NCBI GenBank assembly: GCA_019119225.1
Contig: DWXM01000088.1
Coordinates: forward strand, 1 to 64,000
Reading direction: 5' to 3'
Source of the DNA: Candidatus Nosocomiicoccus stercorigallinarum
GTDB lineage: Bacteria; Bacillota; Bacilli; Staphylococcales; Salinicoccaceae
Length of the DNA: 64,000 bases
A program made the translations under genes and the position numbers. The notes beneath the pieces were generated by a model that did no database searches, was not told where the DNA came from, and worked only from the letters and a program-made list of their open reading frames with translations. This document shows positions 1 through 64,000 of this stretch, piece by piece (the stretch's first letter is position 1; the number at the start of each line of letters is the position of its first letter).

Positions 1-435
1 ATCGGACAACAAATCGGTGTTTCAGACATTCAAGCAGATTTACTTCCTGAAGATAAATTAAAATTCATTAATGAACTCCGTAAAAACGATAAAAGTGTCG
101 GAATGGTCGGAGACGGTGTAAACGATGCACCTGCACTTGCCGCTTCTACTATCGGGGTCGCAATGGGTGGTGCTGGAACTGATACCGCTCTAGAAACTGC
201 TGATATTGCTTTAATGTCAGATGACTTAAGACAATTACCATACACGATTAAACTAAGCCGTAAAGCACTCACAATTATAAAACAAAATATTACTTTTTCA
301 TTAGTCGTTAAATTAATTGCACTTTTATTAATCATCCCAGGATGGTTAACTCTATGGATCGCAATATTCTCTGATATTGGTGCAACATTACTCGTCACAT
401 TAAACAGTTTAAGATTATTGAAAACGAGTAATTAA
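1..435 (+). CDS. P1B-type heavy-metal ATPase (CadA/ZntA-like), C-terminal part, truncated at window start
   Basis: Frame 1 is open from base 1; contains the [10 protein letters not shown] hinge motif and ends in TM helices ([25 protein letters not shown]). Confidence 0.85.
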
Positions 436-444
436 AATTTTAAG

Positions 445-502
445 CAATCACCCACTCACTTATGAGATAATCATATAAAAGTGAGTGGGTGATTGTTTGT
501 TT
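445..502 (+). terminator. Rho-independent terminator, 17-bp perfect stem, overlapping the start of the next ORF
   Basis: CAATCACCCACTCACTT (445-461) / AAGTGAGTGGGTGATTG (479-495) followed by TTTGTTT. Confidence 0.85.
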
Positions 503-1045
503 ACTTATAAAATCGATGATGAGATTTCTTTAAAATTAGTAGATAGAAATGATGCAGAGGACATATTTCAGTTAACTGTTAAATCACGTGACTATTTAAA
601 AAAATGGTTACCATGGCCAACTTATATACGTGAAGTATCTGATACTAAAAAATTTATAGAAAATTCTATGCAAGATTATGTAGATAATAAGAGTTTAGTT
701 ACAGCAATTATTTTTAAAGGTAAAGTCGCTGGCATTGCGAGTTTTAACTCATTTGACTGGTCAAGCCGTATTGGTCAAATCGGTTATTTTCTTGGTGAGG
801 AGTTTCAAGAAAAAAGTATTATGACAAAAGTTGTTCGAGCATTAATGAATATTGGTTTTACAGAGTTTCACTTAAATAAGATAGAAATAAGAGCTGCAAC
901 TGAAAATTTAAAAAGTCGTAAAATTCCTGAAAGACTCGGATTTACTGAAGAGGGAATTTTAAGACAAGTCCAGTGGTTATATGATCACTACGTCGACCAT
1001 GTGGTTTATGGGATGTTAAAAGATGAGTGGATGGACTTAAATTAA
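485..1045 (+). CDS. GNAT family N-acetyltransferase (RimJ/RimL type)
   Basis: ORF 186 aa; RLGFTEEGILRQ...VVYGML pattern of ribosomal-protein-type GNATs; start uncertain (GTG 485 or TTG 497). Confidence 0.8.
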   Translation: MGDCLFTYKIDDEISLKLVDRNDAEDIFQLTVKSRDYLKKWLPWPTYIREVSDTKKFIENSMQDYVDNKSLVTAIIFKGKVAGIASFNSFDWSSRIGQIGYFLGEEFQEKSIMTKVVRALMNIGFTEFHLNKIEIRAATENLKSRKIPERLGFTEEGILRQVQWLYDHYVDHVVYGMLKDEWMDLN

Positions 1046-1127
1046 CATTCATAACTAAAAAAGCACTTGTTTTTAATTTTTGAATAAGAGGGTATAAGAG
1101 TACAAAAACATAGAATGAGGTGACTCT

Positions 1128-1619
1128 ATGCTTGCTTATGTATATGCTGAAGATGAAAATGGCTTAATTGGTAAAGGAGACAAACTACCGTGGAGTCTTC
1201 CTGCAGATGTAAAGTTTTTTAAAGAAGTAACGATGCAAGGAGACGTTGTCATGGGCCGCGCGACTTATGAGTCAATACCGAATCGTCCGTTAAAAGGCCG
1301 ACGCAATATTGTGTTAACTCATAATCAAGATTATGAAGCACCTGGTGCGATTGTTGTTAATAGTAAAGAAGAGATTTTAGAGTTATATGAAAAATACGCT
1401 GAAGACTTTTATATTATCGGCGGTGTATCATTATTTAAAATGTTTGAAGATGATGTTGATTATTTATACCGTACAGTAATTCATGACGAATTCGATGGTA
1501 ACGTATATTTTCCTAATGACTTTGATTACAATGAATTTGAACTTGAAAAGTCTTTTGACGGTAAAGTAGATGAAAAGAACAAGCATCCACATACTTTTGA
1601 AATATGGAAAAGGAAATAG
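1128..1619 (+). CDS. folA: Dihydrofolate reductase
   Basis: GLIGKGDKLPWSLPADVKFFK, VVMGRATYESIP, YIIGG motifs; SD gaggtg upstream. Confidence 0.93.
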   Translation: MLAYVYAEDENGLIGKGDKLPWSLPADVKFFKEVTMQGDVVMGRATYESIPNRPLKGRRNIVLTHNQDYEAPGAIVVNSKEEILELYEKYAEDFYIIGGVSLFKMFEDDVDYLYRTVIHDEFDGNVYFPNDFDYNEFELEKSFDGKVDEKNKHPHTFEIWKRK

Positions 1620-1625
1620 AGTAAA

Positions 1626-1672
1626 AAAATCCCCTAGAGTTTCGAGAATTAAACTTTAGGGGGGTATTTTAC
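1626..1672 (+). terminator. Terminator between folA and the convergent membrane protein gene
   Basis: aatcccctagagttt-cgagaatt-aaactttaggggggtattttac. Confidence 0.65.
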
Positions 1673-2265
1673 ATTAGTAATAGCACTAACGTTGAAGCAA
1701 TGAGGTGATTGATCATCGTCCATGTAAAGAATGGATACGTGCCACTGTGTAGTTTTATCATCTTGTTAGTATTATAGACTAAAACAAGTATTAAAAAGAA
1801 CTCTGTGAATCCATCCATATTCATTGTTAAATTCATTTGGAAATATGCAATGTACATTGCAATTGCGTTAAATAATGCGGTTCCGGCAATCATGTAGTCT
1901 TTTAACAAGACGTTCATTATTATAGTAATGACTGATATTATAAGTCCAAATAATATTAAGTTTGGAATTACAAATGTTAAGTTGCCACCGTATCGATTGT
2001 AACCATCCATACTCGGAGCGACCGCAATAGATCCGATGATAAAGAAAAATAATATTAACCACACATTATTAAAGTGTCTTTTCATTTGTGGACCTAACTT
2101 CATAACGTATGAGTAAACTTTGGCATTCACTTCTTGCCCGTTAATTTCTGTTTTATTATCTTGTACATTTACTTTAGGTTTTTCTTTCTTTTTAAATTGG
2201 AAAGCATGATAAGCAAAGTAAATTTGAATAATCATAAGTACAATGATAAAAGTTTTTAGTGTCAT
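1669..2265 (-). CDS. Multi-pass membrane protein of unknown function
   Basis: ORF 198 aa with several hydrophobic segments; SD ggaggtt upstream of ATG 2265. Confidence 0.7.
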   Translation of the reverse strand: MTLKTFIIVLMIIQIYFAYHAFQFKKKEKPKVNVQDNKTEINGQEVNAKVYSYVMKLGPQMKRHFNNVWLILFFFIIGSIAVAPSMDGYNRYGGNLTFVIPNLILFGLIISVITIIMNVLLKDYMIAGTALFNAIAMYIAYFQMNLTMNMDGFTEFFLILVLVYNTNKMIKLHSGTYPFFTWTMINHLIASTLVLLLM

Positions 2266-2355
2266 GCTTAACCTCCGTTCATCATTCCATTATACATGTT
2301 AACATGAAAACTTATGTAAAAGTAATGACTACACTAAGAAAATTCAGAAACGACC

Positions 2356-2384
2356 TTGCATTTTCAAGTAAATTAAAATATAAT
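2356..2384 (+). promoter_or_regulatory. Sigma-A promoter for candidate sRNA
   Basis: TTGCAT (2356-2361) - 17 nt - TATAAT (2379-2384). Confidence 0.65.
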
Positions 2385-2390
2385 GAGAAT

Positions 2391-2540
2391 ATAGTAAGAC
2401 ATAGAGAACGACAGTGCTAAGCAGATGTCACTCACCGGTAGCACCGAAGTGCTAGATATCATATTATTATCTGTTAATCGTAGACTAAGAATGTCTACAA
2501 AACCCCTCATTAAGTTGCCATCTTAATGAGGGGTTTATTT
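2391..2540 (+). ncRNA. Candidate structured small RNA, no recognised family
   Basis: No ORF; promoter upstream; hairpins CAGAT/ATCTG, TAGCAC-CGAA-GTGCTA, GTAGAC/GTCTAC, and a 15-bp terminator stem AAACCCCTCATTAAG/CTTAATGAGGGGTTT. Confidence 0.55.
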
Positions 2541-2574
2541 ATAGAAAATATAAAGTTTATAAAATAAATGCTAT

Positions 2575-3252
2575 TTAATCTACTTTAAACCAAGCTGCTT
2601 CACTAACACCATCATCAAATTTGATTAGGAATGGTTTATCTTTAGGAGCAGGTCTAGCAACTTTACCACTATTACTACCACCGCTAAAGATTTCTTTAGA
2701 TTCAAATTCGTTTGGGATTGTTGCGAATTCACTAGGTGCGCCAGACCCTTCTTCATCGTAAATTAAAACATCATCTGATGCCCAAAATTCATAATCTTCA
2801 TCTTCTAAAGATGCTAACTTATAATCAAGTTCGAATACTACCCATTCAAAATCTTCGTCATCATATTCTTCGTAAGAAGAGTATTCATCCTGCATTAGTT
2901 CTAGAGCTTCTTGACCACGAACAACATTATCGACTTTAATTTCAGCAACACCAGTCACTTCATCGCCATCGTCGTTATAAGTTAAAACTTTTATTTTTGC
3001 TGTATCACCAAGTTTAAGTGGTTGTGTACGTGAACCTGTGTCTTTTACATCTGATTTTTCATCTTGATTAACATTTGGTTCATTGTTGCTTGAAGAATCT
3101 TCATCATTTGAATCTGATTCATTTGTTGTTACAGCTTCTTCATTAATATCATCTTCTTGTTCTGTTGTTTCACCACCACTACATGCTGCAAGTAGTACTA
3201 GCATTGCAGAACTTGTTAATAAAGTGTAAAATTTTTTGTTCATATTATCCAC
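2575..3252 (-). CDS. Acidic lipoprotein with lipobox LLAACSGG, unknown function
   Basis: Signal peptide and lipobox, low-complexity acidic linker, then a globular domain. Confidence 0.75.
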   Translation of the reverse strand: MDNMNKKFYTLLTSSAMLVLLAACSGGETTEQEDDINEEAVTTNESDSNDEDSSSNNEPNVNQDEKSDVKDTGSRTQPLKLGDTAKIKVLTYNDDGDEVTGVAEIKVDNVVRGQEALELMQDEYSSYEEYDDEDFEWVVFELDYKLASLEDEDYEFWASDDVLIYDEEGSGAPSEFATIPNEFESKEIFSGGSNSGKVARPAPKDKPFLIKFDDGVSEAAWFKVD

Positions 3253-3406
3253 CCTTTAAAAATTTTATTGAACATTACTCATTAAAGATATCATTAAAAA
3301 TATTATAAAGCTATATCTATTTATCTTTATACGAGATAGAATTATTGCTTATATATATGTAGATAGAGATATGTTAAAATAACTAATGATTATGGAGGTG
3401 GAGGCT

Positions 3407-4237
3407 TTGAATTTTTTTAGTAAAAACAGAATGATTTTGATTATATTTTCAGTAATCCTCCTTATATTAATGATTGGATTTTCTGTTTCAGATCGTACAT
3501 ATACGACGAAAGCTGAAATGTTTGTCGGTGATTCTGTTGCGTCTTCTCAAAAAGCGATTGGTGGGCCTTTTAATGTAATTGGTAGTATATTTGGTCCTTC
3601 TAAAAAAGAAAAAGAACTTGAGGCAAAACTTGATATGTTACCTCAGCTTGAAGCAGATGTTAAACGTCTTGAAGAAGAGAATAATAAGTTAAAAGAAGCG
3701 TTAGATGTCTCTTCTAAACTCGACTATGAAACAATTAACGCAAGAGTTATATCTCGTTCACCAGATCAGTGGTTAAATAGTTTTACGATTGATAAAGGAA
3801 CGAAAGATGGTATTAGTGAAGGTATGGCTGTGACAACACCAAAAGGTTTAATCGGTGTTGTGAAACGTGCGAATGGTAATTCAAGTTTTGTAGAACTTAT
3901 TACGACAGATTCAGCGAAGAAAAACATTTCTGTTGAAATTCATAATGGCGATAAAAAGCATTACGGCACGATTGAAAATTACGATGAAGAAACGAACACG
4001 TTAGTCGTTGGTAATATTGTCAATGATGGTAAAATTAAAGAAGGATCTAAAGTATATACGTCAGGGTTAACGAGTATTTTTCCTGAAGGAATCATCGTTG
4101 GTGAAGTTGTTGATACTGAAAATGATAGTTATGGCTTAAGTCAAAACGCAAACGTAAAAATGGAAAGTGACACTAATGATTTAGATATGATTTTTGTCAT
4201 TAAACAAGACCCTAAAACAACTGAGGATGCTAAATAA
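3407..4237 (+). CDS. mreC: Rod shape-determining protein MreC
   Basis: TM plus coiled coil plus MreC core (INARVISRSPDQWLNSFTIDKG); TTG 3407 directly after GGAGGTGGAGG preferred over ORF start 3386. Confidence 0.9.
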   Translation: MNFFSKNRMILIIFSVILLILMIGFSVSDRTYTTKAEMFVGDSVASSQKAIGGPFNVIGSIFGPSKKEKELEAKLDMLPQLEADVKRLEEENNKLKEALDVSSKLDYETINARVISRSPDQWLNSFTIDKGTKDGISEGMAVTTPKGLIGVVKRANGNSSFVELITTDSAKKNISVEIHNGDKKHYGTIENYDEETNTLVVGNIVNDGKIKEGSKVYTSGLTSIFPEGIIVGEVVDTENDSYGLSQNANVKMESDTNDLDMIFVIKQDPKTTEDAK

Positions 4238-4758
4238 TGCGTTCAATATTATTATTTATCACGTTTTTTATTATGATGTTTATTGACTTTAGCTTTGCGA
4301 ATTTTAGTCCGTTTACGTTATTTGGTACTGAAGTGTACTTTGTACCGAAACTTCTTTTTATGATGTTACTTTTAGTATCGATATATTTTGGACTATCGTA
4401 TGGGATGTTTTTTAGTATCGTATTTGGAATATTACTCGACGTATATATTGGTACGGTATATGGCATTCATTTATTTGGATTTGTTGCATTTATTATTTTT
4501 ATGCATACCGCGTTTAGAGTGTTTTACCGAGATCAGGTCGGACTATTTTTCGTCGTGATTGTAAACACATTTTTATTTGACTTCTATATATATGGTATTT
4601 ACAAATTAATTAATTTTACAAATTTACCAGTATTCGACTATATCGCATTAAGAGGGGTACCGAGCTTATTACTTAATGCGTTACTTTATATTCCATTATT
4701 ATTTGTCGTTTTAGTACTTAGAAAGATTAGAAAAAATGTATTTGTAAAACAGTCATAA
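4237..4758 (+). CDS. mreD: Rod shape-determining protein MreD
   Basis: Hydrophobic 173 aa protein overlapping the mreC stop. Confidence 0.9.
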   Translation: MRSILLFITFFIMMFIDFSFANFSPFTLFGTEVYFVPKLLFMMLLLVSIYFGLSYGMFFSIVFGILLDVYIGTVYGIHLFGFVAFIIFMHTAFRVFYRDQVGLFFVVIVNTFLFDFYIYGIYKLINFTNLPVFDYIALRGVPSLLLNALLYIPLLFVVLVLRKIRKNVFVKQS

Positions 4759-4784
4759 AATGATTGACTCTTAAATGTGCGAAG

Positions 4785-4885
4785 TGTATACTTTAGAAGT
4801 TGATGAATTTGTAAACATCAACCGCTCAGAATAGGTTAAAGTGATTTTTAATCCACCTACATGGCGTGTCTTATTATTCAGGAGG
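4785..4885 (+). promoter_or_regulatory. Ribosomal protein L21 leader
   Basis: Structured non-coding leader directly upstream of rplU in the syntenic position; exact bounds approximate. Confidence 0.6.
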
Positions 4886-4893
4886 TGTAAAGT

Positions 4894-5202
4894 ATGTTTG
4901 CTATCATCGAAACAGGCGGTAAACAAGTTAAAGTAGAAGAAGGTCAAACAATCTTCATTGAAAAGCTTGATGCTGAAGAAGGTGACACTGTGACTTTTGA
5001 TCGTGTACTTTTAGTTGGTGGAGATAACGTTAAAGTTGGTGCTCCAGTAGTTGAAGGTGCAACAGTATCAGGTAAAGTTGAAAAACAAGGTCGCGGTAAG
5101 AAAATCGACGTAATCAAGTTCAAACGTAGAAAGAACTACTTACGTAAACAAGGTCATCGTCAACCATTCACTAAAGTTACAATCGAAAAGATTGATGCGT
5201 AA
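4894..5202 (+). CDS. rplU: 50S ribosomal protein L21
   Basis: [18 protein letters not shown]... characteristic. Confidence 0.98.
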
Positions 5203-5525
5203 TGGTTCATGTTGAAGTCAATTTGAAAGATGACGTAGTCAACAGTATAGAAATGTCTGGTCATGCTGACTTTGCAGCACATGGTCAAGATATCGTATGT
5301 GCTGGTGCGTCTAGTGTTGTATTTGGTGCAACAAACTCAATATTTCAATTGACAAATAACGAACCGGTATTAGATATCGATAACGACGGTGGGTATTTCT
5401 ATTTAGAAATTAAAGAATACGATGAGACCGTGAATCTAATACTTAAAACGATGATTATTTCACTAGAAACTATTGAAGAATCGTATAAAGACTATATTAA
5501 GGTAACTAAAAGTGAGGTGGACTGA
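5202..5525 (+). CDS. prp: Ribosomal-processing cysteine protease Prp
   Basis: YsxB/DUF464 family: SGHADFAAHGQDIVCAGASS; between rplU and rpmA. Confidence 0.95.
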   Translation: MVHVEVNLKDDVVNSIEMSGHADFAAHGQDIVCAGASSVVFGATNSIFQLTNNEPVLDIDNDGGYFYLEIKEYDETVNLILKTMIISLETIEESYKDYIKVTKSEVD

Positions 5526-5810
5526 ATGTTTAAATTAACATTAGACTTACAATTTTTTGCATCTAAAAAAGGTGTAGGTTCTACTAGAAACGGTCGTGAC
5601 TCTCACGCTAAACGTCTTGGTGCTAAACGTCAAGATGGCCAATTCGTTACAGGTGGATCAATCATCTTCCGTCAACGCGGTACGAAGATTCACCCAGGTG
5701 TAAACGTTGGTAAAGGTGGAGACGATACGTTATTTGCTAAAGTAGATGGAGTAGTAAAGTTTGAACGTGTTGGACGTAACAAAAAACGCGTATCTGTTTA
5801 CGAAGCTTAA
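5526..5810 (+). CDS. rpmA: 50S ribosomal protein L27 with N-terminal extension
   Basis: [32 protein letters not shown]. Confidence 0.98.
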
Positions 5811-5817
5811 TAATAAA

Positions 5818-5852
5818 CTTAGCATCAGCTCTTGCTGATGCTTTTTTTTATG
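5818..5852 (+). terminator. Terminator after rpmA
   Basis: AGCATCAGCtctt GCTGATGCTTTTTTT. Confidence 0.85.
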
Positions 5853-5893
5853 AATGAATTTTATGTATAATAGATAGAAATGGAGGTGTCGGT

Positions 5894-7174
5894 ATGTTTG
5901 CAGATTATGCAAAGATATATTTAAGAGCAGGCAACGGCGGTAATGGTATAGTTGCGTATAGAAGAGAAAAATACGAGCCGATGGGAGGACCTGCTGGTGG
6001 AGATGGTGGTAACGGTGCGGACATCGTAATGGAAGTTGACGAAGGATTAAATACGTTAATGGACTTTAAATATCAGCGTCATTTTAAAGCTGAACATGGT
6101 GAAGCTGGTATGAATTCAAATAAGCATGGTAAAAGCCGTTCACCGATGATTTTAAAAGTACCCCCAGGCACAGTTGTTAAAAATGAAGAAACAGACGAAG
6201 TAATTGCAGATTTAGTTGAACACGGCCAACAAGCAGTGATCGCTAAAGGTGGCCGGGGAGGTAGAGGTAACTCTCGATTCGTTTCAAGTAGAAATACCGC
6301 ACCTGACTATGCTGAAGGCGGAGAGCCCGGAGAAGAATTAAATGTCGTGTTAGAATTAAAGTTAATGGCAGACGTCGGATTAATCGGATTTCCGAGTGTC
6401 GGGAAATCTACATTATTAAGCCGAGTCTCCCGAGCGACTCCAAAAATCGCATCGTATCCGTTTACGACAATACAACCTAACCTAGGTGTTGTAATTCAAG
6501 GAGATAAGTCATTTGTAATGGCAGATCTACCAGGTTTAATTGAAGGTGCTGCAGAAGGTACTGGACTCGGAATTCAATTTTTACGCCACGTGGAGCGTAC
6601 GAAAGTACTCGTTCACGTCATTGATATTGCGGAAACAGAATATAGAGATGCCGTCGAAGACTACCAAATTATCCGTAAAGAGTTAAAAGAATATAATGAG
6701 AAACTATTAAATCGACCGGAAATTATTGCTTTAAATAAAATCGAATTGTTAGAGAATAGAGAAAATATCGAACGTTTTAAACGTGAAGTTGAGACCGACT
6801 CTAAAATTATAGAGATTTCTGCGGTTACAGGTGACGGAATTAATGAATTAAATTACGCAATTATCGACGCACTTGAAAATTACGTGCCTGAAGAAGAAGA
6901 GGTTGAAGTCGACAAAGATGTTAGAGTTGTTTATCGTCATGAAAAACAAGAACGTCCATTTGAAATTAAGCGTGGTATGGACGGAAAATTTGAAATTCAT
7001 GGTGACGAAATTGAAACTCTATTTATGCGTACAGACTTTTCACGTGACGCAGCAGTCAGAAGATTTGCTCGACAAATGAGATCGATGGGAATTGATGATG
7101 CGTTAAGAGAAAAAGGCATACAGTCTGGTGATATTGTAAGAATTAAGGACTTCGAATTTGAATTTATTGAATAG
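5894..7174 (+). CDS. obgE: GTPase Obg
   Basis: Gly-rich Obg domain, [10 protein letters not shown]-loop, DLPGLIEGA. Confidence 0.97.
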
Positions 7175-7182
7175 GTGAAGAC

Positions 7183-7773
7183 ATGTATCAATATTTAAAA
7201 GGGATGCTAACAGAAATCCATCCGAATCATATTATTGTAGAATCATATGGCATAGGGTATTTAATTATCGTACCGAATCCGTATCGTTTTGAAAAAGATT
7301 TAAATAACGAAAAGAAAATCTTTTTAGAACAAGTCGTACGTGAAGATAGTTTAACGCTTTATGGATTTAATGATTTAAAAGAAAAAGAAATGTTTCAATC
7401 ACTATTAAAAGTGACTGGAATTGGTCCAAAAAGTGCGTTAGCAATTCTCGCGACTTCTACGCCAAATGAGGTTGTCAGTGCAATCGAAAATGAAGATGAA
7501 AAATATTTACAAAAATTCCCAGGTATTGGTAAAAAGACGTCTCGACAAATTATTTTAGATTTAAAAGGTAAACTCGATCCGACATTTGAAGATGTTAAAG
7601 TAGAGATGAAGAGTAAGACAAACGACGTCATTATTGAAGAAGCATTAGAAACATTAAAAGCACTTGGATATAGTAAGAGAGAGTTAAAAGCACTTGAAAA
7701 GTACTTATCAAATAAAGAATTAAACAGTGTGGAAGATGCAGTGAAGTTAAGCTTAAGATATATCGTTGAATAG
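7183..7773 (+). CDS. ruvA: Holliday junction DNA helicase RuvA
   Basis: HhH motifs VTGIGPKSALAIL, FPGIGKKTSRQIILDLKGKL. Confidence 0.97.
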   Translation: MYQYLKGMLTEIHPNHIIVESYGIGYLIIVPNPYRFEKDLNNEKKIFLEQVVREDSLTLYGFNDLKEKEMFQSLLKVTGIGPKSALAILATSTPNEVVSAIENEDEKYLQKFPGIGKKTSRQIILDLKGKLDPTFEDVKVEMKSKTNDVIIEEALETLKALGYSKRELKALEKYLSNKELNSVEDAVKLSLRYIVE

Positions 7774-7788
7774 AACTGGAGACGATTT

Positions 7789-8801
7789 ATGATGGACGAT
7801 AGAATTTTAGATGAGAGTTTAATTGAAGGAGAAGCACAAGAAGAGTTATCGTTACGACCGTTATATCTATCACAATATATCGGTCAAGACGCGATTAAAA
7901 GAAATTTGCGTATTTTTATCGACGCAGCAAAAATGCGTGAAGAACCACTCGATCATGTTATTTTACATGGCCCTCCTGGTCTTGGTAAAACGACGCTTTC
8001 AAATATTATCGCTCACGAAATGAACGTTAACATTCGTACAACAGCTGGGCCTGCAATTGAAAGAGCTGGAGATTTAGCTGCGATTTTATCGAGTTTAGAA
8101 CCTGGAGATGTTTTATTTATCGATGAAATTCACCGATTACCACGTATGGTTGAAGAGATTTTATATTCAGCAATGGAAGATTATTTTATTGACGTTGTCA
8201 TCGGCCAAGGTGAAGAAGCAAGAAGTATTCGAATCGACTTACCACCGTTTACATTAGTTGGGGCAACGACTAGATTCGGAAGTTTATCTGCACCGTTACG
8301 TGACCGCTTTGGTATTCAGTTACGACTTGAATATTATACAAATGAAGCACTCCAGACAATCGTTGAACGTACAGCGGATATTTTTGACGTCGAGATCGAT
8401 AAAAATTCAGCATTTGAACTCGCGAGAAGAAGTCGAGGGACACCGCGTATTGCGAACCGTTTACTAAGACGCGTTCGAGACTTTTCTATGGTGAAAAATG
8501 AAACTTCTATTTCTTTAGAGACGACAAACGACGCGTTAAATGTATTAGAGGTTGATGAAGAAGGATTAGATCCGATTGATCATAAAGTAATGACGACGAT
8601 TATTGATACGTATGGTGGTGGACCTGTTGGACTAGAAACAGTCGCAGTATCAATTGGTGAAGAAGTGGTGACACTTCTTGACGTATACGAACCATATTTA
8701 ATTCAACGTGGATTTTTACAACGCACGCCTAGAGGTCGTGAAGCCACTGCGAAAAGTTATGATTATTTTAAAAGACATAAAAATATAGAGGATAATGAGT
8801 A

Positions 8802-8802
<1 letters not shown>
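7789..8802 (+). CDS. ruvB: Holliday junction DNA helicase RuvB
   Basis: [23 protein letters not shown]. Confidence 0.98.
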
Positions 8803-10980
<2,178 letters not shown>

Positions 10981-10992
10981 AGGAGGGGTTAT

Positions 10993-11253
10993 ATGGACAT
11001 TTTAGGTGTTTTATTTCCGTTTATAGCGATCTTTGCAATCATGTATTTCTTAATGATTCGACCAGCACAAAAGCGACAAAAACAAATGAATGAAATGCAA
11101 GCAGGTCTAGAAAAAGGTGACGAAGTCGTTACAATCGGTGGGCTCACTGGTGAAGTAGAATCATTCGATGCGAACTACATGTACTTAAAGGTCGATGAAA
11201 ATACTACTTTACGTTTTGAACGTAGAGCTTTACATCAAGTTGTAAGCAAATAA
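10993..11253 (+). CDS. yajC: Preprotein translocase subunit YajC
   Basis: MYFLMIRPAQKRQKQ...GDEVVTIGGL. Confidence 0.96.
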   Translation: MDILGVLFPFIAIFAIMYFLMIRPAQKRQKQMNEMQAGLEKGDEVVTIGGLTGEVESFDANYMYLKVDENTTLRFERRALHQVVSK

Positions 11254-11280
11254 AAGTCGACGATTGTCGACTTTTTTTAT
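11252..11280 (+). terminator. Terminator after yajC
   Basis: AAAAGTCGACgattGTCGACTTTTTTT. Confidence 0.8.
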
Positions 11281-11352
11281 TTTTATTTAGTTTTGACATA
11301 ATAATCGTTATAATTAATATAGTCTTATACATACTATGTAAAGGGTGACATT

Positions 11353-13632
11353 GTGAAAAAGAAACCAAGTAGAATTTTAAGCTTAGCACTTATCGTTGTA
11401 CTGCTTGGTACAGTCATCGGTCTGACTTATAAAGACGTCGTTAAAGATGTTAATTTAGGGCTAGATCTTCAAGGTGGATTTGAAGTACTGTATCAAGTTG
11501 AACCATTAGAAAAAGACGATAAAATCGACCAAAAAGATGTTGAAGCAACTGCTTCTACATTAGATTCACGTGTAAACGTACTCGGTGTTTCTGAACCGAA
11601 TATTCAAATTGAAGAAGGGAATAGAATTCGAGTACAACTCGCTGGAGTTGAAGATCAAAAAGAAGCAAGAGAATTACTTTCAACTCAAGCTGAACTGACT
11701 ATCCGTGACGTAAACGACAACGTTTTACTATCTGGTAAAGATTTAGTTCAAGGCGGGGCAAGTCAAGGATATGACGATTTAAACCAGCCGATAGTTTCGT
11801 TAAAACTTAAAGACGCAAGTAAGTTTAATGAAATTACTAAAGAAGTATCAGAAATGCCGCAAGGTACAAACTTGTTAGTTATTTGGATGGATTTTGAAGA
11901 AGGTGTTGATTCATTTGAAAAAGAAATGCAATCAGACGATCCAAAATACATTTCTGCAGCAACTGTAGATCAGCCAATTAACTCTACAGAAGTTATGATT
12001 TCTGGTGGGTTTAGTGATAATGACGGCTTACAACGCGCTCAAAATATCGCAGCACTTCTTAACTCTGGTGCACTACCAGTGAAGCTCGATGAGATTTTCT
12101 CTACGAGTGTTGGTGCACAGTTTGGTGAAGAAGCACTCGATAAGACAGTTAAAGCGGGTGCGATTGGTGTCATAATCGTACTACTATACATGTTAGTGTT
12201 TTATAGAGTTCCTGGATTAATCGCATCACTAACACTTGTTGTGTACGTTTACTTAACACTTGTTATGTTTAACTTAATTAGTGGGGTACTGACACTTCCA
12301 GGTATCGCGGCACTTATTTTAGGGGTCGGAATGGCAGTAGACGCCAATATTATACTGTACGAAAGAGTTAAAGAAGAAATTAGAATTGGGCGAAGTATTA
12401 AAGAAGCGTACAAAAAAGGTGCAAGTAGCTCGTTATGGACGATTATTGATGCCAACTTAACGACGTTAATTGCAGCGATTATTTTATTTATCTTCGGTAC
12501 GTCAAGTGTTAAAGGATTCGCGACGATGCTTCTATTATCTATTTTAATGAGTTTCGTTACAGCTGTATTCTTAACACGTGTACTTATGAGATTACTTGTT
12601 AGCTCCGGTTGGTTAGATAATAAGCCAGGATTATTCGGATTAAATAAAAAACACATTCATAACATTCGTGAAGGCGTAAATGTTCAAGATTTACAAACAG
12701 TTTGGGATCGTCTAAACTTTGCTGAACATGCGAAAAAGTTTTTCTTATTAAGTGGAGTTATAATTTTAGTCGGTGCGATTATTTTATCAATCTTTAAATT
12801 AAATTTAGGTATCGACTTTACGAGTGGTACACGTGCAGATATTGTAGTTGAAGATAGTACAACAGAAGAATCTGTTCGTGAAGACCTTACGACTTTAAAA
12901 CTAGAACCTGAAAGTTTAACAAAGTCTGGTGGCAATACTGTCGTTGCGAGATATTCTAAAGATTTAAACAAAGATCAAATCGCAGAACTTCAACAATTCT
13001 TTGAAGAAAAATATGGTGAGACACCGATGACGAGTACAGTAAGTCCAGTCGTTGGACAAGAACTCGTTAAAAATGCAATCAAAGCGTTACTAATTGCATC
13101 TGTTGCGATTATTATTTACGTCTCCATTCGATTTGAATGGCGCATGGGACTACCAGCAGTAATTGCTTTAATTCATGACGTATTTATAATGATTGCGGTA
13201 TTCTCACTCTTTAGATTAGAAATTGATATTACGTTTATCGCGGCAGTTTTAACGATTGTTGGTTACTCAATTAACGATACAATTGTTACACTCGACCGTA
13301 TTCGTGAGAATAATAAAAAGATGAAAATTTATCGCTCTGAAGCGGATATTAATCGTCTCATCAATACGTCATTAAGACAGACGATGACACGTTCATTAAA
13401 CACGGTACTTACAGTAATTATCGTTGTCGTTTTCCTCGTATTTATGGGAAGCGAATCAATATTTACATTCTCTGTAGCGTTACTTGTCGGTTTAATTAGT
13501 GGGGTATATTCTTCACTATTTATTGCGATCCAGCTATGGGGCGTACTTAAGAAAAAACAACTTCGTAAAAATGGTGGTACACTTGTTGTATACGAAGAAA
13601 AACGTAATAATAAAGATAAAGTATTAGTATAA
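11353..13632 (+). CDS. secDF: Fused protein translocase subunit SecDF
   Basis: SecD (LGLDLQGGFEVLYQV) fused to SecF (LNLGIDFTSGTRADI). Confidence 0.97.
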   Translation: MKKKPSRILSLALIVVLLGTVIGLTYKDVVKDVNLGLDLQGGFEVLYQVEPLEKDDKIDQKDVEATASTLDSRVNVLGVSEPNIQIEEGNRIRVQLAGVEDQKEARELLSTQAELTIRDVNDNVLLSGKDLVQGGASQGYDDLNQPIVSLKLKDASKFNEITKEVSEMPQGTNLLVIWMDFEEGVDSFEKEMQSDDPKYISAATVDQPINSTEVMISGGFSDNDGLQRAQNIAALLNSGALPVKLDEIFSTSVGAQFGEEALDKTVKAGAIGVIIVLLYMLVFYRVPGLIASLTLVVYVYLTLVMFNLISGVLTLPGIAALILGVGMAVDANIILYERVKEEIRIGRSIKEAYKKGASSSLWTIIDANLTTLIAAIILFIFGTSSVKGFATMLLLSILMSFVTAVFLTRVLMRLLVSSGWLDNKPGLFGLNKKHIHNIREGVNVQDLQTVWDRLNFAEHAKKFFLLSGVIILVGAIILSIFKLNLGIDFTSGTRADIVVEDSTTEESVREDLTTLKLEPESLTKSGGNTVVARYSKDLNKDQIAELQQFFEEKYGETPMTSTVSPVVGQELVKNAIKALLIASVAIIIYVSIRFEWRMGLPAVIALIHDVFIMIAVFSLFRLEIDITFIAAVLTIVGYSINDTIVTLDRIRENNKKMKIYRSEADINRLINTSLRQTMTRSLNTVLTVIIVVVFLVFMGSESIFTFSVALLVGLISGVYSSLFIAIQLWGVLKKKQLRKNGGTLVVYEEKRNNKDKVLV

Positions 13633-13633
13633 A

Positions 13634-13668
13634 ATAAACGTCTAGGCTTTTGCCTAGACGTTTTTTAA
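13634..13668 (+). terminator. Terminator between secDF and recJ
   Basis: AACGTCTAGGCttttGCCTAGACGTTTTTT. Confidence 0.85.
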
Positions 13669-13680
13669 AGGATGATATTT

Positions 13681-15927
13681 ATGTATCAATCAACGTATCA
13701 TTGGATGATGAGAGAATCTTCTGATGAAATTAATGAAGACCTAATTAAACGATATAATTTATCGGACATAAATAAAACATTATTGGAAAATCGTGGATTT
13801 ACGACTGAAGATGATTTAGAAAAGATTTTAAATCCGAGCACCCACGATTTTTCTTTAATTTATAATATCGATATAGCTACAAATTTAATTTTAAAACATC
13901 TTGAAAATAATAGCCGGATATTAATTTATGGTGACTATGACGCAGATGGTATAACAAGTACGACAATTCTTTATCAAGCGTTAAAGAAAAAAAGTGAGTC
14001 TATTCAGTTCTTCATCCCAAATCGTATTGAACAAGGGTATGGACTAGATTATAACTTTCTTGAAAATGAAGTCGTTGGAAATTTTGACCTAGTAATTACG
14101 GTCGATAATGGTGTCTCGGCGATTAAAGAAGTGGAGCTTTTAAAAAAGAACGATATTGACGTCATTATTGTCGACCATCACGAATTTACTGAAGAACTGC
14201 CGGATGCGATTATTATTCACCCAAATCATCCAGAGGGGGACTATCCGTGTAAATATTTAGCAGGTGTTGGAATTACGTATAAATTAATTGAAGCACTTGA
14301 ATTAGACGAAGAAGAATATATGCAACTTGTGATGATTGGTACTGTTGCAGACATGGTGCCTATGTTTGATGAAAATAAATATTTCACTATAAACGGTTTA
14401 AAATCAATGAATAATAACATGAACACAGGTATAAAAGCACTTTTAAAAGAAGCGGGGCGACTTCAAGAAGTCGATGAAGAAACTGTCGGCTTTACGATTG
14501 CACCGAGATTAAACGCAACTGGACGTATTGACGAAGCAAGTCTTGCAGTGTACTTACTATTAAACGAGATTTCTGAAGAAGCGTCAGAGTTAGCGGCTGA
14601 TATTGAAATGTTAAATGATGCGAGAAAAGATATGGTCGATGAAACATATATTGAAGCTGAACAACTAGTAAATAGTGATGACAAAATTCAAGTACTATAT
14701 AGTGAGAATTGGCATCCAGGGATACTAGGTATTGTCGCGTCTAGAATTGTTGAAAATTACGGGGTACCGGCAATTCTTCTAACGAAAGACCAAGACGTTT
14801 ATACTGGGTCTGCGCGCTCGATTAATACAATTGAGTTATTAAAAATTCTCCGAGAGTTAAACACTGAACATAACGCAAATGGGCATAACCAAGCATTTGG
14901 TATTAAGGTTGATGAATCCTTAGTTGAAGATTTTAAAGTAGAATTAACGACACTAATGAATCAATCATATTCAAAATTAAAACCGACAAAAGATATTGAT
15001 TTTAAAATCACAAATCCGAATATAACTATTAAAGATCTTGAAGAATTAAATGAATTACGTCCTTTTGGACATGGATTTTTAGTACCGACAGTGATGGTAA
15101 GTAATTCTACTATCGAAACAATCCGTCAGATCGGTGTGGATAGTAAACATTTAAAGATGACTTTAAAAGACTATAGTTTTGAAGTGATTGGTTTTAACTT
15201 TGGATATTTATTTAATGAAACGTCAATTGGTGAAAAAATCTATACGATTGGAAGACTCGGTATTAATGAGTTCAATGGAATTAAAAAAGTTCAACTCGTT
15301 TTAGAAGATGCTGAAATTAAAGATATGCAGTTATTTGATATGCGTTCTAAAAATAATCAAAACTTTTCTATAATTAATAAAGATACAGATATTTTCTTTG
15401 TCGCTGAAGATAAAGAAAAACTAGGGAGTAATTATTATCATTACGGTGAGACAATTCCTTATAATGTGTCACAAGTTGTATTAAGAGACTTGCCAATTTC
15501 AATGAATAACTTTGAAACAACGTTAAAAGAATTGAAACCTTCAAAGTTAATTGCGATCTTTGATGACAAAGACAACTTATTTTTTAGTGGGATTCCTAAA
15601 GTACAAACGATTGAAAGAGTATATAATACAATTATCCATGCAGAAAATGGTGCGATTGACTTAAAAAAGTTCGCACCCCAACTCGCGAAAAAACATAATA
15701 TAACTATGCAAATGCTCGTGAAAGTGACAAATACGCTAGAAGATTTAAATAGAATTTCAGTCCAAAACGGTGTTATATTTTTCGATGAAGAAAATACAGA
15801 AGATCTTGTTGTCATAGAGTCAGAGTATTTTAAGCAATTAAAGGAAAAATTAAACTCTGAAACACAATTAAAAATGACGTCACGACCAGAGTTAAAAACA
15901 TATATTGAAAAATTAATTAATGAATAA
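13681..15927 (+). CDS. recJ: Single-stranded-DNA-specific exonuclease RecJ
   Basis: YGDYDADGITST, VDHH motifs; ATG 13681 with AAAGGATG SD. Confidence 0.96.
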   Translation: MYQSTYHWMMRESSDEINEDLIKRYNLSDINKTLLENRGFTTEDDLEKILNPSTHDFSLIYNIDIATNLILKHLENNSRILIYGDYDADGITSTTILYQALKKKSESIQFFIPNRIEQGYGLDYNFLENEVVGNFDLVITVDNGVSAIKEVELLKKNDIDVIIVDHHEFTEELPDAIIIHPNHPEGDYPCKYLAGVGITYKLIEALELDEEEYMQLVMIGTVADMVPMFDENKYFTINGLKSMNNNMNTGIKALLKEAGRLQEVDEETVGFTIAPRLNATGRIDEASLAVYLLLNEISEEASELAADIEMLNDARKDMVDETYIEAEQLVNSDDKIQVLYSENWHPGILGIVASRIVENYGVPAILLTKDQDVYTGSARSINTIELLKILRELNTEHNANGHNQAFGIKVDESLVEDFKVELTTLMNQSYSKLKPTKDIDFKITNPNITIKDLEELNELRPFGHGFLVPTVMVSNSTIETIRQIGVDSKHLKMTLKDYSFEVIGFNFGYLFNETSIGEKIYTIGRLGINEFNGIKKVQLVLEDAEIKDMQLFDMRSKNNQNFSIINKDTDIFFVAEDKEKLGSNYYHYGETIPYNVSQVVLRDLPISMNNFETTLKELKPSKLIAIFDDKDNLFFSGIPKVQTIERVYNTIIHAENGAIDLKKFAPQLAKKHNITMQMLVKVTNTLEDLNRISVQNGVIFFDEENTEDLVVIESEYFKQLKEKLNSETQLKMTSRPELKTYIEKLINE

Positions 15928-15994
15928 AACTATGTAGACTTTACTAAGTTATGATAAAATATAAATATTAAATGAAAAGGTGCGAGAAGATTAA

Positions 15995-16513
15995 ATGAAT
16001 TTACGAGAATACGTTTCAGAAGTTGAAAATTGGCCAAAAGAAGGGGTCCAATTTAAAGATATAACTACAATTATGGACAACGGAGAAGCGTTTGGTTACG
16101 CAGTCGATCAAATTGCCAAATTCGCTGAAGATAAAGATGTAGATATTATCGTCGGCCCAGAGGCGAGAGGTTTTATTATCGGATGCCCAGTTGCATATAG
16201 ACTCGGTATTGGATTTGCACCTGTTCGTAAGCCAAACAAACTACCGAGAGAAACGATTTCTTATGAATACGACTTAGAGTATGGTAAAAATACTTTAGAA
16301 ATTCATAAAGATGCAATCAAACCTGGTCAGCGTGTATTAATTACCGATGATTTACTTGCGACTGGTGGTACGATTGAAGCAGCGATTCATCTTGTAGAAA
16401 AACTTGGCGGTGAAGTTGTCGGACTAGCGTTCTTAATTGAATTAAATTACTTAAATGGACGCGATAAGATTAAAGATTATGACTTTATTTCACTGTTAGA
16501 ATACAACGAATAA
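15995..16513 (+). CDS. apt: Adenine phosphoribosyltransferase
   Basis: [24 protein letters not shown]. Confidence 0.98.
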
Positions 16514-16515
16514 AA

Positions 16516-16546
16516 ATAAGTGCCTGAGCAATCAGGCACTTTTGTA
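16516..16546 (+). terminator. Terminator after apt
   Basis: AAGTGCCTGagcaatCAGGCACTTTT. Confidence 0.75.
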
Positions 16547-16573
16547 TAATATTTAGTTTTAAGGAGTGAGATC

Positions 16574-18736
16574 ATGAGTAATAAAGAATATCCATATATT
16601 GCAAAAGACGTCTTTAACTTATGCGGAAAATATATGAATGATGATGAACTAAATACCGTAAAGCGTGCTTATGATCTTGCAGAAAAAGCGCATGAAGGTC
16701 AATTTAGAAAAAATGGCTTACCTTATATTTTACATCCAGTACAAGTTGCTGGAATTTTAGCAGAGTTAAAGTTAGATATGCCGACGATTGTTGCTGGATT
16801 TTTACACGACGTTGTTGAAGATACTGAATATACTCATGAAGACTTAATTGAAATGTTCAATGAAGAGGTCGCAGTGATTGTAGATGGAGTCACTAAGTTA
16901 GAAAAAGTTAAGTATCGTTCGTTAAAAGAACAACAAGCAGAAAACCATCGAAAACTGTTCGTTGCGATCGCAAAAGATATTCGAGTTATTTTAGTGAAAC
17001 TCGCCGACCGCTTACATAATATGCGTACGTTAAAAGCAATGCCTGAAGAAAAGCAAGTTCGAATTTCTACAGAAACGTTAGAAATTTACGCACCAATCGC
17101 AAACCGACTCGGTATATCTAGTATAAAATGGGAACTTGAAGATATCGCGCTTCGTTATATTGATCCGAGTAGTTACTTTAGAATTGTCAGTTATATGAAA
17201 AAGAAGCGTAGTGAACGAGAAGTTATCATTAATAAGGCGATTGAGGATATCGAAACAGAGCTTAATAAATCTCACATTGAACACCAACTTTCAGGTCGTG
17301 CAAAACATATTTATAGTATTTATAGAAAGATGAGTGATCAACATAAAGAGTTCGATCAAATCTTTGACTTACTCGCGGTTCGTGTACTCGTAAACGATAT
17401 AAGAGATTGTTATGCGGTACTAGGGATTATCCATACGATTTGGAAGCCAGTCCCAGGACGATTTAAAGACTACATCGCGATGCCAAAACAAAATATGTAT
17501 CAATCACTGCATACGACCGTTGTCGGACCTAACGGGGACCCATTAGAAATTCAAATACGTACATTTGAAATGCATGAAATCGCAGAACACGGAGTCGCTG
17601 CACATTGGGCATACAAAGAAGGTAAAAACATTCAGGCACCAACGAATAACTGGGTGAAAGAAATTGTCGACAATGAATCATCGTATACAGATGCTGAAGA
17701 ATTTATGGAAGCATTAAAAAGTGATATGCTTTCAGACAAAATTTATGTGTTTACCCCGAATGGCGACGTTGTCGAATTACCTCAAGGTGCAGTACCGATA
17801 GATTTTGCGTATTCTGTTCACTCAGAAGTTGGAAACAAAATGATCGGTGCGAAAGTAAATGGTAAAATAGTACCTATTGATTTTAAGTTAAACACTGGTG
17901 ATATCGTAGAAATTAGAACAAGTAAGCAATCATATGGACCAAGCTTAGACTGGTTAAATTTAGTGAAATCATCAAGTTCTAAAAACAAAATTCGATCATT
18001 TTTCAAAAAGCAAGACCGAGAACAAAATATTGAAAAAGGTCGCTTGCAAGTTGAAGAAGAAATTAAGTCAAATGGTTACAAATTGGAAGAAGCATTCGAT
18101 GAAAAATCAGTAGAAGTCGTTTTAGATCGCTATAATTTAAGAGAAATTAATGACTTGTTTGCGATGGTTGGATTTGGCGGGGTTACAGCGCAGCAAATCG
18201 CTAATCGTTTAACAAATCATTTAAAAAAGCAACAAGAAAAAGAGCCTGTATTTGAAGTTGAACGTACGAAAGACTATAAAAAGGTACATTCTGATACTGG
18301 AGTTATCGTTGAAGGACTTGGTGGGATGCTTGTAAGTCTCGCGAAGTGTTGTAATCCAGTGCCTGGTGATGATATTGTCGGTTATATTACAAAAGGTCAC
18401 GGCGTCAAAGTACATGTTAAAGACTGTTCAAATATTAAAAATGAAACCGACCGATTGGTTGACGTCTCTTGGTTAAAAGATAAAGAAGAAAAACAGAGAT
18501 ATAAAGTTATATTGGAAATTAAAGGTTTCGATCGAAGCGGACTAGTCAATGAAATACTCAACTTAGTATCGAGTGAGAAAATCCCGATTACTGAAGTTAG
18601 TGGCCAAACAAATGCAGATAGTCACGCTAAAGTAAATATATCGATCATGGTCGAATCTAAAGCAGATTTAAATCAGATTGTTCATAAAATTAAAAACTTA
18701 AGAGATATTTATAGTGTTGAAAGAGTCTTTAAGTGA
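16574..18736 (+). CDS. relA: Bifunctional (p)ppGpp synthetase/hydrolase Rel
   Basis: HD domain [12 protein letters not shown], synthetase, TGS, ACT domains. Confidence 0.97.
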
Positions 18737-18748
18737 GGTGAATGTTAG

Positions 18749-19201
18749 TTGAAAGTAGTGCTTCAAAAAGTAAGTCACGCATCAGTCATGACAAATGAAT
18801 TATTTAACGAAATAAATAAAGGTTTTATGCTTTTAGTTGGGGTAAGTGAAACTTCTACAAAAGAAGATGCAAAAAAACTTGCTGAAAAAATTGTTAAAGC
18901 AAGAACGTTTGAAGATGAGGATGGTAAAATTAATTTATCGTTAAAAGATGTTGGCGGCGAAATATTAAGTGTGTCTCAATTTACACTTTATGCGGACGTT
19001 AAAAAAGGGAATCGTCCATCATTTATAAATGCAGCGAGTGGGGATTACGCAAAAGAACTTTATGAGTACTTTAACGAGGAGTTAAGAAGTCACGGTGTGA
19101 ACGTAAAGACAGGATTCTTCGGTGAGCATATGGATGTAAGACTCACAAATTCAGGACCAATTACCCTGATATACGAGGCAAAAGAAGGTAAGATTGTTTA
19201 A
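18749..19201 (+). CDS. dtd: D-aminoacyl-tRNA deacylase
   Basis: MKVVLQKVSHASV..., SQFTLYADVKKGNRPSF. Confidence 0.97.
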   Translation: MKVVLQKVSHASVMTNELFNEINKGFMLLVGVSETSTKEDAKKLAEKIVKARTFEDEDGKINLSLKDVGGEILSVSQFTLYADVKKGNRPSFINAASGDYAKELYEYFNEELRSHGVNVKTGFFGEHMDVRLTNSGPITLIYEAKEGKIV

Positions 19202-19944
19202 TGAATGTATTTAAAAAGTTCATATCTAAAACTTTGAACTTTATCATATGGTTTTTAAAGACTCAAAAACATTTATATGTAAAACCTTTATTTATATTTT
19301 TAATGTCTTTAATATTTATTTTTTCTTTTGTATATATTGTAAAATCATATGAACCTCACAATGATTACGAAGATATAACAATCGATTTTAAAGATAAAAA
19401 ATATGATCTTAAAGGAATTAAAGTCGTCATAGACCCTGGTCATGGTGGTAGTGATCCCGGGGCGCCGTCTTATTATGGAGAAAATGAATCGGCAATTGTC
19501 ATGAGTGTTGGTGAAAAGCTTCAAAAAGTTTTAGAAGAGTCGAATGCTGAGGTTGTTATGACGAGAGCGGGAAATGAAACCGTTGAGCTCGATGACCGCG
19601 AGGCTAAAGGTGATATTTTTATATCACTTCATAGTGATGCTTTTGAATCCAACGAGCCTACTGGTTTTACAACATTTTACGCACATGACAGTCAAGTTGA
19701 TTTAGCAACCGCAATTAACGAAGGGCTAGATGAGCATTCATTATTACCGAATAAAGGAGTTCAGACAATGCCTTATCAAGTCATCGACCAAATTAAATAT
19801 CCAGGAACTCTCGTTGAACTTGGATTTTTAAGTAATGACGTGGATGATTACTTACTAAACACTGAAGACTATCAAAACCGGCTCGTTTACGGTATTGTTG
19901 AAGGTATTGAAATATACGTAACTGAGTACGACGATAAAGAATAA
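19201..19944 (+). CDS. lytH: Membrane-anchored N-acetylmuramoyl-L-alanine amidase, LytH-like but lacking an SH3b domain
   Basis: N-terminal TM, Amidase_3 motif VVIDPGHGGSDPGA; dtd-lytH-hisS synteny. Confidence 0.8.
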   Translation: MNVFKKFISKTLNFIIWFLKTQKHLYVKPLFIFLMSLIFIFSFVYIVKSYEPHNDYEDITIDFKDKKYDLKGIKVVIDPGHGGSDPGAPSYYGENESAIVMSVGEKLQKVLEESNAEVVMTRAGNETVELDDREAKGDIFISLHSDAFESNEPTGFTTFYAHDSQVDLATAINEGLDEHSLLPNKGVQTMPYQVIDQIKYPGTLVELGFLSNDVDDYLLNTEDYQNRLVYGIVEGIEIYVTEYDDKE

Positions 19945-19984
19945 TTGACTATATCGTATTAAGAAATTATAATTTACTAGATAC

Positions 19985-20180
19985 TAATTATAGAAGATAA
20001 TGTTTTTAAATGAATGACAGAGACGTTATGTTTGGTGAAAATAACGCATTTTTAAACATTTGAGACACTTCTATTTAAAAAATATAATACTTTAAAATGA
20101 AGAGTAAGTAATTACTAAATTAGGGTGGCACCACGATATTATCGTCCCTTATACCTTTATGGTATAAGGGATATTTTTAT
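19985..20180 (+). promoter_or_regulatory. T-box riboswitch controlling hisS-aspS, read as tRNA-Asp-type
   Basis: Stem I base ATAGAAG (19990-19996)/CTTCTAT (20068-20074), GAC specifier 20064-20066, AGGGTGGCACCACG T-box, terminator CCCTTATACC/GGTATAAGGG. Confidence 0.88.
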
Positions 20181-20192
20181 GGAGGGAAATAC

Positions 20193-21449
20193 ATGATACA
20201 AATACCACGCGGTACACAAGATATTTTACCGAAAGATTCTTATAAGTGGCAGTACATTGAAGATACACTTAAAAATGTATGTGAAAAGTACAATTATCAA
20301 GAAATTAGAACACCAATTTTTGAAAGTACAGATTTATTTGTAAGAGCAGTTGGTGATACGACAGACATCGTCAACAAGGAAATGTATACGTTTAAAGACA
20401 AAGGTGACAGAAGCATGACACTTCGTCCAGAAGGTACTGCACCAGTAGTACGTAGTTACATTGAAAATAAAATGTACGGTGATCCAAATCAGCCGATTAA
20501 AGTGTTCTACAACCAACCGATGTTTAGATACGAACGCCAACAAAAGGGACGTTACAGACAGTTCGTTCAGTTTGGTGTAGAAGCAATCGGTGTCGAAGAT
20601 CCGTTAATCGACGTAGAAATTTTAAGTATGCTTATGGCATTTTATGAATCATTTGGGTTAAAAGATCTAGAGCTTCACATTAACTCAATTGGAGATTTTG
20701 ATAGCCGTAAGGAATATCAAAAAGCACTTCAAGAACACTTTAGACCGAGAATCGATGAGTTTTGTGATGACTGTCAATCAAGAATAGACACAAATCCGAT
20801 GAGAATTTTAGACTGTAAAGCAGACAAAGATCATCCGTTAATGTCAACTGCTCCGAAAATTACAGACTATTTAAACGATGAATCACTTGAATACTATGAA
20901 AAAGTAAAATCTCAACTCGATAAAATCGGTATTAAGTACGTCGAAGATCCAAGTTTAGTTCGTGGTCTAGATTATTATACTCATACAGCATTTGAGTTAA
21001 TGAGTACAGCAGACGGCTTTGGTTCTATTACAACACTCGCGGGTGGTGGACGCTACAATGGCTTAGTTGAAATGTTAGATGGTCCAGCTGAAACAGGGAT
21101 TGGATTTGCGCTATCTATTGAACGACTACTATTAGCACTTGAAGCTGAGGGTATTGATATTCTAAATCCACACACTTTAGATTTATATGTCGTAACGATG
21201 GGTGAAGAGTCTCGTGATTATGCGAGTGTATTATTATCACAGTTAAGAGAAAAAGGTATAACAGCAGATATGGACTATAAAGCACGTGGAATGCGTGCTC
21301 AAATGAGAGACGCTGACAGAAAGAATGCTGCATATACGATTGTAATTGGTGATAATGAATTAGAAGAAGGTAAAGTAAATGTTAAAAATATGTCTACTGG
21401 AGAAGAAGTAGCATATTCATTTGAAAACTTAGAGGAGGCAATTCAGTAA
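20193..21449 (+). CDS. hisS: Histidyl-tRNA synthetase
   Basis: [25 protein letters not shown]. Confidence 0.98.
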
Positions 21450-23206
21450 TGAGTAGAACATTAGTATTAGAAACGTTAGACAAACTTAACGAAACCGTGA
21501 CATTAAAAGGGTGGGTCCAACGTCGCCGAGACCTCGGAGGATTAATCTTTATTGACTTAAGAGACGCTTCAGGTATCGTTCAAGTTGTCTTTAACCAAGA
21601 CCATAAAGAAGCGACTGAAATCGCTGATACACTTCGTTCAGAGTACGTGATTGAGGTAACAGGTGAAGTTGTTAAACGTGATCCATCAACAGTAAATGAA
21701 AACATTCAAACAGGTGAATTAGAAGTCGTCGCAGATTCACTAAACGTGTTATCTAAAGCAGAAACACCACCATTCCAAATTGAGGATGACACTGTGAGTG
21801 AAGACGTAAGACTAAAATATCGTTATGTTGATTTAAAACGTCAAAAATTACAAGATACGTTAAGAACACGTCACAAAACAACTGCAGCAATTCGAGAATT
21901 TCTTAATGATGAATTCTTCGTTGATGTAGAGACTCCGTTTTTATCTAAATCAACACCAGAAGGTGCGAGAGATTACCTTGTACCATCACGTATTCATCAC
22001 GGTGAGTTTTATGCACTACCTCAATCACCACAAATTTATAAACAATTATTAATGCTAAGTGGTTTTGAGAGATATTACCAAATCGTTAAATGTTTCCGTG
22101 ACGAAGACTTACGTCGTGACCGTCAACCAGAATTCACACAAGTCGATATTGAAAAGTCATTTACTGATGTTGAAGATATGATCGATCTGAACGAAAGATT
22201 ATTACAATATGTCTTTAAAGAAGTTAAAGGTATCGATGTAGAAATTCCATTTGCTCGTATGACTTATGACGATGCGATGCTTAAATACGGTGTAGATAAA
22301 CCAGATACTCGCTTTGGTATGGAACTTGTTGAACTTAGCGAGTTTAGTAAAGATGTGGACTTTAAAGTATTTAAGTCAACAGTTGAAAACGGTGGAATCG
22401 TTAAAGCAATTGTTGTAAAAGATAACGCAGACAAATATTCACGTAAAGACATCGAAGCACTTGAAGAATACGTGAAATTATATGGTGCTAAAGGTCTTGC
22501 ATGGTTAAAATATAACGACGGTGCATTCACTGGCCCAATTGCGAAATTCTTTAGTGAAGATAAACAAAATGAACTGAAAGAGATTCTTGGGGCTGACGAA
22601 AATGACCTTGTATTCTTCGGCGCTGACAAAGCATCTGTTGTAAATGCAAGTTTAGGTAACTTAAGAAATAAGCTTGGTAAAGAGTTAGACCTAATCGATG
22701 AAGATAAATACAACTTCGTATGGATTACAGACTGGCCATTATTTGAATATGATGAAGACGAAGAACGTTTCGTTGCAGCACACCATCCATTTACATCACC
22801 GAAAGAAGAAGATGTTGAGTTACTAGAAACAACACCAGAAAAAGTAAAAGCAAATGCTTATGACATCGTCTTAAATGGATATGAACTTGGTGGGGGATCT
22901 ATCCGTATCTCTAACCCAGACTTACAAGAGAAAATGTTCAAAGCACTAGGATTCTCAGAAAAACAAATGCATGATCAGTTCGGTTTCTTAATCGAAGCAT
23001 TTAAATATGGTGCTCCGCCACATGGTGGCTTAGCTTATGGTCTTGACCGTCTCGTAATGCTACTGACAAAAACAGACAACATTCGTGACGTTATCGCATT
23101 CCCTAAAACAAGCAGTGCTCAAGACTTAATGATGGATTCACCATCAAATGTTTCAAACAGACAACTAAATGAACTACATCTTCAAATTAAACCAGAAGGT
23201 AAGTAA
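21449..23206 (+). CDS. aspS: Aspartyl-tRNA synthetase
   Basis: [39 protein letters not shown]. Confidence 0.98.
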
Positions 23207-23207
23207 T

Positions 23208-23246
23208 AAAAAATAAGCTTAGCAATTTGCTAAGCTTATTTTTGTA
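23208..23246. terminator. Bidirectional terminator between convergent aspS and oxidase operon
   Basis: AAATAAGCTTAGCaatttGCTAAGCTTATTTTT. Confidence 0.8.
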
Positions 23247-23251
23247 TTTGA

Positions 23252-24940
23252 TTACCAAGCTTTAAACCCTGGTGATCCTGGAATATTTTCTGTGAAGATT
23301 TGTGAAACTGGAACTGTGTATGCAATTACGACTAAGAAAATCGTAATGATAATAAGTAATCTCCAGTTTTCAACCCAAGCAAGTGGTGCATCGCCATCAT
23401 CCATAAAGCGTGCGATTGGGAATTCTTCTACAGTATCAGATTTAGGTGTTCTAAGTGATAAGAAGAATGCGAAGAACGCTATAATAATTGCAATTAATAA
23501 GAATGATCCACCAATTGCTTGTAATAATTGATAGCTGATCCATTCTTGAGCTAACTCGTGTCCACCATATTCAGAGAATGTTGAACGTCGTGGTGCACCT
23601 TTAAGACCTGCTAAGTGCATTGCAAATGACATGATTCCCATTCCAAGTGCCCATGTATATGCTAACCATAGTCCTAGTGAGTTAGTAAGTTTTGTCATCT
23701 TACCGCCAACTAAGTGAGGAAGTAAGAACATCATTGCACCGAAGTAAGTTAATACAACTGGCGCACCTACTGTAATATGGAAATGTCCAACGACCCAAAT
23801 TGTGTTGTGAACGACTTGGTTCATTTGACCTGATGCGTTGATGATTCCACCAATACCACCTGGTACGAAGAATAACATACCAACAAATGGTAATACGAAT
23901 CTTGAATCATTCCATGGTAACTTCTTAAACCAATCAAATAATCCTGTTGCACCTTTTTTACGTCCATATGTTTCAAATGAAGCAAATAAGCTAAATGCAG
24001 TAATTAATGATGGAACAATTACCATAAATGTAAGAACTACTTGTAGACCTTTCCAGAATGCGTCAATACCTGGTTCTACTAATTGGTGGTGAATACCAAC
24101 TGGAATAGAGAAGAATAAAAATAAGACGAAACTAAGTCTTGCAAGTTTATCTGAAAAACCTTTAACTCCGATAATTTTAGGTAATACTGCGTACCATACC
24201 ATGTATGCTGGTAATAACCAGAAGTATACGAGTGCGTGTCCAAAGTACCAGAATAACGTACGTGTAAGTTTAACGTTAACTGTATCGATTAATCCGAATG
24301 ACCAAGGGATAAGTTGAGTTAACGCTGATGCTGCGACACCGATGGTACATACGTACCACATGACGTTGTTAATAGCAACAAAATATGCAATCGTAGGTGT
24401 TTTTTGACCTGGATTTTGTTTTCTCCATCTAAAATAACGCTTTGTCTGAGCACCTGTTGCAATCCATGTACCTACGATGACGAGTGTTAACCCAACATAG
24501 AAGAGACCGTGTGCTTGTAGTGGTGCGTAAAATGTGTAAAGTACTGAAGCTTGGTTTGTTAAGATCATTGCTGCTGCCATTAACACACCAATTGTCATTA
24601 GCCAAAAACCAATCCAACCTGCTTTTCTTTCACCGTCAGTTAAGCCGCCCATTGATCTTGAAACAGCCGCTGTTTGGAAACCAACAATAAAGAAGAATGT
24701 GAGTACTAATGCTAAAATTACACCGTGTAGTGTTAAGATTTGGTAATATCCGATACCTAGTGGTAATTCAAAATATCCCGAACGTACGAACGTTTGTAAT
24801 GCGCCTGCAGTACCACCGATTACTAATGCGAGTATTACCCAAATCATATTTGCTAATACTAATTTAGAATCTTTTTTATTAATTACAGTATCTGCTGAAT
24901 ACACTTCGTTTTGTGTTGTATTTAGATAAGATTTAGCCAT
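23252..24940 (-). CDS. cbaA: ba3-type (B-family) cytochrome c oxidase subunit I
   Basis: 562 aa heme-copper oxidase subunit I: LTLHGVILALVLTFFF, WYFGHALVYFWLLPAYMVWYAVLP, VGHFHITVG. Confidence 0.9.
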   Translation of the reverse strand: MAKSYLNTTQNEVYSADTVINKKDSKLVLANMIWVILALVIGGTAGALQTFVRSGYFELPLGIGYYQILTLHGVILALVLTFFFIVGFQTAAVSRSMGGLTDGERKAGWIGFWLMTIGVLMAAAMILTNQASVLYTFYAPLQAHGLFYVGLTLVIVGTWIATGAQTKRYFRWRKQNPGQKTPTIAYFVAINNVMWYVCTIGVAASALTQLIPWSFGLIDTVNVKLTRTLFWYFGHALVYFWLLPAYMVWYAVLPKIIGVKGFSDKLARLSFVLFLFFSIPVGIHHQLVEPGIDAFWKGLQVVLTFMVIVPSLITAFSLFASFETYGRKKGATGLFDWFKKLPWNDSRFVLPFVGMLFFVPGGIGGIINASGQMNQVVHNTIWVVGHFHITVGAPVVLTYFGAMMFLLPHLVGGKMTKLTNSLGLWLAYTWALGMGIMSFAMHLAGLKGAPRRSTFSEYGGHELAQEWISYQLLQAIGGSFLLIAIIIAFFAFFLSLRTPKSDTVEEFPIARFMDDGDAPLAWVENWRLLIIITIFLVVIAYTVPVSQIFTENIPGSPGFKAW

Positions 24941-25422
24941 TATTCTTCACTCCCGACAACTTTAATTACTGAAGTCATATCAGTGTGACCTGTACCACAG
25001 TATTCGTTACATACAACTAAGAATTCTCCTTCTTTGTTGAATGTTGTATGATATTTAGAAATTAATCCTGGTTCTGCCATCATATTGATGTTTGTTTTCG
25101 CTACTTCAAAACCATGAATTACGTCAGGAGTTGTAACCATAACACGTACTCTTGACCCTTTAGGAATTTCTACTTCTGTAGGTTCATATCTAAACATACT
25201 TGCTACCATGTATAGATCATAATCAAAACCTTCTTCTTTTGATTCATAGAGTCCAGGTTCTTTAAATCTTTCATCATCTCTTACGTGATCAGGGTTAATC
25301 GTTTCAATCCCTGATGCAGCAGGTGAGTGGCCTTGGTGAACTGCTGAAATTCCTAAAATTACAAGGAATAAGATTAAAGCTCCAGTTCCAAAGCTTAGCC
25401 ATATCTTTTCATACTTGTGCAT
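24940..25422 (-). CDS. cbaB: ba3-type cytochrome c oxidase subunit II
   Basis: CuA motif CNEYCGTGHTDM and PDVIHGF; single N-terminal TM. Confidence 0.9.
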   Translation of the reverse strand: MHKYEKIWLSFGTGALILFLVILGISAVHQGHSPAASGIETINPDHVRDDERFKEPGLYESKEEGFDYDLYMVASMFRYEPTEVEIPKGSRVRVMVTTPDVIHGFEVAKTNINMMAEPGLISKYHTTFNKEGEFLVVCNEYCGTGHTDMTSVIKVVGSEE

Positions 25423-25440
25423 TTATTTCACCTTTCCTTT

Positions 25441-25620
25441 TTACATTCTTTCCATAAATAACATAAATACGCCTAGCCAAGAAATTAGCATTAAAGCACC
25501 GAGTGTCATTGTCATAAAGAAAGTACCTCTTAAATCGAGTTTATGTACATCTTCACTCACGCTCTTTTCATGATCGACTGTTTGATCATGCTGAGGTTTA
25601 ACAATTTTTTTATCAGCCAT
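25441..25620 (-). CDS. Small single-TM oxidase subunit (subunit IIa/CbaD-like)
   Basis: 59 aa MADKKIVKPQ...FMTMTLGALMLISWLGVFMLFMERM directly upstream of cbaB; ATG 25620 after ggaaggtg. Confidence 0.75.
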   Translation of the reverse strand: MADKKIVKPQHDQTVDHEKSVSEDVHKLDLRGTFFMTMTLGALMLISWLGVFMLFMERM

Positions 25621-25682
25621 ATATTTCACCTTCCAATATTGTTGTTTATAACAATATTGTATTGTATTTACTTCTATAAAAA

Positions 25683-25698
25683 AGTGATAAAAGTCACA
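25683..25698. promoter_or_regulatory. Fnr/Crp-like operator 1 (oxidase side)
   Basis: AGTGA-TAAAAG-TCACA; xGTGA-N6-TCAC palindrome. Confidence 0.7.
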
Positions 25699-25794
25699 CT
25701 TCGACATATATTTGTAACAATTTTAAGCTTTCAATAGAGAACTAAAACATAATCGTTGTTATTGACGACTTACAATGAAATTTTCTATCAATAA

Positions 25795-25810
25795 AGTGAT
25801 AAAAGTCACT
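25795..25810. promoter_or_regulatory. Fnr/Crp-like operator 2 (regulator side)
   Basis: AGTGA-TAAAAG-TCACT; the 17-mer AAAGTGATAAAAGTCAC is identical to that at operator 1. Confidence 0.7.
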
Positions 25811-25848
25811 AAATATGGTAGTATAAAAACAATAGGGAAGTGATATTC

Positions 25849-26544
25849 TTGTCAAATTCTCCAACATTCAAGCCAAAATTAATTATTGATTATATAAAGA
25901 AAAATGGCATAGAGATGCATGTTAATAAAAATGAATTTATATTTCACTCTGGTGACTTAACGAATTACATATATGTAATTGAATCCGGTGAAGTATTAGT
26001 ATTAAGAATACAAGATGATGGATCAGAAAATGCGATTCACTTTTTAAAAGATGACTGCATATTTGGTGCGGTCACTTTATATTGCGGACCGAAACAGCAT
26101 ACGTCGTTTGCGAAATCTAAAACTGAAGTTTTATTACATAAAATTGAAAAGAATAAGTTTGAAGAAAAAGTGTTAAATGATAGTCGATTTACTAAAGAGT
26201 GGATGAGATGGTTAGAAATTGAAAGGTTAAGACACTCCTCAAAACTAAGAGACATGCTAATGTACGGTAAAATGGGTGCTTTAGCAAGTGTCATTGTCAG
26301 GCTATCAAATTCATTTGGTGTAAGTACTAAAAAAGGAATTGTTATTGATACAAAACTAACTAACCAAGAACTTGCAATGCTTGCTGGAACTTCTAGAGAG
26401 GTTGTAAACCGTTATTTAAAAGAATTATCAAAAGAAGGGATTATAGAGGTAAATAGAAAAGTAATTACAGTTACACATATGAAAAAATTAAAGCATATTA
26501 TTAATTGTGAAAACTGTGATATCAATTTATGTCAGATTTACTAA
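25849..26544 (+). CDS. fnr: Crp/Fnr family regulator, Bacillus-type Fnr (C-terminal Fe-S cysteine motif)
   Basis: cNMP-like fold, HTH LAMLAGTSREVVNRYLKELSKEGII, C-terminus INCENCDINLCQIY (C-x2-C-x4-C); TTG 25849 preferred start after GGGAAGTG. Confidence 0.82.
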   Translation: MSNSPTFKPKLIIDYIKKNGIEMHVNKNEFIFHSGDLTNYIYVIESGEVLVLRIQDDGSENAIHFLKDDCIFGAVTLYCGPKQHTSFAKSKTEVLLHKIEKNKFEEKVLNDSRFTKEWMRWLEIERLRHSSKLRDMLMYGKMGALASVIVRLSNSFGVSTKKGIVIDTKLTNQELAMLAGTSREVVNRYLKELSKEGIIEVNRKVITVTHMKKLKHIINCENCDINLCQIY

Positions 26545-26553
26545 TCAATAAAA

Positions 26554-26582
26554 TTGCTTCCAAATAATGGTTGTGCTACTAT
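26554..26582 (+). promoter_or_regulatory. Promoter of 6S RNA
   Basis: TTGCTT (26554-26559) - 17 nt - TACTAT (26577-26582) with extended -10 TGc. Confidence 0.55.
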
Positions 26583-26588
26583 TAATTT

Positions 26589-26781
26589 AAGAGAAGCACC
26601 TGATGAGTGCGTGCTGTGTCGGCTTCATTTTGACCTAACACCTATATAAAAGGGAGCTTGGCGTTCAAATATGATTGACATGCCCTATAAGGGACTTCAT
26701 GAGTATTTGACAGAGCACCCACCTGCACAAAGCAGGCCAAATAATCCGACAACTACACACGGCTATATCGGATGCTTCATT
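26589..26781 (+). ncRNA. ssrS: 6S RNA
   Basis: About 190 nt, non-coding; closing stem GAAGCA (26593-26598)/TGCTTC (26773-26778), inner TGTCGG/CCGACA, central bubble with CACCCACCTGCacaaaGCAGG hairpin; promoter upstream and terminator downstream. Confidence 0.7.
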
Positions 26782-26809
26782 AGACAGTCACTTTGTGGCT
26801 GTCTTTTTA
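26782..26809 (+). terminator. Terminator after 6S RNA
   Basis: AGACAGTCACtttGTGGCTGTCTTTTT. Confidence 0.8.
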
Positions 26810-26898
26810 AAATTCTATTAATTTACTATTTAAAAATTATAATATTATGTTAAGATATTGGAGTAGTAATTTGAAGGTGAAAGGTTGCGTGATCTTTG

Positions 26899-27027
26899 AT
26901 GTCAGTAAAAGGGTTACTGTTTAAGAGAAAACAAAAGTTAAATTCTAAAAATGCATCTAAATCATGTGATTTACTTAAAAAAAGAAAAGAATTAAAAAAA
27001 CAAATTAACAATAATATGTTAACTTAA
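26899..27027 (+). CDS. Small basic protein, 42 aa (not in supplied ORF track)
   Basis: MSVKGLLFKRKQKLNSKNASKSCDLLKKRKELKKQINNNMLT; ends right at a terminator; upstream gaaggtgaaagg. Confidence 0.45.
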   Translation: MSVKGLLFKRKQKLNSKNASKSCDLLKKRKELKKQINNNMLT

Positions 27028-27058
27028 AACGCGATCACTTTAGTGATCGCGTTTTTTT
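27026..27058. terminator. Bidirectional terminator
   Basis: AAAACGCGATCACT-tt-AGTGATCGCGTTTTTTT. Confidence 0.85.
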
Positions 27059-28325
27059 AATACTTATTAAATGGCTTTAAATTTTTATACGTTTCATTTA
27101 AGAAGCTTTCGTATTTTGAAGTACCATCATCTTTAAAATATTGTTTATGTTTTAAAGAGTCTGGTAAATATTGTTGCTTGACGATGTTGTTGTTATAGTC
27201 ATGTGGGTTTTTATAACCGATTGAGTTTCCGAGTTCTTTTGCACCCTTATAATGTCCGTCTTTTAAATGTTTTGGGACAACACCGATATGACCTTTTCTT
27301 ATATCACTAAGTGCGTTATCGATACTTTTAATTGTCGTATTTGATTTTGGAGATAACGCTAAATCAATGACAGCCATCGATAATGGAATTCTCGCTTCTG
27401 GGAATCCGAGACGTTCAGCTGCAATAATCGCGTCTAACGTTCTACCTGGAAGCTGAGGATTACTAAGTCCAACATCTTCGTAACCGATGACGAGTAAACG
27501 TCTTGCAATTGTGACGAGATCTCCGGCTTCAATAAGTCTACCTAGATAATGGAGAGCTGCATCAACGTCACTACCACGAATAGACTTTTGAAACGCACTC
27601 ATAACATCGTAATGCTCATCTCCATCTTTATCGTGTATAAATTGACTCTGCTGCATCGTATCTCTCGCATCTTCTAACGTGACATGAATAGAGTCTTTTG
27701 TATCACTTAATACTGCAAGTTCTAAACCGTTTAAGGCACTTCTAATATCTCCATTTGAAGCTTTCACAAAATGTTCTAACGCATCATCATCGAGCGTGAT
27801 ATCTATACTACCAAGCCCACGGTCTTTATCTTCTAGTGCACGTGTAATTCCTCTTTTAATATCATCATCGTTTAGTGGATGTAGTTCAAAAATTTGTGTT
27901 CTTGAGCGAATGGCTGGATTAATTGCATGATAAGGATTTGAAGTTGTTGCACCGATTAACACAATTTTTCCGCTTTCTAAATGCGGGAGTAGAAAGTCCT
28001 GCTTTGCTTTATCGAGACGATGGATTTCGTCGAGCATTAATATGACACTACCACTCATATCTGCTTCTAATATAATTTTTTCAATATCCTTTTTTGAACT
28101 CGATACAGCATTTAACGTTCTAAATTTATATTTCGTGCTTCCAGCTAACGCACTTGCGATACTTGTTTTACCAATACCTGGTGGTCCGTAAAGTATCATT
28201 GATTGTAATCTTTTTGCTTGGACCATACGTCTAATAATCCCTTTTTCCCCGACGAGATGATCTTGACCGAGTACTTCATCAATAGTTTTTGGACGCATGC
28301 GAAAACTTAAAGGTTCATTTGACAT
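27057..28325 (-). CDS. rarA: Replication-associated recombination protein RarA (AAA ATPase)
   Basis: YGPPGIGKTSIASALA, LDEIHRLDKAKQD; ATG at 28325 (MSNEPLSFRMRP). Confidence 0.95.
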   Translation of the reverse strand: MSNEPLSFRMRPKTIDEVLGQDHLVGEKGIIRRMVQAKRLQSMILYGPPGIGKTSIASALAGSTKYKFRTLNAVSSSKKDIEKIILEADMSGSVILMLDEIHRLDKAKQDFLLPHLESGKIVLIGATTSNPYHAINPAIRSRTQIFELHPLNDDDIKRGITRALEDKDRGLGSIDITLDDDALEHFVKASNGDIRSALNGLELAVLSDTKDSIHVTLEDARDTMQQSQFIHDKDGDEHYDVMSAFQKSIRGSDVDAALHYLGRLIEAGDLVTIARRLLVIGYEDVGLSNPQLPGRTLDAIIAAERLGFPEARIPLSMAVIDLALSPKSNTTIKSIDNALSDIRKGHIGVVPKHLKDGHYKGAKELGNSIGYKNPHDYNNNIVKQQYLPDSLKHKQYFKDDGTSKYESFLNETYKNLKPFNKY

Positions 28326-28397
28326 TAGATTTTTCACCAACTTTTTCATTATGATATTATATATACTATATAACAAAAGTGCATCTGAGGTGAAGAA

Positions 28398-28811
28398 GTG
28401 AATATTTCAACAAAAGGCCGCTATGGTTTATATTTTATGAATGTGCTCGCTATAGAGTACGGAGTTAGAAAACGCTCTGTAAAATCAATTGCAAACGAAC
28501 GTGGAGTGAGTGATTTATATTTAGAGCAAATCGTTGCGTGTTTAAGAAGGGCAAATCTTGTAAAAAGTACACGCGGTGCATATGGAGGATATGAGTTAAA
28601 TTATCCACCAGATGAAATTACAGTACTCGATGTTTTTAAAGCAGTTGGTGAAAATATCGTAGCAATAGAATTAGATGATAAAGACACGAAAAATGAAAGA
28701 TTTTTATGGAAAAGAATTAGAGATGGAATTAGTGACGTGATTTCACATACGACACTTTATGATTTAATTAGTCAACCAGATGAATTTGATGATTATATGT
28801 TTTATATTTAA
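28398..28811 (+). CDS. cymR: Rrf2 family regulator, CymR-like
   Basis: MNISTKGRYGLYFMNVLA..., no Fe-S cysteine triad; between rarA and iscS cluster. Confidence 0.85.
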   Translation: MNISTKGRYGLYFMNVLAIEYGVRKRSVKSIANERGVSDLYLEQIVACLRRANLVKSTRGAYGGYELNYPPDEITVLDVFKAVGENIVAIELDDKDTKNERFLWKRIRDGISDVISHTTLYDLISQPDEFDDYMFYI

Positions 28812-28840
28812 AAAAACCTCCCAGTAAGGGAGGTTATCAC
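28811..28840. terminator. Bidirectional terminator cymR/ubiB
   Basis: AAAACCTCCCagtaaGGGAGGTT. Confidence 0.7.
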
Positions 28841-30513
28841 ATTCGTCCGCTTTTAAATATTGTAAATATGAGCCAACTAAACATTGCGATGGCGAGTATT
28901 GATCCTATCTCTATTACCGGGAGTTTAAATAATATAGAACCTTGTCCGAGCACAGAAGAGCCAATAATAATTCCCGCCATTAAAATTGACAGAGATAATA
29001 ATACAATTGAGAAAGAAATTCTATTTATCGTACGGTCAAGATGTCGTGCGATATTTTTTTCTTGTTTTAACTCAAACATTACTGGAAGATGCTTTTCACC
29101 TAAACCTTTAGAAAATTGGTGTAAATTTTGTAGAGATTCTTCAATTAAAGTCGTGAGTAGTACCCAGTCAGAAAGCTTATTTTCTGCGATGTTTTTAGGG
29201 TTTAATCGTTTAATGAGTAAACTTTTACCAAACGGCTCAGCGACTGTTAAGATGCTGTAATTTTTGTCTAACATTTCAATATTTCCTTCTAAGGTAATGA
29301 GTGTTTTAGCGAGTAGTGTGAAGTCTTTTGGTAAGTGAATATGATATTTGTTTGTAATTGCAAATAAATCTCTGACTGCGTCGCTAAACTCTAAGTCTTT
29401 AAGTGGAATATCGTAATACTTATCTTGCATAAGTTCAGCTTCTTTATATAACTCATTTACGTCGACGCCATCTGGAACGACACCCATTTGTACAATTGAT
29501 CGAACGACTTTTTTAGAGTTTTTTTGCATTAGTCCGATAAGTAAACTACCAAAGTTTTGTTTGATATCTTCAGTGAGTTTTCCAACCATTCCAAAGTCTA
29601 TAAAACCAACTTTACCATCGTTTGTGACGACAATATTACCTGGATGAATATCTGCATGGAAAAATCCATATTCAAAAATTTGGGTAAATAAAGTACGTGC
29701 TAACGTATCAGCGATATGATAGCGGTCGTATCCTTTTTCATCGAGTAGTTTAGTATTACGGATTGAATATCCATCAAAATATTCCATTGTAAGAATTGTC
29801 TTATTAGATAATGTGCTATAAACATGTGGAAATGTTACAGTATCGTTTCCTTTAAATTGACGTTTAATACGGTTAATATTTCTTGCTTCTATTGTATAGT
29901 CCATCTCTTGAATAATCGCTTGAGATAATTCTTCAACGATGTCCGTCACTTGATATTGTTTCGCCCAGTTAAAATTATTTTCAGCAACTTGAGCAATTGT
30001 TGATAAAATTTCTAAATCCGTACGTATATTTCTTTCGATATTTGGTCGCTGGACTTTTATCGCGACAACTTCTCCAGTTTTTAACACTGCACGGTGGACT
30101 TGTCCAATTGACGCAGAACCGAGTGGTTCATCTTCAAATATTAAAAATGTATCTTCAATATTTATGTCTAAATTCGTCTCTATTAGCTCTTTTGCGATGT
30201 CACTAGAAAATGGAGGCACTTCACTTTGAAGTTTTTCTAATTCTTTAATAAATGATTCAGGTAAAATATCTCCTCGTGTACTTGCAATCTGGCCAAGTTT
30301 CACATATGCTGGACCTGCTTTTTCTAAAAATATTCGAATACGTTCAGCAATTGTTTTATCTTCTTGTTGTGGTGTCTTATTAAATAGTCGTCTTGGCAAA
30401 CTAAGTAAATTATCTAATCCACTTTCTTCGATAATAAAGCCGAGTCCACTTTTAGAAAAGAGGATCGCAATTTCTCTAAAGCGGTTAATATATTTAATTT
30501 GATTTCGTATCAT
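28837..30513 (-). CDS. ABC1/UbiB family atypical kinase
   Basis: KLGQIASTRGDILP (KxGQ), GSASIGQVHRA (A-rich loop), FFHADIHPGNI, DFGMVG; C-terminal TM pair; start ATG 30513. Confidence 0.92.
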   Translation of the reverse strand: MIRNQIKYINRFREIAILFSKSGLGFIIEESGLDNLLSLPRRLFNKTPQQEDKTIAERIRIFLEKAGPAYVKLGQIASTRGDILPESFIKELEKLQSEVPPFSSDIAKELIETNLDINIEDTFLIFEDEPLGSASIGQVHRAVLKTGEVVAIKVQRPNIERNIRTDLEILSTIAQVAENNFNWAKQYQVTDIVEELSQAIIQEMDYTIEARNINRIKRQFKGNDTVTFPHVYSTLSNKTILTMEYFDGYSIRNTKLLDEKGYDRYHIADTLARTLFTQIFEYGFFHADIHPGNIVVTNDGKVGFIDFGMVGKLTEDIKQNFGSLLIGLMQKNSKKVVRSIVQMGVVPDGVDVNELYKEAELMQDKYYDIPLKDLEFSDAVRDLFAITNKYHIHLPKDFTLLAKTLITLEGNIEMLDKNYSILTVAEPFGKSLLIKRLNPKNIAENKLSDWVLLTTLIEESLQNLHQFSKGLGEKHLPVMFELKQEKNIARHLDRTINRISFSIVLLSLSILMAGIIIGSSVLGQGSILFKLPVIEIGSILAIAMFSWLIFTIFKSGRM

Positions 30514-30607
30514 AGAATATCCTTCCAATCTAAATCAAGATGATGAAACGATCAAAAAGTGCTAAAATAATATTTAAAGATTTTATAAATGAAGATAGGT
30601 GAAAATA

Positions 30608-30706
30608 TTGCGCGAACTGTTGTTTGTTATTGCACCCATTTTAATTATCCAAGTCATATTCTTTAGTGGTCTAATTTACTTTATTTTAACAAAAAGAAAG
30701 CAATAA
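30608..30706 (+). CDS. Small single-TM protein, 32 aa (not in supplied ORF track)
   Basis: TTG start with AGGTG SD: MRELLFVIAPILIIQVIFFSGLIYFILTKRKQ. Confidence 0.5.
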   Translation: MRELLFVIAPILIIQVIFFSGLIYFILTKRKQ

Positions 30707-30730
30707 GGGTGACCCTTATTGCTTTTTATT
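30698..30730. terminator. Bidirectional terminator overlapping both coding 3' ends
   Basis: AAAGCAATAAGGG-tga-CCCTTATTGCTTTTTA. Confidence 0.8.
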
Positions 30731-31720
30731 ATACTCCTTAACGACATCTTCAAATAATTTGTAGCTTTTTATAAATGCATCTGTGTCGTAAATCGCTGTA
30801 GCTGCGATAATTTCGTCCGCATTATATTCTTCTTGGAATGCTTCTAAATCTCTAAGTGCTTTTTCTTTATCACCAAGAATTTGAACTGGGAATCTTGTTT
30901 GAATAATTTCTTTATGTTGCATTGACCATATATCATCCATATTTGTCACTGGGCGTTTCATTGGTCCGCGGTGATTTGTAATCATACCAAAGACATTTTG
31001 ATAATGGCTTGTTACAACGTATTCAGCTTCTTCTTGTGTATCTTGAACACAGACGTTTAAGCATGCCATTTTGTATGGTTCTTTTAATTGTTCGCTCGGT
31101 TGGAAGTTTCGTTCGTATATTTCAAATGCTTCTTTCATCATTGCTGGTGCGAAGTGAGCCGCAAATGCATATGGTAATCCTAACTTAGCTGCAATGTGTG
31201 CAGAATCTGTTGAACTACCGAGTACATATAATGGCACATTTGTATTTAAACCAGGGTTTGCAATGACATGAGCTTCTTTATCTGATAAAAAGAATTGTAA
31301 TTCACGGATTTCATCTTCAAAGTTAAACATGCCTTGGTGGTTTCCTCGGCGAATGGCGTTTGCTGTTACTTGGTCAGTGCCTGGTGCACGTCCAAGACCA
31401 ATATCTAAGCGGTCGCCAAATAATTCATACATCGTTCCGAATTCTTCAGCAACGATATACGGTGTATGGTTAGGTAACATGACACCACCACTTCCAACGC
31501 GGATTCTGTTAGTATGTTGTAACGTATATTGAATTAGTAGACGTGTCGCACTTGAAGCGATTGACTTCATATTGTGGTGTTCACTAATCCAGTAGCGTTC
31601 GTAAGTTGTGTGGTCGAGTTCTTCAGCTAAAAGACGCATACGAGTAAACGCATCTTTAGAATCGTACCCTTCACGCACATAAACTAAGTTTAATACTGAA
31701 ATTTTTAAATCTTTATTCAC
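30716..31720 (-). CDS. LLM class (luciferase-like) flavin-dependent oxidoreductase
   Basis: ERYWISEHHNMKSIASSA, RIRVGSGGVMLPNHTPYIVAEEFGTMYELFGDRLDIGLGRAPGTD. Confidence 0.92.
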   Translation of the reverse strand: MNKDLKISVLNLVYVREGYDSKDAFTRMRLLAEELDHTTYERYWISEHHNMKSIASSATRLLIQYTLQHTNRIRVGSGGVMLPNHTPYIVAEEFGTMYELFGDRLDIGLGRAPGTDQVTANAIRRGNHQGMFNFEDEIRELQFFLSDKEAHVIANPGLNTNVPLYVLGSSTDSAHIAAKLGLPYAFAAHFAPAMMKEAFEIYERNFQPSEQLKEPYKMACLNVCVQDTQEEAEYVVTSHYQNVFGMITNHRGPMKRPVTNMDDIWSMQHKEIIQTRFPVQILGDKEKALRDLEAFQEEYNADEIIAATAIYDTDAFIKSYKLFEDVVKEYNKKQ

Positions 31721-31864
31721 TTTAATCTCTCCTTTTTTATCTTCATCTAACTTACAAGAGATATGATTATTTTTCTAAAGAAACGACTTAGAGCACTCGA
31801 CTATATTTATCGTTTTAAAAATGGTAAAATCTCTACTGAATCTAGTTTTTAAAGGAGAAGTGTC

Positions 31865-32977
31865 ATGAGTGTTTATTTAGATTATGCGGCAACAACACCA
31901 GTCGATGAAGATATCTTAAATGGAATGGTAAAACACGCGAATATTTACGGAAATCCTTCAAGTATTCACCGTGTAGGTAAAGAAGCGAAATCATTTTTAG
32001 AAAGTAGCCGTAGCAAGGTTGCGAAGATGATTGGTGCAAAACCCGAGGAAATTATTTTTACGAGTGGTGCAACAGAATCTAATAACTTAGCAATTCGTGG
32101 AACACTCTCACATTTTAAATCAAATCGTAATATGATTACGACAAATATTGAACATATGTCAATCTTAGAAACGGCAGAATCATTAGCTAATGATGTAAAG
32201 TATCTATCAGTTGGTAAGACTGGTGTGATTAATTTAAGTGAATTAAATGATTTGTTAGACGATAATACATCTCTCGTGTCACTTCACTATGTAAATAACG
32301 AAGTTGGTGCAGTGCAACCAATTAAAGAAATAAAAGATCAGTTACCAAAAGATGTGCTACTTCATGTCGATGCCGCACAAGCGGTTGGTCACGTGGACGT
32401 TAACGTTGATAGATTAGGTATTGACCTTATGAGTATGAGTGGCCATAAGTTATATGCACCTAAAGGTATCGGCGTATTATACGTTAGAAAAGGGACACAT
32501 TTACACGCACAACTTGTCGGTGGTAAACAAGAACGTGAGCGCCGCGCAGGTACTGAAAACTTACTCTTTAGTTATGCTATAAGTGAAGCTCTTAAAGAAG
32601 CAGTAGAGTCGTTAGATGAAAGAAATGAGGTTATTTCATCTCGTAAAGAAATGTTAATCGACGGTTTAAAAGAAGCGGGTGTTGAATTTGAAGTTAATGG
32701 TGACTTAGACAATCAGTCTCCGCACATTTTAAACATTTACGTGCCGTTTTCTGAAACGGAATTTTTACTTACAGCGCTCGATTTAGAAGGGATTTACATT
32801 TCAGGGGGTAGTGCATGTAATGCAGGAACAGTGACACCGTCACATGTCATTACTGAAATGTATAACGAAAAAAGAGCAGCACATTCACTTAGAATAAGCT
32901 TTAGTCATTTAACGACTGAAGAGGATATTACAAAAACAATCGAAGCAATTAAAAAATTATATGAACGATTAAAATAA
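31865..32977 (+). CDS. iscS: Cysteine desulfurase (partner of MnmA)
   Basis: YLDYAATTPVDEDIL, SGHKLYAPKGIG, SGGSACNAG. Confidence 0.93.
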   Translation: MSVYLDYAATTPVDEDILNGMVKHANIYGNPSSIHRVGKEAKSFLESSRSKVAKMIGAKPEEIIFTSGATESNNLAIRGTLSHFKSNRNMITTNIEHMSILETAESLANDVKYLSVGKTGVINLSELNDLLDDNTSLVSLHYVNNEVGAVQPIKEIKDQLPKDVLLHVDAAQAVGHVDVNVDRLGIDLMSMSGHKLYAPKGIGVLYVRKGTHLHAQLVGGKQERERRAGTENLLFSYAISEALKEAVESLDERNEVISSRKEMLIDGLKEAGVEFEVNGDLDNQSPHILNIYVPFSETEFLLTALDLEGIYISGGSACNAGTVTPSHVITEMYNEKRAAHSLRISFSHLTTEEDITKTIEAIKKLYERLK

Positions 32978-34740
<1,763 letters not shown>

Positions 34741-34742
34741 AT

Positions 34743-37112
34743 ATGACACAAATGACGTTAGAAGATGATTTATTCATCAATGGAACCGTTGAAAAAATAA
34801 TATTTCATAATAGTGATAATCACTTCTACGTCATCGTTGTTGAAATCGATGAGACAAACACAGAGTTAAGTGACGAAGCGATTATTACTGGGAACTTTCA
34901 CCACATCGATGAGGGTGAGACTTATCAGTTTACTGGAGAAATTGTTGAGCATGCGAGATACGGTAAACAGTTTAAAGCAATTAGTTCAAAAAAGAATATC
35001 CCAAAAACAAAAGATGGTATCATTAAGTACTTATCTGGTGAAAAGTTTAAAGGAATTGGTCAAAAGACCGCACAACTTATCGCTCATACACTCGGTGACA
35101 ATACGTTAGATTTAATTATTGAAAGTAAGTCGAACTTAGACAAGGTTAAAGGACTATCTGAAGAGAAAAAGAACATCGTCTACCGGACGGTCGTTCAAAA
35201 TGAATCGACCGCTCGGGCAGACCTTATTATGATTGAACTTCAAATTGATGCTTCAAAGCGTGCAAAAATTCTTGATACGTATAAAACTGAAACGCTCCAT
35301 ATCCTAGAAAATAATCCGTACAAACTTGTTGAAGATATCTTTGGTATTGGTTTTAAAAAAGCAGATGAAATTGCATTAAAAGCAGGTATTGATATCCATT
35401 CAAATGAGCGTTTATACGCGGGAATTAAATACGCAATCGACACAGAACTAAATGAGTTTGGTCATACGTATGTTGAGTTAGAACAATTAATCGAAATTTC
35501 ACTCATTTTACTTAACGGTAAAGGTGACATATTTACGCGTGATGATATTTTAAAAAGTGTGAATTTACTCGCTGAAGAAGATGAGTTAGTCATTCGTAAT
35601 GACAAAATTACTTTGAAAAAGTTTTTCATTAGCGAAAGAAAGTCAGCTGAAAAAATACATTCACTGAGTCAAATTAAAGTACATTCACCAAGCGAAGAAC
35701 GTATGAATGCTGTCATAAGACAAGTTGAACATTCATTAGAAATTAAATTTAACGACGAACAAAAAGAAGCGATTATTCGCGCGGTGACAAGTCCGATTTC
35801 TGTGATTACTGGGGGTCCCGGTACAGGTAAAACAACAATTGTTTCTGGAATTATTGAAGTATATAGAAAGCTTCAAAATATCGAAAAGTTTATCGATTAT
35901 GAAGGTGACGATTACCCAATTCAACTCGCAGCGCCAACTGGTCGTGCAGCAAAACGCATGAAAGACGCAACAGGTATAGAAGCATCGACCATTCATAGAA
36001 TGATTGGCTACGGTAGAGATACTGAAGAAGATGAAATACTTGATAATATTATCGATGCAGATCTAATTATTATTGATGAGATGTCGATGGTGGATACGTG
36101 GTTGTTTTATCAGCTAATTAAAAATGTGTTACCTGAAACACAAGTCGTCTTTGTCGGAGATGACGCTCAGCTTCCGTCAGTAGGTCCAGGTACAGTATTT
36201 AAAGATCTAATTGAATCGAGTACAGTACCTGTTACAATATTAAAAAAGATTTATAGACAAATGGAGTCATCTTCAATTATTCAACTTGCGTATCAAATTA
36301 ATAACAATCTTCCTGTAAATATTTTAGAACGCTTCCCAGACCGAACGTTTTTTAAAACAAATGCAAGTGGAATTATAGATGTTGTTGATATTGTTGTAAA
36401 AGGTGCAGTAAAAAAAGGCTATGATATGCGTGACGTCCAAGTCCTTGCTCCGATTTACAAAGGGCCAGCTGGAATTGATCAGTTAAATAAAGTCATTCAA
36501 AAAGTATTAAATCCAAGTAGTGACGATAAAAAAGAAATCGAATTTGGAGATAAGATTTTTAGAGAGAATGATAAAGTCATTCAACTAGAAAATAGACGTG
36601 AAGATAATGTTTTTAATGGTGATAGTGGAATTATTACTGAAATTACGTATAGCGATGAGATTCCAGGTGAAAAAGAATCGATGACCGTCGACTTTTTAGG
36701 AAATGAAATTGTCTATGAAAGAAAAGATTATACTGAATTATCACATGCGTATTGTACAAGTATACATAAAGCACAAGGTAGCGAGTATCGAATTGTCATT
36801 ATGCCAATCGTTAGACAGTATTATCACATGCTCCAAAAAAATATTATCTATACAGGAATTACTCGTGCGAAAGAATCTCTCGTATTATGTGGAGAAGAGG
36901 ACTCATTTATAGAAGCGATTCATTGTGAAGGTATTAAAAGAAAAACACTGTTAGCCGAGTATTTAACAGAAATATTTAAGGGTGATACAAAAGAAGATGT
37001 TGAATCTAGTAACAGTGAAGTGAATTATACGTTAACGATGGACTTAGTGTTAAATAAAAAAATCGATCCGATGATTAATATGGAAGGTATTTCACCATTT
37101 GATTTTAATTGA
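34743..37112 (+). CDS. recD2: ATP-dependent RecD2-type DNA helicase
   Basis: TGGPGTGKTTI, IDEMSMVD, HKAQGSEY. Confidence 0.95.
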   Translation: MTQMTLEDDLFINGTVEKIIFHNSDNHFYVIVVEIDETNTELSDEAIITGNFHHIDEGETYQFTGEIVEHARYGKQFKAISSKKNIPKTKDGIIKYLSGEKFKGIGQKTAQLIAHTLGDNTLDLIIESKSNLDKVKGLSEEKKNIVYRTVVQNESTARADLIMIELQIDASKRAKILDTYKTETLHILENNPYKLVEDIFGIGFKKADEIALKAGIDIHSNERLYAGIKYAIDTELNEFGHTYVELEQLIEISLILLNGKGDIFTRDDILKSVNLLAEEDELVIRNDKITLKKFFISERKSAEKIHSLSQIKVHSPSEERMNAVIRQVEHSLEIKFNDEQKEAIIRAVTSPISVITGGPGTGKTTIVSGIIEVYRKLQNIEKFIDYEGDDYPIQLAAPTGRAAKRMKDATGIEASTIHRMIGYGRDTEEDEILDNIIDADLIIIDEMSMVDTWLFYQLIKNVLPETQVVFVGDDAQLPSVGPGTVFKDLIESSTVPVTILKKIYRQMESSSIIQLAYQINNNLPVNILERFPDRTFFKTNASGIIDVVDIVVKGAVKKGYDMRDVQVLAPIYKGPAGIDQLNKVIQKVLNPSSDDKKEIEFGDKIFRENDKVIQLENRREDNVFNGDSGIITEITYSDEIPGEKESMTVDFLGNEIVYERKDYTELSHAYCTSIHKAQGSEYRIVIMPIVRQYYHMLQKNIIYTGITRAKESLVLCGEEDSFIEAIHCEGIKRKTLLAEYLTEIFKGDTKEDVESSNSEVNYTLTMDLVLNKKIDPMINMEGISPFDFN

Positions 37113-37149
37113 CTTTAAAGCGTACGCTTCATATAATTATACTGAACAA

Positions 37150-37325
37150 ATAATAAAATAAAGTCGATGAAATGACAGAAACATTGCGGTAGATGAGAGC
37201 AATGCATCGACAAAATCGTGCATAAATTTTAATAAATTTAAAGTGATGAATAACATTCATAACATGGGTGGTACCGCGGATAGAATTCGCCCCTTTTTAT
37301 AAGGGTGAATTCTATTTTTTATTTT
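37150..37325 (+). promoter_or_regulatory. T-box riboswitch upstream of alaS
   Basis: GGGTGGTACCGCGG motif; stem GTCGATG/CATCGAC, distal hairpin; terminator AGAATTCgCCCCTT/AAGGGtGAATTCT + U tract. Confidence 0.88.
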
Positions 37326-37338
37326 AGGAGGAATATTA

Positions 37339-39966
37339 ATGAAAAAAGTATCGACAAACGAACTGCGTCAAATGTTTTTAGATTTTTTTAAGTCTAAAGG
37401 ACACAGTATAGAACCAAGTAGAAGTTTAATCCCTGTGAATGACAACACACTATTATGGATTAACTCAGGAGTTGCGACATTAAAGAAATATTTTGACGGA
37501 ACAGAAAATCCAGACAATCCGAGAATTGCGAATGCACAAAAATCAATCCGTACAAATGACATTGAAAACGTCGGGTTTACTGCAAGACACCATACGTTTT
37601 TTGAGATGCTCGGTAACTTTTCAATCGGTGACTATTTTAAAGAAGAAGCGATTGAATTTGCATGGGAATTTTTAACGAGTGAGAAATGGTTAAATTTTGA
37701 AGAAGAAAAATTATATGTCACAATTCACCCTGAAGATGATGAGTCTTATCACATTTGGAAAGACGATATTGGTATTGAAGAAAATCGAATTATTCGAATA
37801 GAAGGAAACTTCTGGGATATCGGGGAAGGTCCATGTGGTCCGAACACTGAGATTTTCTACGATAGAGGTGAATCCTATGAAGGTGATACACCACGTGAAG
37901 AAATGTATCCAGGTGGAGAAAACGAACGCTATTTAGAAATTTGGAATTTAGTATTCTCTGAATTTAACCATAATAGTGATCACACGTATACACCTCTTCC
38001 TAAACAAAATATTGATACTGGCTTAGGACTTGAAAGATTATCAAGTGTGATTCAAGACGTGCCAACAAACTTTGATACGGATGTATTCATCCCTATCATT
38101 GAAGAAGTTGAGAAAAAATCTAACAAAAAATATCGTGATAATGACAAAGATGACGTAGCATTTAAAGTAATTAGTGACCATATTCGAACAGTTGCTTTTG
38201 CAATTGGTGACGGTGCACTTCCAGGTAACGAGGGAAGAGGTTATGTTTTAAGACGACTCATCCGCCGTGCAACGCGTTATGTTAAAGAACTCGGTATTAA
38301 TGGAACTTTCCTTTACACGTTAGTTGACGTCGTAAATGACGTTATGAACGAATTCTATAAAGAGATCGATGAGAACAAAGACTTTATTAAAAAAGTAATC
38401 GAACAAGAAGAAGCGAGATTCCTTCAAACGTTAGATGAGGGACTTGAAATCTATAAGAATGTTAAAGAGAAAGCTTTAAAAGAAGACAAAGTCATTAGTG
38501 GTAAAGATGCATTTAAACTATATGACACGTTCGGATTCCCTGTGGAGATGACGACTGAATATGCTGAAGAAGATGGTCTTACTGTTGACCTTGATGGATT
38601 TAAAGATGAAATGGAACTTCAAAGAGAACGTGCACGTGCAGCACGTAAATCATCAGATTCTATGAATGTTCAATCTGAAACGTATCAAAAGTTAACGAAA
38701 GATAGTATATTTACTGGTTATAATAGCTTAAAAGAAAATTCTAAACTACTTTATATCGTTAACAATGAAGAAACACTAGATAGTTATGATGGAGCTGATT
38801 ACGTCGACGTCATTTTCGATAAAACACCGTTCTATGCTGTAAGTGGTGGTCAAGTTGCAGATAATGGAATTATCTATAATAATCACGGCAAAATGGAAGT
38901 GACAAACGTCTATAAAGGACCGAACGGCCAAAATATTCATACAGTAAAAGTGTTAGAAGGTGTCATTCAAATAGATGAGGATTACACATTAGAAGTAAAT
39001 CGAGATAGCCGTTTATTTATCATTAAAAATCATACGGCAACTCACTTACTGCACCAAGCACTTAAAGATGTTGTTGGGAGTCATGCAAACCAAGCAGGAT
39101 CTCTCGTTGAAAAAGAACGATTACGTTTTGACTTTACACATTTAGAAGGTTTAAAAGAAGATGAGATTAAAGAAATCGAGCGTATCGTAAACGAAAAGAT
39201 ATTTGAGTCACTTCACGTAGTAATTGAAGAGATGCCAATTGAAGATGCAAAACGTAAAGGTGCAATGGCATTATTTGGTGAAAAATATGGAGATGTTGTA
39301 AGAGTTGTAGATATAGATGAATATTCAGTTGAATTATGCGGGGGTATTCACGTTAAAAACACAGCTGAAATTGGACTATTTAAAATTGTATCTGAAAGTG
39401 GAATTGGTGCAGGTGTAAGACGTATTGAGGCAGTTACTTCAAAATATGCAGTTGAATATTATAGTGAAAAAGATGAAATTGTCGAATCTGTAAATCATCT
39501 TGTCAAAGCAAAAGCGGACAATACAGTTTCTAAAGTCGAGAATTTAATTGAAGATAAAAAACAACTTGAAAAAGAAGTAAAATCTCTAAAGGCTGAACTT
39601 CAACAAGATGCATTATCTGATCTAAGTGATGATACGTTTAAAATAAATGATTTTAACTTAATCGCAACTGAAGTGAATGTAGACAGTGTTAAAGAATTAA
39701 GAGAGACAATGGATATGATTAAGTCTAAAAATCAAGAAAGTATTATCGCGCTAATCTCTAATATTGATGACAAAGTTTCGATGATTGTCACAGTACCAAA
39801 ATCCCAAACAAAAACTGTAAAAGCTGGGGATATAATTAAGAAAATGGCTGAAGCTGTCGATGGTAAAGGTGGCGGACGTCCAGATATGGCCCAAGGTGGC
39901 GGTACTGATGTTAAAAATATGTCAGAAGCGTTACAGTTTGTTAAGGATTATCTTAATAGTTTTTAA
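37339..39966 (+). CDS. alaS: Alanyl-tRNA synthetase
   Basis: [37 protein letters not shown]. Confidence 0.98.
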
Positions 39967-40025
39967 TAATTTAAAAGTTTGTTATAATATTTCTATCTAA
40001 CCTAAGTAGTCGAGGAGTGTTATAC

Positions 40026-40289
40026 ATGGATAACTTAAATAAGACAATGAAGTTTAATATTGAAGAAGCAACGAATGATAATGTTAAAAACGTACTTTCA
40101 AATGTATACAAAACACTTGAAGAACGCGGCTACAATCCTGTAAACCAAATTGTAGGATACCTACAAAGTGGGGATCCGGCATTTATTCCGCGCCATAATG
40201 AAGCGAGAAATCAAATTCGTCACATTGAACGTGACGAAATTATGGAAGTTCTTGTGAAAAGCTACGTGACACGTGAACTCAATGAATAA
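40026..40289 (+). CDS. IreB family regulatory phosphoprotein
   Basis: [11 protein letters not shown]...[32 protein letters not shown]. Confidence 0.93.
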
Positions 40290-40704
40290 GACACTTGGTC
40301 TTGATGTAGGAACTAAAACAATTGGCGTTGCAATAAGTGATAGTCTTGGTTGGACAGCTCAAGGCTTAACAACTCTTAAAATTGATTCTGCAAAAGATGA
40401 TTTTAAAATTGATGAATTAGTAAAAATTATAGAAAAAGAGAATGTATCGACGGTTGTTGTTGGTTTGCCAAAGCACATGAATAACTCAGTTGGTGAAAGT
40501 GGAGAACGTTCTATTTATTTTTCAGAGAAACTAAAAGAAAGAATCCCATCAATTAAAATTGAATTATGGGATGAGCGTTTAAGCACAATGGCAGCTGAAA
40601 GAACATTGTTAGAAGCTGATTTATCCAGAAAGAAAAGAAGTAAAGTAATCGATAAAATGGCAGCTGTGTTTATTTTGCAGGGCTATCTAGATCGATTTAA
40701 TTAA
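40273..40704 (+). CDS. ruvX: Holliday junction resolvase-like RuvX/YqgF
   Basis: [28 protein letters not shown]. Confidence 0.95.
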
Positions 40705-40713
40705 AGGAGAATT

Positions 40714-41025
40714 TTGATGTCACAAGAATTTGATTTAAATCAAGAAGAAGAACTATTAACACTCTTCGATGAAGAAGGTAATGAAACACTTTACAGAAAA
40801 TTATTAGAATTTGAACACCCAGGATTCAATAAGCACTACGTTATTTTAGCTGAGGAAAGTAATTTCAACTCAGATGATGACGATGAGCAAATTGATTTAA
40901 TCCCAATGATTGTTGAAGAACTTGAAGGTGAAGAAAACATGAAGTTTTCACCAGTTACTTCAGACGAGGAATGGGATATGATTGAAGAAATCGTAAACAC
41001 TAACTTTGATGAAGTTGAAGAATAA
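40714..41025 (+). CDS. DUF1292 family protein
   Basis: Acidic ~100 aa, [23 protein letters not shown]...WDMIEEIVN; ruvX-DUF1292 synteny. Confidence 0.9.
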
Positions 41026-41032
41026 TTGAAAG

Positions 41033-41070
41033 ATTGCTTCCGGTCTTGCCGGAAGCAATTTTTTGAAAAA
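41033..41070 (+). terminator. Terminator after DUF1292 gene
   Basis: ATTGCTTCCGGtcttgCCGGAAGCAATTTTTT. Confidence 0.85.
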
Positions 41071-41081
41071 AAGGAGAAATT

Positions 41082-42206
41082 ATGCCAAATAACGATGATT
41101 TAAGGTTCTCTAAAAACGTTTCAAGCTACATTTCGGTATTTATCGTACTTATTATCGTATTACTTATAATTATAGGTACACTTTTTAGTGTGTTTTACAT
41201 TAAGCAAGGTATGAAACCTTTAGACGAAGATTCATCGAAAGTTGTACAAGTAGAGGTTCCAACAGGTGCATCTTCAAGTGACGTGAGTCAATTGTTAGAA
41301 GATGAGGGAATTATTAAAAATAGTACTCTATTTCAGCTATATTTACGTCTAAATAGTATTTCAGAATACCAAGCAGGACAATTTGAGTTATCACCTTCTA
41401 TGGATTATGAAACAATCTCAAAAACACTTGAAACAGGTGTGTTATATGAAGAAGTGTTTTATAAAGTAACAGTACCTGAAGGTTATACGGTCGATGAAAT
41501 TGGTGATTTACTTGAAGAAGTACTCCCTGTAAATAAAGATGATTTTATTGAACTTGTTCAAGATGAAAAATATTTAAAAGAGTTACAAGAAGATTATCCG
41601 GATATGTTATCAGATGAAATATTTGCTGATGATATTAAGTATCCGTTAGAAGGTTATTTATACCCGGCGACATATGACATTACAAAAGAACAACCAGACT
41701 TAAACGAAATTGTTCGTCAAATGTTAGATGCAACGAGATCAAATTCGTTTAGCTTATATAACTCTGGCGATTATACGGCAACAATTGAAGGAGAAGAAAA
41801 AGAATTTTCATTCCACGAATTTTTAACATTTGCTTCATTAGTTGAAAAAGAAGCAACAAGTCTCGCGGACCGTGCGAAAATTACAAGTGTCTTTTTAAAT
41901 CGTCTCGGTGAGAATCCGTCAATGCCGCTTCAGACAGACCCGACAGTTTTATATGCTAAAGGCATTCATAAAGACGTCGTTTTATATGAAGACTTAGAAG
42001 TGGATGACCCATTTAATACGTATATTCATAAAGGGTTAACACCTGGACCAATTGCATCACCTGGACCGGAATCAGTACAAAGTATTTTAAACCCAGCAAA
42101 TACAGATTACTTCTATTTCTTAGCAGATAAAGACGGTAATAACCACTTTGCTGAAACGTATGAAGAGCATCAAAAAAACAGAGAAAAGTATATAGAAAGT
42201 GACTGA
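41082..42206 (+). CDS. mltG: Endolytic transglycosylase MltG
   Basis: YltG fold: PLEGYLYPATYDI, ASLVEKEA, LQTDPTVLYA. Confidence 0.95.
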   Translation: MPNNDDLRFSKNVSSYISVFIVLIIVLLIIIGTLFSVFYIKQGMKPLDEDSSKVVQVEVPTGASSSDVSQLLEDEGIIKNSTLFQLYLRLNSISEYQAGQFELSPSMDYETISKTLETGVLYEEVFYKVTVPEGYTVDEIGDLLEEVLPVNKDDFIELVQDEKYLKELQEDYPDMLSDEIFADDIKYPLEGYLYPATYDITKEQPDLNEIVRQMLDATRSNSFSLYNSGDYTATIEGEEKEFSFHEFLTFASLVEKEATSLADRAKITSVFLNRLGENPSMPLQTDPTVLYAKGIHKDVVLYEDLEVDDPFNTYIHKGLTPGPIASPGPESVQSILNPANTDYFYFLADKDGNNHFAETYEEHQKNREKYIESD

Positions 42207-42253
42207 TTTCGCTTTCATTTATTAAAAGTTTATGTTAGTATCTAACTATTATT

Positions 42254-42292
42254 TACAACTGGCATTTTATGCCGGTTGTATATTTTTGTGGT
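42254..42292 (+). terminator. Hairpin/terminator after mltG
   Basis: ACAACTGGCATTTTATGCCGGTTGTATATTTTT. Confidence 0.65.
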
Positions 42293-42298
42293 GAAAAT

Positions 42299-42907
42299 AT
42301 GAAAATCGAAGATTATTTAAGACAATTAAATACGAAAGAAGAAGTATTTCAAGAAGTGTTTGAATATGCTGTTGAACATCGGGTGCCAATTATTGACAGT
42401 GACGCATTAACTCTTTTAAAGCAGATTATTCAACTTACAAAGAGTAAAAATATATTAGAAATTGGTACAGCTATTGGCTATAGTGGTCTCCATATGTTAA
42501 ATGTAAATGAAGATGTTACGTTAACGACAATTGAAAAAAACGAAGCATCTTTTAATATAGCAAAAGAGAATTTTGAAGCGCATAACGTTTCTAAAAGAGT
42601 GACACAAATTCTCGGTGATGCAAAAGAAGTAGAAATTAATGACACATTTGATTTAGTATTTATCGATGCATCTAAAGGCAATAATCTTCTCTTTTTTGAA
42701 AAGTTTAGTCAGCTATTAAGTGAAGATGGTATCGTTGTCGTGGATAATATTCTGTTACGTGGCCAAATTATTGATGATAACTTAGAAAGTAAAAATAGAA
42801 TTAAATTACGTGATAAAGTTCAGAAGTTTAATGAATATATATATGAAAACTATCCATCCGCATCATTTTTAAATATTGGCGATGGATTATTAATTATTAA
42901 TAAATAA
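42299..42907 (+). CDS. O-methyltransferase (TrmR/YrrM-like)
   Basis: ILEIGTAIGYSGLHML, DLVFIDASKGN; start ATG 42299 after GTGGTGAAA. Confidence 0.88.
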   Translation: MKIEDYLRQLNTKEEVFQEVFEYAVEHRVPIIDSDALTLLKQIIQLTKSKNILEIGTAIGYSGLHMLNVNEDVTLTTIEKNEASFNIAKENFEAHNVSKRVTQILGDAKEVEINDTFDLVFIDASKGNNLLFFEKFSQLLSEDGIVVVDNILLRGQIIDDNLESKNRIKLRDKVQKFNEYIYENYPSASFLNIGDGLLIINK

Positions 42908-42922
42908 CGGAGTGAAGAAATA

Positions 42923-43402
42923 ATGGATATAAACAATAAAGAATACCCAATGACACAAGAAGGTTTTGACAAGTTAGAAGAAGAGCTAGATTACTTAAAA
43001 ACAATTAAACGACCAGAAGTGGTAGAAAAAATTAAAGTTGCACGTAGTTTTGGTGACCTTTCTGAGAACTCTGAATACGATGCAGCAAAAGACGAGCAAG
43101 GTTTCGTTGAACAAGAAATTTCTAAAATTGAAGAGATGATTCGTTACGCTAAAATTATTGAAGAAAACGTTGATAACACTGAGGTTCAAATTGGTAAAAC
43201 AGTTACGTTCCAAGAATTACCAGATGGGCCTGAAGAAACATATAAAATTGTTGGTTCAGCGGAAGCAGATCCATTTGAAGGTAAAATCTCTAATGAATCA
43301 CCTATTGCTGAAGCATTAATCGGTGCAAAACTTAAACAAGAAGTAAACGTACCACTTCCAAACGGAAATGAAATGAAAGTGAAAATCGTTAAAATTGACT
43401 AA
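42923..43402 (+). CDS. greA: Transcription elongation factor GreA
   Basis: [19 protein letters not shown]...[20 protein letters not shown]. Confidence 0.98.
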
Positions 43403-44093
43403 TGTTATTGGAATTATCGGTGCAATGCGTCCAGAAGTTGAGATTCTTAAGAGCGATATGGATATTAAACGTACTGTGAATATCGCACATGTTGAATTTT
43501 ATGAAGGTACGTTACAAAATAGAAATATCGTTCTTGTTGAGAGTGGAATCGGTAAAGTAAACGCGTCAATTATAACAACACTTCTTATTAATGAGTTTAA
43601 AGTGGACAGTGTAATTAATACTGGTGTTGCAGGTAGTCTAACTAATGAATTAGACATATTAGATATGGTTATTAGTAGTCATACTGCTCATCACGATGTT
43701 GAAGCGACGACATTTGGTTATGATATTGGTCAAGTGCCATTAATGCCGTTAAATTATGAAGCTGAAGATGATTTAATTAAAGCTGCAAAAGACGCACTTG
43801 AAGCTTACGACGAAGTAAAATTCACTGTTGGTGAAGTCGTAAGTGGTGATCAGTTTATCGATACTGATGAAAAAAAACACATAATTTTAAACACATTTAA
43901 AGATGCGAAAGCAGTTGATATGGAATCTGCAGCAATCGCGCAGACATGTTACCAATTTAAAACACCTTACTTAATTTTACGTTCAATGAGTGATAAAGCA
44001 GACGGTTCAGCAGATATGAACTACGATGAGTTTCTTAGAAAAGCTTGTATTCACTCATCTAACACTGTAAAATTAGTATTGAAAGAACTGTAA
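43395..44093 (+). CDS. mtnN: 5'-methylthioadenosine/S-adenosylhomocysteine nucleosidase
   Basis: [34 protein letters not shown]. Confidence 0.96.
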
Positions 44094-44110
44094 TTCGGAG
44101 GGGTATAGTA

Positions 44111-44212
44111 ATGCTATTTCTTATGGTCTTTGCTCTAGTAGTAACAGCAATTGTTGGTTTCTTCATTTACAAAGAAACTGAAGTTGAACAAACACGTGGA
44201 ATTGAAGAGTAA
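44111..44212 (+). CDS. Small single-TM protein, 33 aa (not in supplied ORF track)
   Basis: MLFLMVFALVVTAIVGFFIYKETEVEQTRGIEE with strong SD CGGAGGGG and downstream GCGCC/GGCGC hairpin + T tract. Confidence 0.65.
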   Translation: MLFLMVFALVVTAIVGFFIYKETEVEQTRGIEE

Positions 44213-44271
44213 TTTATTTGGCGCCTAATTTTTGGGCGCTTTTTATTTTTAAAATTTAAGAGGTTTATAAT

Positions 44272-44802
44272 ATGAAACATTTATTAAGAAAATATTTTTT
44301 GCCGAGTGATTATGTAAATCGCTTTACAGATATCTCACCAGAATATTTAAAATCACATAATAAAAAGGCAGTGATGATTGATTTAGATAATACACTTGTA
44401 GCATTTGATGACCCAGATTCAAATGATGAGGTTATCGAGTGGATTGAACAATTAAAAACAGCTAAAATTCAAGTGTTAATTTTATCAAACGGTAAGCGAC
44501 CAAGAGTTGACCGTTTTTCAAAGAATTTAGGAATCGATTATATTTATACTGCTAGAAAACCTGCAATGAGAGGTTTCCATAGAGGCATTACGATGCTTGG
44601 AGTGAGTAAAAAAGATGTTGTCATGATTGGTGACCAATTAATGACAGACGTTTTTGGTGCAAATAGAACAAGAATTGATAGCATTTTAGTATTACCGATA
44701 AAAGAAAAAGATTTACCAATCACACGATTTAATCGTCTATTAGAACGTAGAATTATGATAATGCTGGACGATCAAGATTTATTAAAATGGAGGAATGGTT
44801 AA
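44272..44802 (+). CDS. YqeG family HAD phosphatase
   Basis: MIDLDNTLVAFD, LSNGKRPRVDRF, MIGDQLMTDVFGANR. Confidence 0.95.
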   Translation: MKHLLRKYFLPSDYVNRFTDISPEYLKSHNKKAVMIDLDNTLVAFDDPDSNDEVIEWIEQLKTAKIQVLILSNGKRPRVDRFSKNLGIDYIYTARKPAMRGFHRGITMLGVSKKDVVMIGDQLMTDVFGANRTRIDSILVLPIKEKDLPITRFNRLLERRIMIMLDDQDLLKWRNG

Positions 44803-45905
44803 TGACGGAATATAAATGTATCGGATGCGGTGCCGTTCTACAGTCTGAAGATAAAAATGAGAGTGGATATGTACCGAGTAGTCGAATTCACGAAGAAGAC
44901 GTAATTTGTCAAAGATGTTTTCGACTAAAAAACTACAATGAAACACCTGATGTTAATGTTGAATCGGGAGAATTTATGACGATGTTAAATTCGATTTACG
45001 AAAAAGAAGGACTCGTTGTAAAAGTTATTGATGTCTTTGATTTTGAAGATAGTATTATCCCGTCGTTTAACCGTATTGTTGGAAATAAAAAAGTCATTGT
45101 AGCTGTAAATAAAATTGACTTACTCCCAAAATCAACAAATATTAGCCGCTTACTGAATCGTCTTAAAAAAATGCTTAGGGATGAAGGAATCATCGCAAAT
45201 GAAACAGTTGTTGTATCAGCGAATAAGGGCTTTGGTCTCGATGAATTAGTAGATACAATTAACGCGTACAGTGAAGATAAAGATGTCTATGTAGTCGGGA
45301 CGACAAATGTTGGTAAATCGACATTAATTAATAAATTAATCGAAGCAACGACAGGTGAAAAAGAAGTGATTACAACTTCAAATATTCCAGGTACAACATT
45401 AGGAATGATCGATATCCCACTTGGTGAAGATCAGTTTATGTACGATACACCAGGAGTAATTGCTAAAAGTCAAATGAGTAATATTTTGTCGTTAGATGAC
45501 GTCAAATATATTATGCCGAAAAAAGAGATTAAACCTCTAACGTATCAACTGGACGAAGGTCAAACTCTTTTTGTATCAAATTTAGCACAACTCGATTTTG
45601 TGTCTGGTGACCGTTCAAGTTTTACAATTTATAGAAGTGATAGACTTAACGTTCATCGTACGAAGTTAAGTAATGCGAGAAACTTTTATGAAAAGCACTA
45701 TAACGGTCTGCTTGCACCACCAGAACTTTCTAAACGTATTTTAATTGAAGATGCTGAAACGTATACATTTCAAACAGATGTCAGAAGTGATATTTTAATC
45801 AGTGGATTATGTTTTATTACGGTAGATAAAGACATTACAGTGAAAGTCACTGTTCCTAAAGGAGTTAAAGTTGTTGCAAGACAAACAGTATTTAAAGAGA
45901 AATAA
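44802..45905 (+). CDS. yqeH: Ribosome biogenesis GTPase YqeH
   Basis: Zn finger CIGCG...CQRC; circularly permuted GTPase with NKIDL then GTTNVGKSTLIN. Confidence 0.96.
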   Translation: MTEYKCIGCGAVLQSEDKNESGYVPSSRIHEEDVICQRCFRLKNYNETPDVNVESGEFMTMLNSIYEKEGLVVKVIDVFDFEDSIIPSFNRIVGNKKVIVAVNKIDLLPKSTNISRLLNRLKKMLRDEGIIANETVVVSANKGFGLDELVDTINAYSEDKDVYVVGTTNVGKSTLINKLIEATTGEKEVITTSNIPGTTLGMIDIPLGEDQFMYDTPGVIAKSQMSNILSLDDVKYIMPKKEIKPLTYQLDEGQTLFVSNLAQLDFVSGDRSSFTIYRSDRLNVHRTKLSNARNFYEKHYNGLLAPPELSKRILIEDAETYTFQTDVRSDILISGLCFITVDKDITVKVTVPKGVKVVARQTVFKEK

Positions 45906-45906
45906 A

Positions 45907-46704
45907 ATGGATTATGCTGTCATCGGATATCCAATTAAACATTCGTATTCTCCATTCATTCATAATACGAATTTTAAGTTAAATGAAGATGATTTTTTTT
46001 ACGATAAACTTGAAGTTACACCTGAATCACTATCTAATATTCGTAATATTATGAATGAGAAGGACCTTCAAGGGATTAACGTCACAGTGCCACATAAAGA
46101 AATGATTATCCCGTATCTAGATTATGTGAATGGTCACGGAAGAACTATCAAAGCAGTCAATACTGTCAAAAGAGTAGAGGGTAAATTATACGGGTATAAT
46201 ACAGATGTTTCTGGCTATAAAAAAACGATTATTGATAATCACTTTAAACATGAAAATGTCCTTATTTTAGGTGCAGGGGGTGCAGCAAAAGCTGTGTTAC
46301 TTGCACATCAAGAACTTGGGTCAAATGTAACAATAGTTGCTAGACGTAAAGAAAGTTTTGAAACTTTTAAAAATAAAGAGTTTAATGCAATAACGATTGA
46401 TCAGTTTGACGGTGGGGAATTCGATATCGTTATTAACGCAACACCACTCGGGTTAAATAATGAAGATCCATTTAAAGTATTTAAACTCTATTTACTTAGT
46501 AATTTAACAAATACAGTTGGATATGACCTTATTTACAATCCAGCGGTTACACCGTTTATGACGTATTTTAATAAAAGTATAAATGGACTAGATATGCTCG
46601 TGAACCAAGCGATGTTATCGTATGAAATCTGGACGGGTAAAGGTGGAAATAAAGAAGCTGTAAAGTCGACGTTAAAACAATTTTTAGAGGAGAATCATGA
46701 ATGA
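45907..46704 (+). CDS. aroE: Shikimate dehydrogenase
   Basis: YAVIGYPIKHSYSPFIHN, GINVTVPHK, LGAGGAAKAV. Confidence 0.97.
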   Translation: MDYAVIGYPIKHSYSPFIHNTNFKLNEDDFFYDKLEVTPESLSNIRNIMNEKDLQGINVTVPHKEMIIPYLDYVNGHGRTIKAVNTVKRVEGKLYGYNTDVSGYKKTIIDNHFKHENVLILGAGGAAKAVLLAHQELGSNVTIVARRKESFETFKNKEFNAITIDQFDGGEFDIVINATPLGLNNEDPFKVFKLYLLSNLTNTVGYDLIYNPAVTPFMTYFNKSINGLDMLVNQAMLSYEIWTGKGGNKEAVKSTLKQFLEENHE

Positions 46705-46994
46705 CATTAACAGGTAAACAAAAAAGATATTTAAGAAAGTTAGCACACGATTTAAAACCAGTATTCCAAGTGGGTAAACACGGAGTTACTGAAGAATTTA
46801 ACAAACAAATTATCGATTATTTTGATACACATGAATTATTGAAAATTTCAGTGTTACAAAATAGTATTGAAAGTAAAGATGAAGTTGCACTTAAAGTAAG
46901 TGAGGGTACAGATTCAACTGTTGTTCAAATTATTGGGAGTATTATCGTGTTATATAAAGAAAACAAAGAACATAAAGAAATTGAACTTCCATGA
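46701..46994 (+). CDS. yhbY: YhbY family RNA-binding protein
   Basis: LTGKQKRYLRKLAHDLKPVFQVGKHGVT. Confidence 0.97.
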   Translation: MTLTGKQKRYLRKLAHDLKPVFQVGKHGVTEEFNKQIIDYFDTHELLKISVLQNSIESKDEVALKVSEGTDSTVVQIIGSIIVLYKENKEHKEIELP

Positions 46995-47554
46995 GTAAAA
47001 TCGGTGTTTTTGGTGGGACTTTAAACCCAGTCCACTTAGGGCATATCAATTTAATCACTGAAGCGAAACGTTCATTTAATTTAGATCATGTCGTAATCGT
47101 ACCGGCATTTCAGTCGCCACATAAAACTGAACTACCAGTAAGTGAAGCGCATCGTTTAAAAATGATTGAACTTGCGACAAAAGATTTAAACTTTACGTCT
47201 ATTGAAGATTATGAGTTAAAAAATAAAGGTAAAAGTTACACTTATCATACGATTAAATTTTTAAAAGAAAAATATAAAGATGATGAACTCTACTTTATTA
47301 TGGGTGAAGATCAGTTTACTGCTTTTGACCGTTGGTATCGTTACGAAGAGTTGTTAGAGATGGTACACTTTATTGTACTTAAAAGATCTACGAATAATTT
47401 AAAAATTACTGCCCCATTTTTAACTGCGGAAGTCCCAATATTTGAAGTGAGTTCAAGTGAAATACGTAAACGTATTTTAAAAGACGATTATTATAATCAT
47501 TTTGTTCATAAAGATGTCTATCACTATATAGAGGAGCATGGACTGTATGAATGA
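46991..47554 (+). CDS. nadD: Nicotinate-nucleotide adenylyltransferase
   Basis: GVFGGTLNPVHLGHINL, SSSEIRKRI. Confidence 0.97.
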   Translation: MSKIGVFGGTLNPVHLGHINLITEAKRSFNLDHVVIVPAFQSPHKTELPVSEAHRLKMIELATKDLNFTSIEDYELKNKGKSYTYHTIKFLKEKYKDDELYFIMGEDQFTAFDRWYRYEELLEMVHFIVLKRSTNNLKITAPFLTAEVPIFEVSSSEIRKRILKDDYYNHFVHKDVYHYIEEHGLYE

Positions 47555-48104
47555 TATAGAAGCAAAAAAACTAGTTGAAGAAAAGCTACCTAAAAAACGT
47601 TTTGACCATTCAGTGAGAGTTGCTGAAACTGCTGTAAAGATGGCAGAAATTTTTAATGCAGATAAAGATAAAAGCTACCTGGCAGGGGTGCTACATGATT
47701 ACTGTAAATATGATAATGATGATGACATGAAACAAATCATTAAAGAAGCAGCATTTAGTGATGAGTATCTAGACTATGATAATGCGATATTACATGGTCC
47801 AGCTGCTGCAGCACTTATGAAAAAAGAGTTTTATATTAATGATGAAGAAATTCTCATCGCGATTAAAAACCATACGTCTGGTCGAGCACACATGGATTTA
47901 ATCGAAAAAATTATATTTGTTGCAGATTATATTGAACCTGGTAGAGATATACCAGGTGTTGACGATATTCGTAGTATTATATTTAAAGAAGAACATTTAG
48001 ACCGAGCAGTTTATGAAATTTCAAAGCGAAATATTTCATTTTTAGTCAGTAGAAATGTAAAAATATTTAGTGAAACGTTTAAATGTTATAACTATTATAA
48101 TTAA
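47547..48104 (+). CDS. yqeK: YqeK family HD phosphohydrolase (Ap4A hydrolase)
   Basis: RFDHSVRVAETAVKMA, AGVLHDYCKY. Confidence 0.95.
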   Translation: MNDIEAKKLVEEKLPKKRFDHSVRVAETAVKMAEIFNADKDKSYLAGVLHDYCKYDNDDDMKQIIKEAAFSDEYLDYDNAILHGPAAAALMKKEFYINDEEILIAIKNHTSGRAHMDLIEKIIFVADYIEPGRDIPGVDDIRSIIFKEEHLDRAVYEISKRNISFLVSRNVKIFSETFKCYNYYN

Positions 48105-48118
48105 AAAGGATGGATAAT

Positions 48119-48454
48119 TTGGATAGTAAAGCATTATTAGATTTAGCGGTGGAATCAGTCGATGGTAAACGTGCAGAAGATATTCGAGTATTTGATGTTA
48201 GAGAGTCAAGCACGATTGCAGATTATATTTTAATTTGTCATGGAACGTCAGACCGTCAAGTAAAAGCGATTGCTAGAGCGTTAGAAGATCTTGCTGAAGA
48301 TAAAGAATTAAACGTATCAGTCGAAGGTGCACGTGAAGGTCAATGGATTTTAATCGACCTTGGTGACGTTGTTGCGCATGTATTTACTAAAGTAGAGCGT
48401 GAATATTATAATCTAGAACGCCTATACTATGATGGTGAAGCGGTTGAGCTCTAA
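48119..48454 (+). CDS. rsfS: Ribosomal silencing factor RsfS
   Basis: SKALLDLAVESVDGKRAEDI, GQWILIDLGDVVAHVF; TTG 48119 fits SD AAAGGATGG. Confidence 0.93.
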   Translation: MDSKALLDLAVESVDGKRAEDIRVFDVRESSTIADYILICHGTSDRQVKAIARALEDLAEDKELNVSVEGAREGQWILIDLGDVVAHVFTKVEREYYNLERLYYDGEAVEL

Positions 48455-49157
48455 ATACGAAGCGTTTAGTTACTTATATAATGCGATGAATTATGATATA
48501 CCGTATAGTTTATGGTTAGATATTATACACCCGTATAATAAAGAAACGTCGATATTAGATATCGGTTGCGGTACTGGCGAAATATTAAAGCAATTAAAAG
48601 CCGATAAAAAAATTGGTATCGATAATTCAGAAACGATGATTGAAATCGCAAAAAATGGTGATTTTACAAGTGATTATTACGTAAAAGACATGACAGACTT
48701 TCAGTTAAATGAACAATTTGACTTAATAACCGCAACAGTTGATGTCTTAAACTACGTTGAAGATTTTGATACTTTTAAAAAAGTTATAAAAAATGTGTAC
48801 AATCATTTAAATGATGACGGGGTATTTATCTTTGATATTCATAGTGAAAGCAAAGTAAATGCTTTAATTGAAGGTGAAATGTTTAGTGATGAGAGTGATG
48901 ATTTCGTCTATATTTGGAATACATTTAAAGATGATGAATTATCACTGTATCATGAATTGACGTTTTTCATTAAAAATGATGATGATACGTATAATCGTTA
49001 TTTTGAGACGCATTATCAAAAAACATTCCCACATAAAACTGTATTACATGTATTAGAATCATTTGATTTTACACTTCTTAAAACATTTAGTGATTTTGAT
49101 CCTGACGGAGAAATTAGAGATTATTCTGAGCGTACATTTTATATAGTAAAAAAATAA
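48429..49157 (+). CDS. Class I SAM-dependent methyltransferase
   Basis: ILDIGCGTGEILKQL; rsfS-methyltransferase-comEA synteny. Confidence 0.92.
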   Translation: MMVKRLSSKYEAFSYLYNAMNYDIPYSLWLDIIHPYNKETSILDIGCGTGEILKQLKADKKIGIDNSETMIEIAKNGDFTSDYYVKDMTDFQLNEQFDLITATVDVLNYVEDFDTFKKVIKNVYNHLNDDGVFIFDIHSESKVNALIEGEMFSDESDDFVYIWNTFKDDELSLYHELTFFIKNDDDTYNRYFETHYQKTFPHKTVLHVLESFDFTLLKTFSDFDPDGEIRDYSERTFYIVKK

Positions 49158-49207
49158 AAAAAGATAATTCAGCATTTGACAGCATATGTATGTAAAGAGG
49201 TGTCGAT

Positions 49208-49798
49208 ATGGCTGAATTATTTTTTAAATATAAAGCAATTCTTTTGAGTAGTGTATTAGGTATAATATGTATCTTTTTGATTGCAATATTTTTTAAAACG
49301 ACGGATGATATTGAATATACTGAACCAGTTGAGGTTAATAACTCAGTTAGTGCAAACGAAGAGACTGAAGAAGTAATAGATAACGAGTATATTTACGTTG
49401 AAATTAAAGGCGCAGTCAAACATCCAGATGTCTATAAAATTTCTAAAGATGCGAGAATTAAAGATTTAATTATTTTAGGTGACCCGCTTCCAAATGCTGA
49501 TTTAAACTCGATTAACCAATCAGAAAAACTTCACGATGAAAAAAGTGTGTATGTTCCAGTGAAGGGTGAAGTGGTTGAGATTAAAGAAAGCGAAACTAGT
49601 GATAAAATCGTTGTCAATATTAATACTGCGACTAAAGATGAGTTAATGCGTTTAAATGGTGTTGGAGAAAAGAAAGCTGAAACAATTATAGAGTATCGTG
49701 AAGAAAATGGATTGTTCAATAAAAAAGAAGACTTAATGAACATACCAGGTATTGGTCAGAAAACATTTGAAAATTTACAAGAACATATTGAAATCTAG
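49208..49798 (+). CDS. comEA: Competence protein ComEA
   Basis: N-terminal TM, SLBB-like region, C-terminal HhH VNINTATKDELMRLNGVGEKKAETIIEYR. Confidence 0.95.
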   Translation: MAELFFKYKAILLSSVLGIICIFLIAIFFKTTDDIEYTEPVEVNNSVSANEETEEVIDNEYIYVEIKGAVKHPDVYKISKDARIKDLIILGDPLPNADLNSINQSEKLHDEKSVYVPVKGEVVEIKESETSDKIVVNINTATKDELMRLNGVGEKKAETIIEYREENGLFNKKEDLMNIPGIGQKTFENLQEHIEI

Positions 49799-49808
49799 AG
49801 GTGAAATC

Positions 49809-50273
49809 ATGGAGCGAATTAATTGGCACGAGTATTTTATGGCTCAGGCGATGCTACTTGCGCTTCGTTCAACGTGTGAACGTTTAAATGTCGGCGCAAC
49901 AATCGTAAAAGATAATCGCATTATCGCAGGTGGGTATAACGGTTCTGTAAGTGGTGAGGATCACTGTATTGATGTTGGATGTTATTTAGAAGATGGACAT
50001 TGTATACGTACGATTCATGCCGAGGTAAATGCTTTACTACAGTGCTCAAAAAACGGGGTATCAACTGAGAGTGCTTCTGTTTATGTGACACACTTTCCGT
50101 GTGTACATTGTACTAAAGCACTTATCCAAGCAGGAATTAAAAATATTTACTATAGAGAATCCTATAAAAACCATCCGTATGCGATAGAATTGCTTAAAAA
50201 AACAGGTGTGAAATATAGTCAGGTAGATCTTGATGTTGATAAAATTACTGACTATTTAAAATTAAAGCTATGA
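49809..50273 (+). CDS. comEB: ComE operon protein 2, dCMP deaminase-like
   Basis: IHAEVNALLQC, HFPCVHCTKALIQAGI. Confidence 0.95.
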   Translation: MERINWHEYFMAQAMLLALRSTCERLNVGATIVKDNRIIAGGYNGSVSGEDHCIDVGCYLEDGHCIRTIHAEVNALLQCSKNGVSTESASVYVTHFPCVHCTKALIQAGIKNIYYRESYKNHPYAIELLKKTGVKYSQVDLDVDKITDYLKLKL

Positions 50274-52477
50274 TTTTATTTTTATTATTTTTAACCTTAG
50301 TGAGTGGAGCTTTATTAATTAAACTACCACTACTAGGGTTATTTTTTATGGTCATAATTACGTATATATCTGTTGTCAAAAAGTTAAGTTTATATAAAGT
50401 AAGTATCTTATTTATCGCATTACTTATTTCGAGTAGTTACTTTTATAATGACAGAAATCAATTTAACGAGAGAACAGTTGATCATTTTTTAATTTATGAT
50501 TATAAGTACTATAATGATTCAATTCAGTATGTGGGTAAAAATAATAAAGAAAAATTTAATATTTATTTAATTGATGATTCACATTTACCGATTGGTACAC
50601 TGTGTAAAGGTAATTTTACTGTAACCGTACCAAGCAAAGAGAGGAATTTTATAAAGCGAAATCAGCAACTGTCAATGAAAATATCAAACACAAGTGGCAA
50701 TATATACATCGACAATTTATTAAGCTGTGAGAAGCAACCCTTATCAATATTAATGAAGATAAATGAATTAAAATATACATACACGAAGAAAGTATTAGAT
50801 AGTAGTAATTATAATTATAGAGGAGATATACTAATGCTTTCTATTGGTAATAAGATGACGCTAAGTAATGAATTCTTTTCAGCACTTCAAAAGCTCGGAA
50901 TTTATCACTTATATGTTATTTCAGGGACTCATGTGGCATATATTACAATGATTTTAATGTATGTGTTCTCAAAGTTTAGAATACCAATTGAGTATGTAAA
51001 GATAATTACGATCATTATTTTAATTTTATTTTTACTGATGAATGTATTTTCTCCAAGTGTATTTCGTGCAGTGTTAATGGCAATACTTCTTATTACTACA
51101 AGTTTTTTTAATAAGAAGCCGTACTTAGCTGTAATCAGTGTTACAGCAATTATTCAGTTTATTATAAATCCATATATTATATTTCACGCAGGCTTTCAGT
51201 TATCCTATGTGACGACATTTATTATCATTTTGAGTCGAGACTTTTTTAAAGAGAAATCATCATTATTACAAATTTTAATAGTCACTGTTATTTGTGAAAT
51301 ATGTACAATCGTATTAATTATTTTTCACTTTAACGAAATTTCAATTAGCGGAATTGTCATGAATATATTATTTAGTCCAGTATTTAGTTGTATTATATTT
51401 CCTGCAGTCCTTATTTATAATGTTTCTCTCTTTACGTATTTTCCTAAATTTTTAGATGAAGGTCTAAATATAATATTTGTACTCAATCATAAAATTATTT
51501 TATTTTTAGGTCAGATTATTGAACACAGGCTTACTATTCAAAATATAAGTGCTTACTTTATCGTTATATTTATAATTTTAAGTTATATATTAATTAGAGC
51601 TATACTTATTAAAAGAATTTCACATATTATTTTAGTTACGTTTATGTTTGTCTGTACTATATTTTTATCAACACTTAAATTAAGCAACGATATAAAACTT
51701 GTCATGGTAGATGTTGGTCAAGGAGATGCATTTTTAATAATTGACGAGAAGTACGACCAAACAGTACTCGTGGATACCGGAGGTAAATACTATAGAAATG
51801 ATTATGAAATACGATTATCAGAGAAGACAGTGTTACCATATTTAAAAGAAGCGGGTATTAAGACGATAGATTTACTCGTAATTACTCATATGGATAACGA
51901 TCATATGGGTGAAGCATTACATATTAACGATAAATTAAATATAAAAAACTTATATATAAATCCACAAGATGAGAAAATAACAGATGAGTTTTTAAATCAT
52001 TTTAATAATACGAATATTATATTCTCTACAGAAGTCGATGAGTTGAATTTCAAACGGATGCAATTGAAAAATATAAATAACATAGATAATGTGAATAATT
52101 CTAATGATCAATCTATTGTTTTGGATATATCGGTTTTTAATAATAATATTTTAATGCTCGGAGATATAAGCTTAGAATATGAAAAAGAAATCTTAAAAGA
52201 AGTAGAAAATATAGATGTTGTAAAAATTGGTCACCATGGATCAAACACGAGTACAAGTATGGAATTAGCAAAGTTTCCGTTTCATTTGGCATTAGTATCA
52301 AGTGGAGTAAATAACAGATACGACCATCCACATAAAGAAGTGATTGAGCGGTTATTAGAAAATGATAAGAAGATATTAAACACACAACACACCGGGATGG
52401 TTGAAATTACGTTTAAAAAAGAGTATTACTGTGTGAGAACGAAATTACAAAAACAAGAAAATAAATGCTACAAATAA
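50270..52477 (+). CDS. comEC: DNA internalization competence protein ComEC/Rec2
   Basis: Competence TM domain (LYVISGTHVAYI) plus metallo-beta-lactamase domain (VDVGQGDAFLI, THMDNDHMG, GHHGSNTS). Confidence 0.95.
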   Translation: MILFLLFLTLVSGALLIKLPLLGLFFMVIITYISVVKKLSLYKVSILFIALLISSSYFYNDRNQFNERTVDHFLIYDYKYYNDSIQYVGKNNKEKFNIYLIDDSHLPIGTLCKGNFTVTVPSKERNFIKRNQQLSMKISNTSGNIYIDNLLSCEKQPLSILMKINELKYTYTKKVLDSSNYNYRGDILMLSIGNKMTLSNEFFSALQKLGIYHLYVISGTHVAYITMILMYVFSKFRIPIEYVKIITIIILILFLLMNVFSPSVFRAVLMAILLITTSFFNKKPYLAVISVTAIIQFIINPYIIFHAGFQLSYVTTFIIILSRDFFKEKSSLLQILIVTVICEICTIVLIIFHFNEISISGIVMNILFSPVFSCIIFPAVLIYNVSLFTYFPKFLDEGLNIIFVLNHKIILFLGQIIEHRLTIQNISAYFIVIFIILSYILIRAILIKRISHIILVTFMFVCTIFLSTLKLSNDIKLVMVDVGQGDAFLIIDEKYDQTVLVDTGGKYYRNDYEIRLSEKTVLPYLKEAGIKTIDLLVITHMDNDHMGEALHINDKLNIKNLYINPQDEKITDEFLNHFNNTNIIFSTEVDELNFKRMQLKNINNIDNVNNSNDQSIVLDISVFNNNILMLGDISLEYEKEILKEVENIDVVKIGHHGSNTSTSMELAKFPFHLALVSSGVNNRYDHPHKEVIERLLENDKKILNTQHTGMVEITFKKEYYCVRTKLQKQENKCYK

Positions 52478-52479
52478 AA

Positions 52480-52508
52480 AAAGAGCTACAGAATATAGCT
52501 CTTAAAGT
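52480..52508. terminator. Bidirectional terminator comEC/YqzM
   Basis: AAGAGCTAcagaataTAGCTCTT. Confidence 0.75.
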
Positions 52509-52639
52509 GTTGAAACGATATCGAAGACTTGCGCAATAACGTAGATTGCTGTGAAACCTAGCAGTCCGACAAGAAATGCAAGTCCTGAATCGATTACGTC
52601 GTTATTTTTAGACTGTACATTTTTTTCAAATTTATTCAT
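52502..52639 (-). CDS. YqzM family small membrane protein, 45 aa (not in supplied ORF track)
   Basis: MNKFEKNVQSKNNDVIDSGLAFLVGLLGFTAIYVIAQVFDIVSTL; SD gggggtt; comEC-YqzM-holA synteny as in Bacillus. Confidence 0.8.
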   Translation of the reverse strand: MNKFEKNVQSKNNDVIDSGLAFLVGLLGFTAIYVIAQVFDIVSTL

Positions 52640-52724
52640 GAGATAACCCCCTATGACTTACTTATAGTATAGAATAGAGTTAAGGAAAAATCTATAGTGA
52701 ATTATAATAAGAACGGTGATTTTA

Positions 52725-53687
52725 ATGAATACACTCTATTTAATTTATGGAGAAAATAGAATTCGTATTGACGAAAAAGTCAATGAATTAACAAAACAAT
52801 ATTTACAAGAAATTGATGAGTTCAATAGAATTGTATTTGATTATATCGAGACACCGGTTGAGATGATTATTGAAGAGTGTTTAACACTTCCATTTTTATC
52901 TGACCGTAAAGTCGTTATTGTAAATGATGCATTTTCTTATACATCTGACAAGAAAAGAACGAGTGTTGATCATAATATCGATCTTTTAATCAAATATTTA
53001 GAAGATAAAAATGACGACACATTACTTATATTTGTTGCAAATAGTGAAAAACTCGACAGTCGCAAAAAATTAACAAAAATAATGAAGAAAAATGGTAAAG
53101 TCATTGAAATTGAAGCAATGAATGAAAAAGAGTTAAGAGATTATATTTTTGATAGTGCTTCAAATGAAGGTGTCCATATTTCAAATGATGCTGTCGAGGA
53201 GTTAATTACACGAACAGATGCGGATTATTCACGTGTTAAGAGTGAATTAGAAAAGCTAACGCTATACGTTGAAAAGGAAATTACAAAAATAGACATTGAT
53301 GATATCGTGAGTAAAAGCTTAGAAGCAAACGTTTTTTCATTAACTGATTTAATTTTAAAAAATCAAAAACAAGAAGCAGTAAAGACGTTTAGAGATTTAA
53401 TATTACAAAAAGAGGAACCGATTAAATTACTTGGCCTAATATCATCACAGTTTCGCTTATATTATCAGACGAAAATCTTGTCTAGTGAAGGACTTCGACA
53501 AGATGAAATCGCAAAACAACTAAAAGTCCATCCGTATAGAGTAAAGTTGGCACTCAGTGCAGTCAGTCGATATTCGTTAGATAATTTACTAAAAAAGATG
53601 GTTGTCATACGAGATATGGATTATGAATTAAAATCGACATATTTAGATAGTGAAGCACTATTTGAAGTATTCATCAATAAGATATAA
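52725..53687 (+). CDS. holA: DNA polymerase III subunit delta
   Basis: YLIYGENRIRIDEKV, LPFLSDRKVVIV, AKQLKVHPYRVKLA. Confidence 0.95.
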   Translation: MNTLYLIYGENRIRIDEKVNELTKQYLQEIDEFNRIVFDYIETPVEMIIEECLTLPFLSDRKVVIVNDAFSYTSDKKRTSVDHNIDLLIKYLEDKNDDTLLIFVANSEKLDSRKKLTKIMKKNGKVIEIEAMNEKELRDYIFDSASNEGVHISNDAVEELITRTDADYSRVKSELEKLTLYVEKEITKIDIDDIVSKSLEANVFSLTDLILKNQKQEAVKTFRDLILQKEEPIKLLGLISSQFRLYYQTKILSSEGLRQDEIAKQLKVHPYRVKLALSAVSRYSLDNLLKKMVVIRDMDYELKSTYLDSEALFEVFINKI

Positions 53688-53722
53688 AAAAAGAACTTCC
53701 TATACAGGAAGTTCTTTATTAT
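53685..53722. terminator. Bidirectional terminator holA/rpsT
   Basis: AAAAAGAACTTCCtatacaGGAAGTTCTTTATT. Confidence 0.85.
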
Positions 53723-53961
53723 TTAGCAAGTTTAGATTTTAAACGACTTGCTTTGTTTTTGTGTAATAAGTTTTTCTGAGAAGCTTTGTCAACTAAGCGA
53801 ATTGCTTTGTTCACTAATTCTTCTGTGTTTTCAGCGCCATTCTCTTTAGCTTCTAATGCGTGTTTAACAGCAGTACGCATTTCATTTTTCTGAGAGAAGT
53901 TACGCTCTGATTTTACTTGTGTTGTTTTAACACGTTTAATTGCTGATTTAATGTTAGCCAT
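53719..53961 (-). CDS. rpsT: 30S ribosomal protein S20
   Basis: MANIKSAIKRVKTTQVKSERN; ATG 53961 with GGAGGTG SD. Confidence 0.97.
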   Translation of the reverse strand: MANIKSAIKRVKTTQVKSERNFSQKNEMRTAVKHALEAKENGAENTEELVNKAIRLVDKASQKNLLHKNKASRLKSKLAK

Positions 53962-54125
53962 ATTTGCACCTCCAGAGATTAAAAGTTGTACAACTTTGAT
54001 TGCAACAAAAAACATTTTACCAAAATTGTTCGTATAATGCAATGTATAGCTTTAAAATCAATTGATGAATCATGGCGAAGTTGATATAATTAGTACAATT
54101 GTATGAAAAGGTGTTGGATATATTT

Positions 54126-55949
54126 ATGAACGATAAACAGCGTATTGAGAGACAAAAGAAAATTAGAAACTTTTCTATTATAGCTCATATCGATCACGGT
54201 AAATCATCTTTAGCGGATAGATTACTTGAGCATACTGAATCTGTGGCAGCGCGTGATATGTCCGACAGACTGTTAGATGCAATGGATCTAGAACAAGAAC
54301 GCGGAATTACGATTAAATTAAATGCTGTACAGTTGAAGTATACAAGACCTAATGGAGAAGAGTACATATTCCATCTTATAGATACACCAGGACACGTCGA
54401 CTTCTCATATGAAGTGTCACGTTCACTTGCAGCATGTGAAGGTGCAATTTTAGTAGTTGATGCGGCACAAGGTATCGAAGCACAAACACTAGCGAATGTA
54501 TACCTCGCTTTAGATAACGATTTAGAATTAGTACCAGTTGTAAACAAAATAGATTTACCTGCAGCAGATCCAGAACGTGTTGCAGAAGAAGTTGAAGATG
54601 TTATTGGTTTAGATAAAGATGATGCGGTATTTGCATCGGCAAAATCTGATATTGGTATCGATGAAATTTTAGAAAGTATTGTAGAAACAGTGCCGGCACC
54701 TGAAGGTGACCCAAGTGCACCGTTAAAAGCGTTAATCTTTGATTCAGAATATGATCAGTACCGAGGTGCGATTTCATCAATTCGTGTCATTGATGGAACT
54801 GTAAAAGTTGGAGATAAAATCCGAATGATGCAAACAGGTACGGAATTCGAAGTCACTGAAGTTGGAATTCATACACCTGCACCAATGGCAGTAGATGAAT
54901 TAACAGTTGGGGACGTTGGATTTCTAGCAGCACAAGTTAAATCTGTGTCTGACGCACGTGTTGGTGATACGATTACACATGCTGATAATCCAACAGACAC
55001 ACCGTTACCTGGATATAAACGTATGAACCCAATGGTTTACTGTGGACTTTATCCAATTGATTCAGGTGATTATGTTGATTTACGTGAAGCGTTAGAACGA
55101 TTACAGTTAAACGATTCAGCGTTAGAGTTTGAAGCTGAATCTTCTCAAGCGCTAGGTTTTGGTTACCGTACAGGCTTTTTAGGAATGCTTCATATGGAAA
55201 TTATTCAAGAACGTTTAGAGCGTGAATTCGGTATTGACCTAATCGCTACAGCGCCATCAGTAATTTATAAAGTGCACACAACTGACGGAGAAGTATTAAA
55301 CGTCGACAACCCGTCACAAATGCCGAGCCCAGATCTTATTGACTATATTGAAGAACCATTCGTAGAAGCACAAATTATGGTGCCAAGTGACTATGTTGGT
55401 CCAGTCATGGAGTTATGTCAAAAGAATCGTGGGAACTTTATTACAATGGATTATTTAGACGATATTCGAGTAAATGTTAAATATGAGATTCCATTATCAG
55501 AAATCGTCTTTGATTTCTTTGATACGTTAAAATCTCATACTAAAGGTTATGCATCACTAGACTATGAAATGATTGGTTATAAAGAATCACGTTTAGTTAA
55601 AATGGACATTTTATTAAATAATGAAGTGGTCGACGCATTAAGTTTAATTGTGCATAGAGATTTTGCGTATGAAAGAGGACGTGCATTAGTAAGTAAACTA
55701 AAAGAATTAATACCACGTCAACAGTTTGAAGTTCCGGTTCAAGCAGCAATTGGAAATAAAATTATTTCTCGTACGAACATTCGATCAGTCGGTAAAAACG
55801 TACTTGCGAAATGTTACGGAGGAGACATTTCTCGTAAACGTAAATTATTAGAGAAACAAAAAGAAGGTAAAAAGAAAATGAAAGCTGTTGGTTCAGTTGA
55901 AATTCCTCAAGAAGCTTTCCTTGCAGTTCTGAGAATGGATGAAGATTAA
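54126..55949 (+). CDS. lepA: Elongation factor 4 (LepA)
   Basis: [39 protein letters not shown]. Confidence 0.98.
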
Positions 55950-55959
55950 TATTTAATTT

Positions 55960-55997
55960 AATGAGAAATCATGCATAATGATTTCTCATTTTTTATT
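55960..55997 (+). terminator. Terminator after lepA
   Basis: AATGAGAAATCAtgcataaTGATTTCTCATTTTTT. Confidence 0.85.
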
Positions 55998-56010
55998 AAG
56001 GGGCGAAATT

Positions 56011-57129
56011 ATGGATAGTTTATATATACACATCCCATTTTGTAATAGAATTTGTGCATATTGTGATTTTAATAAGTTTTTAATTAAAAATCAGCCAGTG
56101 GATGAATATGTTGATATGCTCATTAAAGAATTGAGTTTTCTAGAAGAGAAAAACTTAAAAACAATATATGTCGGTGGAGGAACACCAACAGCATTAAACA
56201 TGAATCAGCTTGAAAAGTTATTAAAATATATAAAAGAAAATTTTAACGTGAGTGATGAATACACGTTTGAAGCAAATCCTGACGAACTTACTACAGAAAA
56301 GATCAGCCTTTTAAAAGATTATGGTGTGAATAGAGTGTCTTTAGGTGTACAGACATTTAATAACAAGTTACTCGAGGTACTTGGTAGAACTCATAATTTC
56401 GATGATATTTATACATCGATTAATCATATGGAAAAGATCGGGCTTAATAACTATTCAATCGATTTAATGTACAATTTACCCGGTGAAGAGATGTCAGATA
56501 TTGAAGATTCTCTTAAAAATATTCAAATATTAAAGCCAAAACATATTTCATGGTACTCATTAATTATTGAAAAACACACAATTTTTTATAACAAGATTAA
56601 ATCTGGTCAATTAAATATCGCAAGTAGTGAAGTCGAAGGTGAAAGATATCAACGAGTCATGCAAGGTTTAAAAGATATTGGATATCACCAATATGAAATA
56701 TCAAACTTTTCATCAAAACCTGAATTTGAATCATCACATAATAAAACGTATTGGAAAAATAATGAATACTACGGTGCAGGTGCAGGTAGTCATGGTTATG
56801 TGAACGGTCAAAGATACTTTAATGTTAAACCTGTACCGCATTACATCGACCGAATGAAAGAGGATACGAACGCAATTAAAGATATCCATACATTAAGTAA
56901 AAAAGAAATGTATGAAGAAGAGATGTTTTTAAACTTAAGGTTAAATAAAGGACTACGAATTAATCAATTTAAAGAAAAATATGGTGTTAGTTTGTTTGAC
57001 ATTTATAAAAATGTGATAGATAAACATGTAACGTCAAATAATCTTGAAATAAATAACGGCTATTTAAGACTCACAGAGCAAGGTAAAATGGTTGGGAATG
57101 ATGTATTCATCGACTTTTTAATTGATTAA
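56011..57129 (+). CDS. hemW: Radical SAM protein HemW
   Basis: LYIHIPFCNRICAYCDFNK, VGGGTPTAL; ATG 56011 downstream of terminator. Confidence 0.95.
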   Translation: MDSLYIHIPFCNRICAYCDFNKFLIKNQPVDEYVDMLIKELSFLEEKNLKTIYVGGGTPTALNMNQLEKLLKYIKENFNVSDEYTFEANPDELTTEKISLLKDYGVNRVSLGVQTFNNKLLEVLGRTHNFDDIYTSINHMEKIGLNNYSIDLMYNLPGEEMSDIEDSLKNIQILKPKHISWYSLIIEKHTIFYNKIKSGQLNIASSEVEGERYQRVMQGLKDIGYHQYEISNFSSKPEFESSHNKTYWKNNEYYGAGAGSHGYVNGQRYFNVKPVPHYIDRMKEDTNAIKDIHTLSKKEMYEEEMFLNLRLNKGLRINQFKEKYGVSLFDIYKNVIDKHVTSNNLEINNGYLRLTEQGKMVGNDVFIDFLID

Positions 57130-57138
57130 AGTTTAAGT

Positions 57139-57155
57139 CTTGACATTCTTTGACC
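57139..57155 (-). promoter_or_regulatory. CtsR-like heptad repeat overlapping the hrcA -35 element
   Basis: Minus strand GGTCAAA-gaa-TGTCAAG vs CtsR consensus RGTCAAA-NAN-RGTCAAA. Confidence 0.65.
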
Positions 57156-57168
57156 TATGTTTTACCAT
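57140..57168 (+). promoter_or_regulatory. Sigma-A promoter of hrcA operon
   Basis: TTGACA (57140-57145) - 17 nt - TACCAT (57163-57168). Confidence 0.65.
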
Positions 57169-57172
57169 AGAG

Positions 57173-57199
57173 TTAGCACTGATTGATGACGAGTGCTAA
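57173..57199. promoter_or_regulatory. CIRCE element (HrcA operator)
   Basis: TTAGCACTgattgatgacGAGTGCTAA. Confidence 0.95.
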
Positions 57200-57211
57200 C
57201 GAGGTGAAAGG

Positions 57212-58177
57212 ATGCTTACAGATAGACAAGAAATCATTCTTCATTTTATTGTAGATGATTTTTTAAATGTGAGTATGCCGATTAGTTCGAAACGATTGCT
57301 AGAAAAATATCCACTAGATGTTTCAAGCGCGACAGTGCGTAATGAAATGGCAGAACTTGAAGATCTCGGGTATCTTTCTAAAGCACATACTTCATCAGGA
57401 CGGATACCATCAAGGAAAGGTCTTAGAAAATATATTAATAATATTAGTAAAGAAATTGAAAATGTGCCTTCACAGTTTGATTTTGACATTAACTTTGATG
57501 ATTCAAACTTAAATCGTTTAGGACAAGGTATTGCTCAAACACTTAGCAATAAAACACAGCATTTAACTTACGTTACACTAACAGACGAAAAAGAAGTAGT
57601 TAAAGGTGTTTACCTTACATCGATTTCAGACACACTTGTGTTGCTAGTCATCGTTTTTGATAGTGAAGCAGTTAAACAAGTGACGATTGAAAAGTCTAAA
57701 GATATTACTCAAAATGATTTAGAAGAGTTAACAAGAGAGTTAAATTTCTTGCTTGTGGATGCTTCAATCAATGAGTCAGTCAATATAATGACTCACTTAG
57801 GTGATAAAAGACCAGAGGTGCGGTCATTCATTCAAATGCTGTCTCATCATATGAATGAGTTAAATAATGAAAACTCTGTTTCATTTTATTCAGGTCTCGG
57901 ATTTTTACTTAGAGATTTTGAACGAGACGTTGAAACATTAACTCAATTATATAACGATATTGAAAATAATAGGTTACCAATTTTAACGAATAAGAATAAT
58001 GGTATAGAAGTTAAATTTGGTGAAGAAATTGATACGAATTATGAGTTATTATCTATTATTTCATCTAACTCTACACACAATGATGTGACTCTAAATCTAA
58101 TGATTATCGGCTCAGAATTTATGGGGTATCAAAAAATAATCTCGCTACTACATGCATTTAATCAAAAGGAGAGTTAG
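57212..58177 (+). CDS. hrcA: Heat-inducible transcription repressor HrcA
   Basis: MLTDRQEIILHFIVDDFL...SSATVRNEMAELEDLGYL. Confidence 0.97.
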   Translation: MLTDRQEIILHFIVDDFLNVSMPISSKRLLEKYPLDVSSATVRNEMAELEDLGYLSKAHTSSGRIPSRKGLRKYINNISKEIENVPSQFDFDINFDDSNLNRLGQGIAQTLSNKTQHLTYVTLTDEKEVVKGVYLTSISDTLVLLVIVFDSEAVKQVTIEKSKDITQNDLEELTRELNFLLVDASINESVNIMTHLGDKRPEVRSFIQMLSHHMNELNNENSVSFYSGLGFLLRDFERDVETLTQLYNDIENNRLPILTNKNNGIEVKFGEEIDTNYELLSIISSNSTHNDVTLNLMIIGSEFMGYQKIISLLHAFNQKES

Positions 58178-58180
58178 TGC

Positions 58181-58756
58181 GTGGAAAAGAAGAATGAAAC
58201 TATAAACGAAGAAGAATTAAAAGAAACTGAAGAAGAGATGAAAGAGGAAGACACTCTTTCTGATGAAACAATTGAAGATTCAAACTCTGAGGAAGTTGAA
58301 GAAGAAAAAGATCCAGTTGAATTACTGGAAGAAAAGCTTGAAAAAGAAGAGAACAAGTATTTAAAACTTTACGCAGAATTTGAAAACTATAAAAGACGTT
58401 CGAGAGAAGAAGCAGAAAGAACTAATAAGTACAAAAATCAAAGCTTAGCGACAGACTTACTTTCTGTTTTAGATAATTTAGAACGTGCACTTCAAGAAAC
58501 AGGTGACTCTGAATCATTTGAATCCCTTCATAAAGGTGTAGAAATGGTTTATAAAGATTTCCTTAATAAACTTGAAGCTAATGGCATTACTCAGATTCAA
58601 GCACTTGATGAACAGTTCGACCCGAATTATCATCAAGCAGTAATGGCTGAGTCAAAAGACGGTGTTGAAGCTGGAATTGTAATTGAAGAATTACAAAAAG
58701 GATATTTACTTAAAGACCGTGTGATTCGACCAAGCATGGTTAAAGTAAGTGAATAG
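58181..58756 (+). CDS. grpE: Nucleotide exchange factor GrpE
   Basis: FENYKRRSREEAERTNKYKNQSLATDLLSVLDNLERAL. Confidence 0.97.
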   Translation: MEKKNETINEEELKETEEEMKEEDTLSDETIEDSNSEEVEEEKDPVELLEEKLEKEENKYLKLYAEFENYKRRSREEAERTNKYKNQSLATDLLSVLDNLERALQETGDSESFESLHKGVEMVYKDFLNKLEANGITQIQALDEQFDPNYHQAVMAESKDGVEAGIVIEELQKGYLLKDRVIRPSMVKVSE

Positions 58757-58799
58757 TTTTAACAGATATAATATAGATATTTTAATGGAGGAATTTTAA

Positions 58800-60620
<1,821 letters not shown>

Positions 60621-60629
60621 TATAAATAG

Positions 60630-60671
60630 ACACAAAGTCAAAGCCAATGCATTTGGCTTTGACTTTTTTAA
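60630..60671 (+). terminator. Hairpin terminator between dnaK and dnaJ
   Basis: AAAGTCAAAGCCAAatgcaTTTGGCTTTGACTTTTTT. Confidence 0.85.
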
Positions 60672-60702
60672 ATGGTAATATTTGTATGTTGGAGGAGAAA
60701 AA

Positions 60703-61839
60703 GTGGCTAATAAAAGAGATTATTATGAAATACTAGGTGTTAATAAAGACGCAACGAAAGATGAAATTAAACGTGCGTATCGTAAGCTTTCTAAAAAATA
60801 TCACCCAGATATCAATAAAGAAGAGGGTGCAGATGAAAAATTTAAGGAAGTAACAGAAGCTTATGACGTACTATATGATGACGAAAAACGTCGTCAATAC
60901 GACCAGTTTGGTCACAGTGCATTTGATGGTACTGGTGGCTTTGGTGGCGGAGGATTTAGTGATTTCGGTGGCAGTGGCTTCGGAGGATTTGAAGACATAT
61001 TCTCTAGCTTTTTCGGTGGTGGCCGTCGTCAAGATCCAAATGCGCCGCGTCAAGGTGATGATTTACAATACACAATGACAATAGACTTCAGAGAAGCTGT
61101 CTTTGGTGGTAAGAAAACTGTAACAATCACTAAAGAAGTTGAATGTGATGTTTGTCATGGAAATGGTGCTAAACCAGGAACTTCTAAAAAGACTTGTTCA
61201 ACATGTTCAGGAACTGGTCATGTAAACGTTGAACAAAACACACCATTTGGAAAGATTAGAACACAGCGTACATGCCCAACATGTGGTGGTACAGGACAAG
61301 AAATCGAACAACCTTGTGACAAATGTCACGGTAAAGGGACAGTTCAAAAAGATGTGGAAATCGAGGTTACAATTCCAGAAGGTATAGATAACGGGCAACA
61401 AGTACGTATTCAAGGATACGGTGAACCTGGATATAATGGTGGACCAGCGGGAGATCTTTACATTGTATTTAGAGTAAAACCTGATCATGCATTCATTAGA
61501 GATGGTGATGATATTCACTATGAACTATCAATCACATTCTCTCAAGCAGCTTTAGGTGATAAAATTCAAGTACCAACGTTACATGGCGATGTTGAGCTTG
61601 ATATTAAAGCAGGCACACAATCTGGACGCAAATTACGTCTAAGAGAAAAAGGTGTAAAAAACGTCAATGGATTTGGTTATGGTGATCAAATCGTTACAAT
61701 ACGCGTTGAAACACCATCTAAACTTTCAGATGAAGAAAGAGAATTATTTGAAAGACTTGCTGAATTAAACGGAAATAAAGTAAGAGGATCTAATGAGTCA
61801 TTTACTGATAAGGCACGTAGATTCTTTAAAGGAGACTAA
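60703..61839 (+). CDS. dnaJ: Molecular chaperone DnaJ
   Basis: [31 protein letters not shown]; four CxxCxGxG-type zinc repeats; GTG 60703 after GGAGGAG. Confidence 0.98.
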
Positions 61840-61841
61840 TC

Positions 61842-62777
61842 ATGAATTGGACGAAGATATCGATATTTTCAAGTATTGAAAACGAGGATATTTTATCATT
61901 CTTTTTAACAGAAATATCTAATGGAATTTCTGTCGATTATTCAATAGAAATAATGAAAGATGGTATCGATGACTTTCATGAAAAATTTCGTTTAAATCCG
62001 GATGATTATCCTGAAACTGATATAAGAATTTCAGTTTATTACGATGAGACTGAAGACGTTGATAGTAAAGTTAAAGAAATTAATGAATTTTTAAACTCTA
62101 ACGATGAATTAATGAATCGCGATAGTATTGAGGTTAAAATTGACACAGTTGAAGAAAGCGACTGGGAAAACGAATGGAAAAAGTATTTCCATAGTTTTAG
62201 AGTGTCAGATCAATTTGTCATTGTTCCTTCATGGGAAATAGAAGGCTATGAGTTCAACGATTCTGACAAGGTAATTCGCTTAGATCCAGGGATGGCGTTT
62301 GGTACTGGAGACCATCCGACGACTTCAATGTGTTTAAAGTTTATTGAACGAATTATTACACCAAAACAAAAGATTATAGATGTTGGAACAGGCTCTGGAA
62401 TTTTAACAATTGGCGCATATTTAATGGGTGCAAGAGATTTAACGGCTACTGATATCGACGCGTTGTCATTAAAAGTTGCGAAAGAAAATTTTGAATTAAA
62501 CGACACGAAAGATGTTGATTTAAGAAAAGCAGATTTATTAAAAAATGAAGATAATAACTATGACGTCGTAATTGCAAATATCCTTGCGCATGTAATTGAA
62601 GAAATGATTGATGATTCTTATAGAGTATTAAATAACGGTGGATATTTTATTGCGAGTGGTATAATAGTAGAGAAGAAGGATTCAATCATTAGTCAGCTTA
62701 AACACGCAGGTTTTAACGTATTAGAAGTATTAGAAGACGATGGCTGGGTCAGTATACTTTCTAAAAAGGATAATTAA
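61842..62777 (+). CDS. prmA: Ribosomal protein L11 methyltransferase
   Basis: DPGMAFGTGDHPTTSMCL, DVGTGSGILTIGA, VIANILAHVI. Confidence 0.97.
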   Translation: MNWTKISIFSSIENEDILSFFLTEISNGISVDYSIEIMKDGIDDFHEKFRLNPDDYPETDIRISVYYDETEDVDSKVKEINEFLNSNDELMNRDSIEVKIDTVEESDWENEWKKYFHSFRVSDQFVIVPSWEIEGYEFNDSDKVIRLDPGMAFGTGDHPTTSMCLKFIERIITPKQKIIDVGTGSGILTIGAYLMGARDLTATDIDALSLKVAKENFELNDTKDVDLRKADLLKNEDNNYDVVIANILAHVIEEMIDDSYRVLNNGGYFIASGIIVEKKDSIISQLKHAGFNVLEVLEDDGWVSILSKKDN

Positions 62778-62778
62778 A

Positions 62779-63492
62779 ATGCAAAGATATTTTATAGATC
62801 AAGTACTACACATCAACGAAATATATAGCGATTTAAACATAGACACGCATCACATTTTTAATGTGATGCGTATGTCTGTTGGTGACAAAATAGAAATTGT
62901 CGATAAAGAGAAATATGTATTCATTGGATTAATCGATAATAAAGAACCGTTTACGTTAAAAGTTGTCGAACAGTTAAATACAAGTCAATCCAATGTTGAC
63001 GTTACTGTATTTACGCCATTTTTAAAAGGTGATAAGCTCGACTTTATGCTTCAAAAATGTACAGAACTTGGAGCAAGTCGTTTTATCTTTTATGATGGTC
63101 AGCGTTCGATTGTTAAACTTAATGATAAGAAAAAAGAAAAGCGTAAAACACGTTATGAAAAAATCGTAAAAGAAGCGAGCGAGCAATCTAAACGTACAGA
63201 GATTCCACCGATTATATTTGAAAATAGTTTGAAACAAATTGATTTTAAATTATATGACGCGGTATATATTGCTTACGAAAATCTTTCTGGAAATTTAAGT
63301 AAAAAGTTCATAGATTATTTACATACAGACAATCAAAAAATTGCGATTATATTTGGACCAGAAGGTGGACTCACTGAAGATGAAGTAAATTCACATAAAG
63401 AATTTACAACAGTTCAATTAGGCAGTAGAATATTACGTGCTGAGACAGCACCACTTTATATGCTTTCAATTATAGATAGTTTCTATAATTAA
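62779..63492 (+). CDS. rsmE: 16S rRNA m3U1498 methyltransferase RsmE
   Basis: MQRYFIDQ...HHIFNVMRMSVGD, IIFGPEGGLTEDEV, LGSRILRAETAPL. Confidence 0.96.
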   Translation: MQRYFIDQVLHINEIYSDLNIDTHHIFNVMRMSVGDKIEIVDKEKYVFIGLIDNKEPFTLKVVEQLNTSQSNVDVTVFTPFLKGDKLDFMLQKCTELGASRFIFYDGQRSIVKLNDKKKEKRKTRYEKIVKEASEQSKRTEIPPIIFENSLKQIDFKLYDAVYIAYENLSGNLSKKFIDYLHTDNQKIAIIFGPEGGLTEDEVNSHKEFTTVQLGSRILRAETAPLYMLSIIDSFYN

Positions 63493-63565
63493 GTATAATT
63501 GAAGCTTAAAATTCAGTATGATAGACTTTACTGAAGATTATTTGTAAAAGAAAGATTTGATATAG

Positions 63566-64000
63566 ATGGAAAAAACAGTTGCTTTTTCTACCCTTGGGTG
63601 TAAAGTAAATCATTATGAAACTGAAGCAATGTGGCAAATTTTTAAAGATGCCGGCTATTCACGTGTTGACTTTGAAGATAATGCAGATGTCTTTGTTGTC
63701 AACACATGTACAGTTACAAATACTGGTGACAAAAAATCAAGACAAGTGATTAGACGTGCAATTCGTCAAAATCCAGACGCTGTCATTGCAGTCTCAGGGT
63801 GCTATGCACAAACTGCACCAAAAGAAATCGAAGCGATTCCTGGAGTAGACGTAATTATCGGAACAGAAAATAGAGATAAGTTAATCGACTATGTTGAACA
63901 ATACCATGAAGAAAGACAACCGATTAACCAAGTTCAAAACATTATGAAAAAACGTACGTTTGAAGAAATGGATGTACCGTATTTCACAGACCGAACACGT
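63566..64000 (+). CDS. mtaB: tRNA t6A37 methylthiotransferase MtaB, N-terminal part, truncated at window end
   Basis: MEKTVAFSTLGCKVNHYETEAMW, VNTCTVTNTGDKKSRQVIRR, SGCYAQTAPKEIEAIPGV; open to base 64000. Confidence 0.93.
   Translation, partial: MEKTVAFSTLGCKVNHYETEAMWQIFKDAGYSRVDFEDNADVFVVNTCTVTNTGDKKSRQVIRRAIRQNPDAVIAVSGCYAQTAPKEIEAIPGVDVIIGTENRDKLIDYVEQYHEERQPINQVQNIMKKRTFEEMDVPYFTDRTR

Follow-up and report, generated by a model that had tools for sequence, protein, structure and literature searches.

The locus studied here raises the question of whether a 309-nt gap between two minus-strand open reading frames (ORFs; gap at 2266–2574) contains a free-standing RNA gene on the plus strand and, if so, on what such an RNA would act. 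The gap lies in a window (the whole stretch of DNA analyzed) of 64,000 nucleotides from Candidatus Nosocomiicoccus stercorigallinarum, for which an original prediction had proposed an orphan small RNA (sRNA) with mutually exclusive hairpins in a gap of ~300 nt. The proposed promoter elements are present, with a TTGCAT −35 hexamer (2356–2361, plus strand) followed after a 17-nt spacer by TATAAT (2379–2384). The −35 hexamer is of the TTG type and stands, N17 before the −10, at the same place in relatives, and the −10 region (TTAAAATATAATGAGAATATA; 2373–2393, plus strand) is nearly identical across Nosocomiicoccus, Phocicoccus, and Jeotgalicoccus; from the spacing, transcription is predicted to start near 2390–2392. 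A candidate Fur box in the −10 region (TATAATGAGAATATA) was dropped, as only a weak half-site was seen by eye. Sequence and folding both indicated an intrinsic terminator (2500–2536, plus strand) with the expected 15-bp stem (2500–2514/2522–2536), a 7-nt loop, and an imperfect U-tract (TTTATTTAT). Upstream of it, the hairpin GTAGAC (2480–2485)/GTCTAC (2493–2498), also foreseen, folds on the plus strand (2480–2498) and is limited to Nosocomiicoccus and Phocicoccus, the latter carrying a hairpin of other sequence at this place. Terminator-like hairpins were found 3′ of the core in the copies folded, and their sequences differ. Overall, the plus-strand element (2379–2536) consists of a promoter of the sigma-A type, a core of three RNA helices, the extra hairpin, and the terminator. 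The predicted transcript folds far better than dinucleotide shuffles (z = −6.0; 0/200), a signal much of which is given by the terminator.

Alignments with copies from relatives gave a consensus order of ACATA, P1, yyGATAG, P2, AGATATCATAT..., P3 (GATA/TATC), and terminator. In the window, all on the plus strand, the invariant 5′ ACATA (2399–2403; 49/49 copies) is followed by helix P1 (2404–2433), formed by GAG 2404–2406 with CTC 2431–2433, GACA 2410–2413 with TGTC 2426–2429, and TGC 2415–2417 with GCA 2421–2423; by GGTAG (2437–2441), the local version of the conserved GATAG linker; by helix P2 (2439–2454), in which TAGCAC 2439–2444 pairs with GTGCTA 2449–2454 around the loop CGAA; by the near-invariant core CTAGATATCATAT (2452–2464); and by helix P3 (2455–2471), in which GATA 2455–2458 pairs with TATC 2468–2471 around a variable AU-rich loop. 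CTAGATATCAT and TATCT are nearly invariant across the family copies, and the core 11-mer is almost confined to this sRNA in the family genomes. The mutually exclusive hairpins had been deduced from two copies of GTGCTA (2414–2419 and 2449–2454), either of which could pair with the single TAGCAC (2439–2444). These positions are right, and pairing with the second copy is the conserved P2, but the upstream copy reads GTGCCTA in G002 and is absent outside the genus, which breaks the competing pairs. Similarly, the CAGAT of a CAGAT/ATCTG stem said to enclose P2 reads CAAAT in both sister species. Since CAGAT and the upstream GTGCTA are both broken in sister species, we attribute the alternative pairing to a chance repeat.

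A check for covariation in relatives had been suggested with the original prediction, and compensatory changes were found in P1 and P2 across the genera of the family. Among 46 distinct sequences, 87.4% of alignment cells were paired (33–51% when slid by 1–3 columns), double changes occurred at 9 of the 16 model pairs, and double-change cells numbered 84 vs. 31 in shuffles, these pairing and double-change counts being somewhat inflated because the alignment was fitted to the covariance model. P1 changed on both sides in 5/6 model pairs, with its arms replaced wholesale (AAGGAGG/CCTCCTT, AGAACGA/TCGTTCT, AAGGTC/GACCTT, AGGTCAC/GTGGCCT, and GAG...GACA/TGTC.CTC in the window). An arm-swap test that depends little on the alignment yielded a mean of −10.75 kcal/mol for P1 arms paired with their own partners and −5.28 kcal/mol when arms were swapped between clades, although some clades have arms that pair with a foreign partner as well as, or better than, with their own. 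For P2, 92% of the cells were paired and double changes were present in 4/6 pairs; in G003, TA is changed to CG as a double change. P3 formed standard pairs in 99.5% of the cells, and since its pairs hardly vary, covariation neither supports nor opposes it. Judged from the alignment, compensatory change in P1 and P2 is strong, and a structure conserved in this manner is what is expected of a trans-acting sRNA.

Is this RNA already known, and how far does it extend? A search of the whole window with the Rfam 15 covariance models at the gathering cut-off detected only a 6S RNA (26594–26778, plus strand; RF00013, 73 bits) and an L21 ribosomal protein leader before the L21 gene (4810–4881, plus strand; RF00559), with nothing at the sRNA. 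In a permissive search of the sRNA region, the best hit reached 18 bits and all hits lay under the cut-offs; nor did Rfam match the sRNA itself at related loci, in line with the original prediction, in which no familiar RNA family could be matched. With E-values as low as 2e-25, DNA searches located the element in both other Nosocomiicoccus genomes and in two genomes from another genus. In a third genus, nine genomes matched at the promoter, with the motif CTAGATATCATATTAT at the proper distance after it. The first of two covariance models detected the sRNA in every genus of the family; on inspection, its weak matches had the same layout, and Lacicoccus and Salinicoccus carried two copies, a and b. 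A second model, built without the promoter and applied to one genome per species (E-values are rough), found the sRNA in 33/33 family genomes (Nosocomiicoccus, Phocicoccus, Jeotgalicoccus, Lacicoccus, Salinicoccus, and the genus of G003), in 0/124 other genomes of the order, and in 0/297 class-sample genomes outside the family. Nine genomes chosen from outside the family but within the order gave no match at an E cut-off of 10, and no such RNA was seen by eye upstream of mreC in four other-family genomes of the order. When 84,980 species genomes were scanned for the exact pattern, the Salinicoccaceae-type family came up together with 13 scattered matches elsewhere, and viral contigs gave one match; on rescoring, these outside matches reached at most 32 bits or gave no score, and those inspected lacked the layout, so they were rejected as homologs. 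Among open-licence PMC papers, none reported an sRNA for the Salinicoccaceae group. On sequence grounds, this is an undescribed sRNA family, present in every Salinicoccaceae-type genome examined, of which the window holds the Nosocomiicoccus member; it adds to this group a family-wide RNA gene with a well-supported structure.

We then considered the genomic surroundings, in which gene names other than mreC and folA come from reading translations. In Nosocomiicoccus the sRNA lies between a folA-side 198-aa gene and mreC. The window genome has an additional 225-aa lipoprotein-like ORF (2575–3252, minus strand) between the sRNA and mreC, which is missing in the sister genome G001, implying a recent insertion or loss; this ORF gave a weak DUF7537 match below the cut-off. 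The original prediction had found no plus-strand gene downstream, which holds for the next gene, but mreC follows at 3386–4237 on the plus strand and comes directly after the sRNA in G001. If the intergenic stretch were structured by chance, or were the 3′ UTR of the minus-strand gene 2575–3252 (which the prediction had named as a competing source), this would fit with the terminator stem also lying at the 3′ end of that gene and with the weak T-run of the plus strand. Plus-strand conservation and covariation are, however, family-wide, and G001 keeps the sRNA without the minus-strand gene, which refutes this explanation of the plus-strand conservation and renders it highly improbable as an account of the locus.

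In G002, also of Nosocomiicoccus, the sRNA is turned around with respect to mreC. Other genera place the sRNA elsewhere: in Phocicoccus it is flanked by radC and mreC, and in Jeotgalicoccus by an RlmA-like methyltransferase gene and an sprT-like gene. Two of the Jeotgalicoccus loci also carry a SAM riboswitch ~0.6–0.7 kb from the sRNA (L034 794–896 and L044 818–920, both minus strand), with a methionine-importer-type ABC ATPase among the neighbors. In Salinicoccus and Lacicoccus, the a copies precede an ABC exporter or other genes and the b copies precede mreC. Downstream genes are of at least six kinds (mreC, sprT-like, ABC exporter, M20-type peptidase, aminotransferase, and 198-aa membrane protein). 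If the RNA were instead a leader or attenuator acting in cis on the gene downstream (ancestrally mreC), this would explain why in G001, Phocicoccus, G003, and the b copies examined the core is followed within ~310 nt by mreC in the same orientation. A riboswitch or attenuator would be expected to have a constant downstream gene and an antiterminator; instead, the downstream genes differ between genomes, an opposite-strand gene intervenes before mreC in the window, the sRNA of G002 faces the other way, and no antiterminator complementarity was detected in Nosocomiicoccus, Jeotgalicoccus, Phocicoccus, G003, or nearly all Lacicoccus copies. The exception is the a copy of Salinicoccus, described below, and with it taken into account we hold a leader function for the family to be quite unlikely, although some copies may control mreC in cis. 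The changing context favors a free-standing RNA gene and, as the adjacent genes differ between genera, a trans-acting sRNA is the best reading, as expected of such a gene with its own promoter and intrinsic terminator, its unfixed neighborhood, and its covarying helices. These features, along with the conserved promoter and the lack of an Rfam match, bear out the earlier preference for an orphan trans-acting sRNA over a riboswitch.

The a copies of Salinicoccus (e.g., L076 2417–2558, L072 8267–8405, L075 4038–4174, and L082 5074–5209) contain within P1 the Shine-Dalgarno sequence GGAGG, after which an ATG begins a frame of 21 codons; this arrangement is present in 11/11 genomes examined (the frame of G021 by eye). 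The length of this frame is conserved and the peptide is not; since nearly all changes are non-synonymous, a selected 21-aa peptide found no support. In these copies, which lie mostly upstream of an ABC exporter pair, the P1 3′ arm is complementary to the terminator 5′ arm (z ~−1.8 to −3.5); this pairing and the Shine-Dalgarno sequence ahead of the ORF are what speak for a leader here, and the Salinicoccus a copy is possibly an attenuator derived from the same RNA. The bmrB gene upstream of bmrCD in Bacillus is a ribosome-mediated attenuator, and the Salinicoccus a copy resembles it in preceding an ABC exporter pair and in combining a Shine-Dalgarno sequence, a short ORF, and P1-arm/terminator complementarity. 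Unlike bmrB, the family shows this attenuator-like feature only in Salinicoccus, and the window member has neither such an ORF nor such complementarity.

For the window, we consider it likely that the locus is the gene of a trans-acting regulatory sRNA of ~145–150 nt, whose transcription would begin at a dedicated sigma-A promoter and stop at a dedicated terminator, and which would act on mRNAs. In the mechanism that we propose, P1, whose sequence is free to change, P2, and P3 would stack around the near-invariant core. Action would most likely be post-transcriptional, with the C/U-rich 3′ strand of P1 and the P1–P2 linker pairing with mRNAs near the ribosome-binding site, and the core may serve as a structural or protein-binding module that stabilizes or delivers the sRNA. 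The complement of the core, ATGATATCTAG, occurs in the family genomes almost only in sRNA genes, with no conserved site elsewhere; for this reason an antisense seed at the core was dropped, and a structural or protein-binding role for the core is more likely. The same absence of a conserved complementary site, and a core that stays near-invariant while the sequence of P1 changes freely, would also suit an RNA that titrates or recruits an RNA-binding protein by its core, with P1 as a mere scaffold. Against this stand that the sequence names no protein partner and that pairing is how most known Bacillota sRNAs act; purely protein-mediated action seems unlikely to us.

Returning to pairing with mRNAs, the P1 3′ strand of the Salinicoccus a copies binds a consensus Shine-Dalgarno sequence at ~−13.5 kcal/mol (shuffles ~−6), and that of Lacicoccus is also complementary. 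In Nosocomiicoccus (the window), Jeotgalicoccus, and Phocicoccus, such complementarity did not exceed shuffles, so that a general anti-Shine-Dalgarno model fits Salinicoccus a and Lacicoccus but not the window. One specific candidate, a TCACTCACC/GGTGAGTGA match at the start of walJ in the three Nosocomiicoccus genomes, was rejected because it is due to the C-terminal codons of walI and is absent in Phocicoccus despite the same RNA motif; genome matches to a pairing pattern of this type were not clearly above a control pattern.

What could control the sRNA? In Jeotgalicoccus, Lacicoccus, Salinicoccus, and G003, ATTACA-N5-(A/G/T)TTACA precedes the a-type promoters that were scanned, with Salinicoccus albus (L082a) as the one exception. 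This box lies 41–42 nt from the −35 hexamer (31 nt in G003, about one helical turn closer) and is expected ~0.003 times per promoter from shuffling. The WalR motif of Staphylococcus aureus is TGTHH[N]6WGTNDD, its orientation is immaterial, and sites upstream of the −35 are tied to positive regulation (PMC10746227). Read on the opposite strand, the box fits this motif in Jeotgalicoccus, Lacicoccus a, Salinicoccus a (except L082a), and G003. Genome-wide, four genomes contained 20 sites vs. 3 for the reversed pattern, and boxes in the same orientation stand before LysM-NlpC/P60, LysM-CHAP, LysM, amidase, and VanY-type genes. Peptidoglycan hydrolase-type genes are of the kind controlled by WalKR (YycFG), an essential regulator of cell-wall turnover in Bacillota. 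From the motif fit and the box before hydrolase genes, the boxed sRNA copies are predicted to be members of the WalKR regulon, and WalR is expected to activate one copy in each of Jeotgalicoccus, Lacicoccus, Salinicoccus, and G003; in these, mRNA control by the sRNA would be tied to cell-wall turnover.

In the window, in L002 and L003, and in Phocicoccus, the 130 nt that precede the RNA core contain no WalR box, so that no WalR input is visible in Nosocomiicoccus or Phocicoccus. The box is also missing from the b-copy promoters, save for one b copy, in which the relaxed motif matches once, at a different position and in a different orientation. Tentatively, and with somewhat more doubt than confidence, we suggest that the sRNA is an RNA arm of WalKR, whose ancestral copy was activated by WalR along with the hydrolases, whose input was later lost in Nosocomiicoccus and Phocicoccus, and which in Salinicoccus and Lacicoccus also has a second copy independent of WalR. 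Open-licence papers yielded no sRNA that WalR controls; the opposite case, in which SprX acts on walR, appears as a citation (reference 46 in PMC10746227). That WalKR also controls a regulatory RNA is a prediction testable in several genera.

Two regulated sRNA families of other Bacillota also offer close comparisons. The csRNAs of streptococci are small, multi-copy, CiaR-controlled RNAs with their own terminators and a pyrimidine-rich strand able to meet Shine-Dalgarno sequences. The Salinicoccaceae sRNA is likewise small, multi-copy in some genomes, and equipped with its own terminator and such a strand, and it is predicted to be under an OmpR-family response regulator acting, as for the csRNAs, via a direct repeat of 11-bp period; however, we found no sequence relation (no Rfam match), the predicted regulator is WalR and not CiaR, and the CTAGATATCATAT core and P1–P2–P3 layout are its own. 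Listeria has the LhrC family, multicopy sRNAs controlled by LisRK and tied to envelope stress. Two-component control (here predicted) and duplicated sRNA genes are shared with LhrC, but there is no Rfam match, the window member lacks the UCCC-loop signature, and the layout differs.

Apart from the sRNA, a limited number of genes across four genera, encoding LysM-CHAP, LysM-NlpC/P60, amidase, VanY, and lipoproteins, are marked by a box of the form RTTACA-N5-RTTACA (L211–L230), and we put this set forward as a draft WalKR regulon for the family.
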